Assembly (NCBI RefSeq): GCF_000020585.3
Contig: NC_011138.3
Coordinates: 3,017,596-3,081,595, forward strand
Source: Alteromonas mediterranea DE
Lineage (GTDB): Bacteria; Pseudomonadota; Gammaproteobacteria; Enterobacterales; Alteromonadaceae
Direction of reading: 5' to 3'
Length of the DNA stretch: 64,000 nt
Below the pieces are notes generated by a model. That model searched no databases. It saw only the letters and a list, made by a program, of their open reading frames with translations, and was not told the DNA's origin. The translations under genes and the position numbers were made by a program. Positions within the stretch are counted from its first letter, which is position 1. Each line of letters begins with the position of its first letter. This document shows, one piece after another, positions 1-64,000 of this stretch.

Positions 1-581
1 TTGAGTTTGGAAAGCTTGTTACCAAACTGGCACCAAAGTCTTTGCTGCAAGCGCCACGACATCAGTTGGCCACGTTAGAAGAAGGCATGGCAATTATGAA
101 AGGCATACCTAATCAAGTTGCCCTACCTCTTGCTTATTGGCGTAATTCGGCAACAACGCCGAACAAAACAAACCAACTTAATCCGGCAAGAGATGGGTGC
201 GGCCTTTTATGGTACGCACCTTTAATACCGACAAAACCAGCCTCGATGTTAAGTTTTATCGCGATGGTTAGAGAGACGTGCCAACAGTTCAACATTGAAC
301 CTATGATAACGTTCACTAACTTCAATCTATATTGTACTGACAGTACTATCCCAATAGTTTTTGATATCAACAACGAAAAGGCAAAAGAAGATGCAAAAGC
401 GTGCCTTGCATCACTTTACGAGCAAGGCCTAAAACTTGGCTTTGTTCCGTATAGGTTGAATATAGAGCAACAAGAAAATCTTGATACGTCAAAAGCATTC
501 TGGTCAACATCGAACAAAATTGCACATGCGCTAGACCCTAACAATATTCTTGGGCCAGGGCGCTACGCAAAGGGACGCTAA
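1..581 (+). CDS. FAD-linked oxidase, C-terminal part (VAO/PCMH type)
   Basis: The reading frame is already open at the left edge (frame starting at base 3), so the gene begins outside the window; about 192 residues are visible. The end carries 'ALDPNNILGPGRY', the typical C-terminal signature of vanillyl-alcohol-oxidase and cresol-methylhydroxylase-like flavoproteins, in which the cap domain is followed by a last helix near the flavin. The N-terminal FAD-binding PP-loop lies outside, so substrate and cofactor attachment cannot be judged. The stop overlaps the stop of the opposing nucleotidyltransferase gene by 4 bp. The family call is fairly sure; the substrate is unknown. Confidence 0.75.
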   Translation, partial: EFGKLVTKLAPKSLLQAPRHQLATLEEGMAIMKGIPNQVALPLAYWRNSATTPNKTNQLNPARDGCGLLWYAPLIPTKPASMLSFIAMVRETCQQFNIEPMITFTNFNLYCTDSTIPIVFDINNEKAKEDAKACLASLYEQGLKLGFVPYRLNIEQQENLDTSKAFWSTSNKIAHALDPNNILGPGRYAKGR

Positions 582-1660
582 CTTTTTCGCAAGGTCATTG
601 ATAGCTTTTTAAGCATGTGCGGCACAAGTACGTGAACGGGCATTTTCATTAGATGCCCCCGCATATATGCCAAAAATCGACTGAGACGAAGTAATTTGCT
701 GTCGCAAACGCGTGTATCCGGCACTAAAGCGCGTTTCATAACGAACAGCGTAAACCCTCGACGAGCCCTATGAAAAAGGCTGAGTTGGCTTTGCAACTGA
801 TGTTTTGTTTCAATTGGGCAGCGCAACAAGAAGTAGAACTCTGCCAAACATATTACATCGAATAAAAGTGAAGACAAGTTCATGGCTTTTGCGGTTTTAA
901 CTATTACTTCCCAAAAATGATGTGATGCATTGTCATTACAAAGACAAGTAAAATCATACAGGTCACGGAGTGATGAACTTACATCCTCGTTCCAGTAAAG
1001 ATGCACACATGTGTGCAACGCCTGCATATGTTTATTGAGAACAAGTTTCTGTTGCGAAGATGCAACGATGTTCTGTCTTAATATTGACTCATCAGGGGCT
1101 TTTCCACTCACTGGCAAATATAAATTGTGGTGAATATCTAACGTGGTGCCCGATAGAGGATCGAACATTGGTGGAATTTCGTGAGCAAACTCCCGATAGT
1201 ATTTTTCATCGTAGTTAGCTAGCGATTTTATTTGCCACCCCAACGAGAGGAGTCTTTTTTCTGTCTTCTGGATCTCGCTTGAGCTAACGAGGATGTCAAT
1301 ATCAGACATGGTTCGACCTTCCAAAGAAACGGCATTTTCAATATTGTATGCCGCGCCTTTAAGAAAAACGGGGGTTATCCCTATCTCCTCTAAAAGAAGG
1401 TTGATTCTGTCTATTTCAGTTCCAACCTGGCATCGCTGCCGATCAGAATAGTTCACGTTTGAAGTTACATGCCACTGAATGCTTTCAGGCAATCTATCTA
1501 CCATGTTTTTGCGTTTAATTTTGTGAGCGAAGATGCTCAATAAATTCGCAGCACGAAGAAAAACAAACAGTTCAGACAGGGTTTTCGGTGATAGCGATGA
1601 TAGCAAAGTTACATCATTAAATATTATGAGAAAGTATCTTGCTTTAGCAAAGGCATTCAC
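578..1660 (-). CDS. Nucleotidyltransferase family protein of the HprK-related kinase A cassette
   Basis: This 360-residue protein has a nucleotidyltransferase fold core with 'FLKGAAY' near residues 99-105 and the metal-binding 'MSDIDIL' at about 118-124, as in the Pfam NTP_transf_5 group. It starts inside the stop of the upstream kinase gene (4-bp overlap), so the two are translationally coupled. Family members are predicted to move a nucleotide onto a protein or small molecule; no substrate is visible here. With the kinase and the PqqD-like protein it forms a conserved three-gene cassette often seen in exosortase-bearing bacteria. The role in peptide or protein modification is inferred from that company. 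Confidence 0.8.
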   Translation of the reverse strand: MNAFAKARYFLIIFNDVTLLSSLSPKTLSELFVFLRAANLLSIFAHKIKRKNMVDRLPESIQWHVTSNVNYSDRQRCQVGTEIDRINLLLEEIGITPVFLKGAAYNIENAVSLEGRTMSDIDILVSSSEIQKTEKRLLSLGWQIKSLANYDEKYYREFAHEIPPMFDPLSGTTLDIHHNLYLPVSGKAPDESILRQNIVASSQQKLVLNKHMQALHTCVHLYWNEDVSSSLRDLYDFTCLCNDNASHHFWEVIVKTAKAMNLSSLLFDVICLAEFYFLLRCPIETKHQLQSQLSLFHRARRGFTLFVMKRALVPDTRVCDSKLLRLSRFLAYMRGHLMKMPVHVLVPHMLKKLSMTLRKS

Positions 1661-2508
1661 AGAAGCAACTCCGTTAACGCCGCTTCTGCGCTATTGATAT
1701 CAGAGTAATCCATAGAAAAAAATTCAACTTTATCAGCAAGGTCGGCTAATGCTTCAAACCCTTTTTCGGCCAAAACATGGTAATTAAAAGCATTTCTTAT
1801 TATCTGAATTGTGCCTTCAGCTGAAGCGACTTCCTGTAAGGTGGTTGCCTTGCCGCCAACGTATTTAGGAAACACCACTGCACCTATGGGCGTATCTTTG
1901 AGAAACTTAAAAGATGAGGGCGTATGCACACGTTTATGCGCAACCGTCCCTTTTTGGGTGTCGTAAAACTTCTCTGTGAAAACGCTATCACTAAAACTTG
2001 ATTTTACAATATCGATAGCATCATTTTTCAAACAAACAGGTCTATTGATTGGTTTAACATGAAGGTTTTCAAGTTCAATTATCGCCATCTCATCTGAAAA
2101 AACTGTCCATCCCATTTCCGACAATAAGGCGCTTAACGTACTTTTTCCTGAACCGGGCAATGCAGGAAATAAGATTGCTTTCCCATTTTTAACCAGTACT
2201 GCCGAATGAATTACAAGCCTTGAATATTCATGAGCAGCAATACACCAATTCATGCCCCATTCGAGCATTGGGTAACTTTGACTACGAGGGAGAGGAAAAA
2301 ACGGCGTTTGTTTATCGCAATAGAAACTTATCTGTGGAGAGATGAACTTTCTTAGTAAATTAGGAGGCTTGACCGCAATATCAAAATCATAGCGTTCCGT
2401 CTCTGTGCTTGTATGACAATACATCTGACGCACTGAATGACTTACTGCCGCACACTCGTTGTACAGTCTGAATACGTAAGGCCCTGTATTAATATATAAG
2501 AACTTCAA
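1657..2508 (-). CDS. HprK-related kinase A
   Basis: The 283-residue protein has a Walker A P-loop 'PGSGKST' at about residues 118-124, followed by 'FSDE' near 137-140, the layout of the HPr kinase/phosphorylase C-terminal domain. The first 100 residues do not resemble HprK and may bind the partner or substrate. It matches the family named HprK-related kinase A (TIGR04352), which occurs beside a small PqqD-like protein and a nucleotidyltransferase. The start overlaps the stop of the PqqD-like gene by 4 bp. True HprK phosphorylates HPr serine; no HPr gene lies in this window, so the target is more likely encoded next door. Confidence 0.85.
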   Translation of the reverse strand: MKFLYINTGPYVFRLYNECAAVSHSVRQMYCHTSTETERYDFDIAVKPPNLLRKFISPQISFYCDKQTPFFPLPRSQSYPMLEWGMNWCIAAHEYSRLVIHSAVLVKNGKAILFPALPGSGKSTLSALLSEMGWTVFSDEMAIIELENLHVKPINRPVCLKNDAIDIVKSSFSDSVFTEKFYDTQKGTVAHKRVHTPSSFKFLKDTPIGAVVFPKYVGGKATTLQEVASAEGTIQIIRNAFNYHVLAEKGFEALADLADKVEFFSMDYSDINSAEAALTELLL

Positions 2509-2735
2509 ACTCTTTCAATAATATTGAGGTCGGATGCCTTTTTAAAACTTAACGTTTTAAAATTCAGTGCCGATTCAAAAAACGCCTGTTCATGAGACTC
2601 TTCCAACAGCTTTTCTGCCATGGCAGCATCATTATATTCAAACGCCATGGTGTCTCCTGAGCGCGTATCGAAGACAAGGAGATAGTTGCTAGACCTCAAA
2701 AGCCTAACCTTGACTGAGCTGCTGAACTTGAACAT
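2505..2735 (-). CDS. HPr-rel-A system PqqD family protein
   Basis: This small protein of 76 residues sits directly upstream of the HprK-related kinase with a 4-bp overlap. It has the size and beta-rich start followed by an acidic helical half expected of PqqD-type peptide-binding chaperones, and the position expected for TIGR04353. In PqqD proteins the domain holds a ribosomal precursor peptide for a modifying enzyme; that role is assumed here by family and context, since sequence similarity in such short proteins is weak. It lies 35 bp after the stop of the Tat-exported protein gene, so the four genes are probably one transcript. Confidence 0.7.
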   Translation of the reverse strand: MFKFSSSVKVRLLRSSNYLLVFDTRSGDTMAFEYNDAAMAEKLLEESHEQAFFESALNFKTLSFKKASDLNIIERV

Positions 2736-2770
2736 AACAAATAAGGCTGATCCTACGATGCGCTATCAGC

Positions 2771-3613
2771 CTATTTTCGGTTACCCTTGCCGTTACCCTT
2801 GCCGTTACCGTTGCCAGGAGCCTCACCTGACGCATTATCTTCGGTCATGCCGAATGGCGTGGTACGGTTGTACTCGTCGTGTTCAGGTTGGGATAATGTG
2901 TACTCGCTAGACGAACCACTTTCAAAATTATAACTAAAGCTAACCGTTTGGGTTCCACCAAGGCTCTCTGGTGAAGCCAGCGCGATACGAGACTCACTGA
3001 ACAAATAAATCGCGATGTTATTTACAAGCTCATTTGCTTTTTGAATTCGATCTGACGCACTAGCACTGTGGTGAACAACTGACGGATAAAAGCCAAAATA
3101 CGTATTAAGCCAAACCGCCGCCAAGTTGTAATCCATACCACCAGGCTTATCTAAAGCGTCAAACAGGGGAACGCCGCCGTTTACATAAGAAACATCATCA
3201 TCGAGTATGCGTTTATCTATTTTCATCGAGTTTGATTTGATAACCGACTCAAGGTGGCTTTCATAGGCCACCCAAAGAATAGAACCTGGTTCAGCGGCTG
3301 GCATCTCAGGGTAATCTACTTTCTGAAGCGCAGTAAACATTGCTTTTAGTCTCTGCCCATTCATAGAACCATCTAACGCGTCTTTCCATGTTCCCGGTGA
3401 GCGGCCACCAAAAATAGGTGTTGCTTCGCACTTTTGTTCGGGGTTCACTCGAGACACATTGCCAGACATAGCCCCCGACACTGAACATGCGCCCCAAACA
3501 GACTTACCTGGAACTGACAAAGCAGCAGAACCCACGGCAGCTTTAACAATAAATTGTCTCCGTGAATTTGTACGCTGAATTGTTTTGTCTTCTTTAGTGC
3601 GTTTATGACTCAT
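2771..3613 (-). CDS. Tat-exported protein of unknown function with Gly/Asn/Lys-rich tail
   Basis: The 280-residue protein starts with a twin-arginine signal, 'SRRQFIVKAA' at residues 17-26, followed by a hydrophobic stretch, so it is probably exported folded. Beyond the signal there are cysteines near 43 and 62 and a 'GGRSPGTWK' motif at 69-77, with a later 'LAAVWLN' segment; a similar pairing of PGxWK and a hydrophobic AA-LN helix is seen in other exported proteins of unknown function. The tail is a low-complexity Gly-Asn-Lys repeat. It is the first gene of the operon with the PqqD-like, kinase and nucleotidyltransferase genes and is a candidate substrate for them (inference). I do not recognise a catalytic domain. 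Confidence 0.75.
   Translation of the reverse strand: MSHKRTKEDKTIQRTNSRRQFIVKAAVGSAALSVPGKSVWGACSVSGAMSGNVSRVNPEQKCEATPIFGGRSPGTWKDALDGSMNGQRLKAMFTALQKVDYPEMPAAEPGSILWVAYESHLESVIKSNSMKIDKRILDDDVSYVNGGVPLFDALDKPGGMDYNLAAVWLNTYFGFYPSVVHHSASASDRIQKANELVNNIAIYLFSESRIALASPESLGGTQTVSFSYNFESGSSSEYTLSQPEHDEYNRTTPFGMTEDNASGEAPGNGNGKGNGKGNRK
2780..2815 (-). repeat. Three tandem 12-bp units encoding the GNGK tail
   Basis: Three adjacent 12-bp units (2780-2791, 2792-2803, 2804-2815), two identical and the third differing at one base, lie at the 3' end of the Tat-protein gene. Read on the minus strand they encode Gly-Asn-Gly-Lys type units. Copy number could change by slippage without breaking the frame. 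Confidence 0.8.
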
Positions 3614-3967
3614 TTTATCCTCGAAAATAAATTACTCTAGCAACACATCCGTAGCCACAATCACTTTGAATATGCAAGAAACAAACCAAGAAAAACTCCC
3701 TTTTAATTCAAAGAGATAAAATCAACACACTCTCATCATGTAAAAAAATAGGACACTTATCAAGTATGCATAAATCTATCTAAAAATAAAATTCACACAG
3801 CTTGAAAGCAAAGGATATCAAAAAAACAACGAATTGATAGACATTTGTATCTCAAATTTTAATCTCACAGGCTATCAAACTTCACCTTCAAGCCCTAGTT
3901 TGTTGAAATTACCATGTAAACTACTTACTGTTGGAGCTTTATCTATTTACAATCCGGCGGCATTATT
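3614..3967. other. Divergent intergenic region
   Basis: This 354-bp AT-rich stretch separates the minus-strand Tat/PqqD/HprK operon from the plus-strand YdcF gene. No gene or hairpin terminator is evident. It should hold promoters for both directions; one possible sigma-54 site toward the minus-strand operon is listed separately. Confidence 0.6.
3673..3688 (-). promoter_or_regulatory. Possible sigma-54 promoter for the Tat/PqqD/HprK operon
   Basis: On the minus strand the sequence reads TGGTTTGTTTCTTGCA: a TGG at -24 and TTGCA at -12 with the exact sigma-54 spacing, but the CAC after TGG is replaced by TTT. It lies about 60 bp before the start codon of the Tat protein. This is a weak match and is offered because a better site of the same kind precedes the PEP-CTERM gene. 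Confidence 0.3.
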
Positions 3968-4717
3968 TTGAAAGCTCTCGTAATTGAACTAATTTCCCCG
4001 CTACAAACGAGCCTTTTGCTTGTGTTAATGGCCGCCATGGCACAGCTTATTATAAAAAATAAGAAATTAGCGTCTAAGCTTGCTTGTGCGTCGTTAATAT
4101 GGATTCTTATCTGGTCTCAACCATATGCTGTTGACTTACTACTTTATCCACTTGAAAGGAGTCAAAAAGTAAAAAGGCTTCAATACAAAAACCAACGCAC
4201 ACCAGACTATATTTTCGTACTAGCTTGTTATTACAACACTGAAGGGGACTTACCGAATATTAGTAGGTGGCCAGATTGTTCTCTTCAAAGGCTCGTTCAG
4301 ACCGTGATGCTATATGAACAAACAAAGAGTAAAATAATAGTTACTGGTGGGCGTTTTTTAGAGAATCAAGACATCAGTTATAGCCAAAAAGCCAAATCAT
4401 TTTTAATTTCTCTAGGTGTTCCAGAAGATAAAATAATTACGACTGATAAAGGCACTGATACTCATGGGGAGATTAGCTCAATCAGTCAACTCGTTACAAA
4501 TAGAAAGTTATTGGTAGTAACAAGCGCCACTCACGTTCTACGTGTTTCTAACGAGTTAGATAACGTAACCGCAAGTGTCGCTTTTTTCGCCGTAGATTAC
4601 CATAGCGGAGGTGAGTTGACTCCATACCTAAGAATGCCTTCTCTATCTGCATTGGTAGCGACACGAGCTGCAATTTACGAATATTTAGCGCTCGTCAAAC
4701 AGCTCTTTACACAATAA
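3968..4717 (+). CDS. YdcF/ElyC family membrane protein (DUF218)
   Basis: The 249-residue protein has two N-terminal hydrophobic segments (about residues 8-28 and 36-55) and then a DUF218 domain: 'IFVLACYYN' opens it, followed by 'IIVTGGR' and a conserved block around 'TDTHGEI'. YdcF, SanA and ElyC relatives sit at the inner membrane and affect envelope carbohydrate or lipid-carrier metabolism, without a settled reaction. The start used is TTG at 3968; no strong ribosome site is visible. Only about 100 bp separate it from the exosortase-associated acyltransferase, so the two may be cotranscribed. Confidence 0.8.
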   Translation: MKALVIELISPLQTSLLLVLMAAMAQLIIKNKKLASKLACASLIWILIWSQPYAVDLLLYPLERSQKVKRLQYKNQRTPDYIFVLACYYNTEGDLPNISRWPDCSLQRLVQTVMLYEQTKSKIIVTGGRFLENQDISYSQKAKSFLISLGVPEDKIITTDKGTDTHGEISSISQLVTNRKLLVVTSATHVLRVSNELDNVTASVAFFAVDYHSGGELTPYLRMPSLSALVATRAAIYEYLALVKQLFTQ

Positions 4718-4812
4718 TTACCTACTTTTTAAACTAATGGTTAAAAACAAAAAAGTTTAAAACACCGACTTTTTTGCTAAACTCTTTTAATATTCAAATT
4801 TATGTGCATATT

Positions 4813-5637
4813 ATGCCAAATTTACGAAACGCGAAGTTGCTAAATACCATCACTAAGCTTGTTGGTAAAAACAATAAAATAGGCAAGCTGTTGTCTGGAT
4901 ATGAAAAATTAAAAGAAGCCAACTATATTTCTTCTCATTTCTCTTCGTATCTAGTCCCTGTTATAGCGAGCTCTGATGCGTTAAGAAATGAGGTTTTTAA
5001 GATCCGCCACGGCGTCTACTGTGAAGAATTAGGTTTTGAGCCTGTCAAAGAAAGTGGGTTAGAATTAGACGACTTTGACGCATTCTCCTTTCACTGTTTA
5101 ATAAAACACTGCCGTTCATCGGCTTATGCAGGTACTGTCAGAATAGTACGCCCCACTGAAGCTAATCAGCAGCTTCCCATCGAAAAATATTGTTTAAATT
5201 CTATTACTGATAAAGATTTGAACCCATCAAATTTTGATAGAAAAGACATTTGCGAAGTTTCTCGTTTAGCGGTACCTAAGGAATTTAGACGACGCCAAAT
5301 GGATAATCATAAAGGGGCTGGTGTTGGTATCATTAATAGAGCAACTTATTCTGAGACAGAGTTACGCTGCTTTCCATTCATTGCCGTAGGCTTATATTTC
5401 GCGGCCGCAGCATTGGCTTTAGAAAACGAAATAAAGCATGCTTATGTGATGATGGAACCTAGACTGGCCCGAAGCATGGGGTTTGTTGGAATAAAATTCA
5501 AACAAATCGGGCCTGTCGTAGACTACCACGGTAAGCGTGCGCCATATTATATAAATCAAGATTTACTTCATACTAAGCTTTCGCCTAGCTTTCTGAAAAT
5601 GCTTAAAGATATAAGGGAAAACATAGCATCTCAGTAA
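4813..5637 (+). CDS. PEP-CTERM/exosortase system-associated acyltransferase
   Basis: This protein of 274 residues (287 if the TTG at 4774 is used) belongs to the acyltransferase family with an acyl-homoserine-lactone-synthase-like GNAT fold (TIGR03694). Visible marks are 'FKIRHGVYCEELGF' early on and 'CEVSRLAVPKEFRRR' in the middle, the signature region of the family. Members are thought to make N-acyl amino acids or related lipids and occur in genomes with XrtA. I chose the ATG at 4813 because the extra 13 residues of the longer form are not family-like; neither start has a clear ribosome site. It follows the YdcF gene and is the last intact gene before the decayed IS66. Confidence 0.85.
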   Translation: MPNLRNAKLLNTITKLVGKNNKIGKLLSGYEKLKEANYISSHFSSYLVPVIASSDALRNEVFKIRHGVYCEELGFEPVKESGLELDDFDAFSFHCLIKHCRSSAYAGTVRIVRPTEANQQLPIEKYCLNSITDKDLNPSNFDRKDICEVSRLAVPKEFRRRQMDNHKGAGVGIINRATYSETELRCFPFIAVGLYFAAAALALENEIKHAYVMMEPRLARSMGFVGIKFKQIGPVVDYHGKRAPYYINQDLLHTKLSPSFLKMLKDIRENIASQ

Positions 5638-5803
5638 CTGTGTTGACATGGCTTAATTTGCGACCTCGCTCACAACACCTACGACTTTGAGCTAGCATGT
5701 CCGCAAAGGCCCCTGTAATTTACCATCAAATCTATGCCGGGCCTCACTGGTAACAGGTTTATTCCTTTTACTTTATTAGAACGTAAGCGTCCGATAATCC
5801 CAC

Positions 5804-6127
5804 CTAAAGCTCTGGAGACTGTGATGGTAACAGTTGCTCGATATTGGTGTCAGGATTGCTGAGTTCATTGAGGCAAGACATCACGTGCTCGAACATAACA
5901 AGATGGTTGGCTTTTGCGGTTTCGACGATGCTATAGAGCACTGCACTCGTATATGCGCGTGAGGCAGTTTGGCTAAACAGCCAGTTTTTCCTGCCTATAA
6001 CGAACGGTTTTATCGCGCGCTCAACGCGATTATTTTCAATACTTCGTTGGCAGTAGAGCGTATAACGCAAATTCCTTTCCAATAACAGCCATTGCAGCTG
6101 TCGTTCACTAGAAAGCAGTCGTTGCAA
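5804..6127 (-). pseudogene. tnpC: IS66 TnpC transposase, C-terminal fragment
   Basis: About 107 residues remain of a transposase normally near 500. The fragment contains 'ENNRVERAIKPFVIGRKNW', the IS66 signature with the last acidic catalytic residue (E of VERAI), followed by the usual helical tail. Both catalytic aspartates and the N-terminal zinc-binding part are missing. The frame lies 19 bp from the tnpB remnant, so an internal deletion has removed at least 1 kb. Confidence 0.75.
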
Positions 6128-6146
6128 TTCCGTTTCGACAGGTCAC

Positions 6147-6380
6147 TTAAACCGATGCTTCTGTCGAGTAGCGCTTATACCAGAGAGCGAAGCCCGCTTT
6201 ATCCCAATAGAGTATTTTGACCTTGTCGCGCTTTTTGTTGCAGAAGACCAACAGTGCATCGCGAAACGAATTAAGGTTCATATCCTGCTTAACAAAGGCA
6301 ATAAAGCCGTTAATGGATTTGCAGAAGGCGACGACATCCATGTATAGATAAATATCAGCAGGCTCAACGAACATCTTCAT
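6147..6380 (-). pseudogene. tnpB: IS66 Orf2/TnpB remnant
   Basis: The 77-residue frame keeps the TnpB pattern: an early 'IYLYMDVVAFCKSINGF' in place of the usual trxptDMRkg-ngL region, then 'FCNKKRDKVKILYWDKAGF' and 'LWYKR'. The full protein is usually 105-120 residues, so the C-terminus is cut off where the tnpC deletion joins. Its ATG overlaps the TGA of the tnpA remnant, as in intact elements of this family. Confidence 0.75.
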
Positions 6381-6496
6381 TCGCCCAATGCTTTCTTTAC
6401 AGCCGCAACCCTGTGAGGGTTAATATTGGTTGAAACGCTAAATTGTGCGTTTCCGAGTTGCAGGAGAAGTTTGCCCCCTATTGCTTCGGTGGACAT
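6377..6496 (-). pseudogene. tnpA: IS66 TnpA-like remnant
   Basis: A 39-residue frame ends in TGA overlapping the ATG of the tnpB remnant. Its 'NINPHRVAAVKKALGE' end resembles the C-terminal end of the small IS66 TnpA protein. The N-terminal helix-turn-helix expected of TnpA is absent, so this is only the tail. Confidence 0.5.
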
Positions 6497-6500
6497 AATT

Positions 6501-6809
6501 TCACCTAAACAAACTTGCTGCTTATTCGCGGTAGCCGAATATCACAAGGCCTAGTGCAGTAAGTTTGAGCATCAACCTACTGCTGGCGGAAAAAACTCCA
6601 CCGCAGTGCGTCCACTTTATTTCTATTACCCGAATAGGTTAGGTTAGGCCAATCATGTATGTCTCTTCGTCGATGTTATTGCATGGTCATTCTTCTTGGC
6701 AAAAAAGAACACAATGCCGTAGCTAACTTACGAATTGAATGTGGGGATTACTGGACGCTGGGATTACCAGGCGCTCACTCAAAAGATAACAACTTTAGAT
6801 TTCTACTGA
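6501..6809. other. Gene-free stretch between IS66 remnant and PEP-CTERM terminator
   Basis: I see no convincing gene here. A 60-codon open frame on the plus strand (6659-6841) runs into the terminator hairpin and has no family-like features. The stretch may include further decayed IS sequence. Confidence 0.5.
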
Positions 6810-6810
6810 C

Positions 6811-6837
6811 AAAAAAACGCCCAACTCCGTTGGGCGT
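6811..6837 (-). terminator. Rho-independent terminator of the PEP-CTERM gene
   Basis: A perfect 9-bp stem (6817-6825 with 6829-6837) and 3-base loop is followed, on the minus strand, by seven T residues (complement of 6811-6817). It lies about 40 bp after the stop of the PEP-CTERM gene, the correct orientation to end that transcript. Confidence 0.85.
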
Positions 6838-6879
6838 TTAATACACTTTCATCTTTCGCACTGTCTGCAGTGCTTTACA

Positions 6880-7716
6880 TTACTTACGCTTACGTGACAA
6901 TCCACCAACAGCAAATAACGCAAGTCCCATAAGACCGATTGTCGCAGGAGAGCTCACTGACGTGATTGATGCAGTTGCAGTTTGAGAATAGTTTAAGTTA
7001 TTAATTTGAGTTTCAGAGGTGAAGAAGAAATCATATAAATCACTACCAAAGTTAATTGCTTCAACTACCTCAGGAATTCCACCCACAACATTAAGACCTG
7101 CAGAAGCAAAACCTGCTCTGAAAGGGTCAGCTGGATCATCTGGTATGAAGTCAAAGAAATCAAACTCGAATGAAGCCCATAAATCACCGTTCTGAGTCGC
7201 TGCAAATCTCTGGTAAGAGGTCGTAGTTGCACCACCTCCAAATATTAGAGGGCCTGACTGATTAAACGGATTGAGTGACGGTGAATTATCGTAATAGACG
7301 TTCAACCAGCCATTAGAAAAATCAAAACTACCGTTTTGCTGAGGTACCAAGCCACCAAACTCAAAAGTTAATTCGCACTCAAGAAGGCCATCAACGCAGA
7401 ATGAAGGAAAAGCGTTTGTTCTGCCTTCAGAAAACACAGTGAAAACACCTAGACCGGTAAGTACACCTTGCCCCGGTGTTACACCGTTGTTAGAACTTTC
7501 GTTGATTACAAAAACTTCGTTCACGTTATCGTAGCCATACGCGCCTGTTGTGAACCATTGCTGGTAACTCACCTGTGCCGACATACCAGCGTTACCATTG
7601 TTATCAGTGGTATCCCACTGAATGCCACCTGCGCTAACAGTGTCGGCTGAAACAGTATTTAGGGCGCCCATGCTCATTAGAGCAAGTGCAGATAATGCAT
7701 TTTTTACGTTTTTCAT
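6880..7716 (-). CDS. PEP-CTERM-type sorting-signal protein (variant SSPAT box)
   Basis: The 278-residue protein has an N-terminal signal peptide (cleavage probably after 'NTVSA', residue 24), a Ser/Gly/Asn/aromatic-rich extracellular body and a C-terminal tripartite sorting tail: 'SSPAT', a hydrophobic helix of about 15 residues, and the basic end 'SRKRK'. Classical exosortase substrates have PEP in the first part; here the glutamate is missing, a variant known from Alteromonadales-type PEP-CTERM proteins. XrtA, encoded at 60217-61659, is the likely processing enzyme. The gene is alone between its own sigma-54-type promoter and a terminator. The body has no recognisable catalytic domain and may be a biofilm or matrix protein (inference). 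Confidence 0.85.
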   Translation of the reverse strand: MKNVKNALSALALMSMGALNTVSADTVSAGGIQWDTTDNNGNAGMSAQVSYQQWFTTGAYGYDNVNEVFVINESSNNGVTPGQGVLTGLGVFTVFSEGRTNAFPSFCVDGLLECELTFEFGGLVPQQNGSFDFSNGWLNVYYDNSPSLNPFNQSGPLIFGGGATTTSYQRFAATQNGDLWASFEFDFFDFIPDDPADPFRAGFASAGLNVVGGIPEVVEAINFGSDLYDFFFTSETQINNLNYSQTATASITSVSSPATIGLMGLALFAVGGLSRKRK

Positions 7717-7760
7717 CTTCGTATCCGTCTGTAATTAGGGTTACCACACAACTTGGTCAA

Positions 7761-7777
7761 AGCAATCCATGTACCAA
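7761..7777 (-). promoter_or_regulatory. Sigma-54 (-24/-12) promoter of the PEP-CTERM gene
   Basis: The minus strand reads TTGGTACATGGATTGCT, matching the TTGGCAC-N5-TTGCW consensus at all but one key base (C to T within GGCAC). It ends 45 bp before the start codon, so transcription would begin about 30-35 bp upstream of it. In PEP-CTERM species the PrsK/PrsR two-component pair is known to drive PEP-CTERM genes from such promoters; neither gene is in this window. Confidence 0.75.
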
Positions 7778-7856
7778 AAAAATAAAAACCAACATTTTCA
7801 AAAACTTAACAAACACTGGCTACTACCAAAGGTTTTTACTGTAAAACAAGCTGACA

Positions 7857-10613
7857 CTAATCTATGACTTCCCAACTGCTCTTGAATCTACTGTTCTCTG
7901 ATGATTGAAAAGCTTGCTTAAGTTTCGATGCAGATGCCCTATCTCCCTGAGCAAGATAGATTTCAGCAAGATGGACTGCTGCTGCTTCGTAGCGAGGCTG
8001 ACTTTCGAGTAGCAACTTAAATGTACTTACTGCGCGATCAACTTGACCAGCTTTGTATTCAGCCCAACCTTTTGTATCTAAGTAGGCAGGATTCTGGCGA
8101 ATATTATAAGCATTTTCTGCGAGCTCTATTGCCTCAGTAAACTTCTCTTTTTCAATCAATATGTTTGCTTTGTTATTAAGTGCAATATGTGATTCTGGGA
8201 AGTTATAGACAATCTGGTCATAGTAGGCTAGTGCTCTATCTAAAAAACCTACCGAAGCGGCATACTCTGCAAGTATATGTAGATCTTTTTCGTTATTAGA
8301 ATCTATAAAAACACTCTCGAGAGCATTTAGTCCTGTCAGAGGTTCTGATTCTTTATTAAGTTGCGCTACTAACAGAGCTGTAGGGACACTTGGATTGATA
8401 AGTAATGCCTGCTCTAATTGTGATTTAGCAGATTTAACGTCACCACTACGAAGACTTACAAGCCCTTCGAAGTGAGTTACTAACCATTTCGGCACATCGT
8501 TATTTTTTAATGAATTTATGGCAACTTCAGCTCTTTCAAGAGCTCCCAGGTTAATAAGACTTTCAAGCTTTGCAATCTTAAAGCTCACTTCGTCAGGAAA
8601 CGTATTAAGAGCGCTCTCGCTAGCGCTTAATGCTTCTTGATTAAAAGAGTTTCTCAAGTAAAACGCAATGATATCAGCAAATATCTTGGGGTTTTCACCG
8701 ACGTCCTCCTGAGTCAATAACTTGTTTGTGTAGCTGAGTATTTCTGCTTTTTCACCTATCTCGATTAGCGTATTCAGCCAAAGGCGGTTTTCTATATAAG
8801 ACAATGCAACTTCGTTACTTTGTGCAATTTGAAATGCACGGTTAGGCTCACCTTTGTAAATGTAAAGATACATTAGCCCAGCGTCATAAAGAGCTGGAGA
8901 GTCACTCTTCGCCTTCCATCTCCTTAACGCACTCTCTGTGTCTAGATTATTGTTCTCTTCAAGCATTTGTAATAATTGAAGTACACTAGCTGAATTTTGA
9001 TTCAACTCCACAAGCCTTTGTGCAGCATCAGTTGCTAGGTCAATCTGCCCTGCTCCATATGCACTTAACATTTTTAAATTCAGCAAGTCAGAGTTTTCGT
9101 TGTCTTCAATTTTTTCAATTTCATCAAGCGCTTTTTGATATTGTTTATTATTCACTTGAACAGTCGAGTAAAGTAGAGACAAAATTTCGCTTTCTTCTGG
9201 TGGAACGTTAGTTCTATTTTCCTCTGTCAAAGCGATTGCTTGTTCATATTGGCCATCCTTGATTAGCTTTTTCAGTTTCACTGCTAAGAGTTGAAGAGAA
9301 GGGCCACCAAGATTTTCTAGGCGTTTAATATCAAGCTCGAAACTATCTAAATTTTCATTATCAATATTGTGAGCAATCAATTTGTATAGGAGCGATGCAT
9401 TTGCAGGATTTCGAGAATGGACCTCTTTTATCAACTCGCCTGCCTCTTGATTTTTTCCAACCTGGCTCAGGTATTCACTGGTATTGGCAATAAAGGCAAC
9501 GTTGTCTGCATTAGAAAAATCAGCCGCTTTCATAAGTTCGATGGATTCGTCGACATAACCTAGTTCAATGCTGACCCCTGATAAAAGCCGCATTGTATAG
9601 GCATTCTGTGGATTTTTAGCATAGGCTTTTTTAAGATATTCATATGCGGTTTCGTTTCTACCGAGTTTAAAAGCAGCAGTTCCTGCGATTATGAAGTTAT
9701 CTTCTATAGATAACCCTTTATCAATAGCTTCTTCAGCAGCTTTTAATGCACTCTCATTCTCATTTTTTCTAAGATAAATTTCGGCGGAAATTTTATCCAA
9801 CCATGGAGAACGAGCTTCAGAAGATACTGAATTAATTATGTTGAACGCTTTGTCATACTCACCGTTTAAAGCGAAAGCATGTGCTGAAGTGATCTGTACA
9901 ATCGCAATATTAGGCCAAATGTCTAAGAGTTCTGTCATATGCGCAACAGCTTTTTCATTTTCTCCTGATTTCATAGCGAGTTGTGCTTTTAAGTCGGTCA
10001 ATAATGGGAAAAGAAAGAAAGGTGCTTCAACTTTCTCGATATAGCTCTTTGATTTCGCGAAGTTTTTATTTACATAGTTGGATACTGCTAAGAAGAGGTC
10101 AGACTTTGTGTTAGATAATGCTCTTTTTACTCGAGCAGTTTCAGCTTGTGCTCTACTACCATTTTTTATCGCAGCTACATACGCAACAATAGCTGCTTCG
10201 TCGTGTTTCTTGGCTTCAGTGCTGCGTTGATAAAACAGTATCGCGTCCTCGTACCTTCCAATAAAAAGGTAACTCATCAAAAGCATCCCTATACTTTCGC
10301 TATCTTTCAAAGAGACAGATTCCTCTACAAGCTCAAGCTCTTTTATCACGCCTGATAAATTGCCAATATTAAAATAAACTTTTGCAAGTTTTTCTCGCGA
10401 AGCCATATCTGTGGGCTCAGATAAGACTATGCTTCTAAGTTGTATTAGCGCATCATCATACTTCTCGCTTTCAGAAGCAGCGTCGGCTATCGCTAAACGC
10501 TCTTCTTTACTCACCTCACCACACCCACTTAGAACCATTGATGATGATAAAATTACGGCGCACATCAGCTTGCTATTTGAAGTACCATAGCGATTACTTA
10601 TGATTTTACTCAC
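7857..10613 (-). CDS. prsT: PEP-CTERM system TPR-repeat lipoprotein PrsT
   Basis: The 918-residue protein opens with a lipoprotein signal whose lipobox 'VLSGC' puts the lipidated cysteine at residue 31. The rest is almost wholly tetratricopeptide repeats, seen as repeated A/L/Y/P helices, with a clear last block near 'LDTKGWAEYKAGQVDRA'. Length and layout match the PrsT family (TIGR02917), which accompanies exosortase A and EPS loci and is thought to help assemble or export the polymer or sorted proteins at the envelope. It lies upstream of the PEP-CTERM gene on the same strand, but the 140-bp gap with its own promoter suggests separate control. Confidence 0.88.
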   Translation of the reverse strand: MSKIISNRYGTSNSKLMCAVILSSSMVLSGCGEVSKEERLAIADAASESEKYDDALIQLRSIVLSEPTDMASREKLAKVYFNIGNLSGVIKELELVEESVSLKDSESIGMLLMSYLFIGRYEDAILFYQRSTEAKKHDEAAIVAYVAAIKNGSRAQAETARVKRALSNTKSDLFLAVSNYVNKNFAKSKSYIEKVEAPFFLFPLLTDLKAQLAMKSGENEKAVAHMTELLDIWPNIAIVQITSAHAFALNGEYDKAFNIINSVSSEARSPWLDKISAEIYLRKNENESALKAAEEAIDKGLSIEDNFIIAGTAAFKLGRNETAYEYLKKAYAKNPQNAYTMRLLSGVSIELGYVDESIELMKAADFSNADNVAFIANTSEYLSQVGKNQEAGELIKEVHSRNPANASLLYKLIAHNIDNENLDSFELDIKRLENLGGPSLQLLAVKLKKLIKDGQYEQAIALTEENRTNVPPEESEILSLLYSTVQVNNKQYQKALDEIEKIEDNENSDLLNLKMLSAYGAGQIDLATDAAQRLVELNQNSASVLQLLQMLEENNNLDTESALRRWKAKSDSPALYDAGLMYLYIYKGEPNRAFQIAQSNEVALSYIENRLWLNTLIEIGEKAEILSYTNKLLTQEDVGENPKIFADIIAFYLRNSFNQEALSASESALNTFPDEVSFKIAKLESLINLGALERAEVAINSLKNNDVPKWLVTHFEGLVSLRSGDVKSAKSQLEQALLINPSVPTALLVAQLNKESEPLTGLNALESVFIDSNNEKDLHILAEYAASVGFLDRALAYYDQIVYNFPESHIALNNKANILIEKEKFTEAIELAENAYNIRQNPAYLDTKGWAEYKAGQVDRAVSTFKLLLESQPRYEAAAVHLAEIYLAQGDRASASKLKQAFQSSENSRFKSSWEVID

Positions 10614-10883
10614 TTGAACTCCCCTATTCCAATGTGACTTTGTCTGTTTGAAATTGTTATTAATATATTCTTTGTCCTCTTTTAAAACTTTATCATTAGT
10701 CTAGTAAGTTTGCTTTCAATTTATGAGTGCTTAACTGCTTTTGATGTGGCACACTAAATTTTGTTTGAAGTCATGCTACTGATTTCACTGGGTTATCTCT
10801 TCGACGCTTAATTTTCTAGCAACTATCAACCTAGTATTAATCGCGCCTGAGTTAATTACTCTCTATATACATGACAGTTTACA
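10614..10883. other. Divergent promoter region between prsT and the EPS operon
   Basis: This 270-bp gap separates prsT (minus) from the long plus-strand glycan operon. No gene, hairpin terminator or well-matched -24/-12 site is evident. Promoters for both directions must lie here, but none stands out enough to place. Confidence 0.5.
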
Positions 10884-11990
10884 TTGAATAGGTATTTTAA
10901 CTTGGTTCACGCAAAGGTCGTTAATGGTTGCAGCCATATAGAGTTCTGTCAGTATATTGAACAGTTAAGCGGACAGTTCAAGCCACGCAACCTCTTTATA
11001 AACTCAGCGTGGCTAAATTCTTGGGCGACATCCACTCCCCTCCCAACACTTGTTCTTTTTTTCAACGATGAAGGCTTAATAGGACTAGTTTTCGTTGGCT
11101 CAGTTCTAAAAAAGAATGGACCATTTAGGTGGCACCATGCTTTAGTTAATCAATCAGGTATACCTGAGCATGATCAAGTCTGGGTAGAATACAATCGAAT
11201 TTTTTGCGCTGCAGAAAATGAACAAAAGTGCATCACAGCATTGATAGAAGTGCTTAACCAAGAAGAAATAGACGAATTAACAGTTTCACTCGCGCCAACA
11301 GTATCTGGTTGGATTAAAGCGACTGAAAAAAACTGGTACACAGAAGTAGAAAACTGTTTTGGAGCGAAAGTTAGCTTAACGTCAATATCTGATGAATTGA
11401 GTTACCTATCAAAAAACACCCGCTATCAAGTAAGAAAATCAGCTAAATTATTACAAGAGAACTTTGGTAAACTACTCGTTAGAAAAGCACGCTCTGCTCA
11501 AGAAAAATTAGATTATTTTGACTTGCTTTCAAATCTTCACATCGAAAAATGGTGCAATAGTGAGTTCGGAAGCGGCTTTAATAACCAGATTTTTAGAAAG
11601 CATCTTTTGACTTTGATTTTAGACTATCCAGACAATGCAGAGTTAATTGCTGTTTATGCTGGAAGCATACTAATTGGTGTGAGTCTCAACTTAATTGATG
11701 AACATCACGTCGGGTTTTATTGTTCTGGCATAAACTACAACATACCTAATAAAAAGATTAAACCCGGTTACATTCTCCACACTCAAATGATTAAGCATTA
11801 TAAAAGTCTGGGTAAGCACGAATATGACTTTTTGGCCGGGTATGCGCAATATAAACAGTCCCTTTCAACGGAAGTTTATAACCTAAAAACACTACGACTA
11901 ACCAAACGCAATTTGCGTGGTACGCTTATTCATTTGCTCCGAAGCTTGAAACAGTTATTTTTTAAACTTAAACAAAAAACGAAGACATGA
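10884..11990 (+). CDS. FemAB/BioF2-like GNAT acyltransferase
   Basis: The 368-residue protein has the arrangement of BioF2-like acetyltransferases (Pfam PF13480): an N-terminal half with 'NLFINSAWLNSWA', the central 'SKNTRYQVRKSAKLL' at about 174-188, and a C-terminal GNAT half with 'FYCSGINYN' and 'YDFLAGYAQYKQSL'. Such enzymes form amide links on cell-surface polymers or their precursors. The start is TTG at 10884 and lacks a strong ribosome site; a TTG six codons later is also possible. The stop overlaps the start of the next gene (ATGA). It is the first gene of the long operon ending at 25133. Confidence 0.75.
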   Translation: MNRYFNLVHAKVVNGCSHIEFCQYIEQLSGQFKPRNLFINSAWLNSWATSTPLPTLVLFFNDEGLIGLVFVGSVLKKNGPFRWHHALVNQSGIPEHDQVWVEYNRIFCAAENEQKCITALIEVLNQEEIDELTVSLAPTVSGWIKATEKNWYTEVENCFGAKVSLTSISDELSYLSKNTRYQVRKSAKLLQENFGKLLVRKARSAQEKLDYFDLLSNLHIEKWCNSEFGSGFNNQIFRKHLLTLILDYPDNAELIAVYAGSILIGVSLNLIDEHHVGFYCSGINYNIPNKKIKPGYILHTQMIKHYKSLGKHEYDFLAGYAQYKQSLSTEVYNLKTLRLTKRNLRGTLIHLLRSLKQLFFKLKQKTKT

Positions 11991-14491
11991 ATTCACTACC
12001 ATTTAAGATAACTAATACGTCAGCTTTTTCTGGCTTAGGGTCGTTCAAACAAGGTATTCCGGTTACAAAAGGTTTTTTCACTGCAAATGAGCTTCTAGCT
12101 GTTTTCGACGAACAACAGCAACTCTCAGATGTGTATATTTCGGTAGAGAAGCTTTGGGAGGATGGCTCAGTAAAATGGCTTCTTGTAGCGGGAATAGTTC
12201 ACCTTCAAGCGAACGGTTCGGCAACATTTTGTGTGCGCCCTGTTAAGCCTGATGTACGTGAAGAAGAATTAGTGGTTTCAGAGTCTTCTAACATATTAAC
12301 AATTAAGACAAGCCTAGAGCCTGTTTGTCGAGTATCTCTTCAACAGCCTGCTAAGATAGAACTTCCTCTGCGCGCAAATATATCAATGCACTTTAATGGC
12401 CAAGCAATTGACCAAGCTGGTTTAAAACATAAAGAGTATGAGTACTTATCAAATGGGCTTTCTCATGAGGCAGTAAAAACATCTCAATTATTTGACGTTG
12501 TGAACGAAAACCAAAAGATAACTATATTTCAAGAGCTTCACATATTTCTTAGCTCTGGTACCGTGCTGTGTACTTTAACGGTAACCAACCCCTCAGCTGC
12601 AGAGCATCCCAACGGTACATGGGACTTGGGCGACCCGAATTCGATAGCGGTATCTGAATTAGGCTTAACAATTCAGTTGATAAAGGGCGAAGCGACGATC
12701 TGCGCTTCAGAACTGGAAGGGGCACAACACCCTACAACCATTTTTCAAGCTTCCAGTGGCGGTGAGCAATGGAAAAACAGAATCCACGTTGATCACTCCA
12801 ACGACGTTACATTGCCTTTTAAGGGGTTTGAAGCACTTGCCAACGACAAATGCTTATTGAAAGGGTGTACTATTCAACCAATGTTAATCTGCAAAGCAGA
12901 AGCCAAGAATGATTTGGTGATAGAAGTGGCTGACTTTTGGCAACATTTTCCGTCATCACTTATTGTAGAAGGCAAAACCGCCCAATACAGCTTGCTTGGT
13001 TCTGCATTAGCGCCTACTCAGGAATTGCAGCCAGGAGAACAGCTTACTAGACAGTTTTCAATTGGCTACGAATCGATTTTAGAATTCGACGTTGAGATAG
13101 CGCAATCTTTGACAAGTTCTCATCAATTTTTTCCATTATTCTCTGCGCCTCGAGATAATAACCCGTTTGATTCATTAATAAGAAAAGCCGTTGACGGCAA
13201 CAATAGTTTTTTTGAAAAAAGAAAACGAGCAGATGTTTATGGGTGGCGTAATTACGGTGAACTATACGCCGACCACGAGCGGGGAAACATTCCACACGAT
13301 GAGAGTTTTGTGTCGCACTACAATAATCAGTACGACCCCATTTCAGGAATGCTCTGCCAGTGGTTTTGCAGTGGAAACATAAAATGGAAAAGACTTGCCG
13401 ATAACCTAGCAAAGCACGTCGCTAACATTGATGTTTATCATACTTCATTAGATAAACCAGAATACTCGGGTGGCTTGTTTTGGCACACTGATCACTATGT
13501 TCAAGCATACACAGCTACACACAGAACCTATTCATCATTACAGCCAAACGATGTATACCAAGATCACGCTGGCGGCGGTGGACCCGGCGGACAACACTGC
13601 TACACCAACGGACTTTTGCTTCACTATTACTTAACAGGTAGTGAAGTATCAAAATCAGCTATGCTGTCTATCTGCAATTGGATAGAGCTTTATTACGAAG
13701 GCGACGGCACAGTTATTGGTACTTTGCTTGCGCTCAAGAATGCTGGAAACATAGGCCTCAAAAATATACTTACGGGCGCCTATCCTTTAGACAGAGGCAC
13801 AGCTAACTATTTACAAGCTTTGATGGATCGATTCGACCTGCAGGGCAACACTGAGGATCTAGCCAAATGCGCAACAATAATAGCTAACACTGTATCGCCT
13901 GAAGACGATATCACTCAAAGAGATTTGCAAAATGTTGAGCTGACCTGGTTTTACACGGTTTTCTTACAAGCGTTGTGCCGTTTTATCTATATCAAAGAAC
14001 AGCGTTTGGAAAGCGATTTTGACTACAGCTATGCGGTACAATCACTATGCCACTATGTCAAATGGATGATAGATAATGAATACGTTTATCTAGAAAAACC
14101 AGATATACTCGAGTTTCCAAACGATACATGGACGGGTCAAGATTTACGCAAACTCTGCATATTGAGTTTTGCAAAAGCGTATTTGAATTGCAGTGAAGAT
14201 ATAGATAACAAGTTGAGTACTCTCACAAAAGGAATTCACGAAAGACTGTCACTAAGTACTGAGACAGATTCAACACGAGTACTATGTCTAATGATGCAAA
14301 ATGCCCATTACGACGTTTATTCAGAGCTTCCTCAGCCAATGGAGCAGGTAAAGTTCAACATGAAAGAGCACAGGAAAAGCGCGTTTACTGCATTGTTATT
14401 TTATACAATCAAGAACTTTTCTTTCAGCAAAGAGAGAAGCCAATTGGCAAAACGTTTCCCACAACTTCAAAAATGGATAGGAAAACCGTGA
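11987..14491 (+). CDS. YetA/PcRGLX-like (exo-rhamnogalacturonan-lyase-type) protein
   Basis: The 834-residue protein begins with a beta domain carrying 'GIPVTKGFF' and 'WEDGSVKWLLVAG' (about 56-68), the signature of the N-terminal RIFT-barrel domain of PcRGLX/YetA-like enzymes. A central part has 'YGWRNYGELYAD' near residue 420, then 'FWHTDHYVQAYTATHR' and 'DHAGGGGPGGQHCYTNGLLL', typical of an alpha/alpha toroid active-site face. These features suggest a polysaccharide lyase or hydrolase fold. There is no signal peptide, which is unusual for such enzymes. It is coupled to the FemAB-like gene by an ATGA overlap and probably acts on the polymer or lipid-linked precursor made by this locus (inference). 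Confidence 0.6.
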   Translation: MNSLPFKITNTSAFSGLGSFKQGIPVTKGFFTANELLAVFDEQQQLSDVYISVEKLWEDGSVKWLLVAGIVHLQANGSATFCVRPVKPDVREEELVVSESSNILTIKTSLEPVCRVSLQQPAKIELPLRANISMHFNGQAIDQAGLKHKEYEYLSNGLSHEAVKTSQLFDVVNENQKITIFQELHIFLSSGTVLCTLTVTNPSAAEHPNGTWDLGDPNSIAVSELGLTIQLIKGEATICASELEGAQHPTTIFQASSGGEQWKNRIHVDHSNDVTLPFKGFEALANDKCLLKGCTIQPMLICKAEAKNDLVIEVADFWQHFPSSLIVEGKTAQYSLLGSALAPTQELQPGEQLTRQFSIGYESILEFDVEIAQSLTSSHQFFPLFSAPRDNNPFDSLIRKAVDGNNSFFEKRKRADVYGWRNYGELYADHERGNIPHDESFVSHYNNQYDPISGMLCQWFCSGNIKWKRLADNLAKHVANIDVYHTSLDKPEYSGGLFWHTDHYVQAYTATHRTYSSLQPNDVYQDHAGGGGPGGQHCYTNGLLLHYYLTGSEVSKSAMLSICNWIELYYEGDGTVIGTLLALKNAGNIGLKNILTGAYPLDRGTANYLQALMDRFDLQGNTEDLAKCATIIANTVSPEDDITQRDLQNVELTWFYTVFLQALCRFIYIKEQRLESDFDYSYAVQSLCHYVKWMIDNEYVYLEKPDILEFPNDTWTGQDLRKLCILSFAKAYLNCSEDIDNKLSTLTKGIHERLSLSTETDSTRVLCLMMQNAHYDVYSELPQPMEQVKFNMKEHRKSAFTALLFYTIKNFSFSKERSQLAKRFPQLQKWIGKP

Positions 14492-15453
14492 CGGTTAAAG
14501 TAAGTTTTATTATCCCGCACAAAGGGCGAGAAGAAATGTTGATACAAACGCTTCAGAGCGTGGGTATGCAAACACTTTCCGAAGATGAATATGAAGTTAT
14601 AGTGGTAAGCCAAAACAAGACATTTTCAAATGCGCTTTATGAGCTAAAGAAGCAAATTCCTTTAACTCTCATGTTAAATGATAGTAAGCACACTATATCG
14701 CATTCACGTAATCTAGGTGCATCAGCGGCACAAGGTGAATACCTCGCTTTCTTGGATGCAGACGTAGCACTTGAGCCCAAATGGGCACAGGCCATGGCGG
14801 AGTTGTTGGAAGAAAACGAAGATATAGTGTTATGCAGTGCTATGCAGAAATGCTCCGAATCAGCGCCACCGCTGGAAAAGATTAGAACCGCCCTAAGCAA
14901 TGCTGAACTAGATCAAACAGTGACCTTTTTACCCGGTCGAAACCTCTTTTTATCGAAAACAACATTCCATTCTGTCGGCGGGTTCCCAGAGCACTTGCAA
15001 ACCTGTGAAGACTACTACTTTACGCAAAAAGTGGCTGAAACAGGTCGCTTACTTTATACCTCTGCGTCCAATTATGTGCATTTAGGAGAAGACAAAGCCT
15101 TTTTGCCCATGTTCAAAAAAGAAATTTGGCGAGGACAGTCAAACTTAGCATCAATAAAAGGCCGGTCCATTCCCTTGCGAGAACTTCCCAGCTTCTTTAT
15201 ACCTTTTGCTGTTACACTGGGCGTCGCATTTTTATTAGTAGCGCTGCTGTACTCGAACATGAGTTTAGTTATTATGGCAAGCGTACTAACTATATTGCCC
15301 TTGGCAGTGTATACGGGTAGATTGAAAAAGCTCACCGGTGGCAGTGTGAACATGTATTACTGCCTGCTTTTTTATTGCTTGTATTTTCCCGCTCGGGTTC
15401 TCGGCACTTTATTAGGAATTAAAGGTGCGCTAGCTACACCTACACACAGATAA
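14488..15453 (+). CDS. Glycosyltransferase family 2
   Basis: A GT2 (GT-A fold) transferase of 321 residues: it opens with 'VSFIIPHKGREEML', has the metal-binding 'LDADVALEPKWA', then the 'VGGFPE' acceptor segment and 'CEDYYFTQKV' with the ED catalytic region. Two or three hydrophobic segments at the C-terminus anchor it in the inner membrane. I place the start at GTG 14488, which overlaps the previous stop as GTGA and has AGGA six bases before; ATG 14473 is the alternative. It adds one sugar to the lipid-linked repeat unit; donor and acceptor are unknown. Confidence 0.85.
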   Translation: MTVKVSFIIPHKGREEMLIQTLQSVGMQTLSEDEYEVIVVSQNKTFSNALYELKKQIPLTLMLNDSKHTISHSRNLGASAAQGEYLAFLDADVALEPKWAQAMAELLEENEDIVLCSAMQKCSESAPPLEKIRTALSNAELDQTVTFLPGRNLFLSKTTFHSVGGFPEHLQTCEDYYFTQKVAETGRLLYTSASNYVHLGEDKAFLPMFKKEIWRGQSNLASIKGRSIPLRELPSFFIPFAVTLGVAFLLVALLYSNMSLVIMASVLTILPLAVYTGRLKKLTGGSVNMYYCLLFYCLYFPARVLGTLLGIKGALATPTHR

Positions 15454-15458
15454 TTACA

Positions 15459-16559
15459 ATGAAAGTATTACAGTTTATTTGTTCAACGGGCTTCTATGGA
15501 GCTGAAAGATGGATCTTGGCACTAAGTAAACATATGCCCCAAGATGTAGAGAATCATTTAGTGGTGACGCTAGAGCCTGGAACCGAAGATTTAGAGCTTT
15601 TAAAGCAGTTTTCTTCGTTGGGCCAAACCCACCAGATAGCAATGCGCAATCGTTTTGACTTAGGCGCTATTTCAAAGCTTGCAGAACTTATTAGGCGCCA
15701 TGGTATTGATGTGATTCATACCCACGGGTACAAATCAGATATTTTGGGCGTATTAGCAGCAAGAAAAGCGGGGATCCCTTGCGTTGTAACGCCCCATGGC
15801 TTTGAAAATGCTGCGGATATCAAGTTACGGACCTTTATCTGGCTAGGCTGCCAATCAATGCGATTAGCAGACAAAGTTGTGCCGCTATCAAAACAGCTTA
15901 TGGAAGACGTAAAGAAATTTGGCATTAAACCGCCGAAGCTTGAGTATATTCAAAACGGTGTCGACCTATCCGAGGTTGACGCTGTAAGAGAAACTAAAGT
16001 CGTCAAACCTGCGGGTGAGAAAAAGCGCATAGGCTTTGTGGGTCAAATGATTAGCCGAAAGAATATCAAAGCAATACTGGATTGTTTTGACGTGCTTTAC
16101 GCTCAACGACAAGATATCGAACTAATACTGCTCGGAGACGGTGATAGCAGGCAAGAATTGGAAGCATATAGCGAAACCTTATCAAGCGTAAACGCTATTC
16201 AATTCTTAGGGTTCCGTGACGATAGGCTCGAATTACTCAAAGATTTTGACTTATTCGTTATGACATCAACGCTGGAAGGCATTCCTCGCTGTCTGATGGA
16301 AGCGTGCGCAATGGAAATTCCAGTATCGGCGTACGACATCGCAGGCATAGACCAGTTGATTACGCATAAAAAAACGGGGTTACTGGCATCTTTACATGAT
16401 TTTGAACAGCTGCAAAAGGACTGGATAACGCTATTAGACGATAACGACTATGCAACACGTCTAGCGCGGGTATCACGTCAATTTGTTGAAGATAGTTTTT
16501 CAGCGAAAAGAATGGCCAGCGAGTACTATTCACTCTTCAAAAAAATGTTAACTGAGTAA
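15459..16559 (+). CDS. Glycosyltransferase family 4
   Basis: A 366-residue GT-B fold enzyme. The N-terminal acceptor domain contains 'GFYGAERWI' and 'DVIHTHGYKSDILG'; the C-terminal nucleotide-sugar domain contains 'IGFVGQMISRKNIKAI' and 'VMTSTLEGIPRCLMEA', the EX7E retaining motif region. No membrane segment is evident, so it works at the cytoplasmic face. It follows the GT2 gene by 5 bp and precedes the deacetylase by 3 bp, all in one operon. Confidence 0.88.
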   Translation: MKVLQFICSTGFYGAERWILALSKHMPQDVENHLVVTLEPGTEDLELLKQFSSLGQTHQIAMRNRFDLGAISKLAELIRRHGIDVIHTHGYKSDILGVLAARKAGIPCVVTPHGFENAADIKLRTFIWLGCQSMRLADKVVPLSKQLMEDVKKFGIKPPKLEYIQNGVDLSEVDAVRETKVVKPAGEKKRIGFVGQMISRKNIKAILDCFDVLYAQRQDIELILLGDGDSRQELEAYSETLSSVNAIQFLGFRDDRLELLKDFDLFVMTSTLEGIPRCLMEACAMEIPVSAYDIAGIDQLITHKKTGLLASLHDFEQLQKDWITLLDDNDYATRLARVSRQFVEDSFSAKRMASEYYSLFKKMLTE

Positions 16560-16562
16560 GCA

Positions 16563-17564
16563 ATGGATAAGCAGGACGTTTTATTTGTACTGAGTGTAGA
16601 TACGGAAGAAGAGTGGGAATGGAGTAACGACTTCCCAGAGACAGACTGCTCAGTGAAAAACATAGAAAAGCTGCCTGCTTTTCAGGAATTTTGTGAGTCA
16701 TTGGGTATTAAACCCACTTATTTTGTCGATTATGCGGTTGCCAACGACACGTTTAGTTCTGACGTATTGCGAACGTTTGCGTCGAAGAAAAGAGCGGAAA
16801 TTGGTGCCCACCTTCATCCTTGGTGTAACCCGCCATTTTTCGGTAAAACAGACGAGGCAAAATCTCACGTTGTCAATTTGCCAAAAGACCACGTTAAAGC
16901 GAAGCTGGATCATCTGATTGAACGCCTGATCACTAATATAGGCCAGGCGCCGATGTCGTTTCGGAGTGGGCGGTGGGGAATTAATGGCTCTACCCTTGAA
17001 TTGCTCGTAGAGCGCGGTTTTAAGGTAGATAGTAGCGTTTATCCATTTTACGAAAACACCTATTTTAGTTGCAAAAACCGAGATAGCACGCCCTACTGGC
17101 CAAGCTTTGAAAACGCCGATGTGGAAGGGGCACAACGCAATTTGATGGAGCTTCCCATTACAGCAGGCTTCAATCGTTCTCATTTTAAGTATGCCGACAA
17201 TATCCACACGTTTTTAGCGAAAAGTCCATTGAGGCTGGCTAAGCCTGTTGGGTTGTTATGGCACACGAATATACTTCGCAAGCTCTATTTAAGTCCGGAA
17301 TTAACCGACAGTACTTCAATGAAGATGCTTGTGAATATATGTTTAGAAAAACAATACCCAGTAATTCATATGTATTTACATAGCTCAAGCTTACTAGATG
17401 GCGTAACAGGGCTGCTGCAAGTTGATAATGCCTACCAGCGTATTTGCGGGCGTATGTCAGAAGTCATAAAACACTTACATGCTAAAGCCAACGTGAGATT
17501 TTGCACAATATCAGAGGCGTCAGCTTTGCTGAAGCATAAGATTAATACGCATTTTAGTGACTAG
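16563..17564 (+). CDS. Polysaccharide deacetylase-like protein (NodB fold)
   Basis: The 333-residue protein starts its domain with 'FVLSVDTEEEW' (residues 9-19), the first aspartate/metal motif of NodB-type deacetylases, and has 'EIGAHLHPWC' near 81-90, giving the metal-binding histidine pair. 'FRSGRWG' follows in place of the usual RxPxG motif. No signal peptide is visible, so it may act on a cytoplasmic intermediate. It differs from the XrtA-system deacetylase at 61671-62516 and resembles deacetylases placed inside surface-glycan operons. It would remove N- or O-acyl groups from a sugar (family role). Confidence 0.8.
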   Translation: MDKQDVLFVLSVDTEEEWEWSNDFPETDCSVKNIEKLPAFQEFCESLGIKPTYFVDYAVANDTFSSDVLRTFASKKRAEIGAHLHPWCNPPFFGKTDEAKSHVVNLPKDHVKAKLDHLIERLITNIGQAPMSFRSGRWGINGSTLELLVERGFKVDSSVYPFYENTYFSCKNRDSTPYWPSFENADVEGAQRNLMELPITAGFNRSHFKYADNIHTFLAKSPLRLAKPVGLLWHTNILRKLYLSPELTDSTSMKMLVNICLEKQYPVIHMYLHSSSLLDGVTGLLQVDNAYQRICGRMSEVIKHLHAKANVRFCTISEASALLKHKINTHFSD

Positions 17565-17578
17565 GACTGGGTACAAAC

Positions 17579-18652
17579 GTGAACGTAGACACAACACTAA
17601 AATTAGTTCCACTTAACGAGCGAAATGTATCAGACTGGAACCGGTACGTTTCTTCTCACCCCTTCGCAACGCCTTACCACAATGCAGCATGGCAGCGCGT
17701 ATCCGAAAACGTATATGGGATGCAATGCGAAGGCATGCTCGCCATTAACGAACAAGACGGTCGTATTGTGGGTGTCGTTCCAGCGGTAAAATTAACATCG
17801 TGGATACTAGGTGAAAGGCTATGCGCCCTTCCTTATTGTGATGTAGGTTTTCCTTTGGCTGACTCGCCTGATATTGAAGCCTATTTACTCGCTCATTTAA
17901 AAGAAAAGCACGTTAACGCGAAGTACTTTGAAGTTCGGAGTTGTCATGCGCAACAAACCGCAGACAATAGCTTTCTAGCGGGTAAAAAAGTGCAAATGCG
18001 CTTACCGTTACCTGACAGTAGCGACATTTTGCTTAAATCGTTTAAATCGAAATTGCGCAGCCAAATAAAAAAAGCCGATAAGAATGGATTAACGTCTAAA
18101 GGCGGTAACTCTCCTGAACTTGTAAGTGATTTTTACACAGTGTACGTGACAAATATGCGTGATCTCGGTTCACCTGCACATAGTTTAGAATGGTTTTTAA
18201 ACATAGCGCGTGGCTACAATACTGCTTGCTATATTAGTGTGGTTTACCACGACGACGCGCCAATAGGCGCAGGCATTGTGCTTAAGAATAACAACAAAGC
18301 ATCTATACCGTGGGCGTCAACAGTGCGCGAATTTAATAAGTTAGCGCCTAATATGAAGCTTTATTGGAATGTACTGGCGCATTGCGCAGACAATGGTATT
18401 CGCGAATTTGACTTTGGACGCAGCACGTTCAATGAAGGTACATTTAAATTCAAAAAGCAATGGGGCGCAGAGCCTTATCTTCTCGATTGGTATCACTATC
18501 CGCGAAGCAATGTTGTAAATCAACAAGAAGCGGCTTCTAATAATGGAATGAAAGAATCGATAAAAGCGATGGCAGAACGAGTGTGGTGCAAGCTGCCACT
18601 TCCTCTCACTGTTGAGATAGGTAAAAGAATAAGACCGCATATTAGCTTATAG
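17579..18652 (+). CDS. FemAB family XrtA/PEP-CTERM system-associated protein
   Basis: The 357-residue protein matches the exosortase-associated FemAB family (TIGR03019): 'HPFATPYHNAAWQRV' near the start, 'SFKSKLRSQIKKADKNG' at the centre and 'FDFGRSTFNEGTFKFKKQWG' at the C-terminus, the GNAT-like second half. Members are predicted to transfer an aminoacyl or acyl group to the EPS precursor. Translation starts at GTG 17579, 14 bp after the deacetylase gene. The asparagine-synthase-like amidotransferase follows within 12 bp, a pairing conserved in XrtA loci. Confidence 0.88.
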   Translation: MNVDTTLKLVPLNERNVSDWNRYVSSHPFATPYHNAAWQRVSENVYGMQCEGMLAINEQDGRIVGVVPAVKLTSWILGERLCALPYCDVGFPLADSPDIEAYLLAHLKEKHVNAKYFEVRSCHAQQTADNSFLAGKKVQMRLPLPDSSDILLKSFKSKLRSQIKKADKNGLTSKGGNSPELVSDFYTVYVTNMRDLGSPAHSLEWFLNIARGYNTACYISVVYHDDAPIGAGIVLKNNNKASIPWASTVREFNKLAPNMKLYWNVLAHCADNGIREFDFGRSTFNEGTFKFKKQWGAEPYLLDWYHYPRSNVVNQQEAASNNGMKESIKAMAERVWCKLPLPLTVEIGKRIRPHISL

Positions 18653-18664
18653 GGAAACAATATT

Positions 18665-20563
18665 GTGTGTGGAATAGCAGGGTTCAGTTTACTTAACCAC
18701 CCCGAGGGCAATGAGGCATCTTTGGTAAAAATGGGTAACGCCATCTACCACCGAGGACCCGATGCAGGCGGCACTTATATCGACGATAGCGTAGGCCTTT
18801 GCCATAGACGTCTTAGCATCATTGACTTGTCCGAAGCCGGCAATCAACCTATGTTTTCCGGCTGTGGTAATTACGTCATTGTGTTTAACGGCGAAATATA
18901 CAACTTCCTTGAGTTACGAGAAACGCTAGAACAAGAAGGCGTGGTCTTCAATTCTCACTCAGATACCGAAGTTATCCTGGCCCTGTATAAAAAAGAAGGC
19001 GTAGAGTGTATCCATCGTTTGAACGGGATGTTTGCATTCGCTTTGTGGGACAAACAACAAGGTCAGCTATTTATTGCCCGTGATCGCTTAGGCAAAAAGC
19101 CGCTTTACTACTTTAGTAAAGATGGCCGGTTTGCGTTTGCCTCTGAAATCAAAGCGCTCCTAACCTTAGAGAACATTCCGCGTAAAATTAGGCTGGATGC
19201 CGTTTACGATTTTTTCGCATACCAGTATGTCCCCGACCCCAAGAGTATATTTGAAGACATTCACAAACTGCCGCCAGCGCATTACATGTTAGTAACCAAA
19301 GATGGCATTAAACAGCGTCAGTACTGGGATTTGAGCTTTACCCATACTTCTAGTGATTCAATAGAAGACAATAAGGACAAACTGCTCTCTTTGCTTAACG
19401 AGACAACTCGTCAACGCATGATAAGTGATGTTCCACTCGGTGCATTCTTGAGCGGCGGTGTGGATAGCTCTGGTGTAGTTGCCCTAATGGCCAACAATAG
19501 CGACAAGCCAGTTAAGACCTGTACCATTGGCTTTGATAACAAAAAATACAACGAAGCAGAATTTGCAAAAGAAATTGCGCAAAAATACAACACCGAACAC
19601 CATGAATTTACAGTCCATCAAAATGTTGCTGATCGGCTTGAAGAAATAGCACAATACTTTGATGAGCCCTTCGCCGACCCCTCGCTGGTGCCCACATTTT
19701 TTGTATCTGAATTAGCCCGTAAAGAAGTTACAGTTGCCATTGCAGGTGATGGTGGTGATGAAATGTTTGCTGGTTATGAAAAATACGCCATTGATGACAT
19801 TGAAAAAAAGTTAAGGGATAAGTTTCCAAAAAAAGTTCGGGAAAAACTTTTTCCACCTTTAGCTAAGTTAGCTGGCACAATCCCTTTAAACATAGCAAAA
19901 AGAGCCAAATCGCTGTTAAATAGCTTAAGCCAGTCACCTGCCATGGGCTTTTACATCACGAACAGCCAAATGACCGACGAAACCTGGAGCAAACTTGTTA
20001 AACCCGACGTAGCGCGAGCGCTCGGAAATTATCATCCTAGTCGTATTACTCTTGATAAATATGAGGAGGCGGATGGTCCAGACCACTTAAGCAAGCTGCT
20101 TTACACTGATATTAAAACCTACTTAACTGGTGGAATTTTAGTTAAAGTAGACAGAATGAGTATGGCTAATCACTTGGAAGTTAGGGCTCCATTACTCGAC
20201 TACCAAATTGCAGAATTCGCTGCTTCTATTCCTTCAGAACAAAAGTTTAACGAAGGAATAAAAAAGCGCATTTTGAAAGAAGCGCTCGTTCCGTTTATTC
20301 CAACCGACCTCCTTCACAGAAAAAAAATGGGCTTTTCTGTTCCACTAGCACAGTGGTTTAGGGGGGAGTTAAAACTGCTCTCAGAAAAATTCATAGTTAA
20401 TGCAGATTATGGGGTTTTTGAATACTTGGAAAAAAGTGAAGTTATGAAGCTTTGGCACGAACATCAGTCTAGCAAACACGACCATGGTAGTATTCTATGG
20501 AGCATACTCATGTTTCAAATGTGGTTTAATCGCTATATACCTCAATCGGAGAGCATCCAATGA
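18665..20563 (+). CDS. XrtA/PEP-CTERM system amidotransferase (asparagine synthase-like)
   Basis: The 632-residue enzyme has an N-terminal glutaminase domain starting 'MCGIAGF' with Cys2 as nucleophile, 'YHRGPDAGG' and 'CHRRLSIIDLS', and a C-terminal synthetase domain with the PP-loop 'SGGVDSS' at about 263-269. This is class-B asparagine synthetase layout, matching the exosortase-associated amidotransferase (TIGR03108). It probably forms an amide on a uronic acid or amino-acid substituent of the EPS rather than free asparagine (inference). The start is GTG 18665. Its end overlaps the next glycosyltransferase start (ATGA). Confidence 0.9.
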   Translation: MCGIAGFSLLNHPEGNEASLVKMGNAIYHRGPDAGGTYIDDSVGLCHRRLSIIDLSEAGNQPMFSGCGNYVIVFNGEIYNFLELRETLEQEGVVFNSHSDTEVILALYKKEGVECIHRLNGMFAFALWDKQQGQLFIARDRLGKKPLYYFSKDGRFAFASEIKALLTLENIPRKIRLDAVYDFFAYQYVPDPKSIFEDIHKLPPAHYMLVTKDGIKQRQYWDLSFTHTSSDSIEDNKDKLLSLLNETTRQRMISDVPLGAFLSGGVDSSGVVALMANNSDKPVKTCTIGFDNKKYNEAEFAKEIAQKYNTEHHEFTVHQNVADRLEEIAQYFDEPFADPSLVPTFFVSELARKEVTVAIAGDGGDEMFAGYEKYAIDDIEKKLRDKFPKKVREKLFPPLAKLAGTIPLNIAKRAKSLLNSLSQSPAMGFYITNSQMTDETWSKLVKPDVARALGNYHPSRITLDKYEEADGPDHLSKLLYTDIKTYLTGGILVKVDRMSMANHLEVRAPLLDYQIAEFAASIPSEQKFNEGIKKRILKEALVPFIPTDLLHRKKMGFSVPLAQWFRGELKLLSEKFIVNADYGVFEYLEKSEVMKLWHEHQSSKHDHGSILWSILMFQMWFNRYIPQSESIQ

Positions 20564-21666
20564 AGGTATTACACGTTACATATGATATGCGTATCGGCGG
20601 CACTGAGATGGTTATTAAAAATATTATCGAGGGTAATACCGACCCAGATGTTACGATGTCGATATTTTGTATTGAAAAGCCGTTGGGCCCTTGGGGCGAA
20701 GATTTACAAAATAAAGCCATTGCTATCCATACTCTATCGCGAAAAGAGGGTTTCGATTTCTCAGTTATCCGCTCTTTAAGAGAAACCATAAAAGCTAATA
20801 AAATTGATATTGTACATTGTCATCAGTACACCCCGTGGGTCTACGGTGCTTTAGCAGCAATTGGAACGTCGGCCAAAACAATATTTACAGAGCATGGCCG
20901 CTTTTACCCTGACAGCTCTAGCTGGAAACGCCGTGTCGTTAACCCATTTCTTGTCCAGCTTACAAGTGATATCACTGCTATATCGGAAGCTACAAAACAA
21001 GCTCTCTGCAAATATGAGTTTATACCCGAGAAAAATATTCGCGTGATCTACAATGGCATCAAAGCACTTACCTCATCACCTTCTCGCTCCTCCAAAGTAC
21101 GCCTTTCTCTGAACATTACTGAGAGCCATATTGTTTTTGGTACAATTGCAAGGCTCGATCCAATCAAGAACCATCGAATGATGATAGAAGCCTTTAAAAA
21201 AGTTAATTTGGAGTTCCCTGACACCAAATTACTTATCGTAGGTGACGGCGAGGAAAGAGGAAATATTGAATCGCAAATTAAGCAGCTATCTTTAGAAAAA
21301 GACGTAATCCTTACTGGCTACATTAAGAACCCTAGCGACCACCTTGAATGCATCGATGTTTTTCTATTGTCATCTTTTAGCGAAGGGACATCGATGACAT
21401 TACTTGAAGCGATGAGTTTTTCAAAGCCTTGTATAGTGACTGATGCTGGCGGAAACCGCGAGATAATAAAAAATAAAGAGAATGGCTTTGTATCAGAGAA
21501 TGACAATGAGTTTCAATTTAGTCAGGCAATGAAATGCCTACTAGAATCTCCACATTTAATTAAACGTTTTGGAGAGAATGGAAAACTTCGCTTTTGCGAA
21601 AATTTCGTCTCCGGCACTATGGTTGAAAACTATAAACAGCTTTACAAGAAAACACTCAATAGATGA
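20560..21666 (+). CDS. Glycosyltransferase family 4
   Basis: A 368-residue GT-B enzyme with 'YDMRIGGTEMVIKNI' at the start, 'DIVHCHQYTPWVYG' in the acceptor domain, 'FGTIARLDPIKNHRMM' opening the donor domain and 'SSFSEGTSMTLLEAMS' carrying the EX7E region. It is coupled by 4-bp overlaps to both the amidotransferase upstream and the sulfotransferase downstream. It is a cytoplasmic-face retaining transferase in repeat-unit assembly; the sugar is unknown. Confidence 0.88.
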   Translation: MKVLHVTYDMRIGGTEMVIKNIIEGNTDPDVTMSIFCIEKPLGPWGEDLQNKAIAIHTLSRKEGFDFSVIRSLRETIKANKIDIVHCHQYTPWVYGALAAIGTSAKTIFTEHGRFYPDSSSWKRRVVNPFLVQLTSDITAISEATKQALCKYEFIPEKNIRVIYNGIKALTSSPSRSSKVRLSLNITESHIVFGTIARLDPIKNHRMMIEAFKKVNLEFPDTKLLIVGDGEERGNIESQIKQLSLEKDVILTGYIKNPSDHLECIDVFLLSSFSEGTSMTLLEAMSFSKPCIVTDAGGNREIIKNKENGFVSENDNEFQFSQAMKCLLESPHLIKRFGENGKLRFCENFVSGTMVENYKQLYKKTLNR

Positions 21667-22694
21667 AAAAATTAATCAAGTCAATAATTGTCAATATTTT
21701 AATAAAGACGCTAGAAGACAGAGCTGTTCTTCAATCTATTCGTTCAAACGGCCCCAAGCGCGTGAGAACTTCAATACCTTTTGACAATAAACCCTCACCT
21801 TACCTTATTCAGAAACCTTCTAAACACTTAAAGGGGGAAGGTGTTATCTTTATAACTAGTCGTTTTCGGAGTGGATCAACGTTACTTTGGAATTTGTTTC
21901 GTAATATTGAAGGCTGTACGAGCTATTATGAACCTTTCAATGAGCGTAAATGGTTCGATGAAGAGACAAGAGGGAATCACGTTGATAAAACTCATGTTGG
22001 TGTTGACGATTATTGGCACGAGTATAAAGAGCTATCAGACCTTTCAAAGTTCTATGACGAAAAATGGATTCACAAACAAATTTACATGGATGAAAAGTCA
22101 TATAATCCAAACATGGAGCATTTCATAGACTGCATTATTGAAAATACGAAAGGAACACCAGTTATGCAGTTTAATCGCATCGACCTTCGATTACCTTGGA
22201 TCAAAAAGCACTACCCAAAAGCTAAAATAATTCACCTATACCGAAACCCAAGAGATGTCTGGGCTTCTTTTTTAACAAACAAGAAAGTAATGACTGCTTC
22301 GAATATCGAATCAACCTACGAAGATGCGTTCTACCTAGACGTTTGGTGTGAAGACCTCGCCGACTTTTACCCTTTTCTAGACCCAGCAGTAACTCGTCAT
22401 CCTTACCAAAGGTTTTATTATCTATGGAAGCTTTCATACTTGTTTGGTACTGAATGGGCCGACCATTCCGTGTCTTTTGAAGACTTGGCTTATTCCCCGC
22501 ATGACTGCATCCAAAGCATGTTCAATAATTTAGGTCTAAATGGCGATATCAACGAGCTCTCGAAAGTTATTCAGCCCCCGCCCCAACATAAGTGGAAAGA
22601 ATTTGCTAAAGATGAATGGTTTTTGGAACATGAAAACCATTGCGAATCGAACTTATCGTTATTTTTTAGTCAAAAAAACTCTGGTAAAGAATAA
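21663..22694 (+). CDS. PAPS-dependent sulfotransferase
   Basis: The 343-residue protein has the 5'-phosphosulfate loop 'SRFRSGSTLLWNL' at residues 66-78 and the 3'-phosphate motif 'IIHLYRNPRDVWASF' in the middle, the two PAPS-binding marks of carbohydrate sulfotransferases. No signal peptide is clear, so sulfation would happen in the cytoplasm on the lipid-linked unit. It sits inside the glycosyltransferase operon with overlaps on both sides. This is the first of three sulfotransferases in the window, pointing to a sulfated EPS. Confidence 0.88.
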   Translation: MKKLIKSIIVNILIKTLEDRAVLQSIRSNGPKRVRTSIPFDNKPSPYLIQKPSKHLKGEGVIFITSRFRSGSTLLWNLFRNIEGCTSYYEPFNERKWFDEETRGNHVDKTHVGVDDYWHEYKELSDLSKFYDEKWIHKQIYMDEKSYNPNMEHFIDCIIENTKGTPVMQFNRIDLRLPWIKKHYPKAKIIHLYRNPRDVWASFLTNKKVMTASNIESTYEDAFYLDVWCEDLADFYPFLDPAVTRHPYQRFYYLWKLSYLFGTEWADHSVSFEDLAYSPHDCIQSMFNNLGLNGDINELSKVIQPPPQHKWKEFAKDEWFLEHENHCESNLSLFFSQKNSGKE

Positions 22695-23998
22695 TGAAAG
22701 ATAAATTAATCGAGATGATAAAGTACGACTACAACAAGGCCAAAGTTGTTTTTTTACCGCTTATTTATTTGGCAAATTCATATTATGTTAAGCAAAGGCC
22801 TAGTAAGTATTTATCATTTTTATCCACGGTTTTTAGACTGAATTGGCCCGGAACTTTTAACTTTTGCGTTAGAAAGGTTAGAACAAACTTTTTAGTAGGA
22901 AAAGAAAACTCGTTACCCAAAGAGGTTCTTGAGGATTTTTTAAGCAACATCCAAAATATTGAACGATATAAGAGGTTTCTTGATGAACCACAAGCAATGA
23001 TGCCATCAATAATTACAGTGATAGCCCCTGCGAATGCAAGCTCTAAAGGCGTAATAATTATTGCTTACAGCTATTATTTTTTAATTTTTCTCAAATCGTT
23101 TGATTTCCAAGAGGTAGCAAAAAAATACCATATCGTATTAGAACCAAGCTGGAATGGGCTTTGTGAAGAGGCAATCTTAGCTTTTGCCCATTTAACCTCT
23201 CCTGTCTTCGTTATGGCTTACGAGCAAAGAGATTATAAATTTCTACAATCGATAAACGCCAATATTGTCCCTGTTAAGTTGAGTGCTAACTGGTGGATAA
23301 ACCCTAAGATGTTTGGGGCTAATTGTACGGTAGAGCGTGATATCGATGTAATAATGATAGCTGCATGGGCAAAGTTTAAAAGGCACCAAGAGTTTTTCAA
23401 GGCGCTCAAAAAAATTAAGGCAAAAGGGAATAAGCTCAAGGTTGTATTAGTCGGGTATCCAAACGATTTAGAGATAGAAGATATCAAGCGGCAAGCTGAA
23501 GAATATGGCGTTCTAGATTGGTTGGAGTTCCATCAGTGGATCTCGCCCTCAGAAGTATCTTCGCTTTTATCCCGCTCAAAAGTAAATGTTCTCTGGTCTC
23601 GTTTTGAGGGTTTAAACCGCGCCATTATCGAAGGAATGTGTTGCAATACTCCGTGTATTGTTAGGTCGGGTTTCAATTTTGGTATGCAGTACCCATATAT
23701 TAATGAAAACACTGGCAAGTATTCTAGCGAAACATCATTGAGCGAAGATATTCTAAATACAATAAACAACTACAAACTTTATGAACCAAGAAAATTTATT
23801 GAACAAAACCATAACTGCTTCATTGCGGCGCGTATTTTAGCCGACACTATCAGTCAGTATGACAAAGACTTCGAAAGGGAGAACTTGGTTACCAAAACGA
23901 GTGAACTTAACGGTATGCAATACATATGCGAGCAAGACGAAAAACGTATGAAGGCTGACTATAACTATCTAACAAGCCTGATAAAAAATAAAGTGTAA
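22694..23998 (+). CDS. Glycosyltransferase family 4-like
   Basis: A 434-residue protein whose N-terminal third has no obvious motif; the C-terminal half has 'DVIMIAAWAKFKRHQEFF', 'KVVLVGYPND' and 'WSRFEGLNRAIIEGMCC', the donor-sugar domain of GT4 enzymes including the EX7E region. The long N-terminus (residues 1-100) is rich in aromatic and basic residues and may touch the membrane. The start shares a base with the sulfotransferase stop (TAATG), so the genes are coupled. Confidence 0.8.
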   Translation: MKDKLIEMIKYDYNKAKVVFLPLIYLANSYYVKQRPSKYLSFLSTVFRLNWPGTFNFCVRKVRTNFLVGKENSLPKEVLEDFLSNIQNIERYKRFLDEPQAMMPSIITVIAPANASSKGVIIIAYSYYFLIFLKSFDFQEVAKKYHIVLEPSWNGLCEEAILAFAHLTSPVFVMAYEQRDYKFLQSINANIVPVKLSANWWINPKMFGANCTVERDIDVIMIAAWAKFKRHQEFFKALKKIKAKGNKLKVVLVGYPNDLEIEDIKRQAEEYGVLDWLEFHQWISPSEVSSLLSRSKVNVLWSRFEGLNRAIIEGMCCNTPCIVRSGFNFGMQYPYINENTGKYSSETSLSEDILNTINNYKLYEPRKFIEQNHNCFIAARILADTISQYDKDFERENLVTKTSELNGMQYICEQDEKRMKADYNYLTSLIKNKV

Positions 23999-24005
23999 GC
24001 GTTTA

Positions 24006-25133
24006 ATGAAAATTATATTTATAGCAAACTCTGAGAAAATGGGTGGTGGAAATAAATCCTTAATATCTATATGTAGATCGCTAAGAGAGCGCGGCGATAT
24101 TCCAATTGTGTTCGTTCCGGCTGAAGGCAGACTTTCGATGGAGTTAACAAAGTTGAAAATTAGATACCAAATAATACAAACTCGATTTTATGATAAGCCA
24201 TCAGCACGTATAGCTTGGATGTTTGCAAAAATATTGCTTTTGCTTGTCAAGGAAAGGCCAAACCTAATCCATGCAAACGATGTTTACTGCTATAAATATT
24301 TTTCATTAGCAGCAAAGCTGCTAAATATACCTATACTATGTCATTTTAGGCACTTTATTAGTGGAAACATAGGCGAGTATTTATTAGATGTTCCTCCTAC
24401 GTTATGCCTGTTTAATAGTGAATACAACCTCAAACGAACTCTTGCACTGAATCCCACCTTATTTGACGAGTCGCGTTCGATGGTCTTGTATAACTTTTTC
24501 CACGAAAAAGAATACTATCCACATAATGATGAATCTTCGTTCAGAGAGCTTTTCAACATTAAAAGCGACGTTTTTCTGATGTTGGTTATTGGAAATATCA
24601 ATCCAGGTAAAGGTCATTTGGACCTTGTAGCAGCAGCTCGAAGCTTGCAGCTAACCGGTTTTTTTGCGAGCTATCCCAACGTTAAATTTGTCATAGTCGG
24701 CGAAGACGTCACCAATTCAGGCATCGCTACAGAAATGCAAGAGCAGATTGAAAAAGCTAAATTAGCCGAATACTTTATTTTCACGGGTTTTGTAACTAAC
24801 ACAAAACCGGCATTTGCTGCATCAAATGCTGTTCTTATTCCTAGTATTGAAGAGCCATTTGGACGTGTTGCGGTAGAGGCTGTATTGGCACGCAAGCCTG
24901 TTGTTGCCAGAAACAATAGCGGGTTATCCGAGATATTGTCACCATTAAATGCCCCTGTGTTAACGGACGATGACAGTATAGAAAGTCTGACTCGAGCCAT
25001 AGCGCTTAGAGTGAAAAAAGAAGCAAAAGAGAGTTTGCTAGAGAAGGATGCGCAAACAATCTCTCTGCGCTTCTCTGAAGAAAACCAGTTTAATCGCTTG
25101 GTCAATTCAGCTTATCTACCTCATGCAAGGTAA
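24006..25133 (+). CDS. Glycosyltransferase family 4
   Basis: A 375-residue GT-B enzyme: 'SEKMGGGNKSLISICRSL' near the start, 'NLIHANDVYCYKYFSL' in the first domain, 'LVIGNINPGKGHLDLV' in the second and 'IPSIEEPFGRVAVEAVLA' with the catalytic glutamates. It closes the long plus-strand operon. Its last 32 bp overlap the 3' end of the opposing glycosyltransferase gene, so there is no room for a terminator between the two operons. Confidence 0.88.
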   Translation: MKIIFIANSEKMGGGNKSLISICRSLRERGDIPIVFVPAEGRLSMELTKLKIRYQIIQTRFYDKPSARIAWMFAKILLLLVKERPNLIHANDVYCYKYFSLAAKLLNIPILCHFRHFISGNIGEYLLDVPPTLCLFNSEYNLKRTLALNPTLFDESRSMVLYNFFHEKEYYPHNDESSFRELFNIKSDVFLMLVIGNINPGKGHLDLVAAARSLQLTGFFASYPNVKFVIVGEDVTNSGIATEMQEQIEKAKLAEYFIFTGFVTNTKPAFAASNAVLIPSIEEPFGRVAVEAVLARKPVVARNNSGLSEILSPLNAPVLTDDDSIESLTRAIALRVKKEAKESLLEKDAQTISLRFSEENQFNRLVNSAYLPHAR

Positions 25134-26193
25134 CCTTTGACTTAATCTCCGTTACTAAAGGACGTATCACCCTATTCCAATCGTACTTCTTGGCTTCTTC
25201 TAGCGTCTGCTTCCTTTTCTCAATCCAATGTTCGTGGGTATATTTGTCGGATAGCTCTTTGAGAGTACTAGTAAGTGAACGTGAAGAATTAATATCAAAG
25301 AGTTGTCCAATATTGTCATTCTCTTTAATCATTTCTGAAAAGTAAGGCAGTCGACTTGCAACAACAGGTGTACCAACAGTCCAAGAAGCTAACAACGCTC
25401 CACTTGTTGTTATGTCTTTATACGGCAACAGCGAGATATCAGAAATAGCTAAAAACTCGTTAAATTCAGTGTCTGTTAGGTTTTTACTCACTAACCTTAC
25501 CCTATCACCTAAACCGTAGTTAGTTATCCGTTCGGCCAGTAAGGCTAAATATGCTTTGTCTTTACAGCGCCCAGCAATCAAGAGTTGCGCATTCTCGACA
25601 TTTCTTAAAGACTCTAGTGCCAATTCGTGTCCACGGTTTGGTCGAATTTCGCCAACTAAGCCAATACATATTTGCTTTTCCTTAATACCAAACCTTTTCT
25701 TTAATTTCGTGTTGTCTTCGACCGGTATAAAAGTTTTATTGAAGTTTCCATGATAAACAATGCACACCTTAGCTCTCGTCATCATTGAACTTTCTATCCA
25801 CTTTTTAGACCACTCACTGTGGCATGCAACAATGTCAGAATAAAAACAGAATAGGCGAACACCAACCCAATCAGCCCAAGTGACTCTGCCGTGAGGCTTG
25901 TGGTTATGTACGGTCCAAACGATCACTTTGCCCAATCGCTTCGCTCTTTTCATGAACCGTAACATGCCAATTATGGACTTTAGTTGCTGAAAAAGCGTAC
26001 CACCTTCCCAAAAGCGCTCTATCCAATGAAAGTGAATGACACTTTCTTTGGAAGCCATAAGTGCTTTGTCAGTAAATTCATGACCAATCTTTACCTCAAA
26101 ACCGTTTTTTTCAAGCGCTTGAGCCATTGCTTTTTGGTATGCATGCCAATTAGTCGCGGGGTAAAAGCCTATTAGAGGGCGATTCACAATCAA
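25102..26193 (-). CDS. Glycosyltransferase family 4
   Basis: A 363-residue enzyme with 'VIHFHWIERFWEGGTLF' in the first domain and 'CIGLVGEIRPNRGHELAL' then 'LLPYKDITTSGALLASWT' in the second; the latter replaces the more usual EX7E context and recalls GT4 enzymes of the mannosyl or galactosyl type. It ends the minus-strand operon that starts near 36136 and overlaps the opposing gene tail. The start overlaps the flippase stop by 4 bp. Confidence 0.83.
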   Translation of the reverse strand: MIVNRPLIGFYPATNWHAYQKAMAQALEKNGFEVKIGHEFTDKALMASKESVIHFHWIERFWEGGTLFQQLKSIIGMLRFMKRAKRLGKVIVWTVHNHKPHGRVTWADWVGVRLFCFYSDIVACHSEWSKKWIESSMMTRAKVCIVYHGNFNKTFIPVEDNTKLKKRFGIKEKQICIGLVGEIRPNRGHELALESLRNVENAQLLIAGRCKDKAYLALLAERITNYGLGDRVRLVSKNLTDTEFNEFLAISDISLLPYKDITTSGALLASWTVGTPVVASRLPYFSEMIKENDNIGQLFDINSSRSLTSTLKELSDKYTHEHWIEKRKQTLEEAKKYDWNRVIRPLVTEIKSKVTLHEVDKLN

Positions 26194-27641
26194 CCTTTCC
26201 TTGCTACTTTTAATATAAGAGGTTTACTCAATTGTAAGACTTCACCCCATAAAGGGTGCTTAGTCGACCATACTCCTACCAACCAAGTAATCACCAGAAT
26301 CGGTCCCATTAGAACTAAACTTAAATAAGCCGGAAGTGCTCGATAATCCAATATAAAATCCCCGACAGTGGCAACGCCAAAGCACATTGCGGTTAACATG
26401 ACATTTTTAAACATCGCTTTCGAAAAAGTAAAAATCGAAAGTCCAGTCGCGAAATAGACTGCTATTGAACCCACAACAAAATCAGCAAAGCCAACGAAGG
26501 CCATCGCCCATGCCACATACTTGAGACCATAAGGGTAAGCGAAATATACAAGGGTTAGTGTTAGCGTAAACAGAACTAATTGCTTAAGCAGCATAACTCT
26601 TTCTTTGTGAACCGCCATCAGCAGTTGTGGAGAAAAATTATGAACAAGCCGTAAAATGGCCCAAATTGATAGGATAGCGGCTAAGGGAACCGTGTCTAAC
26701 CACTGCTCTCCAAATAGCAGCATAATAATTGGGTAACTCATGACACCAGCGGCAGCAAGAATTGGCCAGCAAACCCCACCCATTAAAAGGCTCGCTCGAA
26801 TATACGCCTCTTTCATATTACCACCATCTCTGTTGACCCCAGACAAATAAGGTAATACCACGGGCCATACGCCAGAGGATATGAGAGTAGTGATAAACTG
26901 ATAAAACCCCACACCTCGAGAGAAAAACGCAACTTGTGCGGTGGTTCCAAGCTTACCGATCACTAGATCTGGCGCATTTGCATCAAACCTAGCAAGAAGG
27001 TTAGTCATTGACGAGTAAAAGCCAAATTTGAAAATAGGTTTTAAGCCCTTAAAACTAGGAATAAACCTAGCAGCAGAAGGGCGAAAGATATAAACGAGAA
27101 TTGCTTCTACCAATGAACCGAACAGAAGGCCCCATGCTAGCCCCAAAATACCCAACCCCATTAAAACTAAAACAAGAGAGGCAAGAAAACGACTGACTTC
27201 TGTCAAGATATTTACTTTGACAAGCTTGTCAAATTGCAAGTTTCTCGAAAGCAAAGAGGTGGTTACACTTGTGAAAGGTGCAAATATAAAATTGAGTGAC
27301 AATATGTAAAAAACGGGAGCAACTCGCGGCTCGTCAAAAAACAATGATAAATAATTAGAAGATGCAGCAAGAGAAAGGCCCAAACCCCAAGAGAAAATAA
27401 TAGATAGCCCTACTCCACTTCGTACCTTAGCTTCTGTTAGTTCTTTTTCTCTAATCAAGTAGCTTGTTGTCCCCATGAGTTTTAACTCTGAAGCTATTAA
27501 CACCACCGCTCCTGCGATGGCATAAACCCCAAGCTCGTCCGGAGTTAATAAACGAGCCATAATGATTACGTTTACAAAGCCAATTATCTTTAAAAGATAT
27601 TGAGATATAGCAGATAGTATTACCGAATTACGAACGTTCAA
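26190..27641 (-). CDS. Wzx-type oligosaccharide flippase (MOP superfamily)
   Basis: A 483-residue membrane protein with about 12-14 hydrophobic helices. The 'ARLLTPDELGVYAIAGA' segment after the first helix is the typical start of WzxC-like polysaccharide transporters. It would move the undecaprenyl-linked repeat unit across the inner membrane. It sits between two GT4 genes with 4-bp overlaps at both ends. Two further flippases are at 44613-46094 and 57614-59095, so more than one repeat unit may be exported from this island. Confidence 0.9.
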   Translation of the reverse strand: MNVRNSVILSAISQYLLKIIGFVNVIIMARLLTPDELGVYAIAGAVVLIASELKLMGTTSYLIREKELTEAKVRSGVGLSIIFSWGLGLSLAASSNYLSLFFDEPRVAPVFYILSLNFIFAPFTSVTTSLLSRNLQFDKLVKVNILTEVSRFLASLVLVLMGLGILGLAWGLLFGSLVEAILVYIFRPSAARFIPSFKGLKPIFKFGFYSSMTNLLARFDANAPDLVIGKLGTTAQVAFFSRGVGFYQFITTLISSGVWPVVLPYLSGVNRDGGNMKEAYIRASLLMGGVCWPILAAAGVMSYPIIMLLFGEQWLDTVPLAAILSIWAILRLVHNFSPQLLMAVHKERVMLLKQLVLFTLTLTLVYFAYPYGLKYVAWAMAFVGFADFVVGSIAVYFATGLSIFTFSKAMFKNVMLTAMCFGVATVGDFILDYRALPAYLSLVLMGPILVITWLVGVWSTKHPLWGEVLQLSKPLILKVARKG

Positions 27642-28867
27642 TTAGCCAATTCCAATTTATCAGCAACTTTATCACAAGGTAAAAGATAGCTTAGTGCGTT
27701 TTTATTAATCTTCACTGATTTGTTAATGAATTCTAGTGCTGCGCTGCCCATTTCGTCAGTTAATACTCTGTTTTCTAATAATGCTATACAGGTTTTCCCA
27801 AAACCATGCTCTTCGATGGAAAAAATAAACATGCCTTTCCCATTAGCGTGCTCAATACCCTCTGCGCCTTCATGCGACGTCACCAGCGGTTTGCCGTACG
27901 TCAAAGACTCTACCGACTTTATCTTTAAGCCTGAACCAGTCAAACAAGGGTTAATACAAAATGCACACGAGTCATAATATTCAGCTAGCGAATCAACCCT
28001 GCCTAAAAAGCTAATGCCGGGTATTTTTCTTACCTCTATTTCTGTGTATATGGCACCGGCAATATGCAGCTCTGCATTGGGTATAGCGCTTCGAATATTG
28101 TCCCAATGACTCTCAATGAAGCACTCTAAGCCCTCTTTATTGTGTTGATTCTGTGAACCAATAAACCCGATAACATGCGGATTGTCAGTTAAATAAACTT
28201 TGCGTCTCGCGGGCTCAAGTATGTCCAACGTCACTACCTTAGTATTAACCCCTTCTAGACAAGATGAAAATAGTTTCGCTTCATTTCTTTGAATCGCCAG
28301 TGCGTAGTCGAAGCGCTTGAGAAGGAATCTTTCTTGGTCGTCTGTCAATTCCCACCACAAGCCGTGGCCATTGCGCTCTCTTATACGTTTATTTCTGTTT
28401 GCAAACCTATCATGAGTATCTACAATTCTGACGATATTTTCTTCGAGTCCCTCAACCAGCTTAGATAACAAGACATACTCACAAATAACGGCTGTAGGTT
28501 TTACTTTTTCTACAATACTTTTAAATTCTTCGCTAAGACTTCTAGTAACGTATGCATCTTCGAATATTTTATCTTTTATAAAAGCAAACTTTTTAAGAGG
28601 TGTTTTACGTTTGAAGAAATTCAATAAGCGCTGATACCAAGTACCTTCAAATATCTGGCCATTATTCAGCTCGTAGTATCGTGGACCATAGTGCTCAACC
28701 ATTGCGTCTCCATTCCTCCTATCGCTAATTTCACGAATAGGATGAAGTATAAAGTGAACTTCGCAACCCAATGATTCTAATATACTTACTAATTGTCTCA
28801 CTCGCTCAGAGTTACCAGACATTGCTTTGTGCGATACTACTGGGCTAACCACTATTACCCTTGTCAT
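27638..28867 (-). CDS. Glycosyltransferase family 4-like
   Basis: A 409-residue protein starting 'VIVVSPVVSHKAMSGNSER', with a DTHDR segment ('IVRIVDTHDRF') ending the first domain, 'VIGFIGSQNQHNKEGL' opening the second and 'GSGLKIKSVESLTYGKPLV' as the donor-binding stretch. This is the Glyco_trans_1_4 pattern of GT4-like EPS enzymes. The start overlaps the end of the ligase-like gene by 4 bp and its end overlaps the flippase start. Confidence 0.85.
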   Translation of the reverse strand: MTRVIVVSPVVSHKAMSGNSERVRQLVSILESLGCEVHFILHPIREISDRRNGDAMVEHYGPRYYELNNGQIFEGTWYQRLLNFFKRKTPLKKFAFIKDKIFEDAYVTRSLSEEFKSIVEKVKPTAVICEYVLLSKLVEGLEENIVRIVDTHDRFANRNKRIRERNGHGLWWELTDDQERFLLKRFDYALAIQRNEAKLFSSCLEGVNTKVVTLDILEPARRKVYLTDNPHVIGFIGSQNQHNKEGLECFIESHWDNIRSAIPNAELHIAGAIYTEIEVRKIPGISFLGRVDSLAEYYDSCAFCINPCLTGSGLKIKSVESLTYGKPLVTSHEGAEGIEHANGKGMFIFSIEEHGFGKTCIALLENRVLTDEMGSAALEFINKSVKINKNALSYLLPCDKVADKLELAN

Positions 28868-30183
28868 TTTGACATCAATCCCTTTTTATCAATGGTATTT
28901 CTTTTTAAGAAGTAAACATTATAAGACGCTGCAACAAATAGTATTAACCAACCTAATATTTCTGCTCTAAACCTGTTCATGAATGTCATAGACACCGCAA
29001 AACACATGAGTGAACACTGCAGAGCATACATTTTAAAGTACGCGTCTATGTTTCCCTCTTCTATTAATGATTTTCTAATTTTTCTAAGGGTAAAGTAGGC
29101 CGAGGAGAGCAAAAAAATAAATAGAATAAAGCCCGTGTAGCCTTGCTCTGTTAATACTTCTAACCACGTAGAGTGGACGGACCTGTTTCTAGATTGGCCG
29201 GTATCGACATTAGATGGTACATATACGTGCGAAACAGCGTCGAAGCCTCTTGCTCCTAAACCTAAAGGATGATCTTTAGAAACTTCCACAGCGGCAGACC
29301 AAAATGTGAGCCGTGTTTTACCTGTTTCTTTCTGAGCAGTTTTTTCTTCAGATTTAATGGTCTTCATGCGTTCAATAAAACCATAATCAACTATGTATGC
29401 TGCACCGCAAAGCCCTAAGATAGCTATCCATGCTACCGTTGCTTTTTGCCTTGGCCTTTGAAACGAAGAAAAAAAGAGCTTCCACATAAAGTAGCTTACG
29501 CTTATTGCTACCGCTAAAAAGGACGCTCTACTGTTAATAAGTACTATTGCATTGGCAGTAAACACACCTGCGATTGCAAAAAATGCTTTTTCTTTTATAG
29601 TGCGAGACACCCAAAAATAATACAGGTTAATAACAATCGCTGGAGCCAACGCTGCTGCTAATCCATTTGCTTCAGGCGCATCAACAGTGCCAACCCCCTC
29701 AACTCTGTCTCCTGCATTTCTTCCTGTTTGAAACACAATAAAACTACTAAACCAAGCCCCAAACAGATAACCCCAAATGGCAATATTTAAGTGCTTTGCG
29801 TTAGAAATAAGTAAGAAGGCTAGCAATAAAATAATGAACATCTTGGTGTATGCGTCGAGCAACTGCGAATGATGCCACGGTGCAATTGCCTGCGTGTACG
29901 TAAACCAAGTGACCAACAAAAGTAGCAATTGCCATTTAAACGTCGGCACTTTATAGAACCTATTGTTTTTTACTGTGCGAAAGTTAACAGCAACTAACAA
30001 AAACATAAATGCAACCGACATGAAGGAATATGGCAGGTTCGGGACCATATATCCCCACCAGCGATTCGCTGGATGAATAAAATATATCGCCTGATAGAGA
30101 ACAAACGCGTACACGGGGGCACGTGCAAAAGACATGACAACACACCCGATGTGAGTCATGGCAAACAACAATATTTGAAGCAT
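28864..30183 (-). CDS. O-antigen ligase/Wzy-like protein, exosortase A system-associated type
   Basis: A 439-residue protein with about 10-12 membrane helices. 'QAIYFIHPANRWWGYMVP' near the start is characteristic of the exosortase-associated O-glycosylation ligase family (TIGR03097), and the periplasmic 'VHSTWLEVLTEQGYTGF' near residue 345 is the Wzy_C-type motif with its conserved histidine. It either polymerises repeat units or joins glycan to an acceptor; the sequence cannot tell which. It is the only polymerase/ligase-like protein I find among the three flippase modules. Confidence 0.85.
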   Translation of the reverse strand: MLQILLFAMTHIGCVVMSFARAPVYAFVLYQAIYFIHPANRWWGYMVPNLPYSFMSVAFMFLLVAVNFRTVKNNRFYKVPTFKWQLLLLLVTWFTYTQAIAPWHHSQLLDAYTKMFIILLLAFLLISNAKHLNIAIWGYLFGAWFSSFIVFQTGRNAGDRVEGVGTVDAPEANGLAAALAPAIVINLYYFWVSRTIKEKAFFAIAGVFTANAIVLINSRASFLAVAISVSYFMWKLFFSSFQRPRQKATVAWIAILGLCGAAYIVDYGFIERMKTIKSEEKTAQKETGKTRLTFWSAAVEVSKDHPLGLGARGFDAVSHVYVPSNVDTGQSRNRSVHSTWLEVLTEQGYTGFILFIFLLSSAYFTLRKIRKSLIEEGNIDAYFKMYALQCSLMCFAVSMTFMNRFRAEILGWLILFVAASYNVYFLKRNTIDKKGLMSK

Positions 30184-30206
30184 TTACTGAACGCCTAGAA
30201 CTTGAT

Positions 30207-31457
30207 TTAAAGTTGGTCTAACTTATATACCAACATTAGAGGTGCGTTTTCGTATTTACTCTGTTTGTAGTCTCTATGAGCATACAACACGAACAAACGA
30301 TTTGTTTTACTGTGAAAATCTGCACCAATTATTTTCCAATGCTTAGACGACTTGTCAAAATAGCCATATTCATAGGGTCTATGTGCATATGGCGCCATCC
30401 CATCTTCTTTTGTCTTATTTAATTCATTAACTTTCCATGACCAAAAATAGTTGTAGTTATCTTTCGCTTTTTTACTACACGGACCACCGCAAACATTGCC
30501 GTTATCTTGCTTGGCTTTATAACCTATTCCTCCTTTGTGCCCACCGGAGTTTCCTAATACAAAATAAGAATTGCTTCTAGGGATAATAAAACCGTAAATG
30601 CCTTCAGAAACTTCGGTCCATAAATCATTCTCACCCGAGTCATTATATCTATCAGGATGCAGTGGGTGCTTTAAAGAGAAGTCCAGTAGAGGAGTGGTAG
30701 GTAAAAAGCCTTTGTTTACGTCACCGGTTAAAGCTGTAAATGGATAAAATAGAAAAGCAGTTGGTCCAATACTTAGTCTAGAATTGATCGAGACATTACT
30801 TGCGTAACCTGTTAGATAATCACTTTGCCAGCGAGCTCGCCATGGCTCTGGTACTGGGCTAACCCACCCAGCGGCATGTGCACTACCTTTTAACGAATAG
30901 AGTCCGCTCAACTTAGTTTTCTCTAAATTCTTAGCATCTCGAATTATAAAGCTTGTCAGTTTTTCATTAGCATTTGCATCATATTTTTCGACAGCATTCA
31001 CCCACAGCTGCCCGTCAACATACTCTAAGCCTGTAATCTTATCTAATTTGATTTTCTGTTTATTTTTCAACCTCTTTAAATGCGCTTTATACGGCTGGAG
31101 AATTTTTGCCATCTTTAATTTATCTAAATTTTTAGACTTGATGATTTTCGGTACTGACATTTCAGCGATCGCTTGATGATGTGCATGCCCCACTACAAAA
31201 AATGACTTTGCATCATCAGTTAACGTGAACGTACCTTCTGAGTATGCAATTCTAGAGTCACCTGATTCAGTCAGGGGCAAACGGAATGCACCTTCAAACT
31301 TTATTCCCTCGTGTCTAAACAAAGGTAAGGCTGAAAAATCACTATTTCGCTCAACGTCTGAAGCGTACAAAACATTAGAAAATAGGGTAATTACACAGCA
31401 GAATAAAATTCTTTTATTAGGCTTTAAACGCATATAGTTGATAATCATTTTTGTCAC
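30207..31457 (-). CDS. Secreted beta-propeller-like protein of unknown function
   Basis: The 416-residue protein has an N-terminal signal peptide (hydrophobic 'ILFCCVITLFSNVLYA', cleavage near residue 33). The mature part has 'FEGAFRLP', 'FFVVGHAHHQAIAEMSVP' and 'ITGLEYVDGQLWVNA', beta-strand-rich repeats that look like propeller blades, and resembles secreted proteins of unknown function with a GAFR and GHxxxQxVAE pattern. Cysteines near 'VCGGPCS' could form a disulfide. It is placed between the ligase-like gene and a GT-C gene on the same strand, so an extracellular or periplasmic role with the glycan is likely, but no activity can be named. Confidence 0.6.
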   Translation of the reverse strand: MTKMIINYMRLKPNKRILFCCVITLFSNVLYASDVERNSDFSALPLFRHEGIKFEGAFRLPLTESGDSRIAYSEGTFTLTDDAKSFFVVGHAHHQAIAEMSVPKIIKSKNLDKLKMAKILQPYKAHLKRLKNKQKIKLDKITGLEYVDGQLWVNAVEKYDANANEKLTSFIIRDAKNLEKTKLSGLYSLKGSAHAAGWVSPVPEPWRARWQSDYLTGYASNVSINSRLSIGPTAFLFYPFTALTGDVNKGFLPTTPLLDFSLKHPLHPDRYNDSGENDLWTEVSEGIYGFIIPRSNSYFVLGNSGGHKGGIGYKAKQDNGNVCGGPCSKKAKDNYNYFWSWKVNELNKTKEDGMAPYAHRPYEYGYFDKSSKHWKIIGADFHSKTNRLFVLYAHRDYKQSKYENAPLMLVYKLDQL

Positions 31458-31542
31458 TTTTTAAAATTTTAAATCAATGAGAAACTAGTGCGAACTGCTT
31501 ATTTAGTAAAGCAGATGCAAAAACGTAAGGTTAAACGCATTT

Positions 31543-33150
31543 TTAGCTTCTTTTTAGAATATAAACTGGCCTTCCGTTCCCTTCTTCAAACGCTTTAATG
31601 ACGTTAAAGTTATTGAATAGCCAGTCATATTCTTCAGCCGCATCTATATGAGGCCCACCATTTTCAATGTCGCGCTTAAGTCGCAAATGGAGATCTGACA
31701 GTATTACTACCGAAATATCATGTTCTTTAAGTGATACAACGAAGCTCTTTAAACTATCCTCCATGCACTCAAAAATCTTTTTATCAGGTATAACTCGAGA
31801 TGAACTAGTTATTTCGATTTTTGATACCCCTAGCTTGCAATCTCGTTGGTACAGGTTGAACCTTGGATTGAGCAAAGGAGGAGTATATACGTCCACCAAT
31901 ACATTAATGTTTTGCGCTAAGTTATTCATTATCCAAGACTCGGCAGAAAACACATTGAAGTTATTTGTAACTCTGTCTTTGTAGAGTTTGTAAGATTCAA
32001 CAGCCGAGCTTGACGATATCAAAAACAAAAGTAAAAGTGCTATCCATTTAAGTGGGGCACTAAATTTGTTCTTACTGGCAATATAGACCGTGTAAAGAAT
32101 GAAGATTGAAAATAGAGGAAGTAAAGGAATAATCCATCTTTCCCACCATAAGTTTAAGGCACTCAAGAACGCTAAATATGTAAGGAAAAATAACGGAATT
32201 ACCGCATATCGTTCCTTCGAGAACAACATTGTTAACATTCCCACTATACCAAGCAAAACACCTACTAGGGTGTAATTTTTATAGAGTGGGACAGTAAAGT
32301 ATTTAGCAAACGAACTAAAAAATCCGAAAGAAGTTGAGGACAAATGTTCTGTTCGAGCCTCTTTCGTAACGTCATCCCAAACCCCTGTAAAATCTAAAAA
32401 GAAATACGGCGAAATCATAAATGAAAAAAGAAGTACCAACATCCCCCACCTAAAGAGTGCCCTTGCCGCTGACACCAAATCAGCCGCTATGACGCAGTAG
32501 GTATACACTATCGGAACGACAAGAATTACTGAAGGGTATTTTGAAAACACCGAAACTGAGAATGCCAGCGCTAGAAGCGTTGATTGTGTTGCATTTATCT
32601 GCCTTTTTTGAATCATCAAGATACATAGGTGCAGCGAGACCATGACCGAAAGAGTTTGTATTGGGTCCATTCGCCCAACTGCGCTGTAATAAAAAATGAG
32701 ATGGGTAATGGCGGTTAGAAACGCGCCAAATAGACTCAATAACTTATGCTTTGATATGTTGTAAAAGAGAACAAATGTGTAAAGAACCACCAATGAAGTA
32801 AAAACAGAAGAAATACTCCTGCCTATAATAAACAATAAATCGCCATTCCCTGTCCAATAAAGCTGGCTAAATTCCTGGGGACTTGAGAAAACACCTAGGA
32901 GCGTGCCCAGAAAAGCTACCAAGCCAAACCCAATAGCTTGAATTGTAATGAATGTTGAGCCTGGTGCACCGAACCATTGAGGGTGAAAATATGGCTGTGA
33001 GAACATCTCCAGAGAGGCTCGAATGAAAATGTGTTCATCGGGGTCTAAATAGAAAGGCAGCCCCCAAGGAATCATTGACGAATAGATTATTAAGAAGAGT
33101 AAACTCAAAAAAACTGCGTAAACAATGGGCGAACGCTTTTTAACCAACAT
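31543..33150 (-). CDS. GT-C membrane glycosyltransferase (family 39/ArnT-like)
   Basis: A 535-residue protein with about 10-12 helices. The first periplasmic loop carries 'FYLDPDEHIF' (about residues 32-41), the acidic DxDE-type motif of polyprenyl-phosphate-dependent GT-C enzymes. The last 120 residues form a soluble periplasmic domain. With the GtrA-like and GtrB-like genes beside it, it probably transfers a sugar from undecaprenyl phosphate to the exported glycan. It overlaps the GtrA-like gene by 11 bp. Confidence 0.83.
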   Translation of the reverse strand: MLVKKRSPIVYAVFLSLLFLIIYSSMIPWGLPFYLDPDEHIFIRASLEMFSQPYFHPQWFGAPGSTFITIQAIGFGLVAFLGTLLGVFSSPQEFSQLYWTGNGDLLFIIGRSISSVFTSLVVLYTFVLFYNISKHKLLSLFGAFLTAITHLIFYYSAVGRMDPIQTLSVMVSLHLCILMIQKRQINATQSTLLALAFSVSVFSKYPSVILVVPIVYTYCVIAADLVSAARALFRWGMLVLLFSFMISPYFFLDFTGVWDDVTKEARTEHLSSTSFGFFSSFAKYFTVPLYKNYTLVGVLLGIVGMLTMLFSKERYAVIPLFFLTYLAFLSALNLWWERWIIPLLPLFSIFILYTVYIASKNKFSAPLKWIALLLLFLISSSSAVESYKLYKDRVTNNFNVFSAESWIMNNLAQNINVLVDVYTPPLLNPRFNLYQRDCKLGVSKIEITSSSRVIPDKKIFECMEDSLKSFVVSLKEHDISVVILSDLHLRLKRDIENGGPHIDAAEEYDWLFNNFNVIKAFEEGNGRPVYILKRS

Positions 33151-33565
33151 TTTTACTATAGTTCCCTATCAGCTTTTTTTCTTTAAACACCCAATATTTA
33201 AGCAAAACAAAACTAATAGCAGGGGTAACAACTGCAATTCCAATTAATGCATAATATGGATGTAAATTGAGAAGGCTAACAACGAAAAATACCCATATGC
33301 TATTAAGCCCCAAACCCAACATACTGGAAAAAAGAAACTTAGATACTGTTTGCTTCGTGGCTGCCTCTCTATTTTTGAAAGTGAAGTGTTTTTGTCCAAA
33401 AAAAGAAAAAATTACGGCAACAAAATATCCTGCAAAATTTGCAATAAATGGCCAGCTCTCGTTTATTGCCACTATGCAAAAGTAAACAGAAGAATGAACT
33501 GCAGTCGCGATTCCACCTACCAATAGAAATCTAGCTAACTGAGTAATAAAACTAGTCTTTATCAT
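33140..33565 (-). CDS. GtrA family protein (polyprenyl-phosphate sugar flippase type)
   Basis: A 141-residue protein with four membrane helices and the early 'RFLLVGGIATAVHSSVYF' and later 'FFGQKHFTFKN' motifs of the GtrA family. GtrA proteins are thought to flip the polyprenyl-phosphate-linked sugar made by GtrB to the periplasm. It overlaps the broken GtrB-like gene by 14 bp and the GT-C gene by 11 bp, the tight spacing typical of gtr operons. Confidence 0.88.
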   Translation of the reverse strand: MIKTSFITQLARFLLVGGIATAVHSSVYFCIVAINESWPFIANFAGYFVAVIFSFFGQKHFTFKNREAATKQTVSKFLFSSMLGLGLNSIWVFFVVSLLNLHPYYALIGIAVVTPAISFVLLKYWVFKEKKLIGNYSKNVG

Positions 33566-34531
33566 TTTTGGTGTTTAGACCTATAGTATTCATGACATGG
33601 TACAGAGGGCGTTGCTTTACTTCTACAAATATTCGAGAAAGATATTCACCTATAACGCCGAGACAGAGCAGTATAAGCCCACTCATCAATAGCAAAACCA
33701 CCATAAGAGAAGCATATCCGGGAGTTTCAACACCGTAAACCAATGTTTTTACGACTAGAAAAATGCCATACAAAAATGCGCCTAATGCTACAGATGCACC
33801 TACGTATGACCATATCTTTAGGGGTAGCGACGTAAAAGAAATAATTCCCTCTAGTGCTAGTTTGTAAAGTTTCCAATAATTCCATTTAGTTTCTCCGGCG
33901 GCTCTTGGCTTACGTACGTACTCTATTGTCACTTGTTTGAAGCCTAACGAAGAAAAAGCCCCTTCATAAACCTAGAACGCTCACCATATTTTTTGAGAGC
34001 CTCTAGTACTTTTCTGTCTAGAAGTCGAAAGTCTCCAACATTAACCGGGATATGAATGTCTGATATAGAATCTATGAGTTTGTAGAACATCGAAGAAGTC
34101 CAACGCTTCATAAGCGAGTCTGAACTGCGATCAATGCGTTTAGCAAGCACTACATCGAAGCCTTCTCGCCACTTACTAATCATATCGAGTATTAACTCAG
34201 GAGGGTCTTGCAAGTCGCAATCTATTGGAACAATCGCTCTACCATTACAATGGTCAAGCCCTGCTGTCAGCGCTATCTCTTTTCCGAAATTCCTTGAAAG
34301 ATTGACTACTTTAATTCTTTCATCTTCTAATGCGTAGCGTTTTAAAACTTCATATGTATTATCGGTACTTCCGTCATTTACACATACTATTTCATACGAC
34401 ACATTTGCAATGGAAAAAACACGTCTAATTTCTTGTACAAATATCCCTATTACAGCTTCCTCATTATACATAGGTGCAACAATTGAAATTTCAGTTCCAG
34501 CATTGTGATCTCTTCTTCCAAGTTCTTCCAT
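33552..34531 (-). pseudogene. GtrB-like GT2 (polyprenyl-phosphate glycosyltransferase), frameshifted
   Basis: Two adjacent frames together make one GtrB/DPM1-like enzyme. The first (34531-33944) has 'ISIVAPMYNEEAVIGIFV', 'VCVNDGSTDNT', 'DCDLQDPPELI' and ends 'RFMKGLFLR'; the second (from 33932) continues 'TIEYVRKPRAAGETKWNYW' and two membrane helices. Adding one T to the run read on the minus strand at 33953-33957 restores 'GLFSSLGFKQVTIEYV' and a 326-residue protein of normal length. So one base is missing in a homopolymer: a real inactivating mutation, a slippery site, or a sequencing error. If broken, the neighbouring GtrA-like and GT-C proteins would lack their lipid-linked donor. Confidence 0.88.
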
Positions 34532-34588
34532 AGTGTTCTCTTTGTGCTTGACGCTATTAATCTCAGCATTTTCATTGCGTATAAAGCA

Positions 34589-36136
34589 TTAATCACTGGC
34601 TTGGATAGATTCGCTCTTTTTTCTAAGCTGTTGGCAAGCAAGTTTTTTCTGCTGTTTCCGTTCTTTCATAAACGATGCAATTTTGTCATTATTTAAGCTG
34701 GCTAAATATTTGTTGTCAGTTTCTGAATAGTGGTAATTATGATGGTCATATATTGGACCATCTTCTATATAGTACCGATCAGTAGTCGCAAGTTTGAGTT
34801 GGTAAACAACACCAATACAAGAAATTAGGAGCATTACGACGGCTGAACGTAATTTGAGGTCAGCAGCTAATAGAGTGACATAAACATATAACATCGCAAT
34901 ACCGAATGGGCTCCACAATTCTGCAACATATCTATGTGTAATTGTCGGGTAAGAAAGTTGGAATAGTGCACCACTTGAAATAAAGCATAAACCAAGTATG
35001 AATAACTTGTTTGCAGGGCTTTTTAGTCCCTTTAAAATATTTATGAAGCCACCACATAAACACAACAGTGGGAAAGCCCATAATAAGTACAAAGGGACCA
35101 TGGGAGCTTCCCACCTTCCATAGCCTGTTTGCAACCATCTGGTTAAACTCCAATGTGTCGCCCAATCTCCCGTGATATAGATATAAGCATTAGCAATTAT
35201 TCTAAAGAATCGATAAAAGTCACCTTTTGGTACTATATTACAGACTCTGTCAGTAAACCCCTCTAAAAAATAGTAGCCATAATTGCCTCCCATAAATGCA
35301 ACTGCGTTGCCGTACTTTACGTAATTGAGAGCTAGAATAGATACCCCACCACAGAAGAGAACAAGAATAGAAAGCCAATAACGGGAAAAACAATAAAATA
35401 CAGTGCTAACGTATTTCTTTTTTGCGTTGCCGACCTGCTTAAACGCTACTACTAACATTAGCAGACCCGTCACGAGATACAGAGATAGCGCCATTGGCAT
35501 GCGTGTATGCACTGCCAAAGCAGCTAAAACAGCATAAGGAAGTAATTTAGCCGCGCCAGTTGGACGACCTTCTAAGAATTTATCTTTGAGAAGCCGTGCA
35601 AGAAAAATATTGAAAATACATAATGACGCGGCATAAGGCTCGTGATAGATAGTTCCATTTTGAGATATTATAAAGGTAGCAGAACCTAACCAAAGCACAA
35701 TAGTGGTTGTTAGCCACAAAAGTAACTTAGGACCGTCTGTATACTTCTCATTAGAGAAAAGCTTTCTGTTTACTTCTGTTTGTAGGAATGCAAGACCAAC
35801 TAGAGTAAAAAGTATAACAAAAAACAACGAAGTAGGCGTATGGGATAAGTCGACAAAGGGATACAGAACAACTCTTGCTAGAGCGGGCAACAATCCATAA
35901 TACATGTACGCCTTTCCATTAAAATACCCTCCTTCTTTACCAATAGCCTCGGCCGGAATGTCTAATCGCCCATCAATCATTGCCAAGAAATAATAATTAT
36001 AGGCTTTCCAAAGAAACTGCGGCGCAAAAAGGTTAAATGTCCAATTTGTGCATAAACCAACCAAAACAAGAGCACAGAATGCGGGGACCAAAAAGCGCAA
36101 CGCCATGGCTTTCGAAAGTCCAATAGAGACAGGCAT
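34589..36136 (-). CDS. Multi-pass membrane protein, putative GT-C glycosyltransferase
   Basis: A 515-residue protein with about 11-12 helices. The loop after helix 1 contains 'DGRLDIPAEAIGKEG' and 'YFNGKAYMYYG', a pattern seen in uncharacterised GT-C-like membrane proteins, and an acidic-plus-H pattern 'GTIYHEPYAASL' lies after another helix. It is the first gene of the minus-strand operon and stands just before the GtrB/GtrA pair, so it may be a serotype-type glycosyltransferase using the same lipid-linked sugar. No close family is recognised with certainty. Confidence 0.6.
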   Translation of the reverse strand: MPVSIGLSKAMALRFLVPAFCALVLVGLCTNWTFNLFAPQFLWKAYNYYFLAMIDGRLDIPAEAIGKEGGYFNGKAYMYYGLLPALARVVLYPFVDLSHTPTSLFFVILFTLVGLAFLQTEVNRKLFSNEKYTDGPKLLLWLTTTIVLWLGSATFIISQNGTIYHEPYAASLCIFNIFLARLLKDKFLEGRPTGAAKLLPYAVLAALAVHTRMPMALSLYLVTGLLMLVVAFKQVGNAKKKYVSTVFYCFSRYWLSILVLFCGGVSILALNYVKYGNAVAFMGGNYGYYFLEGFTDRVCNIVPKGDFYRFFRIIANAYIYITGDWATHWSLTRWLQTGYGRWEAPMVPLYLLWAFPLLCLCGGFINILKGLKSPANKLFILGLCFISSGALFQLSYPTITHRYVAELWSPFGIAMLYVYVTLLAADLKLRSAVVMLLISCIGVVYQLKLATTDRYYIEDGPIYDHHNYHYSETDNKYLASLNNDKIASFMKERKQQKKLACQQLRKKSESIQASD

Positions 36137-36378
36137 TAATACTCCTTTATAATGAAAATTTTAGCGAACTAAAACAACTAATCTGGGCACACTTTCCCCA
36201 AACCCTAACAGTAAGTATACTTAAGCATTGAAGCAACAATTTCAATTAAAATTGTTAAACTAGAATTCACTGTTAACTGTCATAAAATCATTTACCGCAA
36301 ACGTTCAGTCGTTAATAATTAAATCTGTGGATGCTTTATCTCGAAAAAACAACTAATACTTCATAAATGGGATTGATA

Positions 36379-36460
36379 ATGGCTATGAGATTTAGGAAAG
36401 ATATTCAAGGATTGAGAGCGTTAGCCGTTTTACTCGTTATCGTTTTCCACTCCAATATAG
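36379..36460 (+). pseudogene. OafA-like acyltransferase, N-terminal fragment before the first IS
   Basis: The sequence encodes 'FRKDIQGLRALAVLLVIVFH', the classical first helix of the acyltransferase-3 family with the catalytic histidine, and is cut by the IS66 element at 36461. The start is probably ATG 36379 with GGGA seven bases before; ATG 36367 and 36385 are in the same frame. It continues in frame at 37998 once the insertion is removed. Confidence 0.88.
36453..36460 (+). repeat. Target site duplication, left copy (CAATATAG)
   Basis: An 8-bp direct repeat identical to 37990-37997, the length made by IS66-family transposition. Confidence 0.95.
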
Positions 36461-36489
36461 GTAACCGTTCACCAGGGCCCTATTGACAG
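36461..36489 (+). repeat. Left inverted repeat of the first IS66
   Basis: The 29 bases match the reverse complement of 37961-37989 at 28 positions; the mismatch is at position 15. Confidence 0.93.
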
Positions 36490-36560
36490 TTAGTAATATT
36501 TATTTTCAATGATCGTGGGGATCCTATTGATTGATCCCGCCAGTCTGTCAGAGTGGTTTC

Positions 36561-37970
36561 ATGCCACGTAAAAAGCAGCCCACAAAGCCACCTGTCGCTA
36601 CTAATCTCGATGATGCCAATGAGCTCATTAGTACACTCTGGGACAGGCTAAATGACCTCGAAGACCGACTGAATCAAAACAGTCGTAATTCATCGCGCCC
36701 GCCATCGTCTAATGGGCCGGGGGCGTCCTCTTCTGCGCCAGCTAAAAAGCCGACAGGCCGTAAGCGCGGTGCGCAATCCGGCCATAAAGGCAGTAAGCGG
36801 ATGCTGGCCGATACCGTTGATGAGACGCGCACCTATTATCCCGACGATACTTGTGCTTGCGGTGGTACTATTACTATCAGTGATTCACCGTATCGCCGCC
36901 ATCAGGTTTTTGATATTCCTTCTCAGGCTTTCTCTGTGGTTGAACATCAGTTACATCAGGGTCAGTGTTGTCAGTGCAGCAAAACGGTAAAAGCAACGCT
37001 ACCTGACAACGTGAATCAGGGACAGATGGGCAATAACCTGCTGGCATATGTGGCAATGCAGTCCGGTCAGTTTCACCAGAGTATCAGTAAAATCCAGCAA
37101 CAGCTCGAACAGAACTTCGGCTTATCGTTCAGTCGCGGTGCTATCTCTGAAGCGCAGGGCCGGGTTAGTTCAGTACTGACGCCAGCGTATCAGGATATCA
37201 AAGAGATGATGCGCACTGAGGCGGTGGTACACTGCGATGAAACCCGTCATCAGCGTGGTAACGAAAACCGCTGGATGTGGCAGGTATGCACAGCAGAATT
37301 ATCATGCTTTATGACGCACTTCTCACGTGGCGCCTGGGCGGCAAAGAAACTACTCGGCGATAATCCGGAAAACATTGTTGTTACTGACCAGTATGCCGGT
37401 TATCACTACATCGATTCAGACCACCGTCAATTGTGCTGGGCGCATATCTTAAGAAACATGAATGCGCTGGCGGAAAGCTGGGGTACGAACAAGACTTATG
37501 GAACGACGTTAGTCAGGCTCATTCGCATACTGTTCCGGCTGCAACACCGGTATGAGAGTAACGCACTAAGTGAAAAGCGATACCTGGACCGGATGGAAAA
37601 ACTACGCATCGCCTGGCGAGAGCAACTTGAACTGGCATCAAGACGCTGTGTGACTCCCCGCTATCAGAACCGGTGTAAGCTACTGCTAAAACACGATGAC
37701 ATGTGCTGGGTATTCCTCAGTCACGATGGCGTCCCTCTCACTAACAATGAAGCCGAGCGTTCATTGCGAAGCTATGTGCTGTGGCGAAAAGGCAGCTATG
37801 GTGTGTGGTCTCACCGAGGGGAACTGTTCAGACAACGTATACTCACCATCGTCGAAACCTGCCGGAAACAAAAGCTGAATCCACTGAATTGGCTCCGCGC
37901 CATTCTCGAAGCGACGCTGAACAAAACGTCCTATCCTCTGCTCGACGACTTCAAAGCTGCCTGTCAATAG
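36561..37970 (+). CDS. tnpC: IS66 family transposase (ISBst12 type)
   Basis: The 469-residue transposase has, in order, a coiled leucine-rich segment near the start ('LWDRLNDLEDRLNQNSRNSS'), the SRPPSS linker, a zinc-finger-like Cys region (C-x-C and C-x2-C near 'CACGG' and 'CCQCS'), and the DDE domain: 'VHCDETRH' near 226, 'VVTDQYAGYHY' near 277, 'LCWAHILRNM' and 'NNEAERSLRSYV'. All three catalytic acids are present. I prefer ATG 36561 over TTG 36531 because family members start with 'MPRK'-like residues. The TAG stop lies inside the right inverted repeat. Confidence 0.93.
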   Translation: MPRKKQPTKPPVATNLDDANELISTLWDRLNDLEDRLNQNSRNSSRPPSSNGPGASSSAPAKKPTGRKRGAQSGHKGSKRMLADTVDETRTYYPDDTCACGGTITISDSPYRRHQVFDIPSQAFSVVEHQLHQGQCCQCSKTVKATLPDNVNQGQMGNNLLAYVAMQSGQFHQSISKIQQQLEQNFGLSFSRGAISEAQGRVSSVLTPAYQDIKEMMRTEAVVHCDETRHQRGNENRWMWQVCTAELSCFMTHFSRGAWAAKKLLGDNPENIVVTDQYAGYHYIDSDHRQLCWAHILRNMNALAESWGTNKTYGTTLVRLIRILFRLQHRYESNALSEKRYLDRMEKLRIAWREQLELASRRCVTPRYQNRCKLLLKHDDMCWVFLSHDGVPLTNNEAERSLRSYVLWRKGSYGVWSHRGELFRQRILTIVETCRKQKLNPLNWLRAILEATLNKTSYPLLDDFKAACQ

Positions 37971-37989
37971 GGCCTTGGTGAACGGTTAC
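37961..37989 (-). repeat. Right inverted repeat of the first IS66
   Basis: It pairs with 36461-36489 (28 of 29) and contains the transposase stop codon. Confidence 0.93.
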
Positions 37990-37997
37990 CAATATAG
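37990..37997 (+). repeat. Target site duplication, right copy (CAATATAG)
   Basis: Identical to 36453-36460. Confidence 0.95.
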
Positions 37998-39004
37998 AGA
38001 CTTTTAGTGGTGGCTATGTGGGAGTCGACGTATTCTTTGTAATATCGGGATACCTAATAACAGGACTGCTGTTGAAGGAGTTAAAAGACACCCAAGGCAT
38101 CCAATTCAAATCATTCTACAGTAAAAGAATTAAACGGATACTTCCCCTGTCATTGGTAGTGACTGTTAGCACTCTTTTCGTATTTAGTTTAGTTTTATCA
38201 CCGCTCGAAACTAAAGAGCTTAGCAAGACTGGGCTGATAGCTTCTGTTTTTTCTAGTAATTTATGGTTTTCCTATCTAGCAACGAGCTATTTCGGCAGCG
38301 AAAATCACTTAAACCCACTCTTGCACACATGGTCACTTGGCGTAGAAGAGCAATTCTACTTACTATGGCCAGCTGTTTTATTTTTATTTTTTCAAGCATT
38401 TGGTTTTAGGAAAGTTAAACTTTTGATTATTATATTGATCATAATTTCAATATTCATCTTCCTAACGCAATTCTCAAACAACGTACCCCAAGCATTCTTT
38501 TCTCCACATACCAGAGCATGGCAGTTCGGCTTCGGAGCACTTATTCATTTTTTGCCCCAATTGAAACCGGATTATCGTTATACCCCATCTGCCGGAGTTG
38601 GTGCTGGGTTAACGCTTATAGTGTTGACAAGCCTTCTAATAGGGCCGGAGTTTAACTCTTTTGCAGCTTACGCTATTCCTCCTACACTGGGTGCAATGAT
38701 GGTAATTTATTTCGGTGAAAAAAATAACGCCTTTTCAACTATACTCGCATGCAGACCTCTAGTATTTATCGGCAAAATTTCGTTCTCCCTATATCTATGG
38801 CACTGGCCAGTATTGGTTTTTTTCCAGTTTAGCAATCACTCTCTATCAAGCAGCAACCTTTTTCTCGCGTATACAATTATTGCCCTTCTATCAATAGGCT
38901 CGTTTTATTTCATTGAAGAAACGTTCCGCCATAGTTCAATAATCAAACAAGAACGAACCGCCCTAATAGCAGGGATTTCAATTATTGCCGCAGGCTGCTT
39001 TGCT
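37998..39004 (+). pseudogene. OafA-like acyltransferase, central membrane part between two IS elements
   Basis: This segment continues the acyltransferase-3 protein: 'TFSGGYVGVDVFFVISGYLI', 'HTWSLGVEEQFYLLWP' and about nine membrane helices follow the usual family order. Joined to 36379-36460 and 41879-42730 it gives 1941 bp, exactly 647 codons with the stop, with no frameshift. By itself it could start at GTG 38018 and would run 16 codons into the second element to a stop at 39052. OafA-type proteins put acetyl or other acyl groups on surface glycans. Confidence 0.9.
38997..39004 (+). repeat. Target site duplication, left copy (GCTTTGCT)
   Basis: An 8-bp direct repeat identical to 41871-41878. 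Confidence 0.95.
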
Positions 39005-39027
39005 GTAAGCGATCATTTTAGACTGTC
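39005..39027 (+). repeat. Left inverted repeat of the second IS66
   Basis: It starts GTAAGCGATCA and matches the reverse complement of 41848-41870 at 19 of 23 positions. Confidence 0.88.
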
Positions 39028-39090
39028 TTTTCCCTGCGGTGCTACTCCGTAAAATAGCCTCCGTAGATTTTACTAACGGAGACTTTACTG

Positions 39091-39375
39091 ATGGCAACAA
39101 AAAGACGTACACGTGAGCAATGGCAAAGATTGGTTGACAAGCAAGCAGCAAGCGAGCTGACAGTCAGTGAATTTTGTGCACAGCATGCGTTAACAGTATC
39201 AAATTTTTATCTGTGGCGTAAAAAGCTGAGCGATGATAGTCAACCGTTTGCGCAGCAGGATAACTGGCTTGCTTTTGATATGCCAGCGAGCGGAAACCAG
39301 AGTATAGATTCAGCGTGGGAGATAGAACTGGTATTACCCGGTGGTGTGGTGCTGCGGATGAACCGAGCCGTCTGA
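39091..39375 (+). CDS. tnpA: IS66 accessory protein TnpA
   Basis: A 94-residue protein with a helix-turn-helix at about 22-43 ('ELTVSEFCAQHALTVSNFYL'), typical of the small DNA-binding first gene of IS66 elements, and the usual beta-rich end 'WEIELVLPGGVVLRM'. Its TGA overlaps the tnpB start (TGATG). It appears intact. Confidence 0.9.
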   Translation: MATKRRTREQWQRLVDKQAASELTVSEFCAQHALTVSNFYLWRKKLSDDSQPFAQQDNWLAFDMPASGNQSIDSAWEIELVLPGGVVLRMNRAV

Positions 39376-39710
39376 TGTTACCCTTATCTAATGGGCGTAT
39401 TTGGTTGTACACCGGCAATGCCGATATGCGCAAACAGTTTGATGGGTTGGCAGCGCTGGTACAGAGCAAGTTGGGCATGCAGGCGCATTGTGGTGACTGG
39501 TTTGTGTTTATCAATAAACGCCGCACCCAGCTAAAGGTATTGTATTACCATCAGGGCGGTTATTGTTTGTGGAGCAAACGTCTAGAAAGAGGTACCTTCG
39601 CCAAAGTCACTGACGGCACAGCAAAAACACCATTAAACAGCGCTCAGTTACAGTGTTTGATTGATGGGATTTACTGGCAAAAAGACAAACAAAACAGGCG
39701 ATTTAATTAA
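39375..39710 (+). CDS. tnpB: IS66 accessory protein TnpB
   Basis: A 111-residue protein with the family signature 'IWLYTGNADMRKQFDGLAAL' followed by 'WFVFINKRRTQLKVLYYHQG' and 'LWSKRLERGTF'. TnpB is needed with TnpA and TnpC for IS66 transposition; its biochemical role is not settled. The start is set by overlap with the tnpA stop. It appears intact. Confidence 0.92.
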   Translation: MLPLSNGRIWLYTGNADMRKQFDGLAALVQSKLGMQAHCGDWFVFINKRRTQLKVLYYHQGGYCLWSKRLERGTFAKVTDGTAKTPLNSAQLQCLIDGIYWQKDKQNRRFN

Positions 39711-39733
39711 CTGATTTTGTTATAATTTAGCCC

Positions 39734-40624
39734 ATGAAAACACGCTCTATTAGTCACCTTTCACCGTCTGAAATTGAGGCTGCCTTTGCTCATCAAGCCG
39801 ATGAAATTGCGCAACTCAAGCAGCAACTCGACTGGCTTAAACGTCAGTTGTTCGGGCGTAAGTCTGAAAAGGTGTTAGCGGATAATCCGGCGCAGAGCAG
39901 TTTGTTTGATGAGGGGGAAACCCTCACCTTACCGGCAGAAACAAAACCGGTGAAGGCACATACTCGTTCCTCACAAAAGCAACGTCGCGACTCGGATTTG
40001 AATGATGAAGGCCTGCGTTTTGATGAGACAGTGCCGCAACAGATTATTGATATACCTGCGCCAGAATTACAGGGGGCGGATGCCGACCAGTATGAATTAG
40101 TGGATACCAAAGAAACCTGTCGCTTAGCACAACAGCCTGGCAGTTATGTGGTATTGAGATTCCGTCGACAGGTCGTGCGTCATAAAACCACGCAAACCAT
40201 TAAGGAGACGCCTGCCCCCACCAATGTGCTGGAAGGCTGTTACTGCGATGTCTCACTGCTCGCCGGACTGATGGTTGATAAAGCGGTGTATCACTTACCG
40301 CTTCACCGCCAACATCAACGGATGCTGGATAGCGGTATTACCCTTAGCCGGGCCACCTTAATCAACTGGATACAAAAAGGCATTGAGCTGCTTCGACCCA
40401 TCGCCAAAGCCCAGTGGCAACACATTCTGCAAAGTAAAATACTGGCCATGGATGAAGTGCCCATTAAAGCAGGTCGCACTAAAGGCGCTGGCCGAAAACC
40501 CGGACACATGAAACAAACCTACTTCTGGCCCCTGTACGGTGACAGTGATGAAGTGGCGTTTACTTGGAGTAACAGCCGGGGTATGTTGCATGCCCAAGCA
40601 CAGTTACAGGACTACGGGTACATC
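39734..40624 (+). pseudogene. tnpC: IS66 TnpC, N-terminal 297 residues
   Basis: The part includes the leucine-rich start ('QLKQQLDWLKRQLFGRKSEK'), the linker, and the first catalytic aspartate in 'ILAMDEVPIKAG', up to 'HAQAQLQDYG'. After that the frame runs without a stop into the DUF413 protein, so a 415-residue fusion could be made. The second aspartate and the CWAH region (roughly 50 residues) are missing, so no functional transposase is expected. Confidence 0.85.
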
Positions 40625-40981
40625 ATGAAACGTTTAGCTATTCGACCATCAGCAAAACCTTATATTGACCGTCAAAAATTTCCCTATGGATTTCGCAAAT
40701 CAGGTGACTTTAGCATTGCAGAAGCAGATCTTCTTACTCAATACGGTAAAACGTTACTGCAATTAGAAACGGGTGAACTTACACCACAAAACGACGATGA
40801 AGCGCATTTTGTTGACTTCATTAGCGGCAAGGTTGAAGCAAGTAACAACCTAGAAAAGGCGTGGGCGAAGTATGTCCGGTTAGCAAGAGGCAAGAAGCAC
40901 TTTTATACGCTTCACAGCAGCGCGAGTAATCAATCGGATTATGACGACGACTTTTCCGACGATGAATTCGATGTAGCATAA
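40625..40981 (+). CDS. DUF413/MaoP (YifE)-like protein captured inside IS66 tnpC
   Basis: The 118-residue protein beginning 'MKRLAIRPSAKPYID' has 'FPYGFRKSGDFSIAEADLL' and 'WAKYVRLARGKKHFYTLHS', the conserved blocks of DUF413, whose E. coli member MaoP organises the Ori macrodomain with the maoS site. The acidic tail is also family-like and the length equals that of the free-standing proteins (about 112), so the gene seems whole. It is in frame with the upstream tnpC piece. How it got here and whether it is expressed alone or as a fusion is unknown. It is normally a chromosomal housekeeping gene, not IS cargo. Confidence 0.85.
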   Translation: MKRLAIRPSAKPYIDRQKFPYGFRKSGDFSIAEADLLTQYGKTLLQLETGELTPQNDDEAHFVDFISGKVEASNNLEKAWAKYVRLARGKKHFYTLHSSASNQSDYDDDFSDDEFDVA

Positions 40982-40982
40982 T

Positions 40983-41471
40983 AAACAATTAGACCTAGCC
41001 GATATCCATGCTTACCGGCAACAACACAGCGAGCCACTCGTTACCGACTTCTTCCGGTGGGTCTATCAACAGCGACAACGCACTGATTTACTGCCCAAAT
41101 CTCCCTTCGCCAAGGCACTCCATTATGCGCATGAGCGAGAAAGCCAACTCAAAGTGTTCCTGGGTAACCCCGCCTTACCCATGGATACCAATCATCTTGA
41201 GCGGGCACTGCGTGTTATTCCCATGGGGAGAAAAAACTATTTGTTCTGCTGGTCTGAACTTGGCGCTGAACAACTGGGCATACTGCAAAGCCTGATGGTG
41301 ACTTGCCGCCTGCAAGGCGTTAATCCCTACCATTATCTGGTGGATGTATTACAACGCGTGGCATTACATCCGGCCAGGGACGTAATCGACCTCACGCCGC
41401 GGCTCTGGAAACAAAAATACAATCAAAACAGGTTAGTCAGCGATGTCAAAATACTCACTTCCCAACACTAA
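40983..41471 (+). pseudogene. tnpC: IS66 TnpC, C-terminal part
   Basis: Right after the DUF413 stop the transposase resumes in another frame from 'KQLDLADIHAYRQQHSEPLV' through 'LPMDTNHLERALRVIPMGR', which carries the last catalytic glutamate, to a normal C-terminus. It has no start of its own upstream of about 41154. Its end overlaps the following small gene by 29 bp. Confidence 0.85.
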
Positions 41472-41838
41472 AATCTCAGCCACAATTATGGAGTTCGGTA
41501 AAGGAGTGTTAAATGCACTCCCTGCTGATTACAGCCAGGCAGAAATGGAAGATGCTATGCTGACGATAATAACCGTGTGGAATGCCATCGTACTGGACAC
41601 TTGGCACAACACAGACAAAAATGAAAAAATGGTGCTTGATGCACTCTCTCAAGCGCCTAAAGAAGGACAACTTCAAGTAAAACGATTGATAAAAAGAAAG
41701 AAGACCAAGTTTAGCGATGATATCCGCGCGGTTGGAGATCACTGGATAAGAGAAGAGCAAGGGGACTTTATCTTCGGCTGTGAAGCACGGTTAGATATAG
41801 AACGCACCTCCTTAAACGAAGATAGCCTCAAACACTAA
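41443..41838 (+). CDS. Passenger protein of unknown function inside IS66
   Basis: A 131-residue protein with ATG at 41443, overlapping the end of tnpC and ending 10 bp before the right inverted repeat. It is mostly helical by composition, with 'NALPADYSQAEMEDAMLTI' and a lysine-rich centre 'VKRLIKRKKTKFSDDIRAVG'. I do not recognise a domain. Its fixed place between tnpC and the right end suggests a regular fourth gene of this IS66 lineage or a cargo gene. Confidence 0.7.
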   Translation: MSKYSLPNTKISATIMEFGKGVLNALPADYSQAEMEDAMLTIITVWNAIVLDTWHNTDKNEKMVLDALSQAPKEGQLQVKRLIKRKKTKFSDDIRAVGDHWIREEQGDFIFGCEARLDIERTSLNEDSLKH

Positions 41839-41847
41839 ACGAATCAC

Positions 41848-41870
41848 AACGGTCTATATTGATCGCTTAC
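41848..41870 (-). repeat. Right inverted repeat of the second IS66
   Basis: It pairs with 39005-39027 at 19 of 23 positions. Confidence 0.88.
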
Positions 41871-41878
41871 GCTTTGCT
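41871..41878 (+). repeat. Target site duplication, right copy (GCTTTGCT)
   Basis: Identical to 38997-39004. Confidence 0.95.
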
Positions 41879-42730
41879 TCATTTGGTTTCTATGCATTTT
41901 CTAAATTTGAATTGAATTCACCAGCTCAGCGGAAAATTGAAAGTGTCCAGTTTGGAGGGGTTAACACAGGCAACTGTATTTCAAAAATAGAAGAAACTGA
42001 GCTAATCGTTTGTGAGAAAGGCGATGTTAAAAGTGAGCGTACTCTCGTGCTTTTCGGCGATTCTAAAGCGCAACAATGGATCCCTGAGCTATCAGATATT
42101 GCTGCCACCAGAGGTTGGAAGTTACTAACTGTTGTGAAAGCCGGCTGCCCACCCGTATTAATGGATGTTTATTTGAGCTTTTTGGGGCGCGAATATAAGG
42201 AATGCGCTAGTTGGAAAGTAGAAGCGTTAAAACACATAGAACTTGAATCTCCAGATGTTATCGTAATGACTCATTTTGGTGGTTACGCTCCTATGATAAA
42301 TGGGAACAAAGTTAAAGGTAGTTATGATGTTTGGCAGAAAGGCATCAATAATCTATTTGAACGATTCTCTACGTTTGCTCCTACAGTATTATATCTCCCC
42401 GATAACCCTATGTTTCCAGTTGATATTCCAACTTGTTTATCGAGGAAAGTAGGAGGAGATATAGACATTCAGCCTGACGCATGTGGTTTCTCTCTTTCTG
42501 ACATGAATAGCCACCACAATGTAAAAAAGGCGATAAACAACTTACTTTTTGACAATGTTGTCGTAATGGATTTGATAGACAATTATTGCCCCAACAACTT
42601 TTGCCCGGCCGTTAGCAATGGGGAAATCAGGTACTCAGATCACCATCATTTAAGCAAGCAATATATGAAAGAAATATCGCCGATCATGGATGACAAGTTG
42701 GTAAAGATTTTTTCAAACTTGCAACAATGA
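41879..42730 (+). pseudogene. OafA-like acyltransferase, C-terminal SGNH domain after the second IS
   Basis: The frame continues from 39004 as 'SFGFYAFSKFELNSPAQRK' and then the periplasmic SGNH-hydrolase-like domain: 'TLVLFGDSKAQQWIPEL' (GDS block) and, near the end, 'YSDHHHLSKQYMKEI' (DxxH block), typical of acyltransferase-3/SGNH fusions. A TTG at 41912 could start a free SGNH protein, but without a signal peptide it would not reach the periplasm. Confidence 0.88.
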
Positions 42731-42841
42731 AAAGATTCATGAGAAAGTGACAAGGACTGTATGAACAAGCACAAAACACCCAAGTTACCAATTATGCTGG
42801 GGCTTCATTGATTTTAGTAGAAAGACAAAACTTTCAAGATA

Positions 42842-43888
42842 TCATTTCTTTAAAATTTTCTTAGTTAAACTAGTTTTGACTGAAAGGGTGAAGCCGACGA
42901 TTATTAGTTTTAGAAAACTTACGCCAAATAATTTGGTCAGGTACTCAAAAGTTTGCAAGACACTTTTGATGTCAAAGCTTCTTGTCAACCCCATTAGATG
43001 ACGAACGCTATATTCAGCCACAACGTTAAAAGCAGTTTCTTTCAATTTTTGATGCTTAAGGTTTCTCAACCTCGTGATAATTGCGTGTCGAGTTATTATT
43101 CTGTTTTTTATCTTATTGAAATTAGTAAGGCCACTGTTTTGGCCTTGTGAGTGAATACGAAATGCCCCTGCACTAAAATTATCAATATACTTGCATGGGC
43201 CATAAAAACCAATTAAGTGCCATGTTATAGTGTCGCCATTCTTAGCACTATTAAATTCACTGGGGAAACACTTATCAAAACCTATGTTTTTAAAGACGGT
43301 AAAACTTGGAAATACCGTTGAACGACCAATGATCAAGTCCTCTGAGGTGAGGTCTTGTGCATCAACAAAACGATTTTCATTAATCACTCTACTATTGTTA
43401 TCAATCACCACAGCATTATGAAAACACATTGCATAATCAGGATTTGAACGTAAGAAGCCAACTAGATTTTGAAGTTTATCATCTCTTGTCCAGTAATCAT
43501 CACAATCTAATGGCGCGATATAGGAGCCCTGCGCTTTATTCATCGCGACCATCCGCGCCCTTACTCCCTTTCTATACCCATTCTCGCTTTCAAATATTGG
43601 CTTTATTATATTTGGATATATTGATTGATACTTTCTGATGATCTCTTGAGTGTTGTCAGTTGATGCGTCGTCGCGGATTATAATTTCAAAGGCAAAATCA
43701 GTTTCTTGCATCAACATGCTTTTCAGGGCAAATTCAATATACAGTTCTTGGTTGAAGCTAATCGCACAACATGAAACCACAATATTATTTGGTTCAGTCC
43801 AAGTGGACATGATCTGCTCTTCAGTCCTTAAAGGAAGTGAATCGAAGTCTGTAATTGCGTTTATTATTTTACGATTAGTAGCTTGCAT
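42842..43888 (-). CDS. Glycosyltransferase family 2
   Basis: A 348-residue GT2 enzyme with 'NIVVSCCAISFNQELYIEFA', 'IIIRDDASTDNTQEII', 'GSYIAPLDCDDYWTRDDKL' and 'AMCFHNAVVID', the full GT-A motif set. The first 26 residues precede the domain; an internal ATG at residue 27 (43810) may be the true start. It is the last gene of the second minus-strand module and is visibly AT-rich compared with the flanking XrtA core. Confidence 0.87.
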   Translation of the reverse strand: MQATNRKIINAITDFDSLPLRTEEQIMSTWTEPNNIVVSCCAISFNQELYIEFALKSMLMQETDFAFEIIIRDDASTDNTQEIIRKYQSIYPNIIKPIFESENGYRKGVRARMVAMNKAQGSYIAPLDCDDYWTRDDKLQNLVGFLRSNPDYAMCFHNAVVIDNNSRVINENRFVDAQDLTSEDLIIGRSTVFPSFTVFKNIGFDKCFPSEFNSAKNGDTITWHLIGFYGPCKYIDNFSAGAFRIHSQGQNSGLTNFNKIKNRIITRHAIITRLRNLKHQKLKETAFNVVAEYSVRHLMGLTRSFDIKSVLQTFEYLTKLFGVSFLKLIIVGFTLSVKTSLTKKILKK

Positions 43889-43938
43889 TGTTTTTCCGTA
43901 TATATTTTCTTATCAAAGGTACAATGAATGATAAAATA

Positions 43939-44616
43939 TCACTTACTTTTGTTAAGATGAGGAATTTTAATTTGATTCTTGTTTTTTTTCAGAAATTTGG
44001 CTAGTTTCTCTTCTACGTTTTCCTCTGTGAGCTTAATTGCTAGGAAGTTTGGCGAGTCACCGAAGAACTCTCTAACTTCCTTGTTATAAACCTCATAGTT
44101 ATTAATATAAACATCTTTATCATATACATTACTTTCCTTAACTCCATAAACTACCTGAGCAACCTGCCACAGGTAGCCTTTTCGCCAGTAAACAAAGTTC
44201 TTAAGATCATCCGCAGTTACTGGATTTCCTTTGTTAATAATTTTTCTGTGAAAACGAACTAATGATTCGTACCACTCTTCAGAGCTATCTCGTTCAAGTA
44301 ATATGTAATATGCATTGGGGTACTTGGAAAATATCTTTTTATACGTTCCGGGCCAACTAAAAGGAGCATCTTGAAAAACTTCTGCTGAGTCACAATATGC
44401 TAAAATGTTATCGAAATACCCTTTTGCGTAATCGTCTATAAACATTTCTGCTTTTTTCTGATCTCCTGTAAGGTACCCTAAATCCCTTAGGCACTTTTCT
44501 ATTGATGTTGTACCTGTTTTATTTCGCCCAATTATAAATATCTTCTTATCAAAACCTAATTTTTGCTTTATTTTAAATTTTAAAAGCTTTAACTTTATAA
44601 AAAACTTTTCTTTCAT
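43939..44616 (-). CDS. Sulfotransferase family protein
   Basis: A 225-residue protein with 'IFIIGRNKTGTTSIEKCLRD' near residues 26-45, the PAPS 5'-phosphosulfate loop of the Sulfotransfer_4-like group, then 'ILLERDSSEEWYESLVRFH' in the position of the 3'-phosphate motif. No signal or membrane segment is seen. The start overlaps the flippase stop by 4 bp. It is the second sulfotransferase of the island. Confidence 0.8.
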   Translation of the reverse strand: MKEKFFIKLKLLKFKIKQKLGFDKKIFIIGRNKTGTTSIEKCLRDLGYLTGDQKKAEMFIDDYAKGYFDNILAYCDSAEVFQDAPFSWPGTYKKIFSKYPNAYYILLERDSSEEWYESLVRFHRKIINKGNPVTADDLKNFVYWRKGYLWQVAQVVYGVKESNVYDKDVYINNYEVYNKEVREFFGDSPNFLAIKLTEENVEEKLAKFLKKNKNQIKIPHLNKSK

Positions 44617-46094
44617 AATCTTGGCGCTCTTGATTTTGTAATTCCATTTTTTAAAATTCGTATATTTGATGATAGTTCAATTGTAAACAGTTTTATCGCC
44701 TTTGTTTTGAAAATAAAATTCAAAAGTAAAAATGAATATAAGAAAATTAAACTTGAAATGAAATGCTTTGCTAATAGAGCTAATGTGAAATAATGTTGAA
44801 ATAGTAAAGCGGTAAAGGCTGAAAAGCTTGCGATTAGTAACTGTATTAGGATTGGTTTGTAAAATTGATACGGGGCCATTCTTATTTCTCGAGATGCAAA
44901 TGCAACTGAGATGGAGGTGTTAAGTATAGCTACAGCTACTAACCCATATAAATAGCCCATCAACCCCCAATAAAAACCTATGAATAAGTTAATGACAAAA
45001 ATCGACTTTTTTATCATAGCCATGCGTAAAAAGGCTTTAGAGTTTCCTCTCCCGCTTAAAATATTTACTAAAAGCGCGTTAATTGGGTAAGAAAAAGCAC
45101 TCAGTAAGAGTACTTCCAAAAGTGGCACCGATGCCGCCCATTTTGATCCATATAACAAGATAATGAGCGGTTCAGCATTAATATAGAGCCCACCTATCAG
45201 AAGAAAAACTAGCAAAGATAGCAAGTTTGTTACTTTTAAAACTAAACTTTTTAATCTAACAGTGTCATTCTGTATTTTACTGAAAACAGGAAACAATACC
45301 GACATTAAGCTTGCAGACGAATATTGAACAACAAGTAAATTAACAGACTTAGCTCGCTGAAAAAAGCCAAGCTCAGCGGAATTAAAAAGTTTACCAATGA
45401 CCAGATAGTCAATGCGTTCGGTAATAGCATTTAACATTGCTACTAAAAACATTCGAAACCCAAACTTCCAAAGCTGCTTGAGTGCTTTAAGAGAAAAGCC
45501 GAGCTTTGGTCTCCAACCTGAAAAATACCATAATAAAGCGGCTTTAAATGTACTTTGAAGAATGATTTGTACTACCAAGCTCCAAACACCGAAGCCATAT
45601 ACCGCACAGATTACCCCTGATATTCCACTAGCAAAAGACGAGCTGAACTCTATTTTAGACAATAGCTTATAATTTAGCTCTCTCTTAAGCTTTGTATACT
45701 GTACGGTACTGAGGCCGTTTAAAATAAAAAGAACGCTTACAACTTGCAGAAGAGGAACCAAGCTTCCTATTTGATAAAATTGTGCAATTGAATTGGCAGC
45801 CAAGAATAATAACGATGCCAAAACTAACGCAAAGCACAGATTTAATAAAAAAACAGATGAATAATGAATTTCGAGCAATTTTTTACGTTGAATTAATGCG
45901 GTAGAAAGGCCCACATCTGCGAAAATTTGTGTAATACCTACCACAACCATTACAATTGCTATGACTCCAAAGTCACTAGGTGATAACATCCTTGCCAACA
46001 AGATGGTAACAATAAAACTAGAAGCCTGGGTAAGTACTCTCCCCAAAAAGTCCCAAATAAGAGCAATAAGCCCTTTTTTCCTTAAATCACTCAA
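44613..46094 (-). CDS. Wzx-type flippase / polysaccharide transporter
   Basis: A 493-residue protein with 12-14 helices, beginning 'GLIALIWDFLGRVLTQASSF' and 'ARMLSPSDFGVIAIVMVVVG', the WzxC/TuaB-like start of the MOP superfamily. It is the second flippase in the window and lies in an AT-rich module with two sulfotransferases, suggesting a separate repeat unit. Its upstream neighbour is a 333-bp gap. Confidence 0.9.
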   Translation of the reverse strand: MSDLRKKGLIALIWDFLGRVLTQASSFIVTILLARMLSPSDFGVIAIVMVVVGITQIFADVGLSTALIQRKKLLEIHYSSVFLLNLCFALVLASLLFLAANSIAQFYQIGSLVPLLQVVSVLFILNGLSTVQYTKLKRELNYKLLSKIEFSSSFASGISGVICAVYGFGVWSLVVQIILQSTFKAALLWYFSGWRPKLGFSLKALKQLWKFGFRMFLVAMLNAITERIDYLVIGKLFNSAELGFFQRAKSVNLLVVQYSSASLMSVLFPVFSKIQNDTVRLKSLVLKVTNLLSLLVFLLIGGLYINAEPLIILLYGSKWAASVPLLEVLLLSAFSYPINALLVNILSGRGNSKAFLRMAMIKKSIFVINLFIGFYWGLMGYLYGLVAVAILNTSISVAFASREIRMAPYQFYKPILIQLLIASFSAFTALLFQHYFTLALLAKHFISSLIFLYSFLLLNFIFKTKAIKLFTIELSSNIRILKNGITKSRAPRL

Positions 46095-46427
46095 TTTTTT
46101 CTGCTTTAAAATGGTTTTGATGAAAGTTAGTTATTAGCATAATGATCAAAGCTATCAATTTGACTTGATTATTTTTTTCGATTTTTTTTCATGGCATGTA
46201 ACTTTTTTGGTTTAGCTCGGGCTGCGCTAAAACTAAAATAAATATTCTCTACATCCCAAACTGATAGCCAATGTACGATACTCTGCGGAATAGAAAAGTT
46301 CTTCAGCTCCAAGTTCCATAACGTCAACAACGTTTGCATGTTATCAGAGTCTGCGGCCAGTAATGTTATAAATAATTATTTAGTAACGAAGTTCATATAC
46401 GCTTCATCCGCTGATTGACTACTTTTT
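46095..46427. other. AT-rich gap in the second glycan module
   Basis: This 333-bp stretch interrupts an otherwise tight operon. Apart from one small minus-strand frame (46169-46339), I see no gene or terminator. It may mark a recombination joint or a decayed gene. Confidence 0.5.
46169..46339 (-). CDS. Small open frame of unknown status
   Basis: A 56-residue frame starting 'MQTLLTLWNLELKNFSIPQS' and ending in a basic tail ('ARAKPKKLHAMKKNRKK'). The composition resembles coding sequence more than the surrounding AT-rich bases, and codons read on upstream for a few residues before a stop. There is no clear ribosome site. It may be the tail of a lost gene or a real small protein. Confidence 0.3.
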   Translation of the reverse strand: MQTLLTLWNLELKNFSIPQSIVHWLSVWDVENIYFSFSAARAKPKKLHAMKKNRKK

Positions 46428-47249
46428 TCACGAGACTTTTAAGAATTGACTTAAACCAGCCGAATTACACTCGTTGCTTACTTCTTCGATAATATTTGTT
46501 GATAGGTTATTTAAATAGTTATTATCAATATACTGCTTTTTTTTAAATACAGAATAAGTACCTGCAATTTCTTTCTGAATAGATTGAGAAATAAAATCTT
46601 TTGTCTGCATCGTGAAATCTAGCTCTAAAAAATCGAAAGTTTCTCTAACGACAGTTTCTGTATTCGAAAGTAAATCTGTGTAGAAAACTAGTTTGAATTT
46701 ACTGGAAAAATTTTTTTCTAATTTTTTAAACAAGAGTGCAGTCTCTTTCCAGCGTTCAAATCCGAAGTATTCTTCGGCTTTGTTCATGTTTTTCAAATTC
46801 GCATGTTTCCACTCGCTATCAAATGTCCACCCGAGGTCTGTTCTAAATTCCCGTGGCGCATTTTTCCAACTACTCAGCACTGATAGTGGGTTTCGTATCA
46901 GTCCAATTACCCTTTGTGCTGGGTTTTGTTCTAATAAATTTTCTAAAATATAGTGATATCTAACTTCTTTATAAGCAATGTGAGAAATAGTACTTTTTTG
47001 AAAAGAAGGTTTTATACCTGAGCGCCGGTCGTCCAGCTGCGTAACAAATTTATCATCTGTTTCTTTTATATTGTTGTAAAAGTTCTGTATTTCGACCATG
47101 GAACTATTGGCGTTGAGCGCGCCTTTGAACTGGTATGAAAAGAGGGGTTGAAACGCATATGATACAGAAGGTGAGCTGTTTAGTATTTCGCCAAGCCATG
47201 AGGAACCAGAACGCGGAACTGAATGAATAGCAATATGTTTCATAAACAT
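46428..47249 (-). CDS. Sulfotransferase family protein
   Basis: A 273-residue protein with 'IAIHSVPRSGSSWLGEILN' at residues 6-24, the 5'-phosphosulfate loop, and 'AQRVIGLIRNPLSVLSSWK' in the middle, the 3'-phosphate motif. It is complete in length for a bacterial carbohydrate sulfotransferase and has no signal peptide. The start may be the third residue. It follows the WbqC-like gene by 4 bp and is the third sulfotransferase of the island. Confidence 0.85.
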   Translation of the reverse strand: MFMKHIAIHSVPRSGSSWLGEILNSSPSVSYAFQPLFSYQFKGALNANSSMVEIQNFYNNIKETDDKFVTQLDDRRSGIKPSFQKSTISHIAYKEVRYHYILENLLEQNPAQRVIGLIRNPLSVLSSWKNAPREFRTDLGWTFDSEWKHANLKNMNKAEEYFGFERWKETALLFKKLEKNFSSKFKLVFYTDLLSNTETVVRETFDFLELDFTMQTKDFISQSIQKEIAGTYSVFKKKQYIDNNYLNNLSTNIIEEVSNECNSAGLSQFLKVS

Positions 47250-47253
47250 TTAC

Positions 47254-47943
47254 CTACGAAATAATATATTTTTTCATTAACGCCTTTACTGCGCTTTTAT
47301 CGTTCCACATCAATATGTCGATTATTGACAAATGGCTAACAAAGTCATTTTTACCTTGGTAGTAACTGAAATTTTCCATTTCCAAAAATGATAGCTCAAT
47401 CCCTTTTTCTGCAAATTCATCTTTCGAATATAGTGATTGGCCATTCTTCATATTGCAGTACTTATCTGCTTTTAGTATTTTACATATAGAATAAAGCTTA
47501 TCTTTAGCCGATGCGTCCCTATTGTAATGCAAGTCACTCGAAAAGCTAGAGTTAAACTCCAGCCCGAGATATTTAAAAACTGATCCAACTGAGTCGCTAC
47601 ATAACTTTGGTACGTGTGTTTCACTGCTGTTTAAAATTTCACACACAATAGGAATTACAGCTTCAAAATAAGGTGCTCGTCGATAGCTTTGTTCAATTGT
47701 CTTAACTACTTTTTTGCGATTATTGGAAAAATGCAATTCATTAATTTTTCGATTGCTAGAAGATTTTTCAACCGGAATGGTGAATAACTGTCTTCGCCCA
47801 TTAGCTAAGATATTATTTCGGTTTATGTATCCACCTTTAATAAAGTTAACATCATCGTAAAAAATAAATTTATTTACATGATATGCAAGTTGATAGTACC
47901 CCAAATATGGAAAAAGATATGGTTGCATAACTGCAAGCATCAT
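47254..47943 (-). CDS. WbqC-like family protein
   Basis: A 229-residue protein starting 'LAVMQPYLFPYLGYYQLAYH' with 'FIFYDDVNFIKGGYINRN', the diagnostic beginning of the WbqC family (Pfam PF08889) found in O-antigen and capsule loci. The family is thought to act with an aminotransferase in making or modifying amino sugars; the reaction is not fixed. Here it lies next to a DegT-type aminotransferase, the usual company. Confidence 0.88.
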   Translation of the reverse strand: MMLAVMQPYLFPYLGYYQLAYHVNKFIFYDDVNFIKGGYINRNNILANGRRQLFTIPVEKSSSNRKINELHFSNNRKKVVKTIEQSYRRAPYFEAVIPIVCEILNSSETHVPKLCSDSVGSVFKYLGLEFNSSFSSDLHYNRDASAKDKLYSICKILKADKYCNMKNGQSLYSKDEFAEKGIELSFLEMENFSYYQGKNDFVSHLSIIDILMWNDKSAVKALMKKYIIS

Positions 47944-47996
47944 AATGATAACCGCTTTATAAGGGATAAAAGTTTGCTCAAGACAGTTTGTAGCAC

Positions 47997-49097
47997 TTAT
48001 AAAGCTCCAGATTTCTTAATGTTCTCAATAACTGTGATCACGTCTTCTTTGGCCATATCAATATGCAAAGGCAAGCAAAGAATACCGTCAACAACTTCAT
48101 CAGAATTTGGCGTGCCATAACTGATACAGTCGGTAAAAACAGAGTTTAAGGCGGGTGAAAAATAGGCTCTACTTTGAATGTTATTATCCGCTAGTTTGTT
48201 TATTAGTTGTTTTGCTTTCTCGCTACTTCTCATTTTAATGGGCATATACGCACCATTTAGAGTGGCTTTGCTATGCCACTCAGGCAACTCAACAATGTCT
48301 TTTAATCCAGAACGATAAAGCTCAAAAAGTGCAGCTCTATGTTCCAAAACGTTATCCATTCGCTCTAAATTAACCAAACCAACAGCAGCATGATATTCAC
48401 TTAATTTACCATTAATCCCAGTTTCAACTATGCCGTTACCTGGATCAATACCAAAATTAATCATATGTCTGGCTTTGTCATAATGTGACTTTTCCCGAAA
48501 CACTACTGCACCTCCTTCTACCGTGTTGAAGACCTTAGTAGCATGGAAGCTTAATGCACTAGCATCGCCATAATTTAGCACCGACTTATCACTAACTTTT
48601 ACGCCAAACGTGTGCGCTGCGTCGTAAATAACTCTGACATTATTTTTGTTACTCAAAGTCTCGAATTGATCAACATCGCAAGGATTGCCATAGACATGAG
48701 TCGCAAGAATTGCATTTAGCGATGAATATTGTTTTATTGCAGAATTTGCCGCGTCAGGGCACAAGTTGTAGCTTTTTCGCTCTATATCAGTAAACGAGAG
48801 CGTATCTTTTTGCCAACGAAATGCACCAGCAGTTGCAACAAAGCTGAAAGGCGTTGTTACTATATTGTCTACACCTAAGGCACGACCGGCTAGCTGCAGT
48901 GCAATAGTGCCATTTGCGACTAAAAGTAAATTTTGTACACCTAAATATTCTTCTAGTTTTTCCGTCAGTTCGTTGTGTAAAGGGCCGAAATTAGTGAACC
49001 AACCCCGCTGATTTATTTTTTCGAGATACCGATGTAGTTTCTTTAAATCTGGCTTTAAAGGGCTGTTAAGTGCAATCATTTGACCTACTAATCTCAC
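47997..49097 (-). CDS. DegT/DnrJ/EryC1/StrS-type sugar aminotransferase
   Basis: A 366-residue PLP enzyme of fold type I. 'FTNFGPLHNELTEKLEEYLG' opens the domain, 'VIYDAAHTFGV' supplies the cofactor aspartate and 'ALSFHATKVFNTVEGGAVVF' the lysine that binds PLP (K of HATK). It would convert a nucleotide-keto-sugar to an amino sugar. The WbqC-like gene follows within about 50 bp, so the module probably makes an acylated amino sugar (inference). Confidence 0.9.
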   Translation of the reverse strand: MRLVGQMIALNSPLKPDLKKLHRYLEKINQRGWFTNFGPLHNELTEKLEEYLGVQNLLLVANGTIALQLAGRALGVDNIVTTPFSFVATAGAFRWQKDTLSFTDIERKSYNLCPDAANSAIKQYSSLNAILATHVYGNPCDVDQFETLSNKNNVRVIYDAAHTFGVKVSDKSVLNYGDASALSFHATKVFNTVEGGAVVFREKSHYDKARHMINFGIDPGNGIVETGINGKLSEYHAAVGLVNLERMDNVLEHRAALFELYRSGLKDIVELPEWHSKATLNGAYMPIKMRSSEKAKQLINKLADNNIQSRAYFSPALNSVFTDCISYGTPNSDEVVDGILCLPLHIDMAKEDVITVIENIKKSGAL

Positions 49098-49259
49098 TGA
49101 ACTTAGTCAGTTATTAAAGAATAAAATTTAACTTTATTGTGCCTACTTTATTGCCGTTATTCCAATGTTTTTCGCCTCAACTAGGCGTTTTAGCGGTAGA
49201 TAAGAAGTAAGTTAGTTCACTTTTTTCAAAGCACCTTTATTAACTCAGTAGCTTTTTGG

Positions 49260-50138
49260 TTATAAACGCTTCCCTAGCAAAAAGCTGGCTAGCCGCACTG
49301 CTTGGTAAAAAATGAAATCGAGATTACTTACAGCTATTCCGGTTAAATTGCCAAATTGTCTTTTGTAGTCTCTTAACATGACTAAATACTTTATGTAAAA
49401 AACTAAGTGGTATCGACGGCTAACTCGCCGACGTTTCGCTAAGTTTTTTATCATTTTTTTGAAATTAACTAGGCTCCGAAGGTGGCTTTCTTGCGTTTTC
49501 ATGTCTGTTATTTGAGCAAGGCCATGTTTGTCATTCCAATACGCTACATCTTCATAAACGTACTTACACTTTTTATTGCATATCAATTCTATATGTAACT
49601 GCGTGTCTTGGAACTTGTGTAACGTTTCGTCAAATCGTATCTCTTCAAAAACGTGTCTTCTAATTAACGATGAATTGGTATGTAAATACCTAATTGCCTC
49701 GGGTGTCTTTATTATACCTTGTTCATCAAGATATTTTTTATCCATTGTACGGGCCGGCTCGGATAGCTTGACTATTCTGCCGAATACCGCAGAAAGACTG
49801 CTGTCGGCACAAAGTTGTTCAAACAATGTTTGCAGCTTATTCTCGTGGTAATAATCGTCGTCATCTAAAAAACAGATAAACTCACCTTGGCTCAAACGCA
49901 CCCCCGTATTTCGCGATATTGCCCCACCTGAGGCTTTGTTATTTCTATGGTATTTTACTTCAACATGTTCTGGGGCATCTTCGATAACAGGGGGCGCCGT
50001 AGAGTGGTCATCCACAACAATAAGTTCAATATTTGAGTATGTCTGATGAAATACACTCTGAACTGCTTTATTAAATAGAGCTTGTCTGTCGCGAGTTGGA
50101 ACGATTACAGAAATAACTGGCTGAATGCTTTTGTTCAT
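49260..50138 (-). CDS. Glycosyltransferase family 2
   Basis: A 292-residue GT2 enzyme: 'ISVIVPTRDRQALFNKAVQS', 'LIVVDDHSTAPPVIEDAPE', 'GGAISRNTGVRLSQGEFICF' with 'DDDDYYHENKL', and a basic C-terminal region. A short hydrophobic end suggests peripheral membrane contact. A 161-bp gap follows it before the aminotransferase gene. Confidence 0.88.
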   Translation of the reverse strand: MNKSIQPVISVIVPTRDRQALFNKAVQSVFHQTYSNIELIVVDDHSTAPPVIEDAPEHVEVKYHRNNKASGGAISRNTGVRLSQGEFICFLDDDDYYHENKLQTLFEQLCADSSLSAVFGRIVKLSEPARTMDKKYLDEQGIIKTPEAIRYLHTNSSLIRRHVFEEIRFDETLHKFQDTQLHIELICNKKCKYVYEDVAYWNDKHGLAQITDMKTQESHLRSLVNFKKMIKNLAKRRRVSRRYHLVFYIKYLVMLRDYKRQFGNLTGIAVSNLDFIFYQAVRLASFLLGKRL

Positions 50139-50166
50139 GATTACTTTTATATCGTCCGTGGCTATA

Positions 50167-51420
50167 TCATCCCAGCAAACGCTGAGAAACTGATGCTAAC
50201 AATGATTCATCCACTTTTCGCCAATTACCTTCGATAAATATATCACGCTTCAATTTAGTTATATATTTTTCCGCGTCTTGCAGTGGTTCTTTTTCTACTT
50301 TATCAAGTGCAGAGAAGGGATAACAATTTGGTGCATTTTTATATAAGGCTGCACCACATACAACAACCTTTTTGCCACGTTCGATCGCTTGTAGACCGAC
50401 ACTAGAGTTTATAGTGACAACAAACTCGGCGCGATCTATAAGCGCATTTAAATCACATTTTGAAAATAAAGAAACATGCTCACCAACGAAAGAAGAATAG
50501 TCGACAGGCTCTGTTTCGAAGGGATGTTGTTTCAACATAATATGGTAGCCGAGCTTTTTTAGTTTAGGAACTACTGTACTCAAAAAGTCATAAGTATCTT
50601 TGAAGTCACTATACAAGATGGTTTGTGTGTCAGAGTTTACTTGCAAAGGTATGAATATAAATTTCCCTATTTTATCGAATTCGATATTTTCGAATTGTTG
50701 CTCGCTAAAACTCCGTTTTGCTTTTTTCACTGCCAAGTTATATCGAATCATTGAAAACAAATAGTTGCGATAGTCTTCGTCAAATAGCCGCTTTAAATAA
50801 TAATGGAACTTATTGAAGGGGGTTTCGGTGAGCGTAAATTCTGTTGTCGTTACCTTTGCATCCGCCTGAGGATAGACAAAGTCATACAACTGATTAGCGG
50901 GTAAATCGACAAAGCTTCCCTCGCTGTTAACGCCACATTTATTCATTTGAAACGTGTTTTCAAAATAGCCGTTTTCACAATAAAACGCGTCTATGTTGAG
51001 TGCTTGGCAAACGGTTTTCTCTACATTCCCCAGCCCATTCCAAACAATCATCTTGTCGATGGGCGATAAGCGTAAATGCTCAATGGCTCTACTGTATAAC
51101 TTATTTTTAGCCGCAATTAGCTTTATCTCTTGCACGTCATTCAAACGATAAAGCCGTGAGAGATACCGAATAATATCAGCGCTTTTATCGAAGGGTTCTT
51201 CTAGGTGGGCGACGTTGTTAATCGATGGATATAGCTCGTAGGAACATCCATGTTTGTCTAGTCTTGAACGCAAAAAAGGATCTGGATTTAAAAATACGAC
51301 ATTATGACCTAAACCGTCTAGGTATTTAGCTAGATTAATAAAAAACGTAAGGAAAGTACTGGCAAAATTGGGAATACCTATTCTCAACGCGAGCTGTTCA
51401 TTTGCATTGTCTTGTTTCAT
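50167..51420 (-). CDS. KpsS/capsule-synthesis-like protein (Capsule_synth family)
   Basis: A 417-residue protein starting 'MKQDNANEQLALRIG'. It has 'FYCENGYFENTFQMNKCGVN', 'FIFIPLQVNSDTQTILYSDF', 'IMLKQHPFE' and 'FVVTINSSVGLQAIERGKKV', the conserved blocks of KpsC/KpsS-type capsule proteins (PF05159), which are beta-Kdo transferases in group-2 capsules. ATG 51420 starts one base after the previous stop; a longer start at 51444 would overlap it. No KpsC or ABC exporter lies in this window, so a different beta-sugar transfer is possible. Confidence 0.8.
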   Translation of the reverse strand: MKQDNANEQLALRIGIPNFASTFLTFFINLAKYLDGLGHNVVFLNPDPFLRSRLDKHGCSYELYPSINNVAHLEEPFDKSADIIRYLSRLYRLNDVQEIKLIAAKNKLYSRAIEHLRLSPIDKMIVWNGLGNVEKTVCQALNIDAFYCENGYFENTFQMNKCGVNSEGSFVDLPANQLYDFVYPQADAKVTTTEFTLTETPFNKFHYYLKRLFDEDYRNYLFSMIRYNLAVKKAKRSFSEQQFENIEFDKIGKFIFIPLQVNSDTQTILYSDFKDTYDFLSTVVPKLKKLGYHIMLKQHPFETEPVDYSSFVGEHVSLFSKCDLNALIDRAEFVVTINSSVGLQAIERGKKVVVCGAALYKNAPNCYPFSALDKVEKEPLQDAEKYITKLKRDIFIEGNWRKVDESLLASVSQRLLG

Positions 51421-51421
51421 A

Positions 51422-52267
51422 TTATTTGTTATCCATTTTGGCACGAATAAAGCCAGAAGCGTAAAACGGCAATAAAAATATCAGCGCAACGTAATCCCAT
51501 CCAGCCAGTCCGCCGCCATTACTTGGCTCGGGTTTACCTCCGCGTAGCGCTCTCGAGTAACCACCGTAATACATTCGCTTTGAAATCCATTTAAAGTTTA
51601 CTCTTTCCGGCATAACTTGGTGGTAAACAGCGGCTTTTCCAACGTAAATAACACTTAACCCTTTTTCTCTGGCATCAGTACAAAGTTTTGTTTCTTCACC
51701 ACCTAACAGCTTGCCATTCTGTCGACCCAAGCCTTCGTCAAAATAAGCTAATTTAGCTAACTTTGCTTTATTAATGGCAAAATTTGCGCCAATGACTTTT
51801 TTAACATTAATTGTATCATCACCAAGATCTAGCATCGAATATTGGTCAAGAACAACTTGGCTTCGTTGAAGCAAGCCCGGCTTTTTATGCCATTTGGGAA
51901 TTATTTTCCCACCCGCTATTGCGGCCTTATTTTGGCGCATTGCAACGAATAGTTCATACGCCCAATTTGGATCCGCAACGGCATCGGTGTCAATATACAA
52001 AAGCAATACCGTCTGACACATTCTAATTGCTTCATTGCGCGCAAACGATAGACTCTTCGCCGGAATGACATGGTAATCCAGCACTATGACGCTAGATGAA
52101 TTGTTGACACAAAATGACCTAACCTCTTCATTATCTTGCTGGTCCAAAACTAATACATGAGCGCTTATATTGGCTTGTTGCGAGAGCGATGTTAGCGTTT
52201 CCAAAAACAGCCAGTTGGGCTCTGCGTAACGCGTAAGTGTGATAGTTACCTCGGGTGCAAAGCTCAT
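51422..52267 (-). CDS. Glycosyltransferase family 2
   Basis: A 281-residue GT2 enzyme with 'VTITLTRYAEPNWLFLETLT', 'SLSFARNEAIRMCQTVLLLY' with 'IDTDAVADPNWAYELF', and 'LGGEETKLCTDAREKGL' as the ED-type region. A C-terminal hydrophobic helix suggests membrane anchoring. It is followed within one base by the KpsS-like gene start and preceded by a 157-bp gap. Confidence 0.87.
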   Translation of the reverse strand: MSFAPEVTITLTRYAEPNWLFLETLTSLSQQANISAHVLVLDQQDNEEVRSFCVNNSSSVIVLDYHVIPAKSLSFARNEAIRMCQTVLLLYIDTDAVADPNWAYELFVAMRQNKAAIAGGKIIPKWHKKPGLLQRSQVVLDQYSMLDLGDDTINVKKVIGANFAINKAKLAKLAYFDEGLGRQNGKLLGGEETKLCTDAREKGLSVIYVGKAAVYHQVMPERVNFKWISKRMYYGGYSRALRGGKPEPSNGGGLAGWDYVALIFLLPFYASGFIRAKMDNK

Positions 52268-52424
52268 TTTGAAACTCCTAGAAAAGATATTCTCTCAATA
52301 GAGGTATGCTAGCTAATGAATATTCTATAATTTCGGCTTTATATGTCTGTCTTGACAGTAAAATCAAGCATTTATCGAGCCTTATGAAATGGTTAAAAAC
52401 GCGGATGACCACTGGGATTTTGTT

Positions 52425-53636
52425 TCACGCTACACCCTTCAAAGACTTCAAAAAACGACTGACAGTGTTGTGTACTAGATAGTTGTCTTTAGCAAAAGCG
52501 CAGGCAGTATCGATTATGTCTGTACTTTCGTTATCTAGTGCTCTCTTAATTTTATCGCTAAGTGAGATAGCGTTTCCTGGTTCAGCTAACCAACCTGTCT
52601 TGCCATCAATGACGGCATCGGGAATGCCGCCGCTATTTGTACCTACCACTTTGCAACCTGCCAGCATCGCCTCAACAAAAGTTAGTCCTTGTGCCTCTAC
52701 CCAGCCGTCGTCAGCACGCTTCGATGGGCCAACAAAAATGTCGGCGGCTGCGTAGTAATGGTATATTTCACTACTGTTTACCCAGCCTACAAACGTTACT
52801 GAGTTTTCTATATTAAGCTCAGCTGTTAAATCTTTATATTGTTGTTCTTGGTGACCACGACCTACAATAGCCAAATGCACTGAATAGCCATTGTCTAACA
52901 GCATCTTTGTGGCTTCAATGAGCTCTTTAACTCCCTTTTCTTCATTAACTCTTCCAACAAATAGCAGCAAATATTCTGTTTGTTTAGGGAGTAACTGTGC
53001 ACGCAATGCCGAAACTTCAACGCGCTTTAACTCGGGTATAGCTAAAATACCCGTTGGCATTAGCACTAAATTATTCACGGTCTGGGGTGAGAGCTCTTCA
53101 GCTTTGGCCTTCGTCACTGAACTATTCACTGTCACTAAATCTGAGCGTCTAAGAGTGAATGTTTTAAACTCTCTAAGAAGGAGGCTGTCTAGCGCAAGTA
53201 CGTCGCCACCATGAATAGTGCCTACATGTTTGGTTCTTGTAATTTTGCTTACTAGAGCACATACAAAGCCCTGTGGAATTAACCAGTGAGAATTTATCCA
53301 AGTTGGCCTCCAAATTAATGTCTGAAGTAGGGTAAAGAAAAATTCGCTTACCACTAAAACAGGTAGCTTGAACTTATTAAGCCAGCTTTTTTGCAAATTC
53401 CCCAACGCCCCACCTTGGTAGCATATCGTCTGACCTGATTCAGGAATCCAATATCGAAAACGACGTATTTCCACACCGTCCATTTCGTCTTTGCATTTAG
53501 CGCCTTTAAAGTGCGGTGCAACGACGCGAACTCGCGCCCCTTGATTCACTAATTCGCGAGCAAAGTTGTGCACGAATGGCGTAGTGCTATCGCCAGGCCA
53601 GCGCGGATAGTTAGACGTTACGATTAAAATCTTCAT
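52425..53636 (-). CDS. Glycosyltransferase family 4
   Basis: A 403-residue GT-B enzyme: 'ILIVTSNYPRWPGDSTTPFV', then 'WINSHWLIPQGFVCALVS' and 'GTIHGGDVLALDSLLLR' in the acceptor domain, 'LLFVGRVNEEKGVKELIEA' and 'VEAQGLTFVEAMLAG' in the donor domain. It starts directly after the stop of the GT2 gene upstream, so the two are coupled. Confidence 0.9.
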   Translation of the reverse strand: MKILIVTSNYPRWPGDSTTPFVHNFARELVNQGARVRVVAPHFKGAKCKDEMDGVEIRRFRYWIPESGQTICYQGGALGNLQKSWLNKFKLPVLVVSEFFFTLLQTLIWRPTWINSHWLIPQGFVCALVSKITRTKHVGTIHGGDVLALDSLLLREFKTFTLRRSDLVTVNSSVTKAKAEELSPQTVNNLVLMPTGILAIPELKRVEVSALRAQLLPKQTEYLLLFVGRVNEEKGVKELIEATKMLLDNGYSVHLAIVGRGHQEQQYKDLTAELNIENSVTFVGWVNSSEIYHYYAAADIFVGPSKRADDGWVEAQGLTFVEAMLAGCKVVGTNSGGIPDAVIDGKTGWLAEPGNAISLSDKIKRALDNESTDIIDTACAFAKDNYLVHNTVSRFLKSLKGVA

Positions 53637-54623
53637 TCAAAATGTATCGTTTCTCGCACTCTCGCGTTCTTTATTTTCATCAAGCATCTGCAATTCCATT
53701 CTGCGCACTTTTTCTAACGTTTGTTCAATAAGTTGGCGATTGAAGTTTATCAGGTCGGCAAGTATGGCAATCAAGAAGGTAATAATACCCAGTAGAGTTA
53801 GTACACCGCCAAGTATTAATGATTGCAAATGGCCATTACCATCCCCCATCATGTAAAAAATTAAAAACCTAACGATAGGTATTAAACCTATTAGCGTAAT
53901 TAGCGCACCCAGTAATACAAATACCCGCAAAGGCTGGTACATAGTATACATACGTACAATGGTGGTTAGCTGTCGCTCAATAAACTTGGGAATGCTTGTA
54001 AAAAGCCTAGACTCGCGAGTTTTAGCGTTAGTCTCAACGGGTACATGCGTTACCGCCATGTGTTTTTTACCCGATTGAATTAGGGCTTCAATGGTGTAGC
54101 TAAATGGGCTAATAATGTTTAGCTGTAGCGCTGCTTCTCTGCTGTAAGCGCGAAAACCACTTACCGCGTCTGGAACTTGTACGCCCGACACCTTTTTAAC
54201 CACATAACTACCAAGGCGCTGAAGTAATTTCTTTAAGGGTGAGAAATGGTTTATGTCCTGCGTTTTCCTGTCGCCGACAACCACATCAGCCTTTTCTTCC
54301 AAAATAGGCTTTATGAGTTTTGGAATATCCCAGCCTGCATATTGGTTGTCACCGTCGGTGTTTACAATAATATCAGCACCTAGCTTTAAACATTCATCAA
54401 TACCTTTTCTGAAAGTACGTGCTAGCCCACGGTTATTTTTGTTGCGAATGATATGGTCTACACCAAGGGATTTCGCCACCTCAATTGTTCGGTCTGTCGA
54501 TCCATCATCAATAATCATGATCTCAACCGTATCTACACCCTCTATCTCTCGCGGAATATCGTTGAACGTTTCAGGTAGTGTATGCTCTTCGTTGTAACAA
54601 GGAATTTGTACAATCAGCTTCAC
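53637..54623 (-). CDS. Glycosyltransferase family 2 (DPM1/GtrB-like with C-terminal membrane helices)
   Basis: A 328-residue enzyme with 'LIVQIPCYNEEHTLPETF', 'IMIIDDGSTDRTIEVAKSLG', 'IIVNTDGDNQYAGWDIPKLI' and 'DAVSGFRAYSREAALQLN', followed by two membrane helices and a charged coiled tail. This architecture is that of polyprenyl-phosphate or lipid-linked GT2 enzymes, often encoded with XrtA. It is the first gene of the second minus-strand module; a 189-bp divergent region separates it from the plus-strand sugar transferase. Confidence 0.9.
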   Translation of the reverse strand: MKLIVQIPCYNEEHTLPETFNDIPREIEGVDTVEIMIIDDGSTDRTIEVAKSLGVDHIIRNKNNRGLARTFRKGIDECLKLGADIIVNTDGDNQYAGWDIPKLIKPILEEKADVVVGDRKTQDINHFSPLKKLLQRLGSYVVKKVSGVQVPDAVSGFRAYSREAALQLNIISPFSYTIEALIQSGKKHMAVTHVPVETNAKTRESRLFTSIPKFIERQLTTIVRMYTMYQPLRVFVLLGALITLIGLIPIVRFLIFYMMGDGNGHLQSLILGGVLTLLGIITFLIAILADLINFNRQLIEQTLEKVRRMELQMLDENKERESARNDTF

Positions 54624-54812
54624 GAGTATCCTTCTCCATAACTAATAAATGGGCTTTCTAGCTAGTGTGACAATTAACTCTTTACTGAGCAAGCTCAAAA
54701 TAGCAATAACCTTAAAGGTTTGTAATTGAGCCGTTCAACTTTATTAAAGCTTCAATCCTGATAGTCCAGCATGTAGACTTAGTTTTTACCTCGATAAGCA
54801 GAGTGTTAGGTC

Positions 54813-56051
54813 TTGAGCAAACGGATTTTAGTAATTAGTCAACGCGTTCCCTACCCTCCGAATAAAGGAGAAAAGATAAGGACGTTTCATCAGATTCAGA
54901 GTTTGATAAGGAAGGGCTATGAAGTTGATGTAAGTTGCTCTTTAGAGGGAGCACAAGATCAGCAGCATTTGAAGGAACTCGGTAAAAAGATAAATGGTAA
55001 CACCCAAGGTTTTTTATACGGGGAACCTAAATGGTGGCGCCTGCTTAAAGGGTTAGTAAGCGCTAAATCACTATCTGAAGTCAATTTTTTTAATAGGCGG
55101 CTGCAAGAGTCGCTTGTTCAGCAAGTTGCCGAGTACCGTTATTGTGCCGTGTTATTCACTGCTTCAAGTCTTTATCCTTACGCATTAGCATTACAAAAAA
55201 GTGGCGCTACTCACTGTTCAACGCCACCCGCTATTCTCATTGATTTTATGGATGTAGATTCAGACAAATGGCAACAGTATGCAACCCAAAGTCAGTGGCC
55301 AATGCGCGTGCTATATAAGCGAGAAGCGCACTTAGTAAGGCAGCTCGAAAAAAAGTGTATTGATATCGCCGACAAGGTATTTTTAATTGCCAAAGCTGAA
55401 ATTGCGATGCTCAATAAAACGGTGACGACCTCATCGAAGGTTGTAGAACTAGGTAATGGGCTCGACGCAGATTTCTTCATGCCCAATACCGGTGTAGATA
55501 AGCAAAAAATAGTTAAAAACAATGTACTTTTCACCGGCGTCATGGATTATAAACCTAACATAGATGCGGTTATTTGGTTTGCCAAAGAGATATGGCCAAC
55601 TGTACTGTCTCGCTTTCCTGATGCAACATTTACCATTGCCGGCATGAACCCCATAGAAACAGTAAAAAAACTGGCGGAACATCCAAGTATTGAGGTAACA
55701 GGCTTTGTTGATGACATTATGCCTTACTTTCACAGAGCAAGCGCTTTCGTCGCCCCATTTCAAATTGCTCGCGGTGTGCAAAATAAGGTATTGCAGGCAA
55801 TGTCTTGTGGTTTGCCCGTTATTACTACCCCGATGGGCGCAGAGGGTATACTTTGTAAAAATGAAGAGAATGTACTTATTGCACGTCATGCTGACGAGTT
55901 TGCCGCTGCGCTTATCAATTCGCTAAGTTCTTCGGCCTTAGCCGAGCTATTATCCTTAAACGCCAGAAAAACTATATTAGAACACTACTCGTGGGAAAGT
56001 AAGATGGCGCCGTTTTTCAACGCCCTTACCGAAAACAGGCACCAACAATGA
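54813..56051 (+). CDS. Sugar transferase, PEP-CTERM/EpsH1 system associated (GT4)
   Basis: A 412-residue GT4 enzyme whose start 'ILVISQRVPYPPNKGEKIRT' is diagnostic of the exosortase-associated sugar transferase (TIGR03087). The donor half has 'VLFTGVMDYKPNIDAVIWFA' and 'GVQNKVLQAMSCGLPVITT'. It begins at TTG 54813 after a weak ribosome site. Its stop overlaps the hexapeptide acyltransferase start (ATGA). It is one of the conserved genes that mark XrtA EPS loci. Confidence 0.9.
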   Translation: MSKRILVISQRVPYPPNKGEKIRTFHQIQSLIRKGYEVDVSCSLEGAQDQQHLKELGKKINGNTQGFLYGEPKWWRLLKGLVSAKSLSEVNFFNRRLQESLVQQVAEYRYCAVLFTASSLYPYALALQKSGATHCSTPPAILIDFMDVDSDKWQQYATQSQWPMRVLYKREAHLVRQLEKKCIDIADKVFLIAKAEIAMLNKTVTTSSKVVELGNGLDADFFMPNTGVDKQKIVKNNVLFTGVMDYKPNIDAVIWFAKEIWPTVLSRFPDATFTIAGMNPIETVKKLAEHPSIEVTGFVDDIMPYFHRASAFVAPFQIARGVQNKVLQAMSCGLPVITTPMGAEGILCKNEENVLIARHADEFAAALINSLSSSALAELLSLNARKTILEHYSWESKMAPFFNALTENRHQQ

Positions 56052-56626
56052 AATCTGTACTGAAAAAGTGTATTCACCTTATCGCTATCATCGCCGTAAG
56101 CCCGCTGATTGTTCTTTACTTCGTGCTGAATATAGTCTCGTCTGACAATTGCTTTGCTGCATTCAGCCAATTTTTAAGCCTGTTCCCAGGCAAGTCAGGT
56201 AACTTCCTACGAGGTGCGTTTTATCGAATAACGCTGACGGGTTTTTCTCAAGATTCCTATATTGGGTTTGCTACTTTACTTAGCCAAAAAAATACCGTGA
56301 TTAAGCAAGGCGTTTATATTGGCCCTCAGTGCAATATTGGTGCATGCGTAATAGAAAAAGACTGTTTATTGGGCAGTGGCGTGCACATTTTAAGTGGAAA
56401 GCAACAACACAATTTTGACGATTTAGATAAACCTATTAGAGAACAAGGCGGCCATTTTCAACCGATTACCCTTGGTGAAGACACGTGGGCTGGAAACGGT
56501 GCTATTATTATGGCTAACGTAGGAAAAAAATGTGTTGTGGCAGCGGGCGCAGTAGTCACAAAAGACATTCCTGATTTCGCCATTGTTGCGGGAAACCCTG
56601 CAACTATCATAAAAATGAGGAAATGA
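56048..56626 (+). CDS. Hexapeptide-repeat acyltransferase (left-handed beta-helix)
   Basis: A 192-residue protein with one N-terminal hydrophobic helix (about 8-29), then the hexapeptide pattern in 'GVYIGPQCNIGACVIEKDCL', 'HNFDDLDKP' with the active-site-type histidine, and the end 'AAGAVVTKDIPDFAIVAGNP'. This is the fold of WcaF/NodL-like O-acetyltransferases. The membrane anchor is unusual and places it at the inner membrane. Overlaps on both sides tie it to the sugar transferase and the beta-helix protein. Confidence 0.88.
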   Translation: MKSVLKKCIHLIAIIAVSPLIVLYFVLNIVSSDNCFAAFSQFLSLFPGKSGNFLRGAFYRITLTGFSQDSYIGFATLLSQKNTVIKQGVYIGPQCNIGACVIEKDCLLGSGVHILSGKQQHNFDDLDKPIREQGGHFQPITLGEDTWAGNGAIIMANVGKKCVVAAGAVVTKDIPDFAIVAGNPATIIKMRK

Positions 56627-57660
56627 TCATGCGTCTCGTTACTTTTGCTTTGCTAAGTTTGATACACGTTCACGCACTGGCAGCGATCACCGTTGACAGT
56701 ATTGATGCACTGGCAAGAGCAATTACACGCCCTAATTCGCACATTATTGTTGAGCCTGGCGTTTACAAGCTTAACTATCGGCTACAAATAAAAGCAGACA
56801 ACGTGACTATTGCCGGCGCATCTGGCTCGCCTGAAGACGTTGTTTTTAGAGGCAATGGAATGCGCCCAGCATCGGAAAATGGTGGCGACGAAATTCTCAT
56901 TGATGTGCACGCTGATGATTTTACCCTTACAGGGGTAACCTTAGAGCAAAGTGCTAACCACCTAATACAGATAAGAGCCGAACTGGGCGCTGACAATTTC
57001 ACGTTAACGAACAGCATACTTCGCGACAGTTACGAGCAGCTTCTTAAAGTAAGCGCCAGCCCTAACCCAGACTCGCCTTATTCGCACAACGGTAAAATCA
57101 GCAATTCCCGCTTTTCATACTCGGCAACGGTAGGCCCCAATTATTATATTGGTGGAATAGATGCACATCGCGCTAAAAACTGGGTAGTGGAAAACAACCA
57201 TTTCGAGAACATCGCCAGCCCCTCAGAGCACATTGCCGAACACGCTATTCACTTTTGGCGCAACTCTCACAATACAATAGTGCGAAATAATACGATTATT
57301 AACAGCGACCGAGGCATAGGATTTGGTTTAGGAAACGTTGATAACGAGCATATTGGGGGAATTATTGAAAACAACATTATTTTTCACAATAACAAAGGGC
57401 ACCCTTACAAAGATGCAGGAATAGTGCTAGAAAGCGCTAAGGGTACTAAAGTACTTAGTAATACAGTACTGCTTCACTCAGGCTATCCTAATGCCATTGA
57501 ATACCGGTTTGGTTTCACTCACAGCGTAGAAATAAGAAACAACGTAGTATTAGGTGCTATTAAACAACGAAATGGCGCTTCGGGCACCGTTGCAGAAAAT
57601 GCGCAACTAACACTTAGCGACGAAAAGCGCTCAATGTGGTCCACGCTTCTTGGAAAATAA
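56623..57660 (+). CDS. Secreted right-handed beta-helix protein (PbH1 repeats, lyase-like)
   Basis: A 345-residue protein with a signal peptide (cleavage near 'VHALAA', residue 20) and then PbH1-type repeats: 'IIVEPGVYKLNYRLQIKADN' followed by repeated NNxF/NTI strands. The shape is that of polysaccharide lyases or glycan-binding beta-helix proteins of the right-handed type. A basic 'RNSHNTIVRNNTI' stretch lies in the middle. Catalytic residues cannot be assigned from sequence alone. It would act in the periplasm, perhaps trimming or epimerising the EPS (inference). Its last 47 bp overlap the opposing flippase. Confidence 0.8.
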   Translation: MIMRLVTFALLSLIHVHALAAITVDSIDALARAITRPNSHIIVEPGVYKLNYRLQIKADNVTIAGASGSPEDVVFRGNGMRPASENGGDEILIDVHADDFTLTGVTLEQSANHLIQIRAELGADNFTLTNSILRDSYEQLLKVSASPNPDSPYSHNGKISNSRFSYSATVGPNYYIGGIDAHRAKNWVVENNHFENIASPSEHIAEHAIHFWRNSHNTIVRNNTIINSDRGIGFGLGNVDNEHIGGIIENNIIFHNNKGHPYKDAGIVLESAKGTKVLSNTVLLHSGYPNAIEYRFGFTHSVEIRNNVVLGAIKQRNGASGTVAENAQLTLSDEKRSMWSTLLGK

Positions 57661-59095
57661 AAATAAGCGGGCCGCGATAGTCTTTGTGAGACAGCTTTAT
57701 CACATAAAGTAGTATGCAGGGTAAATATGTAGCGCCAAACACCAAGCCGACAACCAACAATTTCAGTGGCGCCGACGCTATGCCCAACATACCGCCAAGT
57801 TTAAATGCTACCTCTGCGGAAAATAAACTAATGGCGAAAAAGGCCATTAGATTAATCATTACGCCGTACAGCATTTTCCATTGATTGCTAAACAAAACCC
57901 CCATTGCACTACCCGTTAGAAAAAAGCCCGCCGCTATACGCACTTCTATGAGTAATAAAATATCAGTATGAGCCGCAAGCGATGTGAGTAGCGCAGATGC
58001 AATAAACAACAAAGAGAACACATCGAAATAGAACAGAAAACTCACTTTACCGCGTGCAATCAGGCCCTGCTCAGTTACTTGTAAAATAACCCAATAAAAG
58101 AACAAAAAAATAAGCGAAGGCAGATACTCGGCTGCCATATCCCACTGCGGCCCAAGTAACGTTAAAACAACCACATCGGCAAAATATGCGACAAATATGG
58201 CTATGGGAGAAGCAATAAGTAGTGCAACGCAGTAGCTAAGCGCAACGTTTTCTAATAAGGCCTGACGTTTCAATTTTTCATTTCTAAACGAGGCAATAAG
58301 AGGTTCAATGGCAGGCCCCAATAAAAACCTTCCGGGTAACATAGCCACATCTCGTGCCATGTAATAATGCCCTGTTATCGTTGGAGAAAAAAACTTAGCA
58401 ACAAGCAACGTATCAAGTTGAGAACGCAAATAACCGGCAATTTGTTTTCCTATGAGCCATTTTGAAAACGCCCACTGTTCGGCCACATTTGCAAGCGTAA
58501 GCACCGGACGTTGCTGCGATAACGCATGGCTGATCACCATTAATGTAAATGCCCCGCCTATATCAGCAACAACAAACGCCCAAACGCTTTCGAAAAGTAA
58601 TGCAGAGGAAACAAGAAGAACGGTAGCGACAACCCGCTCAGCAAATGTGGCCAAGGTTAATAAGCCATATTTAAGGTGTCTTTTAAGCTTAAGGAAGTAG
58701 ACAGAACACAGTGCTTTTAGTGGAAGCACCAAAGTAGCCACTTGTAATGGCGTTGTTAGCGAAGGCTGTTCAAAGAAACGGGCGGCAAATGGCGCGAGAC
58801 AGACAAGCAACAAGCAGCAACATATCTTAATGGCTAAATTTAATGTCCACGCGCTTTGAATATCTAAAAACGAAACACGCTTTTTCTGCAATATGTAAGT
58901 TTCACTGGCTACATCGCCTAATACATCAACAAAGTAAAGCGTAATAGAAAGAATGGCCGCCAAGGCAAAGACATCAGGAGTGAGAACACGCGCAACAACT
59001 AAAGTACTTAGCAAGCCCAATAGCTTGCTAATTACCTGAGCAGCACTTGAAAACGCAGAACTGACCAGCGTTTTCTTAGTTAGCGAAGCGGTCAA
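57614..59095 (-). CDS. Wzx-type flippase of the XrtA core
   Basis: A 493-residue membrane protein with 12-14 helices beginning 'TLVSSAFSSAAQVISKLLG' and 'ARVLTPDVFALAAILSITLY', the MOP-superfamily polysaccharide transporter start. It is the last gene of the conserved XrtA core operon; its 3' end overlaps the plus-strand beta-helix gene by 47 bp, and its start overlaps the upstream glycosyltransferase by 20 bp. It is the best candidate to export the XrtA-linked EPS unit. Confidence 0.9.
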   Translation of the reverse strand: MTASLTKKTLVSSAFSSAAQVISKLLGLLSTLVVARVLTPDVFALAAILSITLYFVDVLGDVASETYILQKKRVSFLDIQSAWTLNLAIKICCCLLLVCLAPFAARFFEQPSLTTPLQVATLVLPLKALCSVYFLKLKRHLKYGLLTLATFAERVVATVLLVSSALLFESVWAFVVADIGGAFTLMVISHALSQQRPVLTLANVAEQWAFSKWLIGKQIAGYLRSQLDTLLVAKFFSPTITGHYYMARDVAMLPGRFLLGPAIEPLIASFRNEKLKRQALLENVALSYCVALLIASPIAIFVAYFADVVVLTLLGPQWDMAAEYLPSLIFLFFYWVILQVTEQGLIARGKVSFLFYFDVFSLLFIASALLTSLAAHTDILLLIEVRIAAGFFLTGSAMGVLFSNQWKMLYGVMINLMAFFAISLFSAEVAFKLGGMLGIASAPLKLLVVGLVFGATYLPCILLYVIKLSHKDYRGPLIFIFQEAWTTLSAFRR

Positions 59096-60224
59096 ACAGC
59101 GCCCTTGCTTTTGCTACATGAACATCCCAGGAAAACGTGCTCTTAACAAACTCGCTGGGCGACATAGTCAAACTTGGAAGCTTCTGCATAACCATAGAGA
59201 AACCGTCTACAATAGCGCTAGGCGAACTACAATCTATAACGAACCCCGTTTCTCCAACGCGCATGGTTTCTTTTGTTCCACCAGAATTACCCGCTACCAC
59301 ATACTTTCCGCAAGCCTGAGCCTCTAGTAGCACCATGCCGAAGCCTTCTATATCTCCTCCAATGGTCCTGTTAGGTAATATAAATACATCACACTGCTGA
59401 TACATAGCTGCCATTTTGTCGTCGTCGGCATCGGTAACCACTTGTACATGGTCAGATAAACCCAGCGCGCTAATCTGCTCTCTCAGTTCCTGCTCAAGTT
59501 CGCCCCGCCCTATCACTGTGTAATGTAGCGTCGGAAAACGCTTTAATAATTCTGGCATAGCCTGAATAAAATAATCTTGCCCCTTTCGACGCTGCAGACG
59601 CCCTACCGTAATAACTGAAAACTTATCTTCCCAGCCAAATGCTTTTCGGATCTGTTCGTCTCGCGAAACAGGTTGGAAGTGTTCAGCATCAAACCCCGGA
59701 TGCAAGACCACACATTTTTCAGCGTCAGCAAAATTCAAATGTTGTACCAGTGCTTTGCTGTTTTCGCTATTACAAATAAGGGTGTGGCTACGTTTGCATA
59801 CTTGCTTTACCAGCAGGCTGTGTTCGCGGCTAACCGCAGCAACTTCTACATCTTCTCCATGTACATAACACACAACCTTAACCTTTGTTAGTTTTGAGGC
59901 AAGCCAAGCGATAACGCCTTCATGTATAACCCGCCCGCAGTGTATCTCTTTAATATTGTGCTTTTTTATAAGCTTAATAATCCGAATAACACTTACAGCG
60001 TAAAATTTGAGACCAGCAACACTTTTAATACCCCACTCGGCGCTTTGTAACGGCAGCCTTTCAATAACCATGCCGTTGGCGGGAGGCGTAATGTGTTGGG
60101 TGGCATTGTTCGTTGCTACAACAACCTGGGAGCCTGGTAATCTGGAATATAACTCCCAAAACCAGCGGCCACTTCCGCCCTCTACCGGAGGAAAGTTCTC
60201 AGTAAGCACTAACGTTTTATTCAT
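59076..60224 (-). CDS. Glycosyltransferase family 4 of the XrtA core
   Basis: A 382-residue GT-B enzyme starting 'TLVLTENFPPVEGGSGRWF', with 'KVVCYVHGEDVEVAA' in the acceptor domain, 'VITVGRLQRRKGQDYFIQA' and 'GDIEGFGMVLLEAQACGKYV' in the donor domain. The start overlaps the end of the XrtA gene by 8 bp. Such an enzyme is a fixed companion of XrtA in many EPS loci. Confidence 0.9.
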   Translation of the reverse strand: MNKTLVLTENFPPVEGGSGRWFWELYSRLPGSQVVVATNNATQHITPPANGMVIERLPLQSAEWGIKSVAGLKFYAVSVIRIIKLIKKHNIKEIHCGRVIHEGVIAWLASKLTKVKVVCYVHGEDVEVAAVSREHSLLVKQVCKRSHTLICNSENSKALVQHLNFADAEKCVVLHPGFDAEHFQPVSRDEQIRKAFGWEDKFSVITVGRLQRRKGQDYFIQAMPELLKRFPTLHYTVIGRGELEQELREQISALGLSDHVQVVTDADDDKMAAMYQQCDVFILPNRTIGGDIEGFGMVLLEAQACGKYVVAGNSGGTKETMRVGETGFVIDCSSPSAIVDGFSMVMQKLPSLTMSPSEFVKSTFSWDVHVAKARALFDRFAN

Positions 60225-61659
60225 AATTCTCGGTAATTTGCAATGTAGACATATCTAATGTGTAGGGCACTGCCATTATAAGTAGTTGCCCCCCATCATA
60301 TTGACGCGTCATTTTTAAGTAAGTGACATATAATTTTGCTTTTATCGTAGACGTTAGTACTTTCCCATTTACTTCATACCATCTTGCTACCTTTATTTTC
60401 TTTTCATGAGGCGACGTTAGGTACAATACAGGTACTTTATGAGCCACCTCATCTGAGACTAAAATCTCAGTGTCTGTGCGTACTAGAGACCATTCTTTTT
60501 CTACATAAAGAAGATTTAGGCCACTGACTAGTTCACTGTCAAAGCGATGGAATTCAGCTTGTACTAATACGGCTTGGCATTGGCTATCAAGTATATATTG
60601 CTGCCTTACCTGTTTATCGGCATTTTCAATTTTTGGTTGCCAATATAGCGGTTCATCATCACACGCTTTAAGGTTCGCAATGTCTTTCGTATTAAAGGCA
60701 CGGGTAGTATTTTCAGTTTTATAAAATGAATAAGACCAAGACCATACACCAAAAATAATCAATACAAGATAAACTAACGCCACTTTTTTAGTATTTAACT
60801 GTATGTTGCCACGCTGCATCTGACTAAGGTGTTCATTCTCCACGCCCTTATCACGAAGTAACTCACCAATACCTAACAGGCACATAATCACAAAGGCAAA
60901 GAAAAACCAGCCATAAATAAGGTGATCCGCACCGGCCGCATACTCCATATCAGTTTTGTGTGCGATGTAAATAATGCCGAAGACTCTGATAATATTTGCG
61001 ACTACAGGTAAAAACACTGAAATTGTAACAAAAACAACTTTTTTGGTAGGTGACACAAAGCTTAAATAAGAAAAGAGCGAGCCTATTACAATACTTACTA
61101 TGAAGAAGCTAACGCCAGAACATGCTTCAGCAACTAAAAAACGCCCTGCTGGGATCTCAATATACAAGCCATTTCTATAAAGTGGGACGCCCACCATTTT
61201 TAGCAACGTTACCGAGCCGTCGGCCGTTATTTCCTGTAGAAACGGAATTAATTGCTCTCCAACGGGGATTGCAAACAGCAAAAATACGAGGGGAAACAAA
61301 ATACTTTTAGCAGCATTGTGTCCAATGATTGTCCATATCAGTACAGGCAAAAGCGTAAACGTTGCAATGTGCATGAAAAGCTGAATATCGCCAACGCGTC
61401 CGACAACATAGAGAACACATAAAGGAACAATGGCAAACAGTGGGAGTAACGTAGGCTTTATATTGTTAGAAAACAGCGAGTCTCGTTTTAAATAGATAAG
61501 ATAGGCAGTGGTAGGCAAAACGAAAAAGCAGTGATTAAAAATTTCATTTCCCCACCATATATCAATAGCCGTGACAACGCCTTGCCAGAAAAAAGCCAAC
61601 CACAGCAACAGCATTGAAAGTAGTACTATGCCAAATTCCTTGCCCATTCTCTTATCCAT
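60217..61659 (-). CDS. xrtA: Exosortase A fused to an EpsI-type domain
   Basis: The 480-residue protein has eight or more membrane helices in its first 270 residues with the catalytic triad visible: Cys180 in 'EACSGVSF', Arg225 in 'NIIRVFGI' and His246 in 'GADHLIYGW'. From about 295 a further helix and a periplasmic domain match EpsI, usually a separate EPS gene. XrtA cuts the C-terminal sorting signal of PEP-CTERM proteins such as 6880-7716. Here the two genes are fused, a known variant of proteobacterial systems. It stands between the XrtA-system deacetylase and a GT4 gene. Confidence 0.93.
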   Translation of the reverse strand: MDKRMGKEFGIVLLSMLLLWLAFFWQGVVTAIDIWWGNEIFNHCFFVLPTTAYLIYLKRDSLFSNNIKPTLLPLFAIVPLCVLYVVGRVGDIQLFMHIATFTLLPVLIWTIIGHNAAKSILFPLVFLLFAIPVGEQLIPFLQEITADGSVTLLKMVGVPLYRNGLYIEIPAGRFLVAEACSGVSFFIVSIVIGSLFSYLSFVSPTKKVVFVTISVFLPVVANIIRVFGIIYIAHKTDMEYAAGADHLIYGWFFFAFVIMCLLGIGELLRDKGVENEHLSQMQRGNIQLNTKKVALVYLVLIIFGVWSWSYSFYKTENTTRAFNTKDIANLKACDDEPLYWQPKIENADKQVRQQYILDSQCQAVLVQAEFHRFDSELVSGLNLLYVEKEWSLVRTDTEILVSDEVAHKVPVLYLTSPHEKKIKVARWYEVNGKVLTSTIKAKLYVTYLKMTRQYDGGQLLIMAVPYTLDMSTLQITENYE

Positions 61660-61670
61660 TAGTTATACCA

Positions 61671-62516
61671 CTACACGGTTCTAATATCGTAAGCCGAGCT
61701 CATTGTTGTCCAGTTGTAGTCTTCCAACAGGCGAACGATTTTCGACTCCATTTTTTTAAGATTTACAAAATGTCGGAATTTGGACTTAAGTTGTGCCCCT
61801 TTCACTTGAGGGTGTTGCTGGTCTATTTCCCACGGGTGGAAATAAAAATTGTATGGCGCTGATTCAGAAGCAAAGAACGTGTCTATACGTTTCTTCGAGT
61901 ACCAGTAAGGATAAAGACGGAAAAAACCACCTCCCCCTATACCAACATTTTTCCCAGATTTCCTTATTGTAGGAATGGGCAGCTCCCAAAGCCCCTCTAT
62001 GCGTTGGTATTTAAACCGAGGCCAATCAGGCACACCGTACAAATCATGTTCAATTGGGTAGGTGCTAGACGAATATAAGAACCCCGCTTCTTTTACTATC
62101 TCGAAAGCCCACTCGTTGTCACTGTTAATGGAAAAGCTTGGGGCGCGATAACCATTTATTGCAACTCCGCCTATATCTTCCAGAATCTGCTTACTTTCGC
62201 TGACATCCTTTCGAAACTCTTCGGGCGACATGGTTGTCACCCTTCTGTGGGCAAGACCGTGACTTGCCAACTCATGGCCTTCGTTAACAATTCGCTTTAT
62301 TAAAGATGGACATTTTTGTGCTACCCACGCCAATGTAAAAAACGTGGCTTTTACTTCATGTTCTGCGAATAGGTCTAGTAGTCGGTTTGTGTTGTGATCA
62401 ACCCTTAAAGGCGCTTTATCCCACTCTTTCTGAGTGTAAACATTTTCAAAGGCTGACACTTGGAAGTAGTCTTCTACATCCACGGTCATAGCATTGAGAC
62501 GACCCTTCGCCTTCAT
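61671..62516 (-). CDS. XrtA system polysaccharide deacetylase
   Basis: A 281-residue NodB-fold enzyme: 'AMTVDVEDYFQVSAFEN' near residues 9-25 is diagnostic for the exosortase-associated deacetylase (TIGR03006), 'LASHGLAHRRV' gives the metal-binding histidines, 'GYRAPSFSIN' the RxPxF motif and 'FYFHPWEID' the C-terminal histidine. There is no signal peptide. It lies 2 bp from the initiating transferase gene and 11 bp from xrtA. Confidence 0.93.
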   Translation of the reverse strand: MKAKGRLNAMTVDVEDYFQVSAFENVYTQKEWDKAPLRVDHNTNRLLDLFAEHEVKATFFTLAWVAQKCPSLIKRIVNEGHELASHGLAHRRVTTMSPEEFRKDVSESKQILEDIGGVAINGYRAPSFSINSDNEWAFEIVKEAGFLYSSSTYPIEHDLYGVPDWPRFKYQRIEGLWELPIPTIRKSGKNVGIGGGGFFRLYPYWYSKKRIDTFFASESAPYNFYFHPWEIDQQHPQVKGAQLKSKFRHFVNLKKMESKIVRLLEDYNWTTMSSAYDIRTV

Positions 62517-62518
62517 AA

Positions 62519-63931
62519 TTATCGTCCTTTGCCGAATAACACAACTTCCACTGTGCGAATTAAAATAAGTATATCGAGTAGCAAGCTCTGATGTTTAACG
62601 TAGTACAAGTCAAATTTAAGCTTTTCCATAGAATCTTCTACACTGGCTCCGTAGGGATAATTTAACTGTGCCCACCCGGCCAAACCCGGCTTAACATTGT
62701 GTCGTTGATTGTAATAAGGCACTTCTCTGACAAGCTGCTCAACAAACTGTGGCCTTTCTGGACGAGGACCAATGAATGCCATTTCACCTTTAAAAACATT
62801 CAGCAATTGGGGGAGCTCGTCTATTCGGTATTTTCTCATAATGTGCCCGATACGCGTCACACGGTCGTCATTTTTACTGGCCCATTTTGCACCGTTTTTT
62901 TCTGCATCTGGTTTCATACTGCGAAACTTGATAATTTTAAATAATTTACCATTAAGCCCTACACGCTCTTGTTTATAAAAAACAGATACGCCAGTTCGCC
63001 TTCCATCGTCACAATAAATAATAAAGGCAGTGAAAAGCATAATAGGCCATACAAGCAAAAATATAATGAGCGCAAGGACGCAATTGAATGTGTAATCAAG
63101 CGCATCACGCAAGTAATTCTGACTTTGAAAACCGTTAGAGTAAATCACCCAACTAGGGTACATTAAGTTCACGACGATTTGCCCTGTTTCTCGCTCCATA
63201 AAGTCAAGAAGTTCAGTAACCTCTATTCCCCGCAATCTGCATTCGAATAGGGCTTCCACAGGCAATGTCCCTCTCCTCTGGTCACAGGCTATGACAATCT
63301 CTTCTATATCATTGTCTGAGATAAACTTTTGAAAATTGCCGTCCACCATGAGATGAATGATTTTTTCTTTCCTTATTCCATTCTCTCTGTTGTCACCAGG
63401 TATAGGAACGAATCCCACTAATTCAAAGCCAATTCTATCGACGTCGCGTCGCATACGTTTTTCAATAATTGATGCACGCTCACCTGCACCTATTACCAAG
63501 ATTCGAACTTTGCCAAGCCCAAGTAGACCTAACCGATTGGTAAAGTACCTAAACACCACCAACGTGATAATTATTAAACACACCGATGCCGGCAAGAAAT
63601 AAGAGTCCATAACCAGCTCGTTAAAAAGTGCTCGAGTAAGTACCTCTACTAAAAAATAGCTGAGTCCGACGCTTACGAAAATACGACGAATAATACCTCT
63701 AAACGTTTCTCTCAATTTTGCCTCATAAAGACCTACAGATAATGAGCAAAGTAAAATTGAAACCGTCAACATACCTACATTAATAATCAATTTCTCGACA
63801 GACACACTTGCCGATAATCCGACCTGAGTGAGAATAAAATGAGAAATGTACCCCATGTAGGCTATGAGCAACGCTTCGGTTATTACAAGTATGTTCGATC
63901 GTTTATTCTGATTGCGCTTACTTACTGCCAC
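62519..63931 (-). CDS. Initiating sugar-phosphate transferase, TIGR03013 XrtA/PEP-CTERM family
   Basis: A 470-residue polyisoprenyl-phosphate hexose-1-phosphate transferase with four N-terminal helices, a CoA-binding-like domain starting near 'RILVIGAGERASIIEKR', one further helix and the catalytic part 'GLNGKLFKIIKFRSMKPDAE', 'FIGPRPERPQFVEQLV' and 'KPGLAGWAQLNYPYG'. This is the EpsB/WcaJ-type enzyme that starts repeat-unit synthesis. The start is GTG 63931. Upstream genes of the same operon probably lie beyond the right edge. Confidence 0.93.
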   Translation of the reverse strand: MAVSKRNQNKRSNILVITEALLIAYMGYISHFILTQVGLSASVSVEKLIINVGMLTVSILLCSLSVGLYEAKLRETFRGIIRRIFVSVGLSYFLVEVLTRALFNELVMDSYFLPASVCLIIITLVVFRYFTNRLGLLGLGKVRILVIGAGERASIIEKRMRRDVDRIGFELVGFVPIPGDNRENGIRKEKIIHLMVDGNFQKFISDNDIEEIVIACDQRRGTLPVEALFECRLRGIEVTELLDFMERETGQIVVNLMYPSWVIYSNGFQSQNYLRDALDYTFNCVLALIIFLLVWPIMLFTAFIIYCDDGRRTGVSVFYKQERVGLNGKLFKIIKFRSMKPDAEKNGAKWASKNDDRVTRIGHIMRKYRIDELPQLLNVFKGEMAFIGPRPERPQFVEQLVREVPYYNQRHNVKPGLAGWAQLNYPYGASVEDSMEKLKFDLYYVKHQSLLLDILILIRTVEVVLFGKGR

Positions 63932-64000
63932 CCCTGGCCCCCTAAAACTTCAGCGTTTGTCCCATCATAAATGGATTTATTACAATAGACTAGAATTGTT

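Follow-up and report, generated by a model that had tools for sequence, protein, structure and literature searches.

Replacement of part of an IS66-family transposase gene by a copy of a host DUF413 gene in the genome assembly of Alteromonas mediterranea DE

Introduction

Insertion sequences of the IS66 family present terminal inverted repeats of the GTAA.. type, and their target duplication is 8 bp long. Among the family members described as tIS66, the element ISPa75 is bounded by inverted repeats with a GTAA.. motif and combines a DDE transposase gene with a downstream passenger, fosZ, located 3' of the transposase gene; ten target duplications are reported for ISPa75 in the excerpts of that work used here (PMC12888890). 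The same excerpts list passengers in 7 of the 25 Pseudomonas IS66 members in ISfinder (PMC12888890). A second relevant process is double illegitimate recombination, documented in Acinetobacter baylyi (Hulter and Wackernagel 2008, as referred to in excerpts of PMC4437187 and PMC8116780), in which a non-homologous segment enters a locus via two illegitimate joints. Lastly, the excerpts of PMC5023128 indicate that the DUF413-type protein MaoP of Escherichia coli acts in trans with a site, maoS, situated in the hdfR-maoP intergenic region.

Here we analyze a window of 64,000 nucleotides of Alteromonas mediterranea DE (G000:C1:3017596-3081595, in a genome comprising a single contig of 4,480,937 bases) containing an IS66-family element in which a DUF413 gene occupies part of the transposase gene tnpC. 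The locus resembles tIS66 elements in having IS66 ends that enclose tnpA, tnpB and a captured gene of host type, but differs from those described in the excerpts of PMC12888890 in that the DUF413 cargo replaces and breaks tnpC, is seen only once and is not accompanied by evidence of movement.

Results

Organization of the element and its target gene

The features of the locus, in window coordinates, are as follows.

38018..39004, plus strand: left part of the host gene, AT3 acyltransferase (PF01757)
38997..39004, no strand: left target-site duplication, GCTTTGCT
39005..41870, plus strand: IS66-family element of 2,866 bp, altered internally by the replacement (2,706 bp in the copies without cargo), defined by inverted repeats, target duplication and copy comparison
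39005..39026, plus strand: left inverted repeat, 22 nt
39091..39375, plus strand: tnpA, 94 aa (PF01527, 22.9 bits, slightly below the cut-off of 24.1)
39315..39710, plus strand: tnpB, open reading frame as listed, true start may be further in (PF05717, 111.4 bits; cut-off, 26.6)
39734..40613, plus strand: remaining 5' portion of tnpC, with 293 whole codons that cover the leucine-zipper region and the beginning of the DDE domain, same as in the intact copy (PF13007; PF03050 positions 3-131 of 284)
39734..40981, plus strand: TnpC-DUF413 fusion reading frame, 415 aa
40614..40615, plus strand: left-junction bases AC, matching neither the IS (TT) nor the chromosomal genes of relatives (TT, 8/8 aligned)
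40616..40982, plus strand: stretch identical to the chromosomal DUF413 region, 367/367
40625..40981, plus strand: DUF413 open reading frame, 118 codons (PF04219, 109.2 bits; cut-off, 25)
40981..41471, plus strand: remaining 3' portion of tnpC, in a different frame from the fusion (PF03050 positions 246-283 and PF13817, in the open reading frame at 41154-41471)
41443..41838, plus strand: orf4, passenger gene 3' of tnpC, 131 aa, present in all three copies of the genome
41849..41870, minus strand: right inverted repeat, 22 nt
41871..41878, no strand: right target-site duplication, GCTTTGCT
41879..42730, plus strand: right part of the host gene, SGNH domain (PF19040)

The 22-nt inverted repeats are 86% complementary and begin GTAAGCGATC. 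Together with the duplication of GCTTTGCT on both sides and the IS66 gene set tnpA, tnpB and tnpC (PF05717 and PF03050 above their cut-offs, PF01527 slightly below), they bear out the first-pass annotation, made from the sequence alone, which had described the ends, tnpA, tnpB and target duplication as preserved. It had also placed an intact 118-codon DUF413 gene within the core of tnpC, continuing the frame that opens at the tnpC start, and this is what the single open reading frame of 415 aa shows.

Two other complete copies of the element were found in the genome, both of 2,706 bp and both lacking the cargo, which provides the cargo-free form with the same ends that the annotation had proposed to look for. 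The copy at G000:C1:1116272-1118977 is flanked by the duplication AGTAAAGA and is identical to the window copy over all 2,499 shared bases; the copy at G000:C1:380895-383600, flanked by ACTACAAA, is 97% identical. All three complete copies are thus bordered by 8-bp duplications.

The open reading frame orf4 overlaps the end of tnpC and has 98% identical copies at two further loci (L015 and L021). A protein database search returned 56 relatives, and a Pfam profile search matched it to no family. Like tIS66 passengers in the excerpts of PMC12888890, orf4 sits 3' of tnpC, and the tIS66 layout, with a passenger 3' of an intact transposase gene, is that of orf4 in the two intact copies and not that of the DUF413 cargo. 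The present IS lineage hence already carries a tIS66-like passenger, orf4.

The element interrupts a host gene encoding an AT3 acyltransferase fused to an SGNH domain, and joining its flanks after removal of one duplication yields a single open frame of 612 codons from 38018. The search for an empty target site in relatives returned none, the right part of the target gene being matched in only one of the 59 genus genomes, the genome analyzed here. A second, different IS66-type element lies at 36461-37989 within the 5' portion of this acyltransferase gene, which has therefore been struck twice by IS66-family elements. This second element encodes in one open reading frame a DUF6444-type TnpC of 479 aa, has an 8-bp duplication, CAATATAG, at 36453-36460 and 37990-37997 (read by eye), and is present in two more copies in the genome, both 100% identical.

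In the assembly, a host DUF413 copy replaces 207 bp of tnpC

Comparison with the intact copy at G000:C1:1116272-1118977 revealed that the first 1,609 and the last 890 bases of the window copy are identical to it, and that the replaced stretch amounts to 207 bp. The loss is therefore of 69 codons, larger than the approximately 50 residues estimated initially. The lost bases encode, among others, ACWVHMRRGFEKALDS and LLTDGYAAY, which we take to hold the second catalytic aspartate of TnpC. In their place stands a piece of up to 367 bp identical to the host DUF413 gene region at G000:C1:2584324-2584690, where the donor gene is still in place and intact; the chromosomal gene whose persistence the annotation had asked about is thus present and matches the cargo at 367/367 bases. 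The shared stretch takes in 9 bases ahead of the ATG and a single base beyond the stop codon.

From the tnpC start at 39734, the fusion frame encodes 293 TnpC residues, four junction residues and 118 DUF413 residues, and the remaining tnpC sequence (approximately 162 codons) follows the DUF413 stop in another frame. The two remaining pieces leave positions 132-245 of the 284 in PF03050 unmatched, indicating that the DDE transposase of the window copy is not intact, while tnpC is whole (525 aa) in the two other complete copies. Because part of the catalytic domain is missing, the window element would be unable to move by its own TnpC.

All junction and identity data come from one assembly. At the level of that assembly, the replacement is confirmed beyond chance, since the host gene is matched at 367 of 367 bases and the intact copy at 1,609 plus 890 flanking bases. 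The same identities, with the donor present, the cargo matching it over 367 bases and the IS part matching a cargo-free copy over 2,499 bases, speak for a single replacement. We favor, at a probability of roughly 0.6, a non-homologous replacement that was recent, took place once and disrupted this TnpC. The close fit of the piece to the open reading frame (about 9 bases before the ATG and 1 after the stop), a feature noticed post hoc, speaks against a blind replacement, which would rarely be expected to produce it.

The joints and the possibility of an assembly artefact

At the left joint, identity with the IS ends at 40613 and identity with the donor starts at 40616, leaving the bases AC in between. 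The corresponding place in the chromosomal gene is occupied by TT in all 8 aligned relatives, after dropping the 3 of 11 alignment rows that had no sequence there. At the right joint, the IS and donor identities overlap by two bases (40981-40982). By script, the longest common word has 5 bases at the left joint and 3 at the right one, and random pairs of places share words of at least 5 bases in 8% and of at least 6 bases in 2% of 20,000 draws. The joint words hence lie within the random range and homology does not explain the joints; microhomology at the junctions, not being above chance expectation, was rejected as their cause. A 6-base word, GCATAA, is common to both sequences near the right joint, but 5 bases out of register and outside the scripted limit. 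The two unmatched bases, AC, are consistent with non-homologous joining at the left joint.

The left edge also bears on the main rival explanation, an assembly or library artefact, according to which the DUF413 copy inside the IS would be absent from the cell and the IS would be ordinary or otherwise broken. Each of the two partners has a 100% identical counterpart elsewhere in the genome, which is what an artefact would be expected to yield, and the donor copy presents two N bases, NN, at L012:5323-5324 (G000:C1:2584322-2584323), directly beyond the point where the shared stretch begins on the left, so that the assembly is uncertain exactly there. With 18 runs of N in 497,004 sampled bases (this run included), approximately 0.0004 would be expected in the 12 edge bases, although these were chosen afterwards. 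A chimera would, however, have had to exit and re-enter the same IS at two points without long shared sequence, which overlap assembly should seldom produce. Furthermore, at the position of the donor's NN the relatives present TT (8/8 aligned) and the window presents AC, and the NN may consequently mix reads of two real copies. We lean towards this interpretation of the NN as disagreeing reads from two real copies, over an assembly failure at that point, since one copy would then read TT and the other AC. Against it, runs of N are not special to repeats in this assembly, as two of three other N places tested are single-copy and a 90% copy lies close to the third, and N is absent from the right edge. 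Taken together, an artefact appears somewhat unlikely, though it deserves serious consideration.

Origin of the cargo and relation to MaoP

The donor region has its best match in other genomes of the genus at 83%, over 587 query bases, which places the origin of the copy within this lineage. Some part of the 701-bp donor-region query was matched in 52 of 59 genomes, with some of these matches being short or outside the gene (for example, 32 bases in G019). The reverse derivation, of the chromosomal DUF413 gene from the IS copy, was rejected, given that the chromosomal locus and its flanks are recognizable in relatives.

The donor gene is divergent from a LysR gene (L012:3808-4638, minus strand) whose product is 42% identical to HdfR over 190 residues. 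It is hence a DUF413-type gene divergent from an HdfR-like gene, as in the E. coli hdfR-maoP arrangement, while the cargo lacks the hdfR-maoP intergenic region where maoS sits in that system (excerpts of PMC5023128). Divergence from hdfR, as expected for a MaoP ortholog, is a property of the donor gene and not of the cargo copy. The donor protein is 36% identical to E. coli MaoP over 84 residues (63.9 bits), but neither donor nor cargo is the closest DUF413 protein of the genome to MaoP: the product of a second DUF413 gene, at G000:C1:588203 (L013:5150-5542) and adjoining ilv-type genes, scores higher, with 41% identity over 102 residues (86.7 bits).

The cargo includes at most nine identical bases upstream of its start codon, so no promoter or maoS-like site came along with it. 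Because of this short upstream sequence and of the closer resemblance of the other paralog to MaoP, the altered nucleoid organization that had been proposed for this locus is not supported. A nucleoid effect would be possible only if the extra DUF413 copy were expressed from the IS.

Search for further carriers of the cargo

The left junction was found once in its own genome when up to 2 mismatches were allowed. Across a set of 59 genus genomes, one per species and including this one, the left part of the IS was matched in 9, and a match across the junction was obtained in this genome alone. Other cargo carriers with the same ends were considered among 11 IS stretches of the genus and rejected: the 3 informative stretches are ordinary copies according to their tnpC matches, and the other 8 run to a contig end or stop a few bases short of it, and are uninformative for cargo. 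When the DUF413 protein was compared with 33 IS-bearing loci, 32 presented no match, and the exception was the window's own locus.

Two IS matches were detected in 72,556 plasmid records, both without cargo; aligned as two segments, they cover 87% and 84% of the query. The annotation of pMIT1002 gives tnpC as a single gene of 1,578 bp. The copy in pAM1A3 of A. macleodii HOT1A3 is 98% identical; its tnpC (L080:1330-2910) is divided by the annotation into three overlapping pieces, and is probably frameshifted.

At the protein level, PF04219 was found in none of the best 120 of 2,634 database matches to the full-length fusion, and none of 93 candidate proteins of fitting length matched the junction plus DUF413 part at an E value of 0.001 or better. 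The window's own fusion protein is missing from both sets of results, so that absence in the protein searches is not informative on this genome. In addition, a literature search, conducted mostly at the level of listings, returned no report of a DUF413 gene inside an IS.

These results bear on the suggestion of the first-pass annotation that the cargo may have moved with transposase supplied in trans. The element would then be a working passenger-gene IS that transposed here with its cargo. IS66 elements with passenger genes have been published (excerpts of PMC12888890), and several features are compatible with such a carrier: its ends are identical to those of the intact copy, the target duplication is present and two complete copies in the genome could supply the transposase. 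The existence of a potential source of transposase hence stands, while supply in trans itself would have to be assumed. Yet the cargo is present in a single copy, both other copies in the genome are cargo-free, and no further carrier emerged from the 59 genus genomes, the 72,556 plasmid records or the protein searches. Similarly, a cargo-bearing form at several sites with their own duplications was not found, with one site in the genome and 1 of 59 genus genomes. In the published passenger elements, moreover, the gene lies 3' of the transposase gene and does not replace its core (excerpts of PMC12888890). As far as tested, all copies but this one are cargo-free, a situation that the annotation itself had named as a refutation, which leaves the claim of movement unsupported; an intact target duplication would be seen just as well if the IS had inserted before it was altered, and nothing in the sequence shows that the cargo ever moved. 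A mobile carrier of this kind appears improbable. More generally, an IS might acquire an entire host open reading frame, from start to stop, in exchange for its transposase core and become a non-autonomous carrier moved by intact copies, with the present locus captured directly after such an event; we regard this route as quite improbable.

The open fusion frame and complete DUF413 domain raise a further alternative, namely that the fusion of the TnpC N-terminal part with DUF413 was selected as useful, for example as a DNA-binding or oligomerizing DUF413 protein. The frame is open through the junction, but in-frame joining arises by chance in one case in three, no similar protein was found among the 93 candidates of fitting length, and the identity of the DUF413 copies renders any trace of selection unmeasurable. 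We consider this alternative very improbable, and nothing in the sequence points to a function for the extra DUF413 copy or the fusion.

Discussion

A single, recent replacement may be outlined as follows. As its ends and target duplication show, the IS66-family element inserted by transposition into an acyltransferase gene that was damaged beforehand. Then, or shortly before insertion, 207 bp in the middle of tnpC were exchanged for a copy of the host DUF413 gene, with the donor retained, as the identity on both sides shows. DNA synthesis with two template switches would be a likely route, as would a DNA fragment entering by double illegitimate recombination. The resulting element would be mobile only if an intact copy supplied transposase, and a TnpC-DUF413 fusion may be made from it, or DUF413 may start at its own ATG.

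Judged by analogy, the process most like the present replacement is double illegitimate recombination, as in both cases a non-homologous segment enters a locus via two illegitimate joints (passages of PMC4437187 and PMC8116780). In A. baylyi, however, the DNA is taken up by transformation, according to the same passages (PMC4437187, PMC8116780), whereas here the segment is the cell's own gene and the process would have to be reconstructed from one product.

The replacement says little about nucleoid organization. If it proved to be an assembly error, it would serve as a warning about a single-contig reference genome. If real, it would constitute an unusually fresh example of an IS taking up a host gene, in which the donor, an identical empty IS and the filled IS coexist undecayed in one genome, so that both joints can be read, and it would bear on the origin of passenger-gene IS elements.
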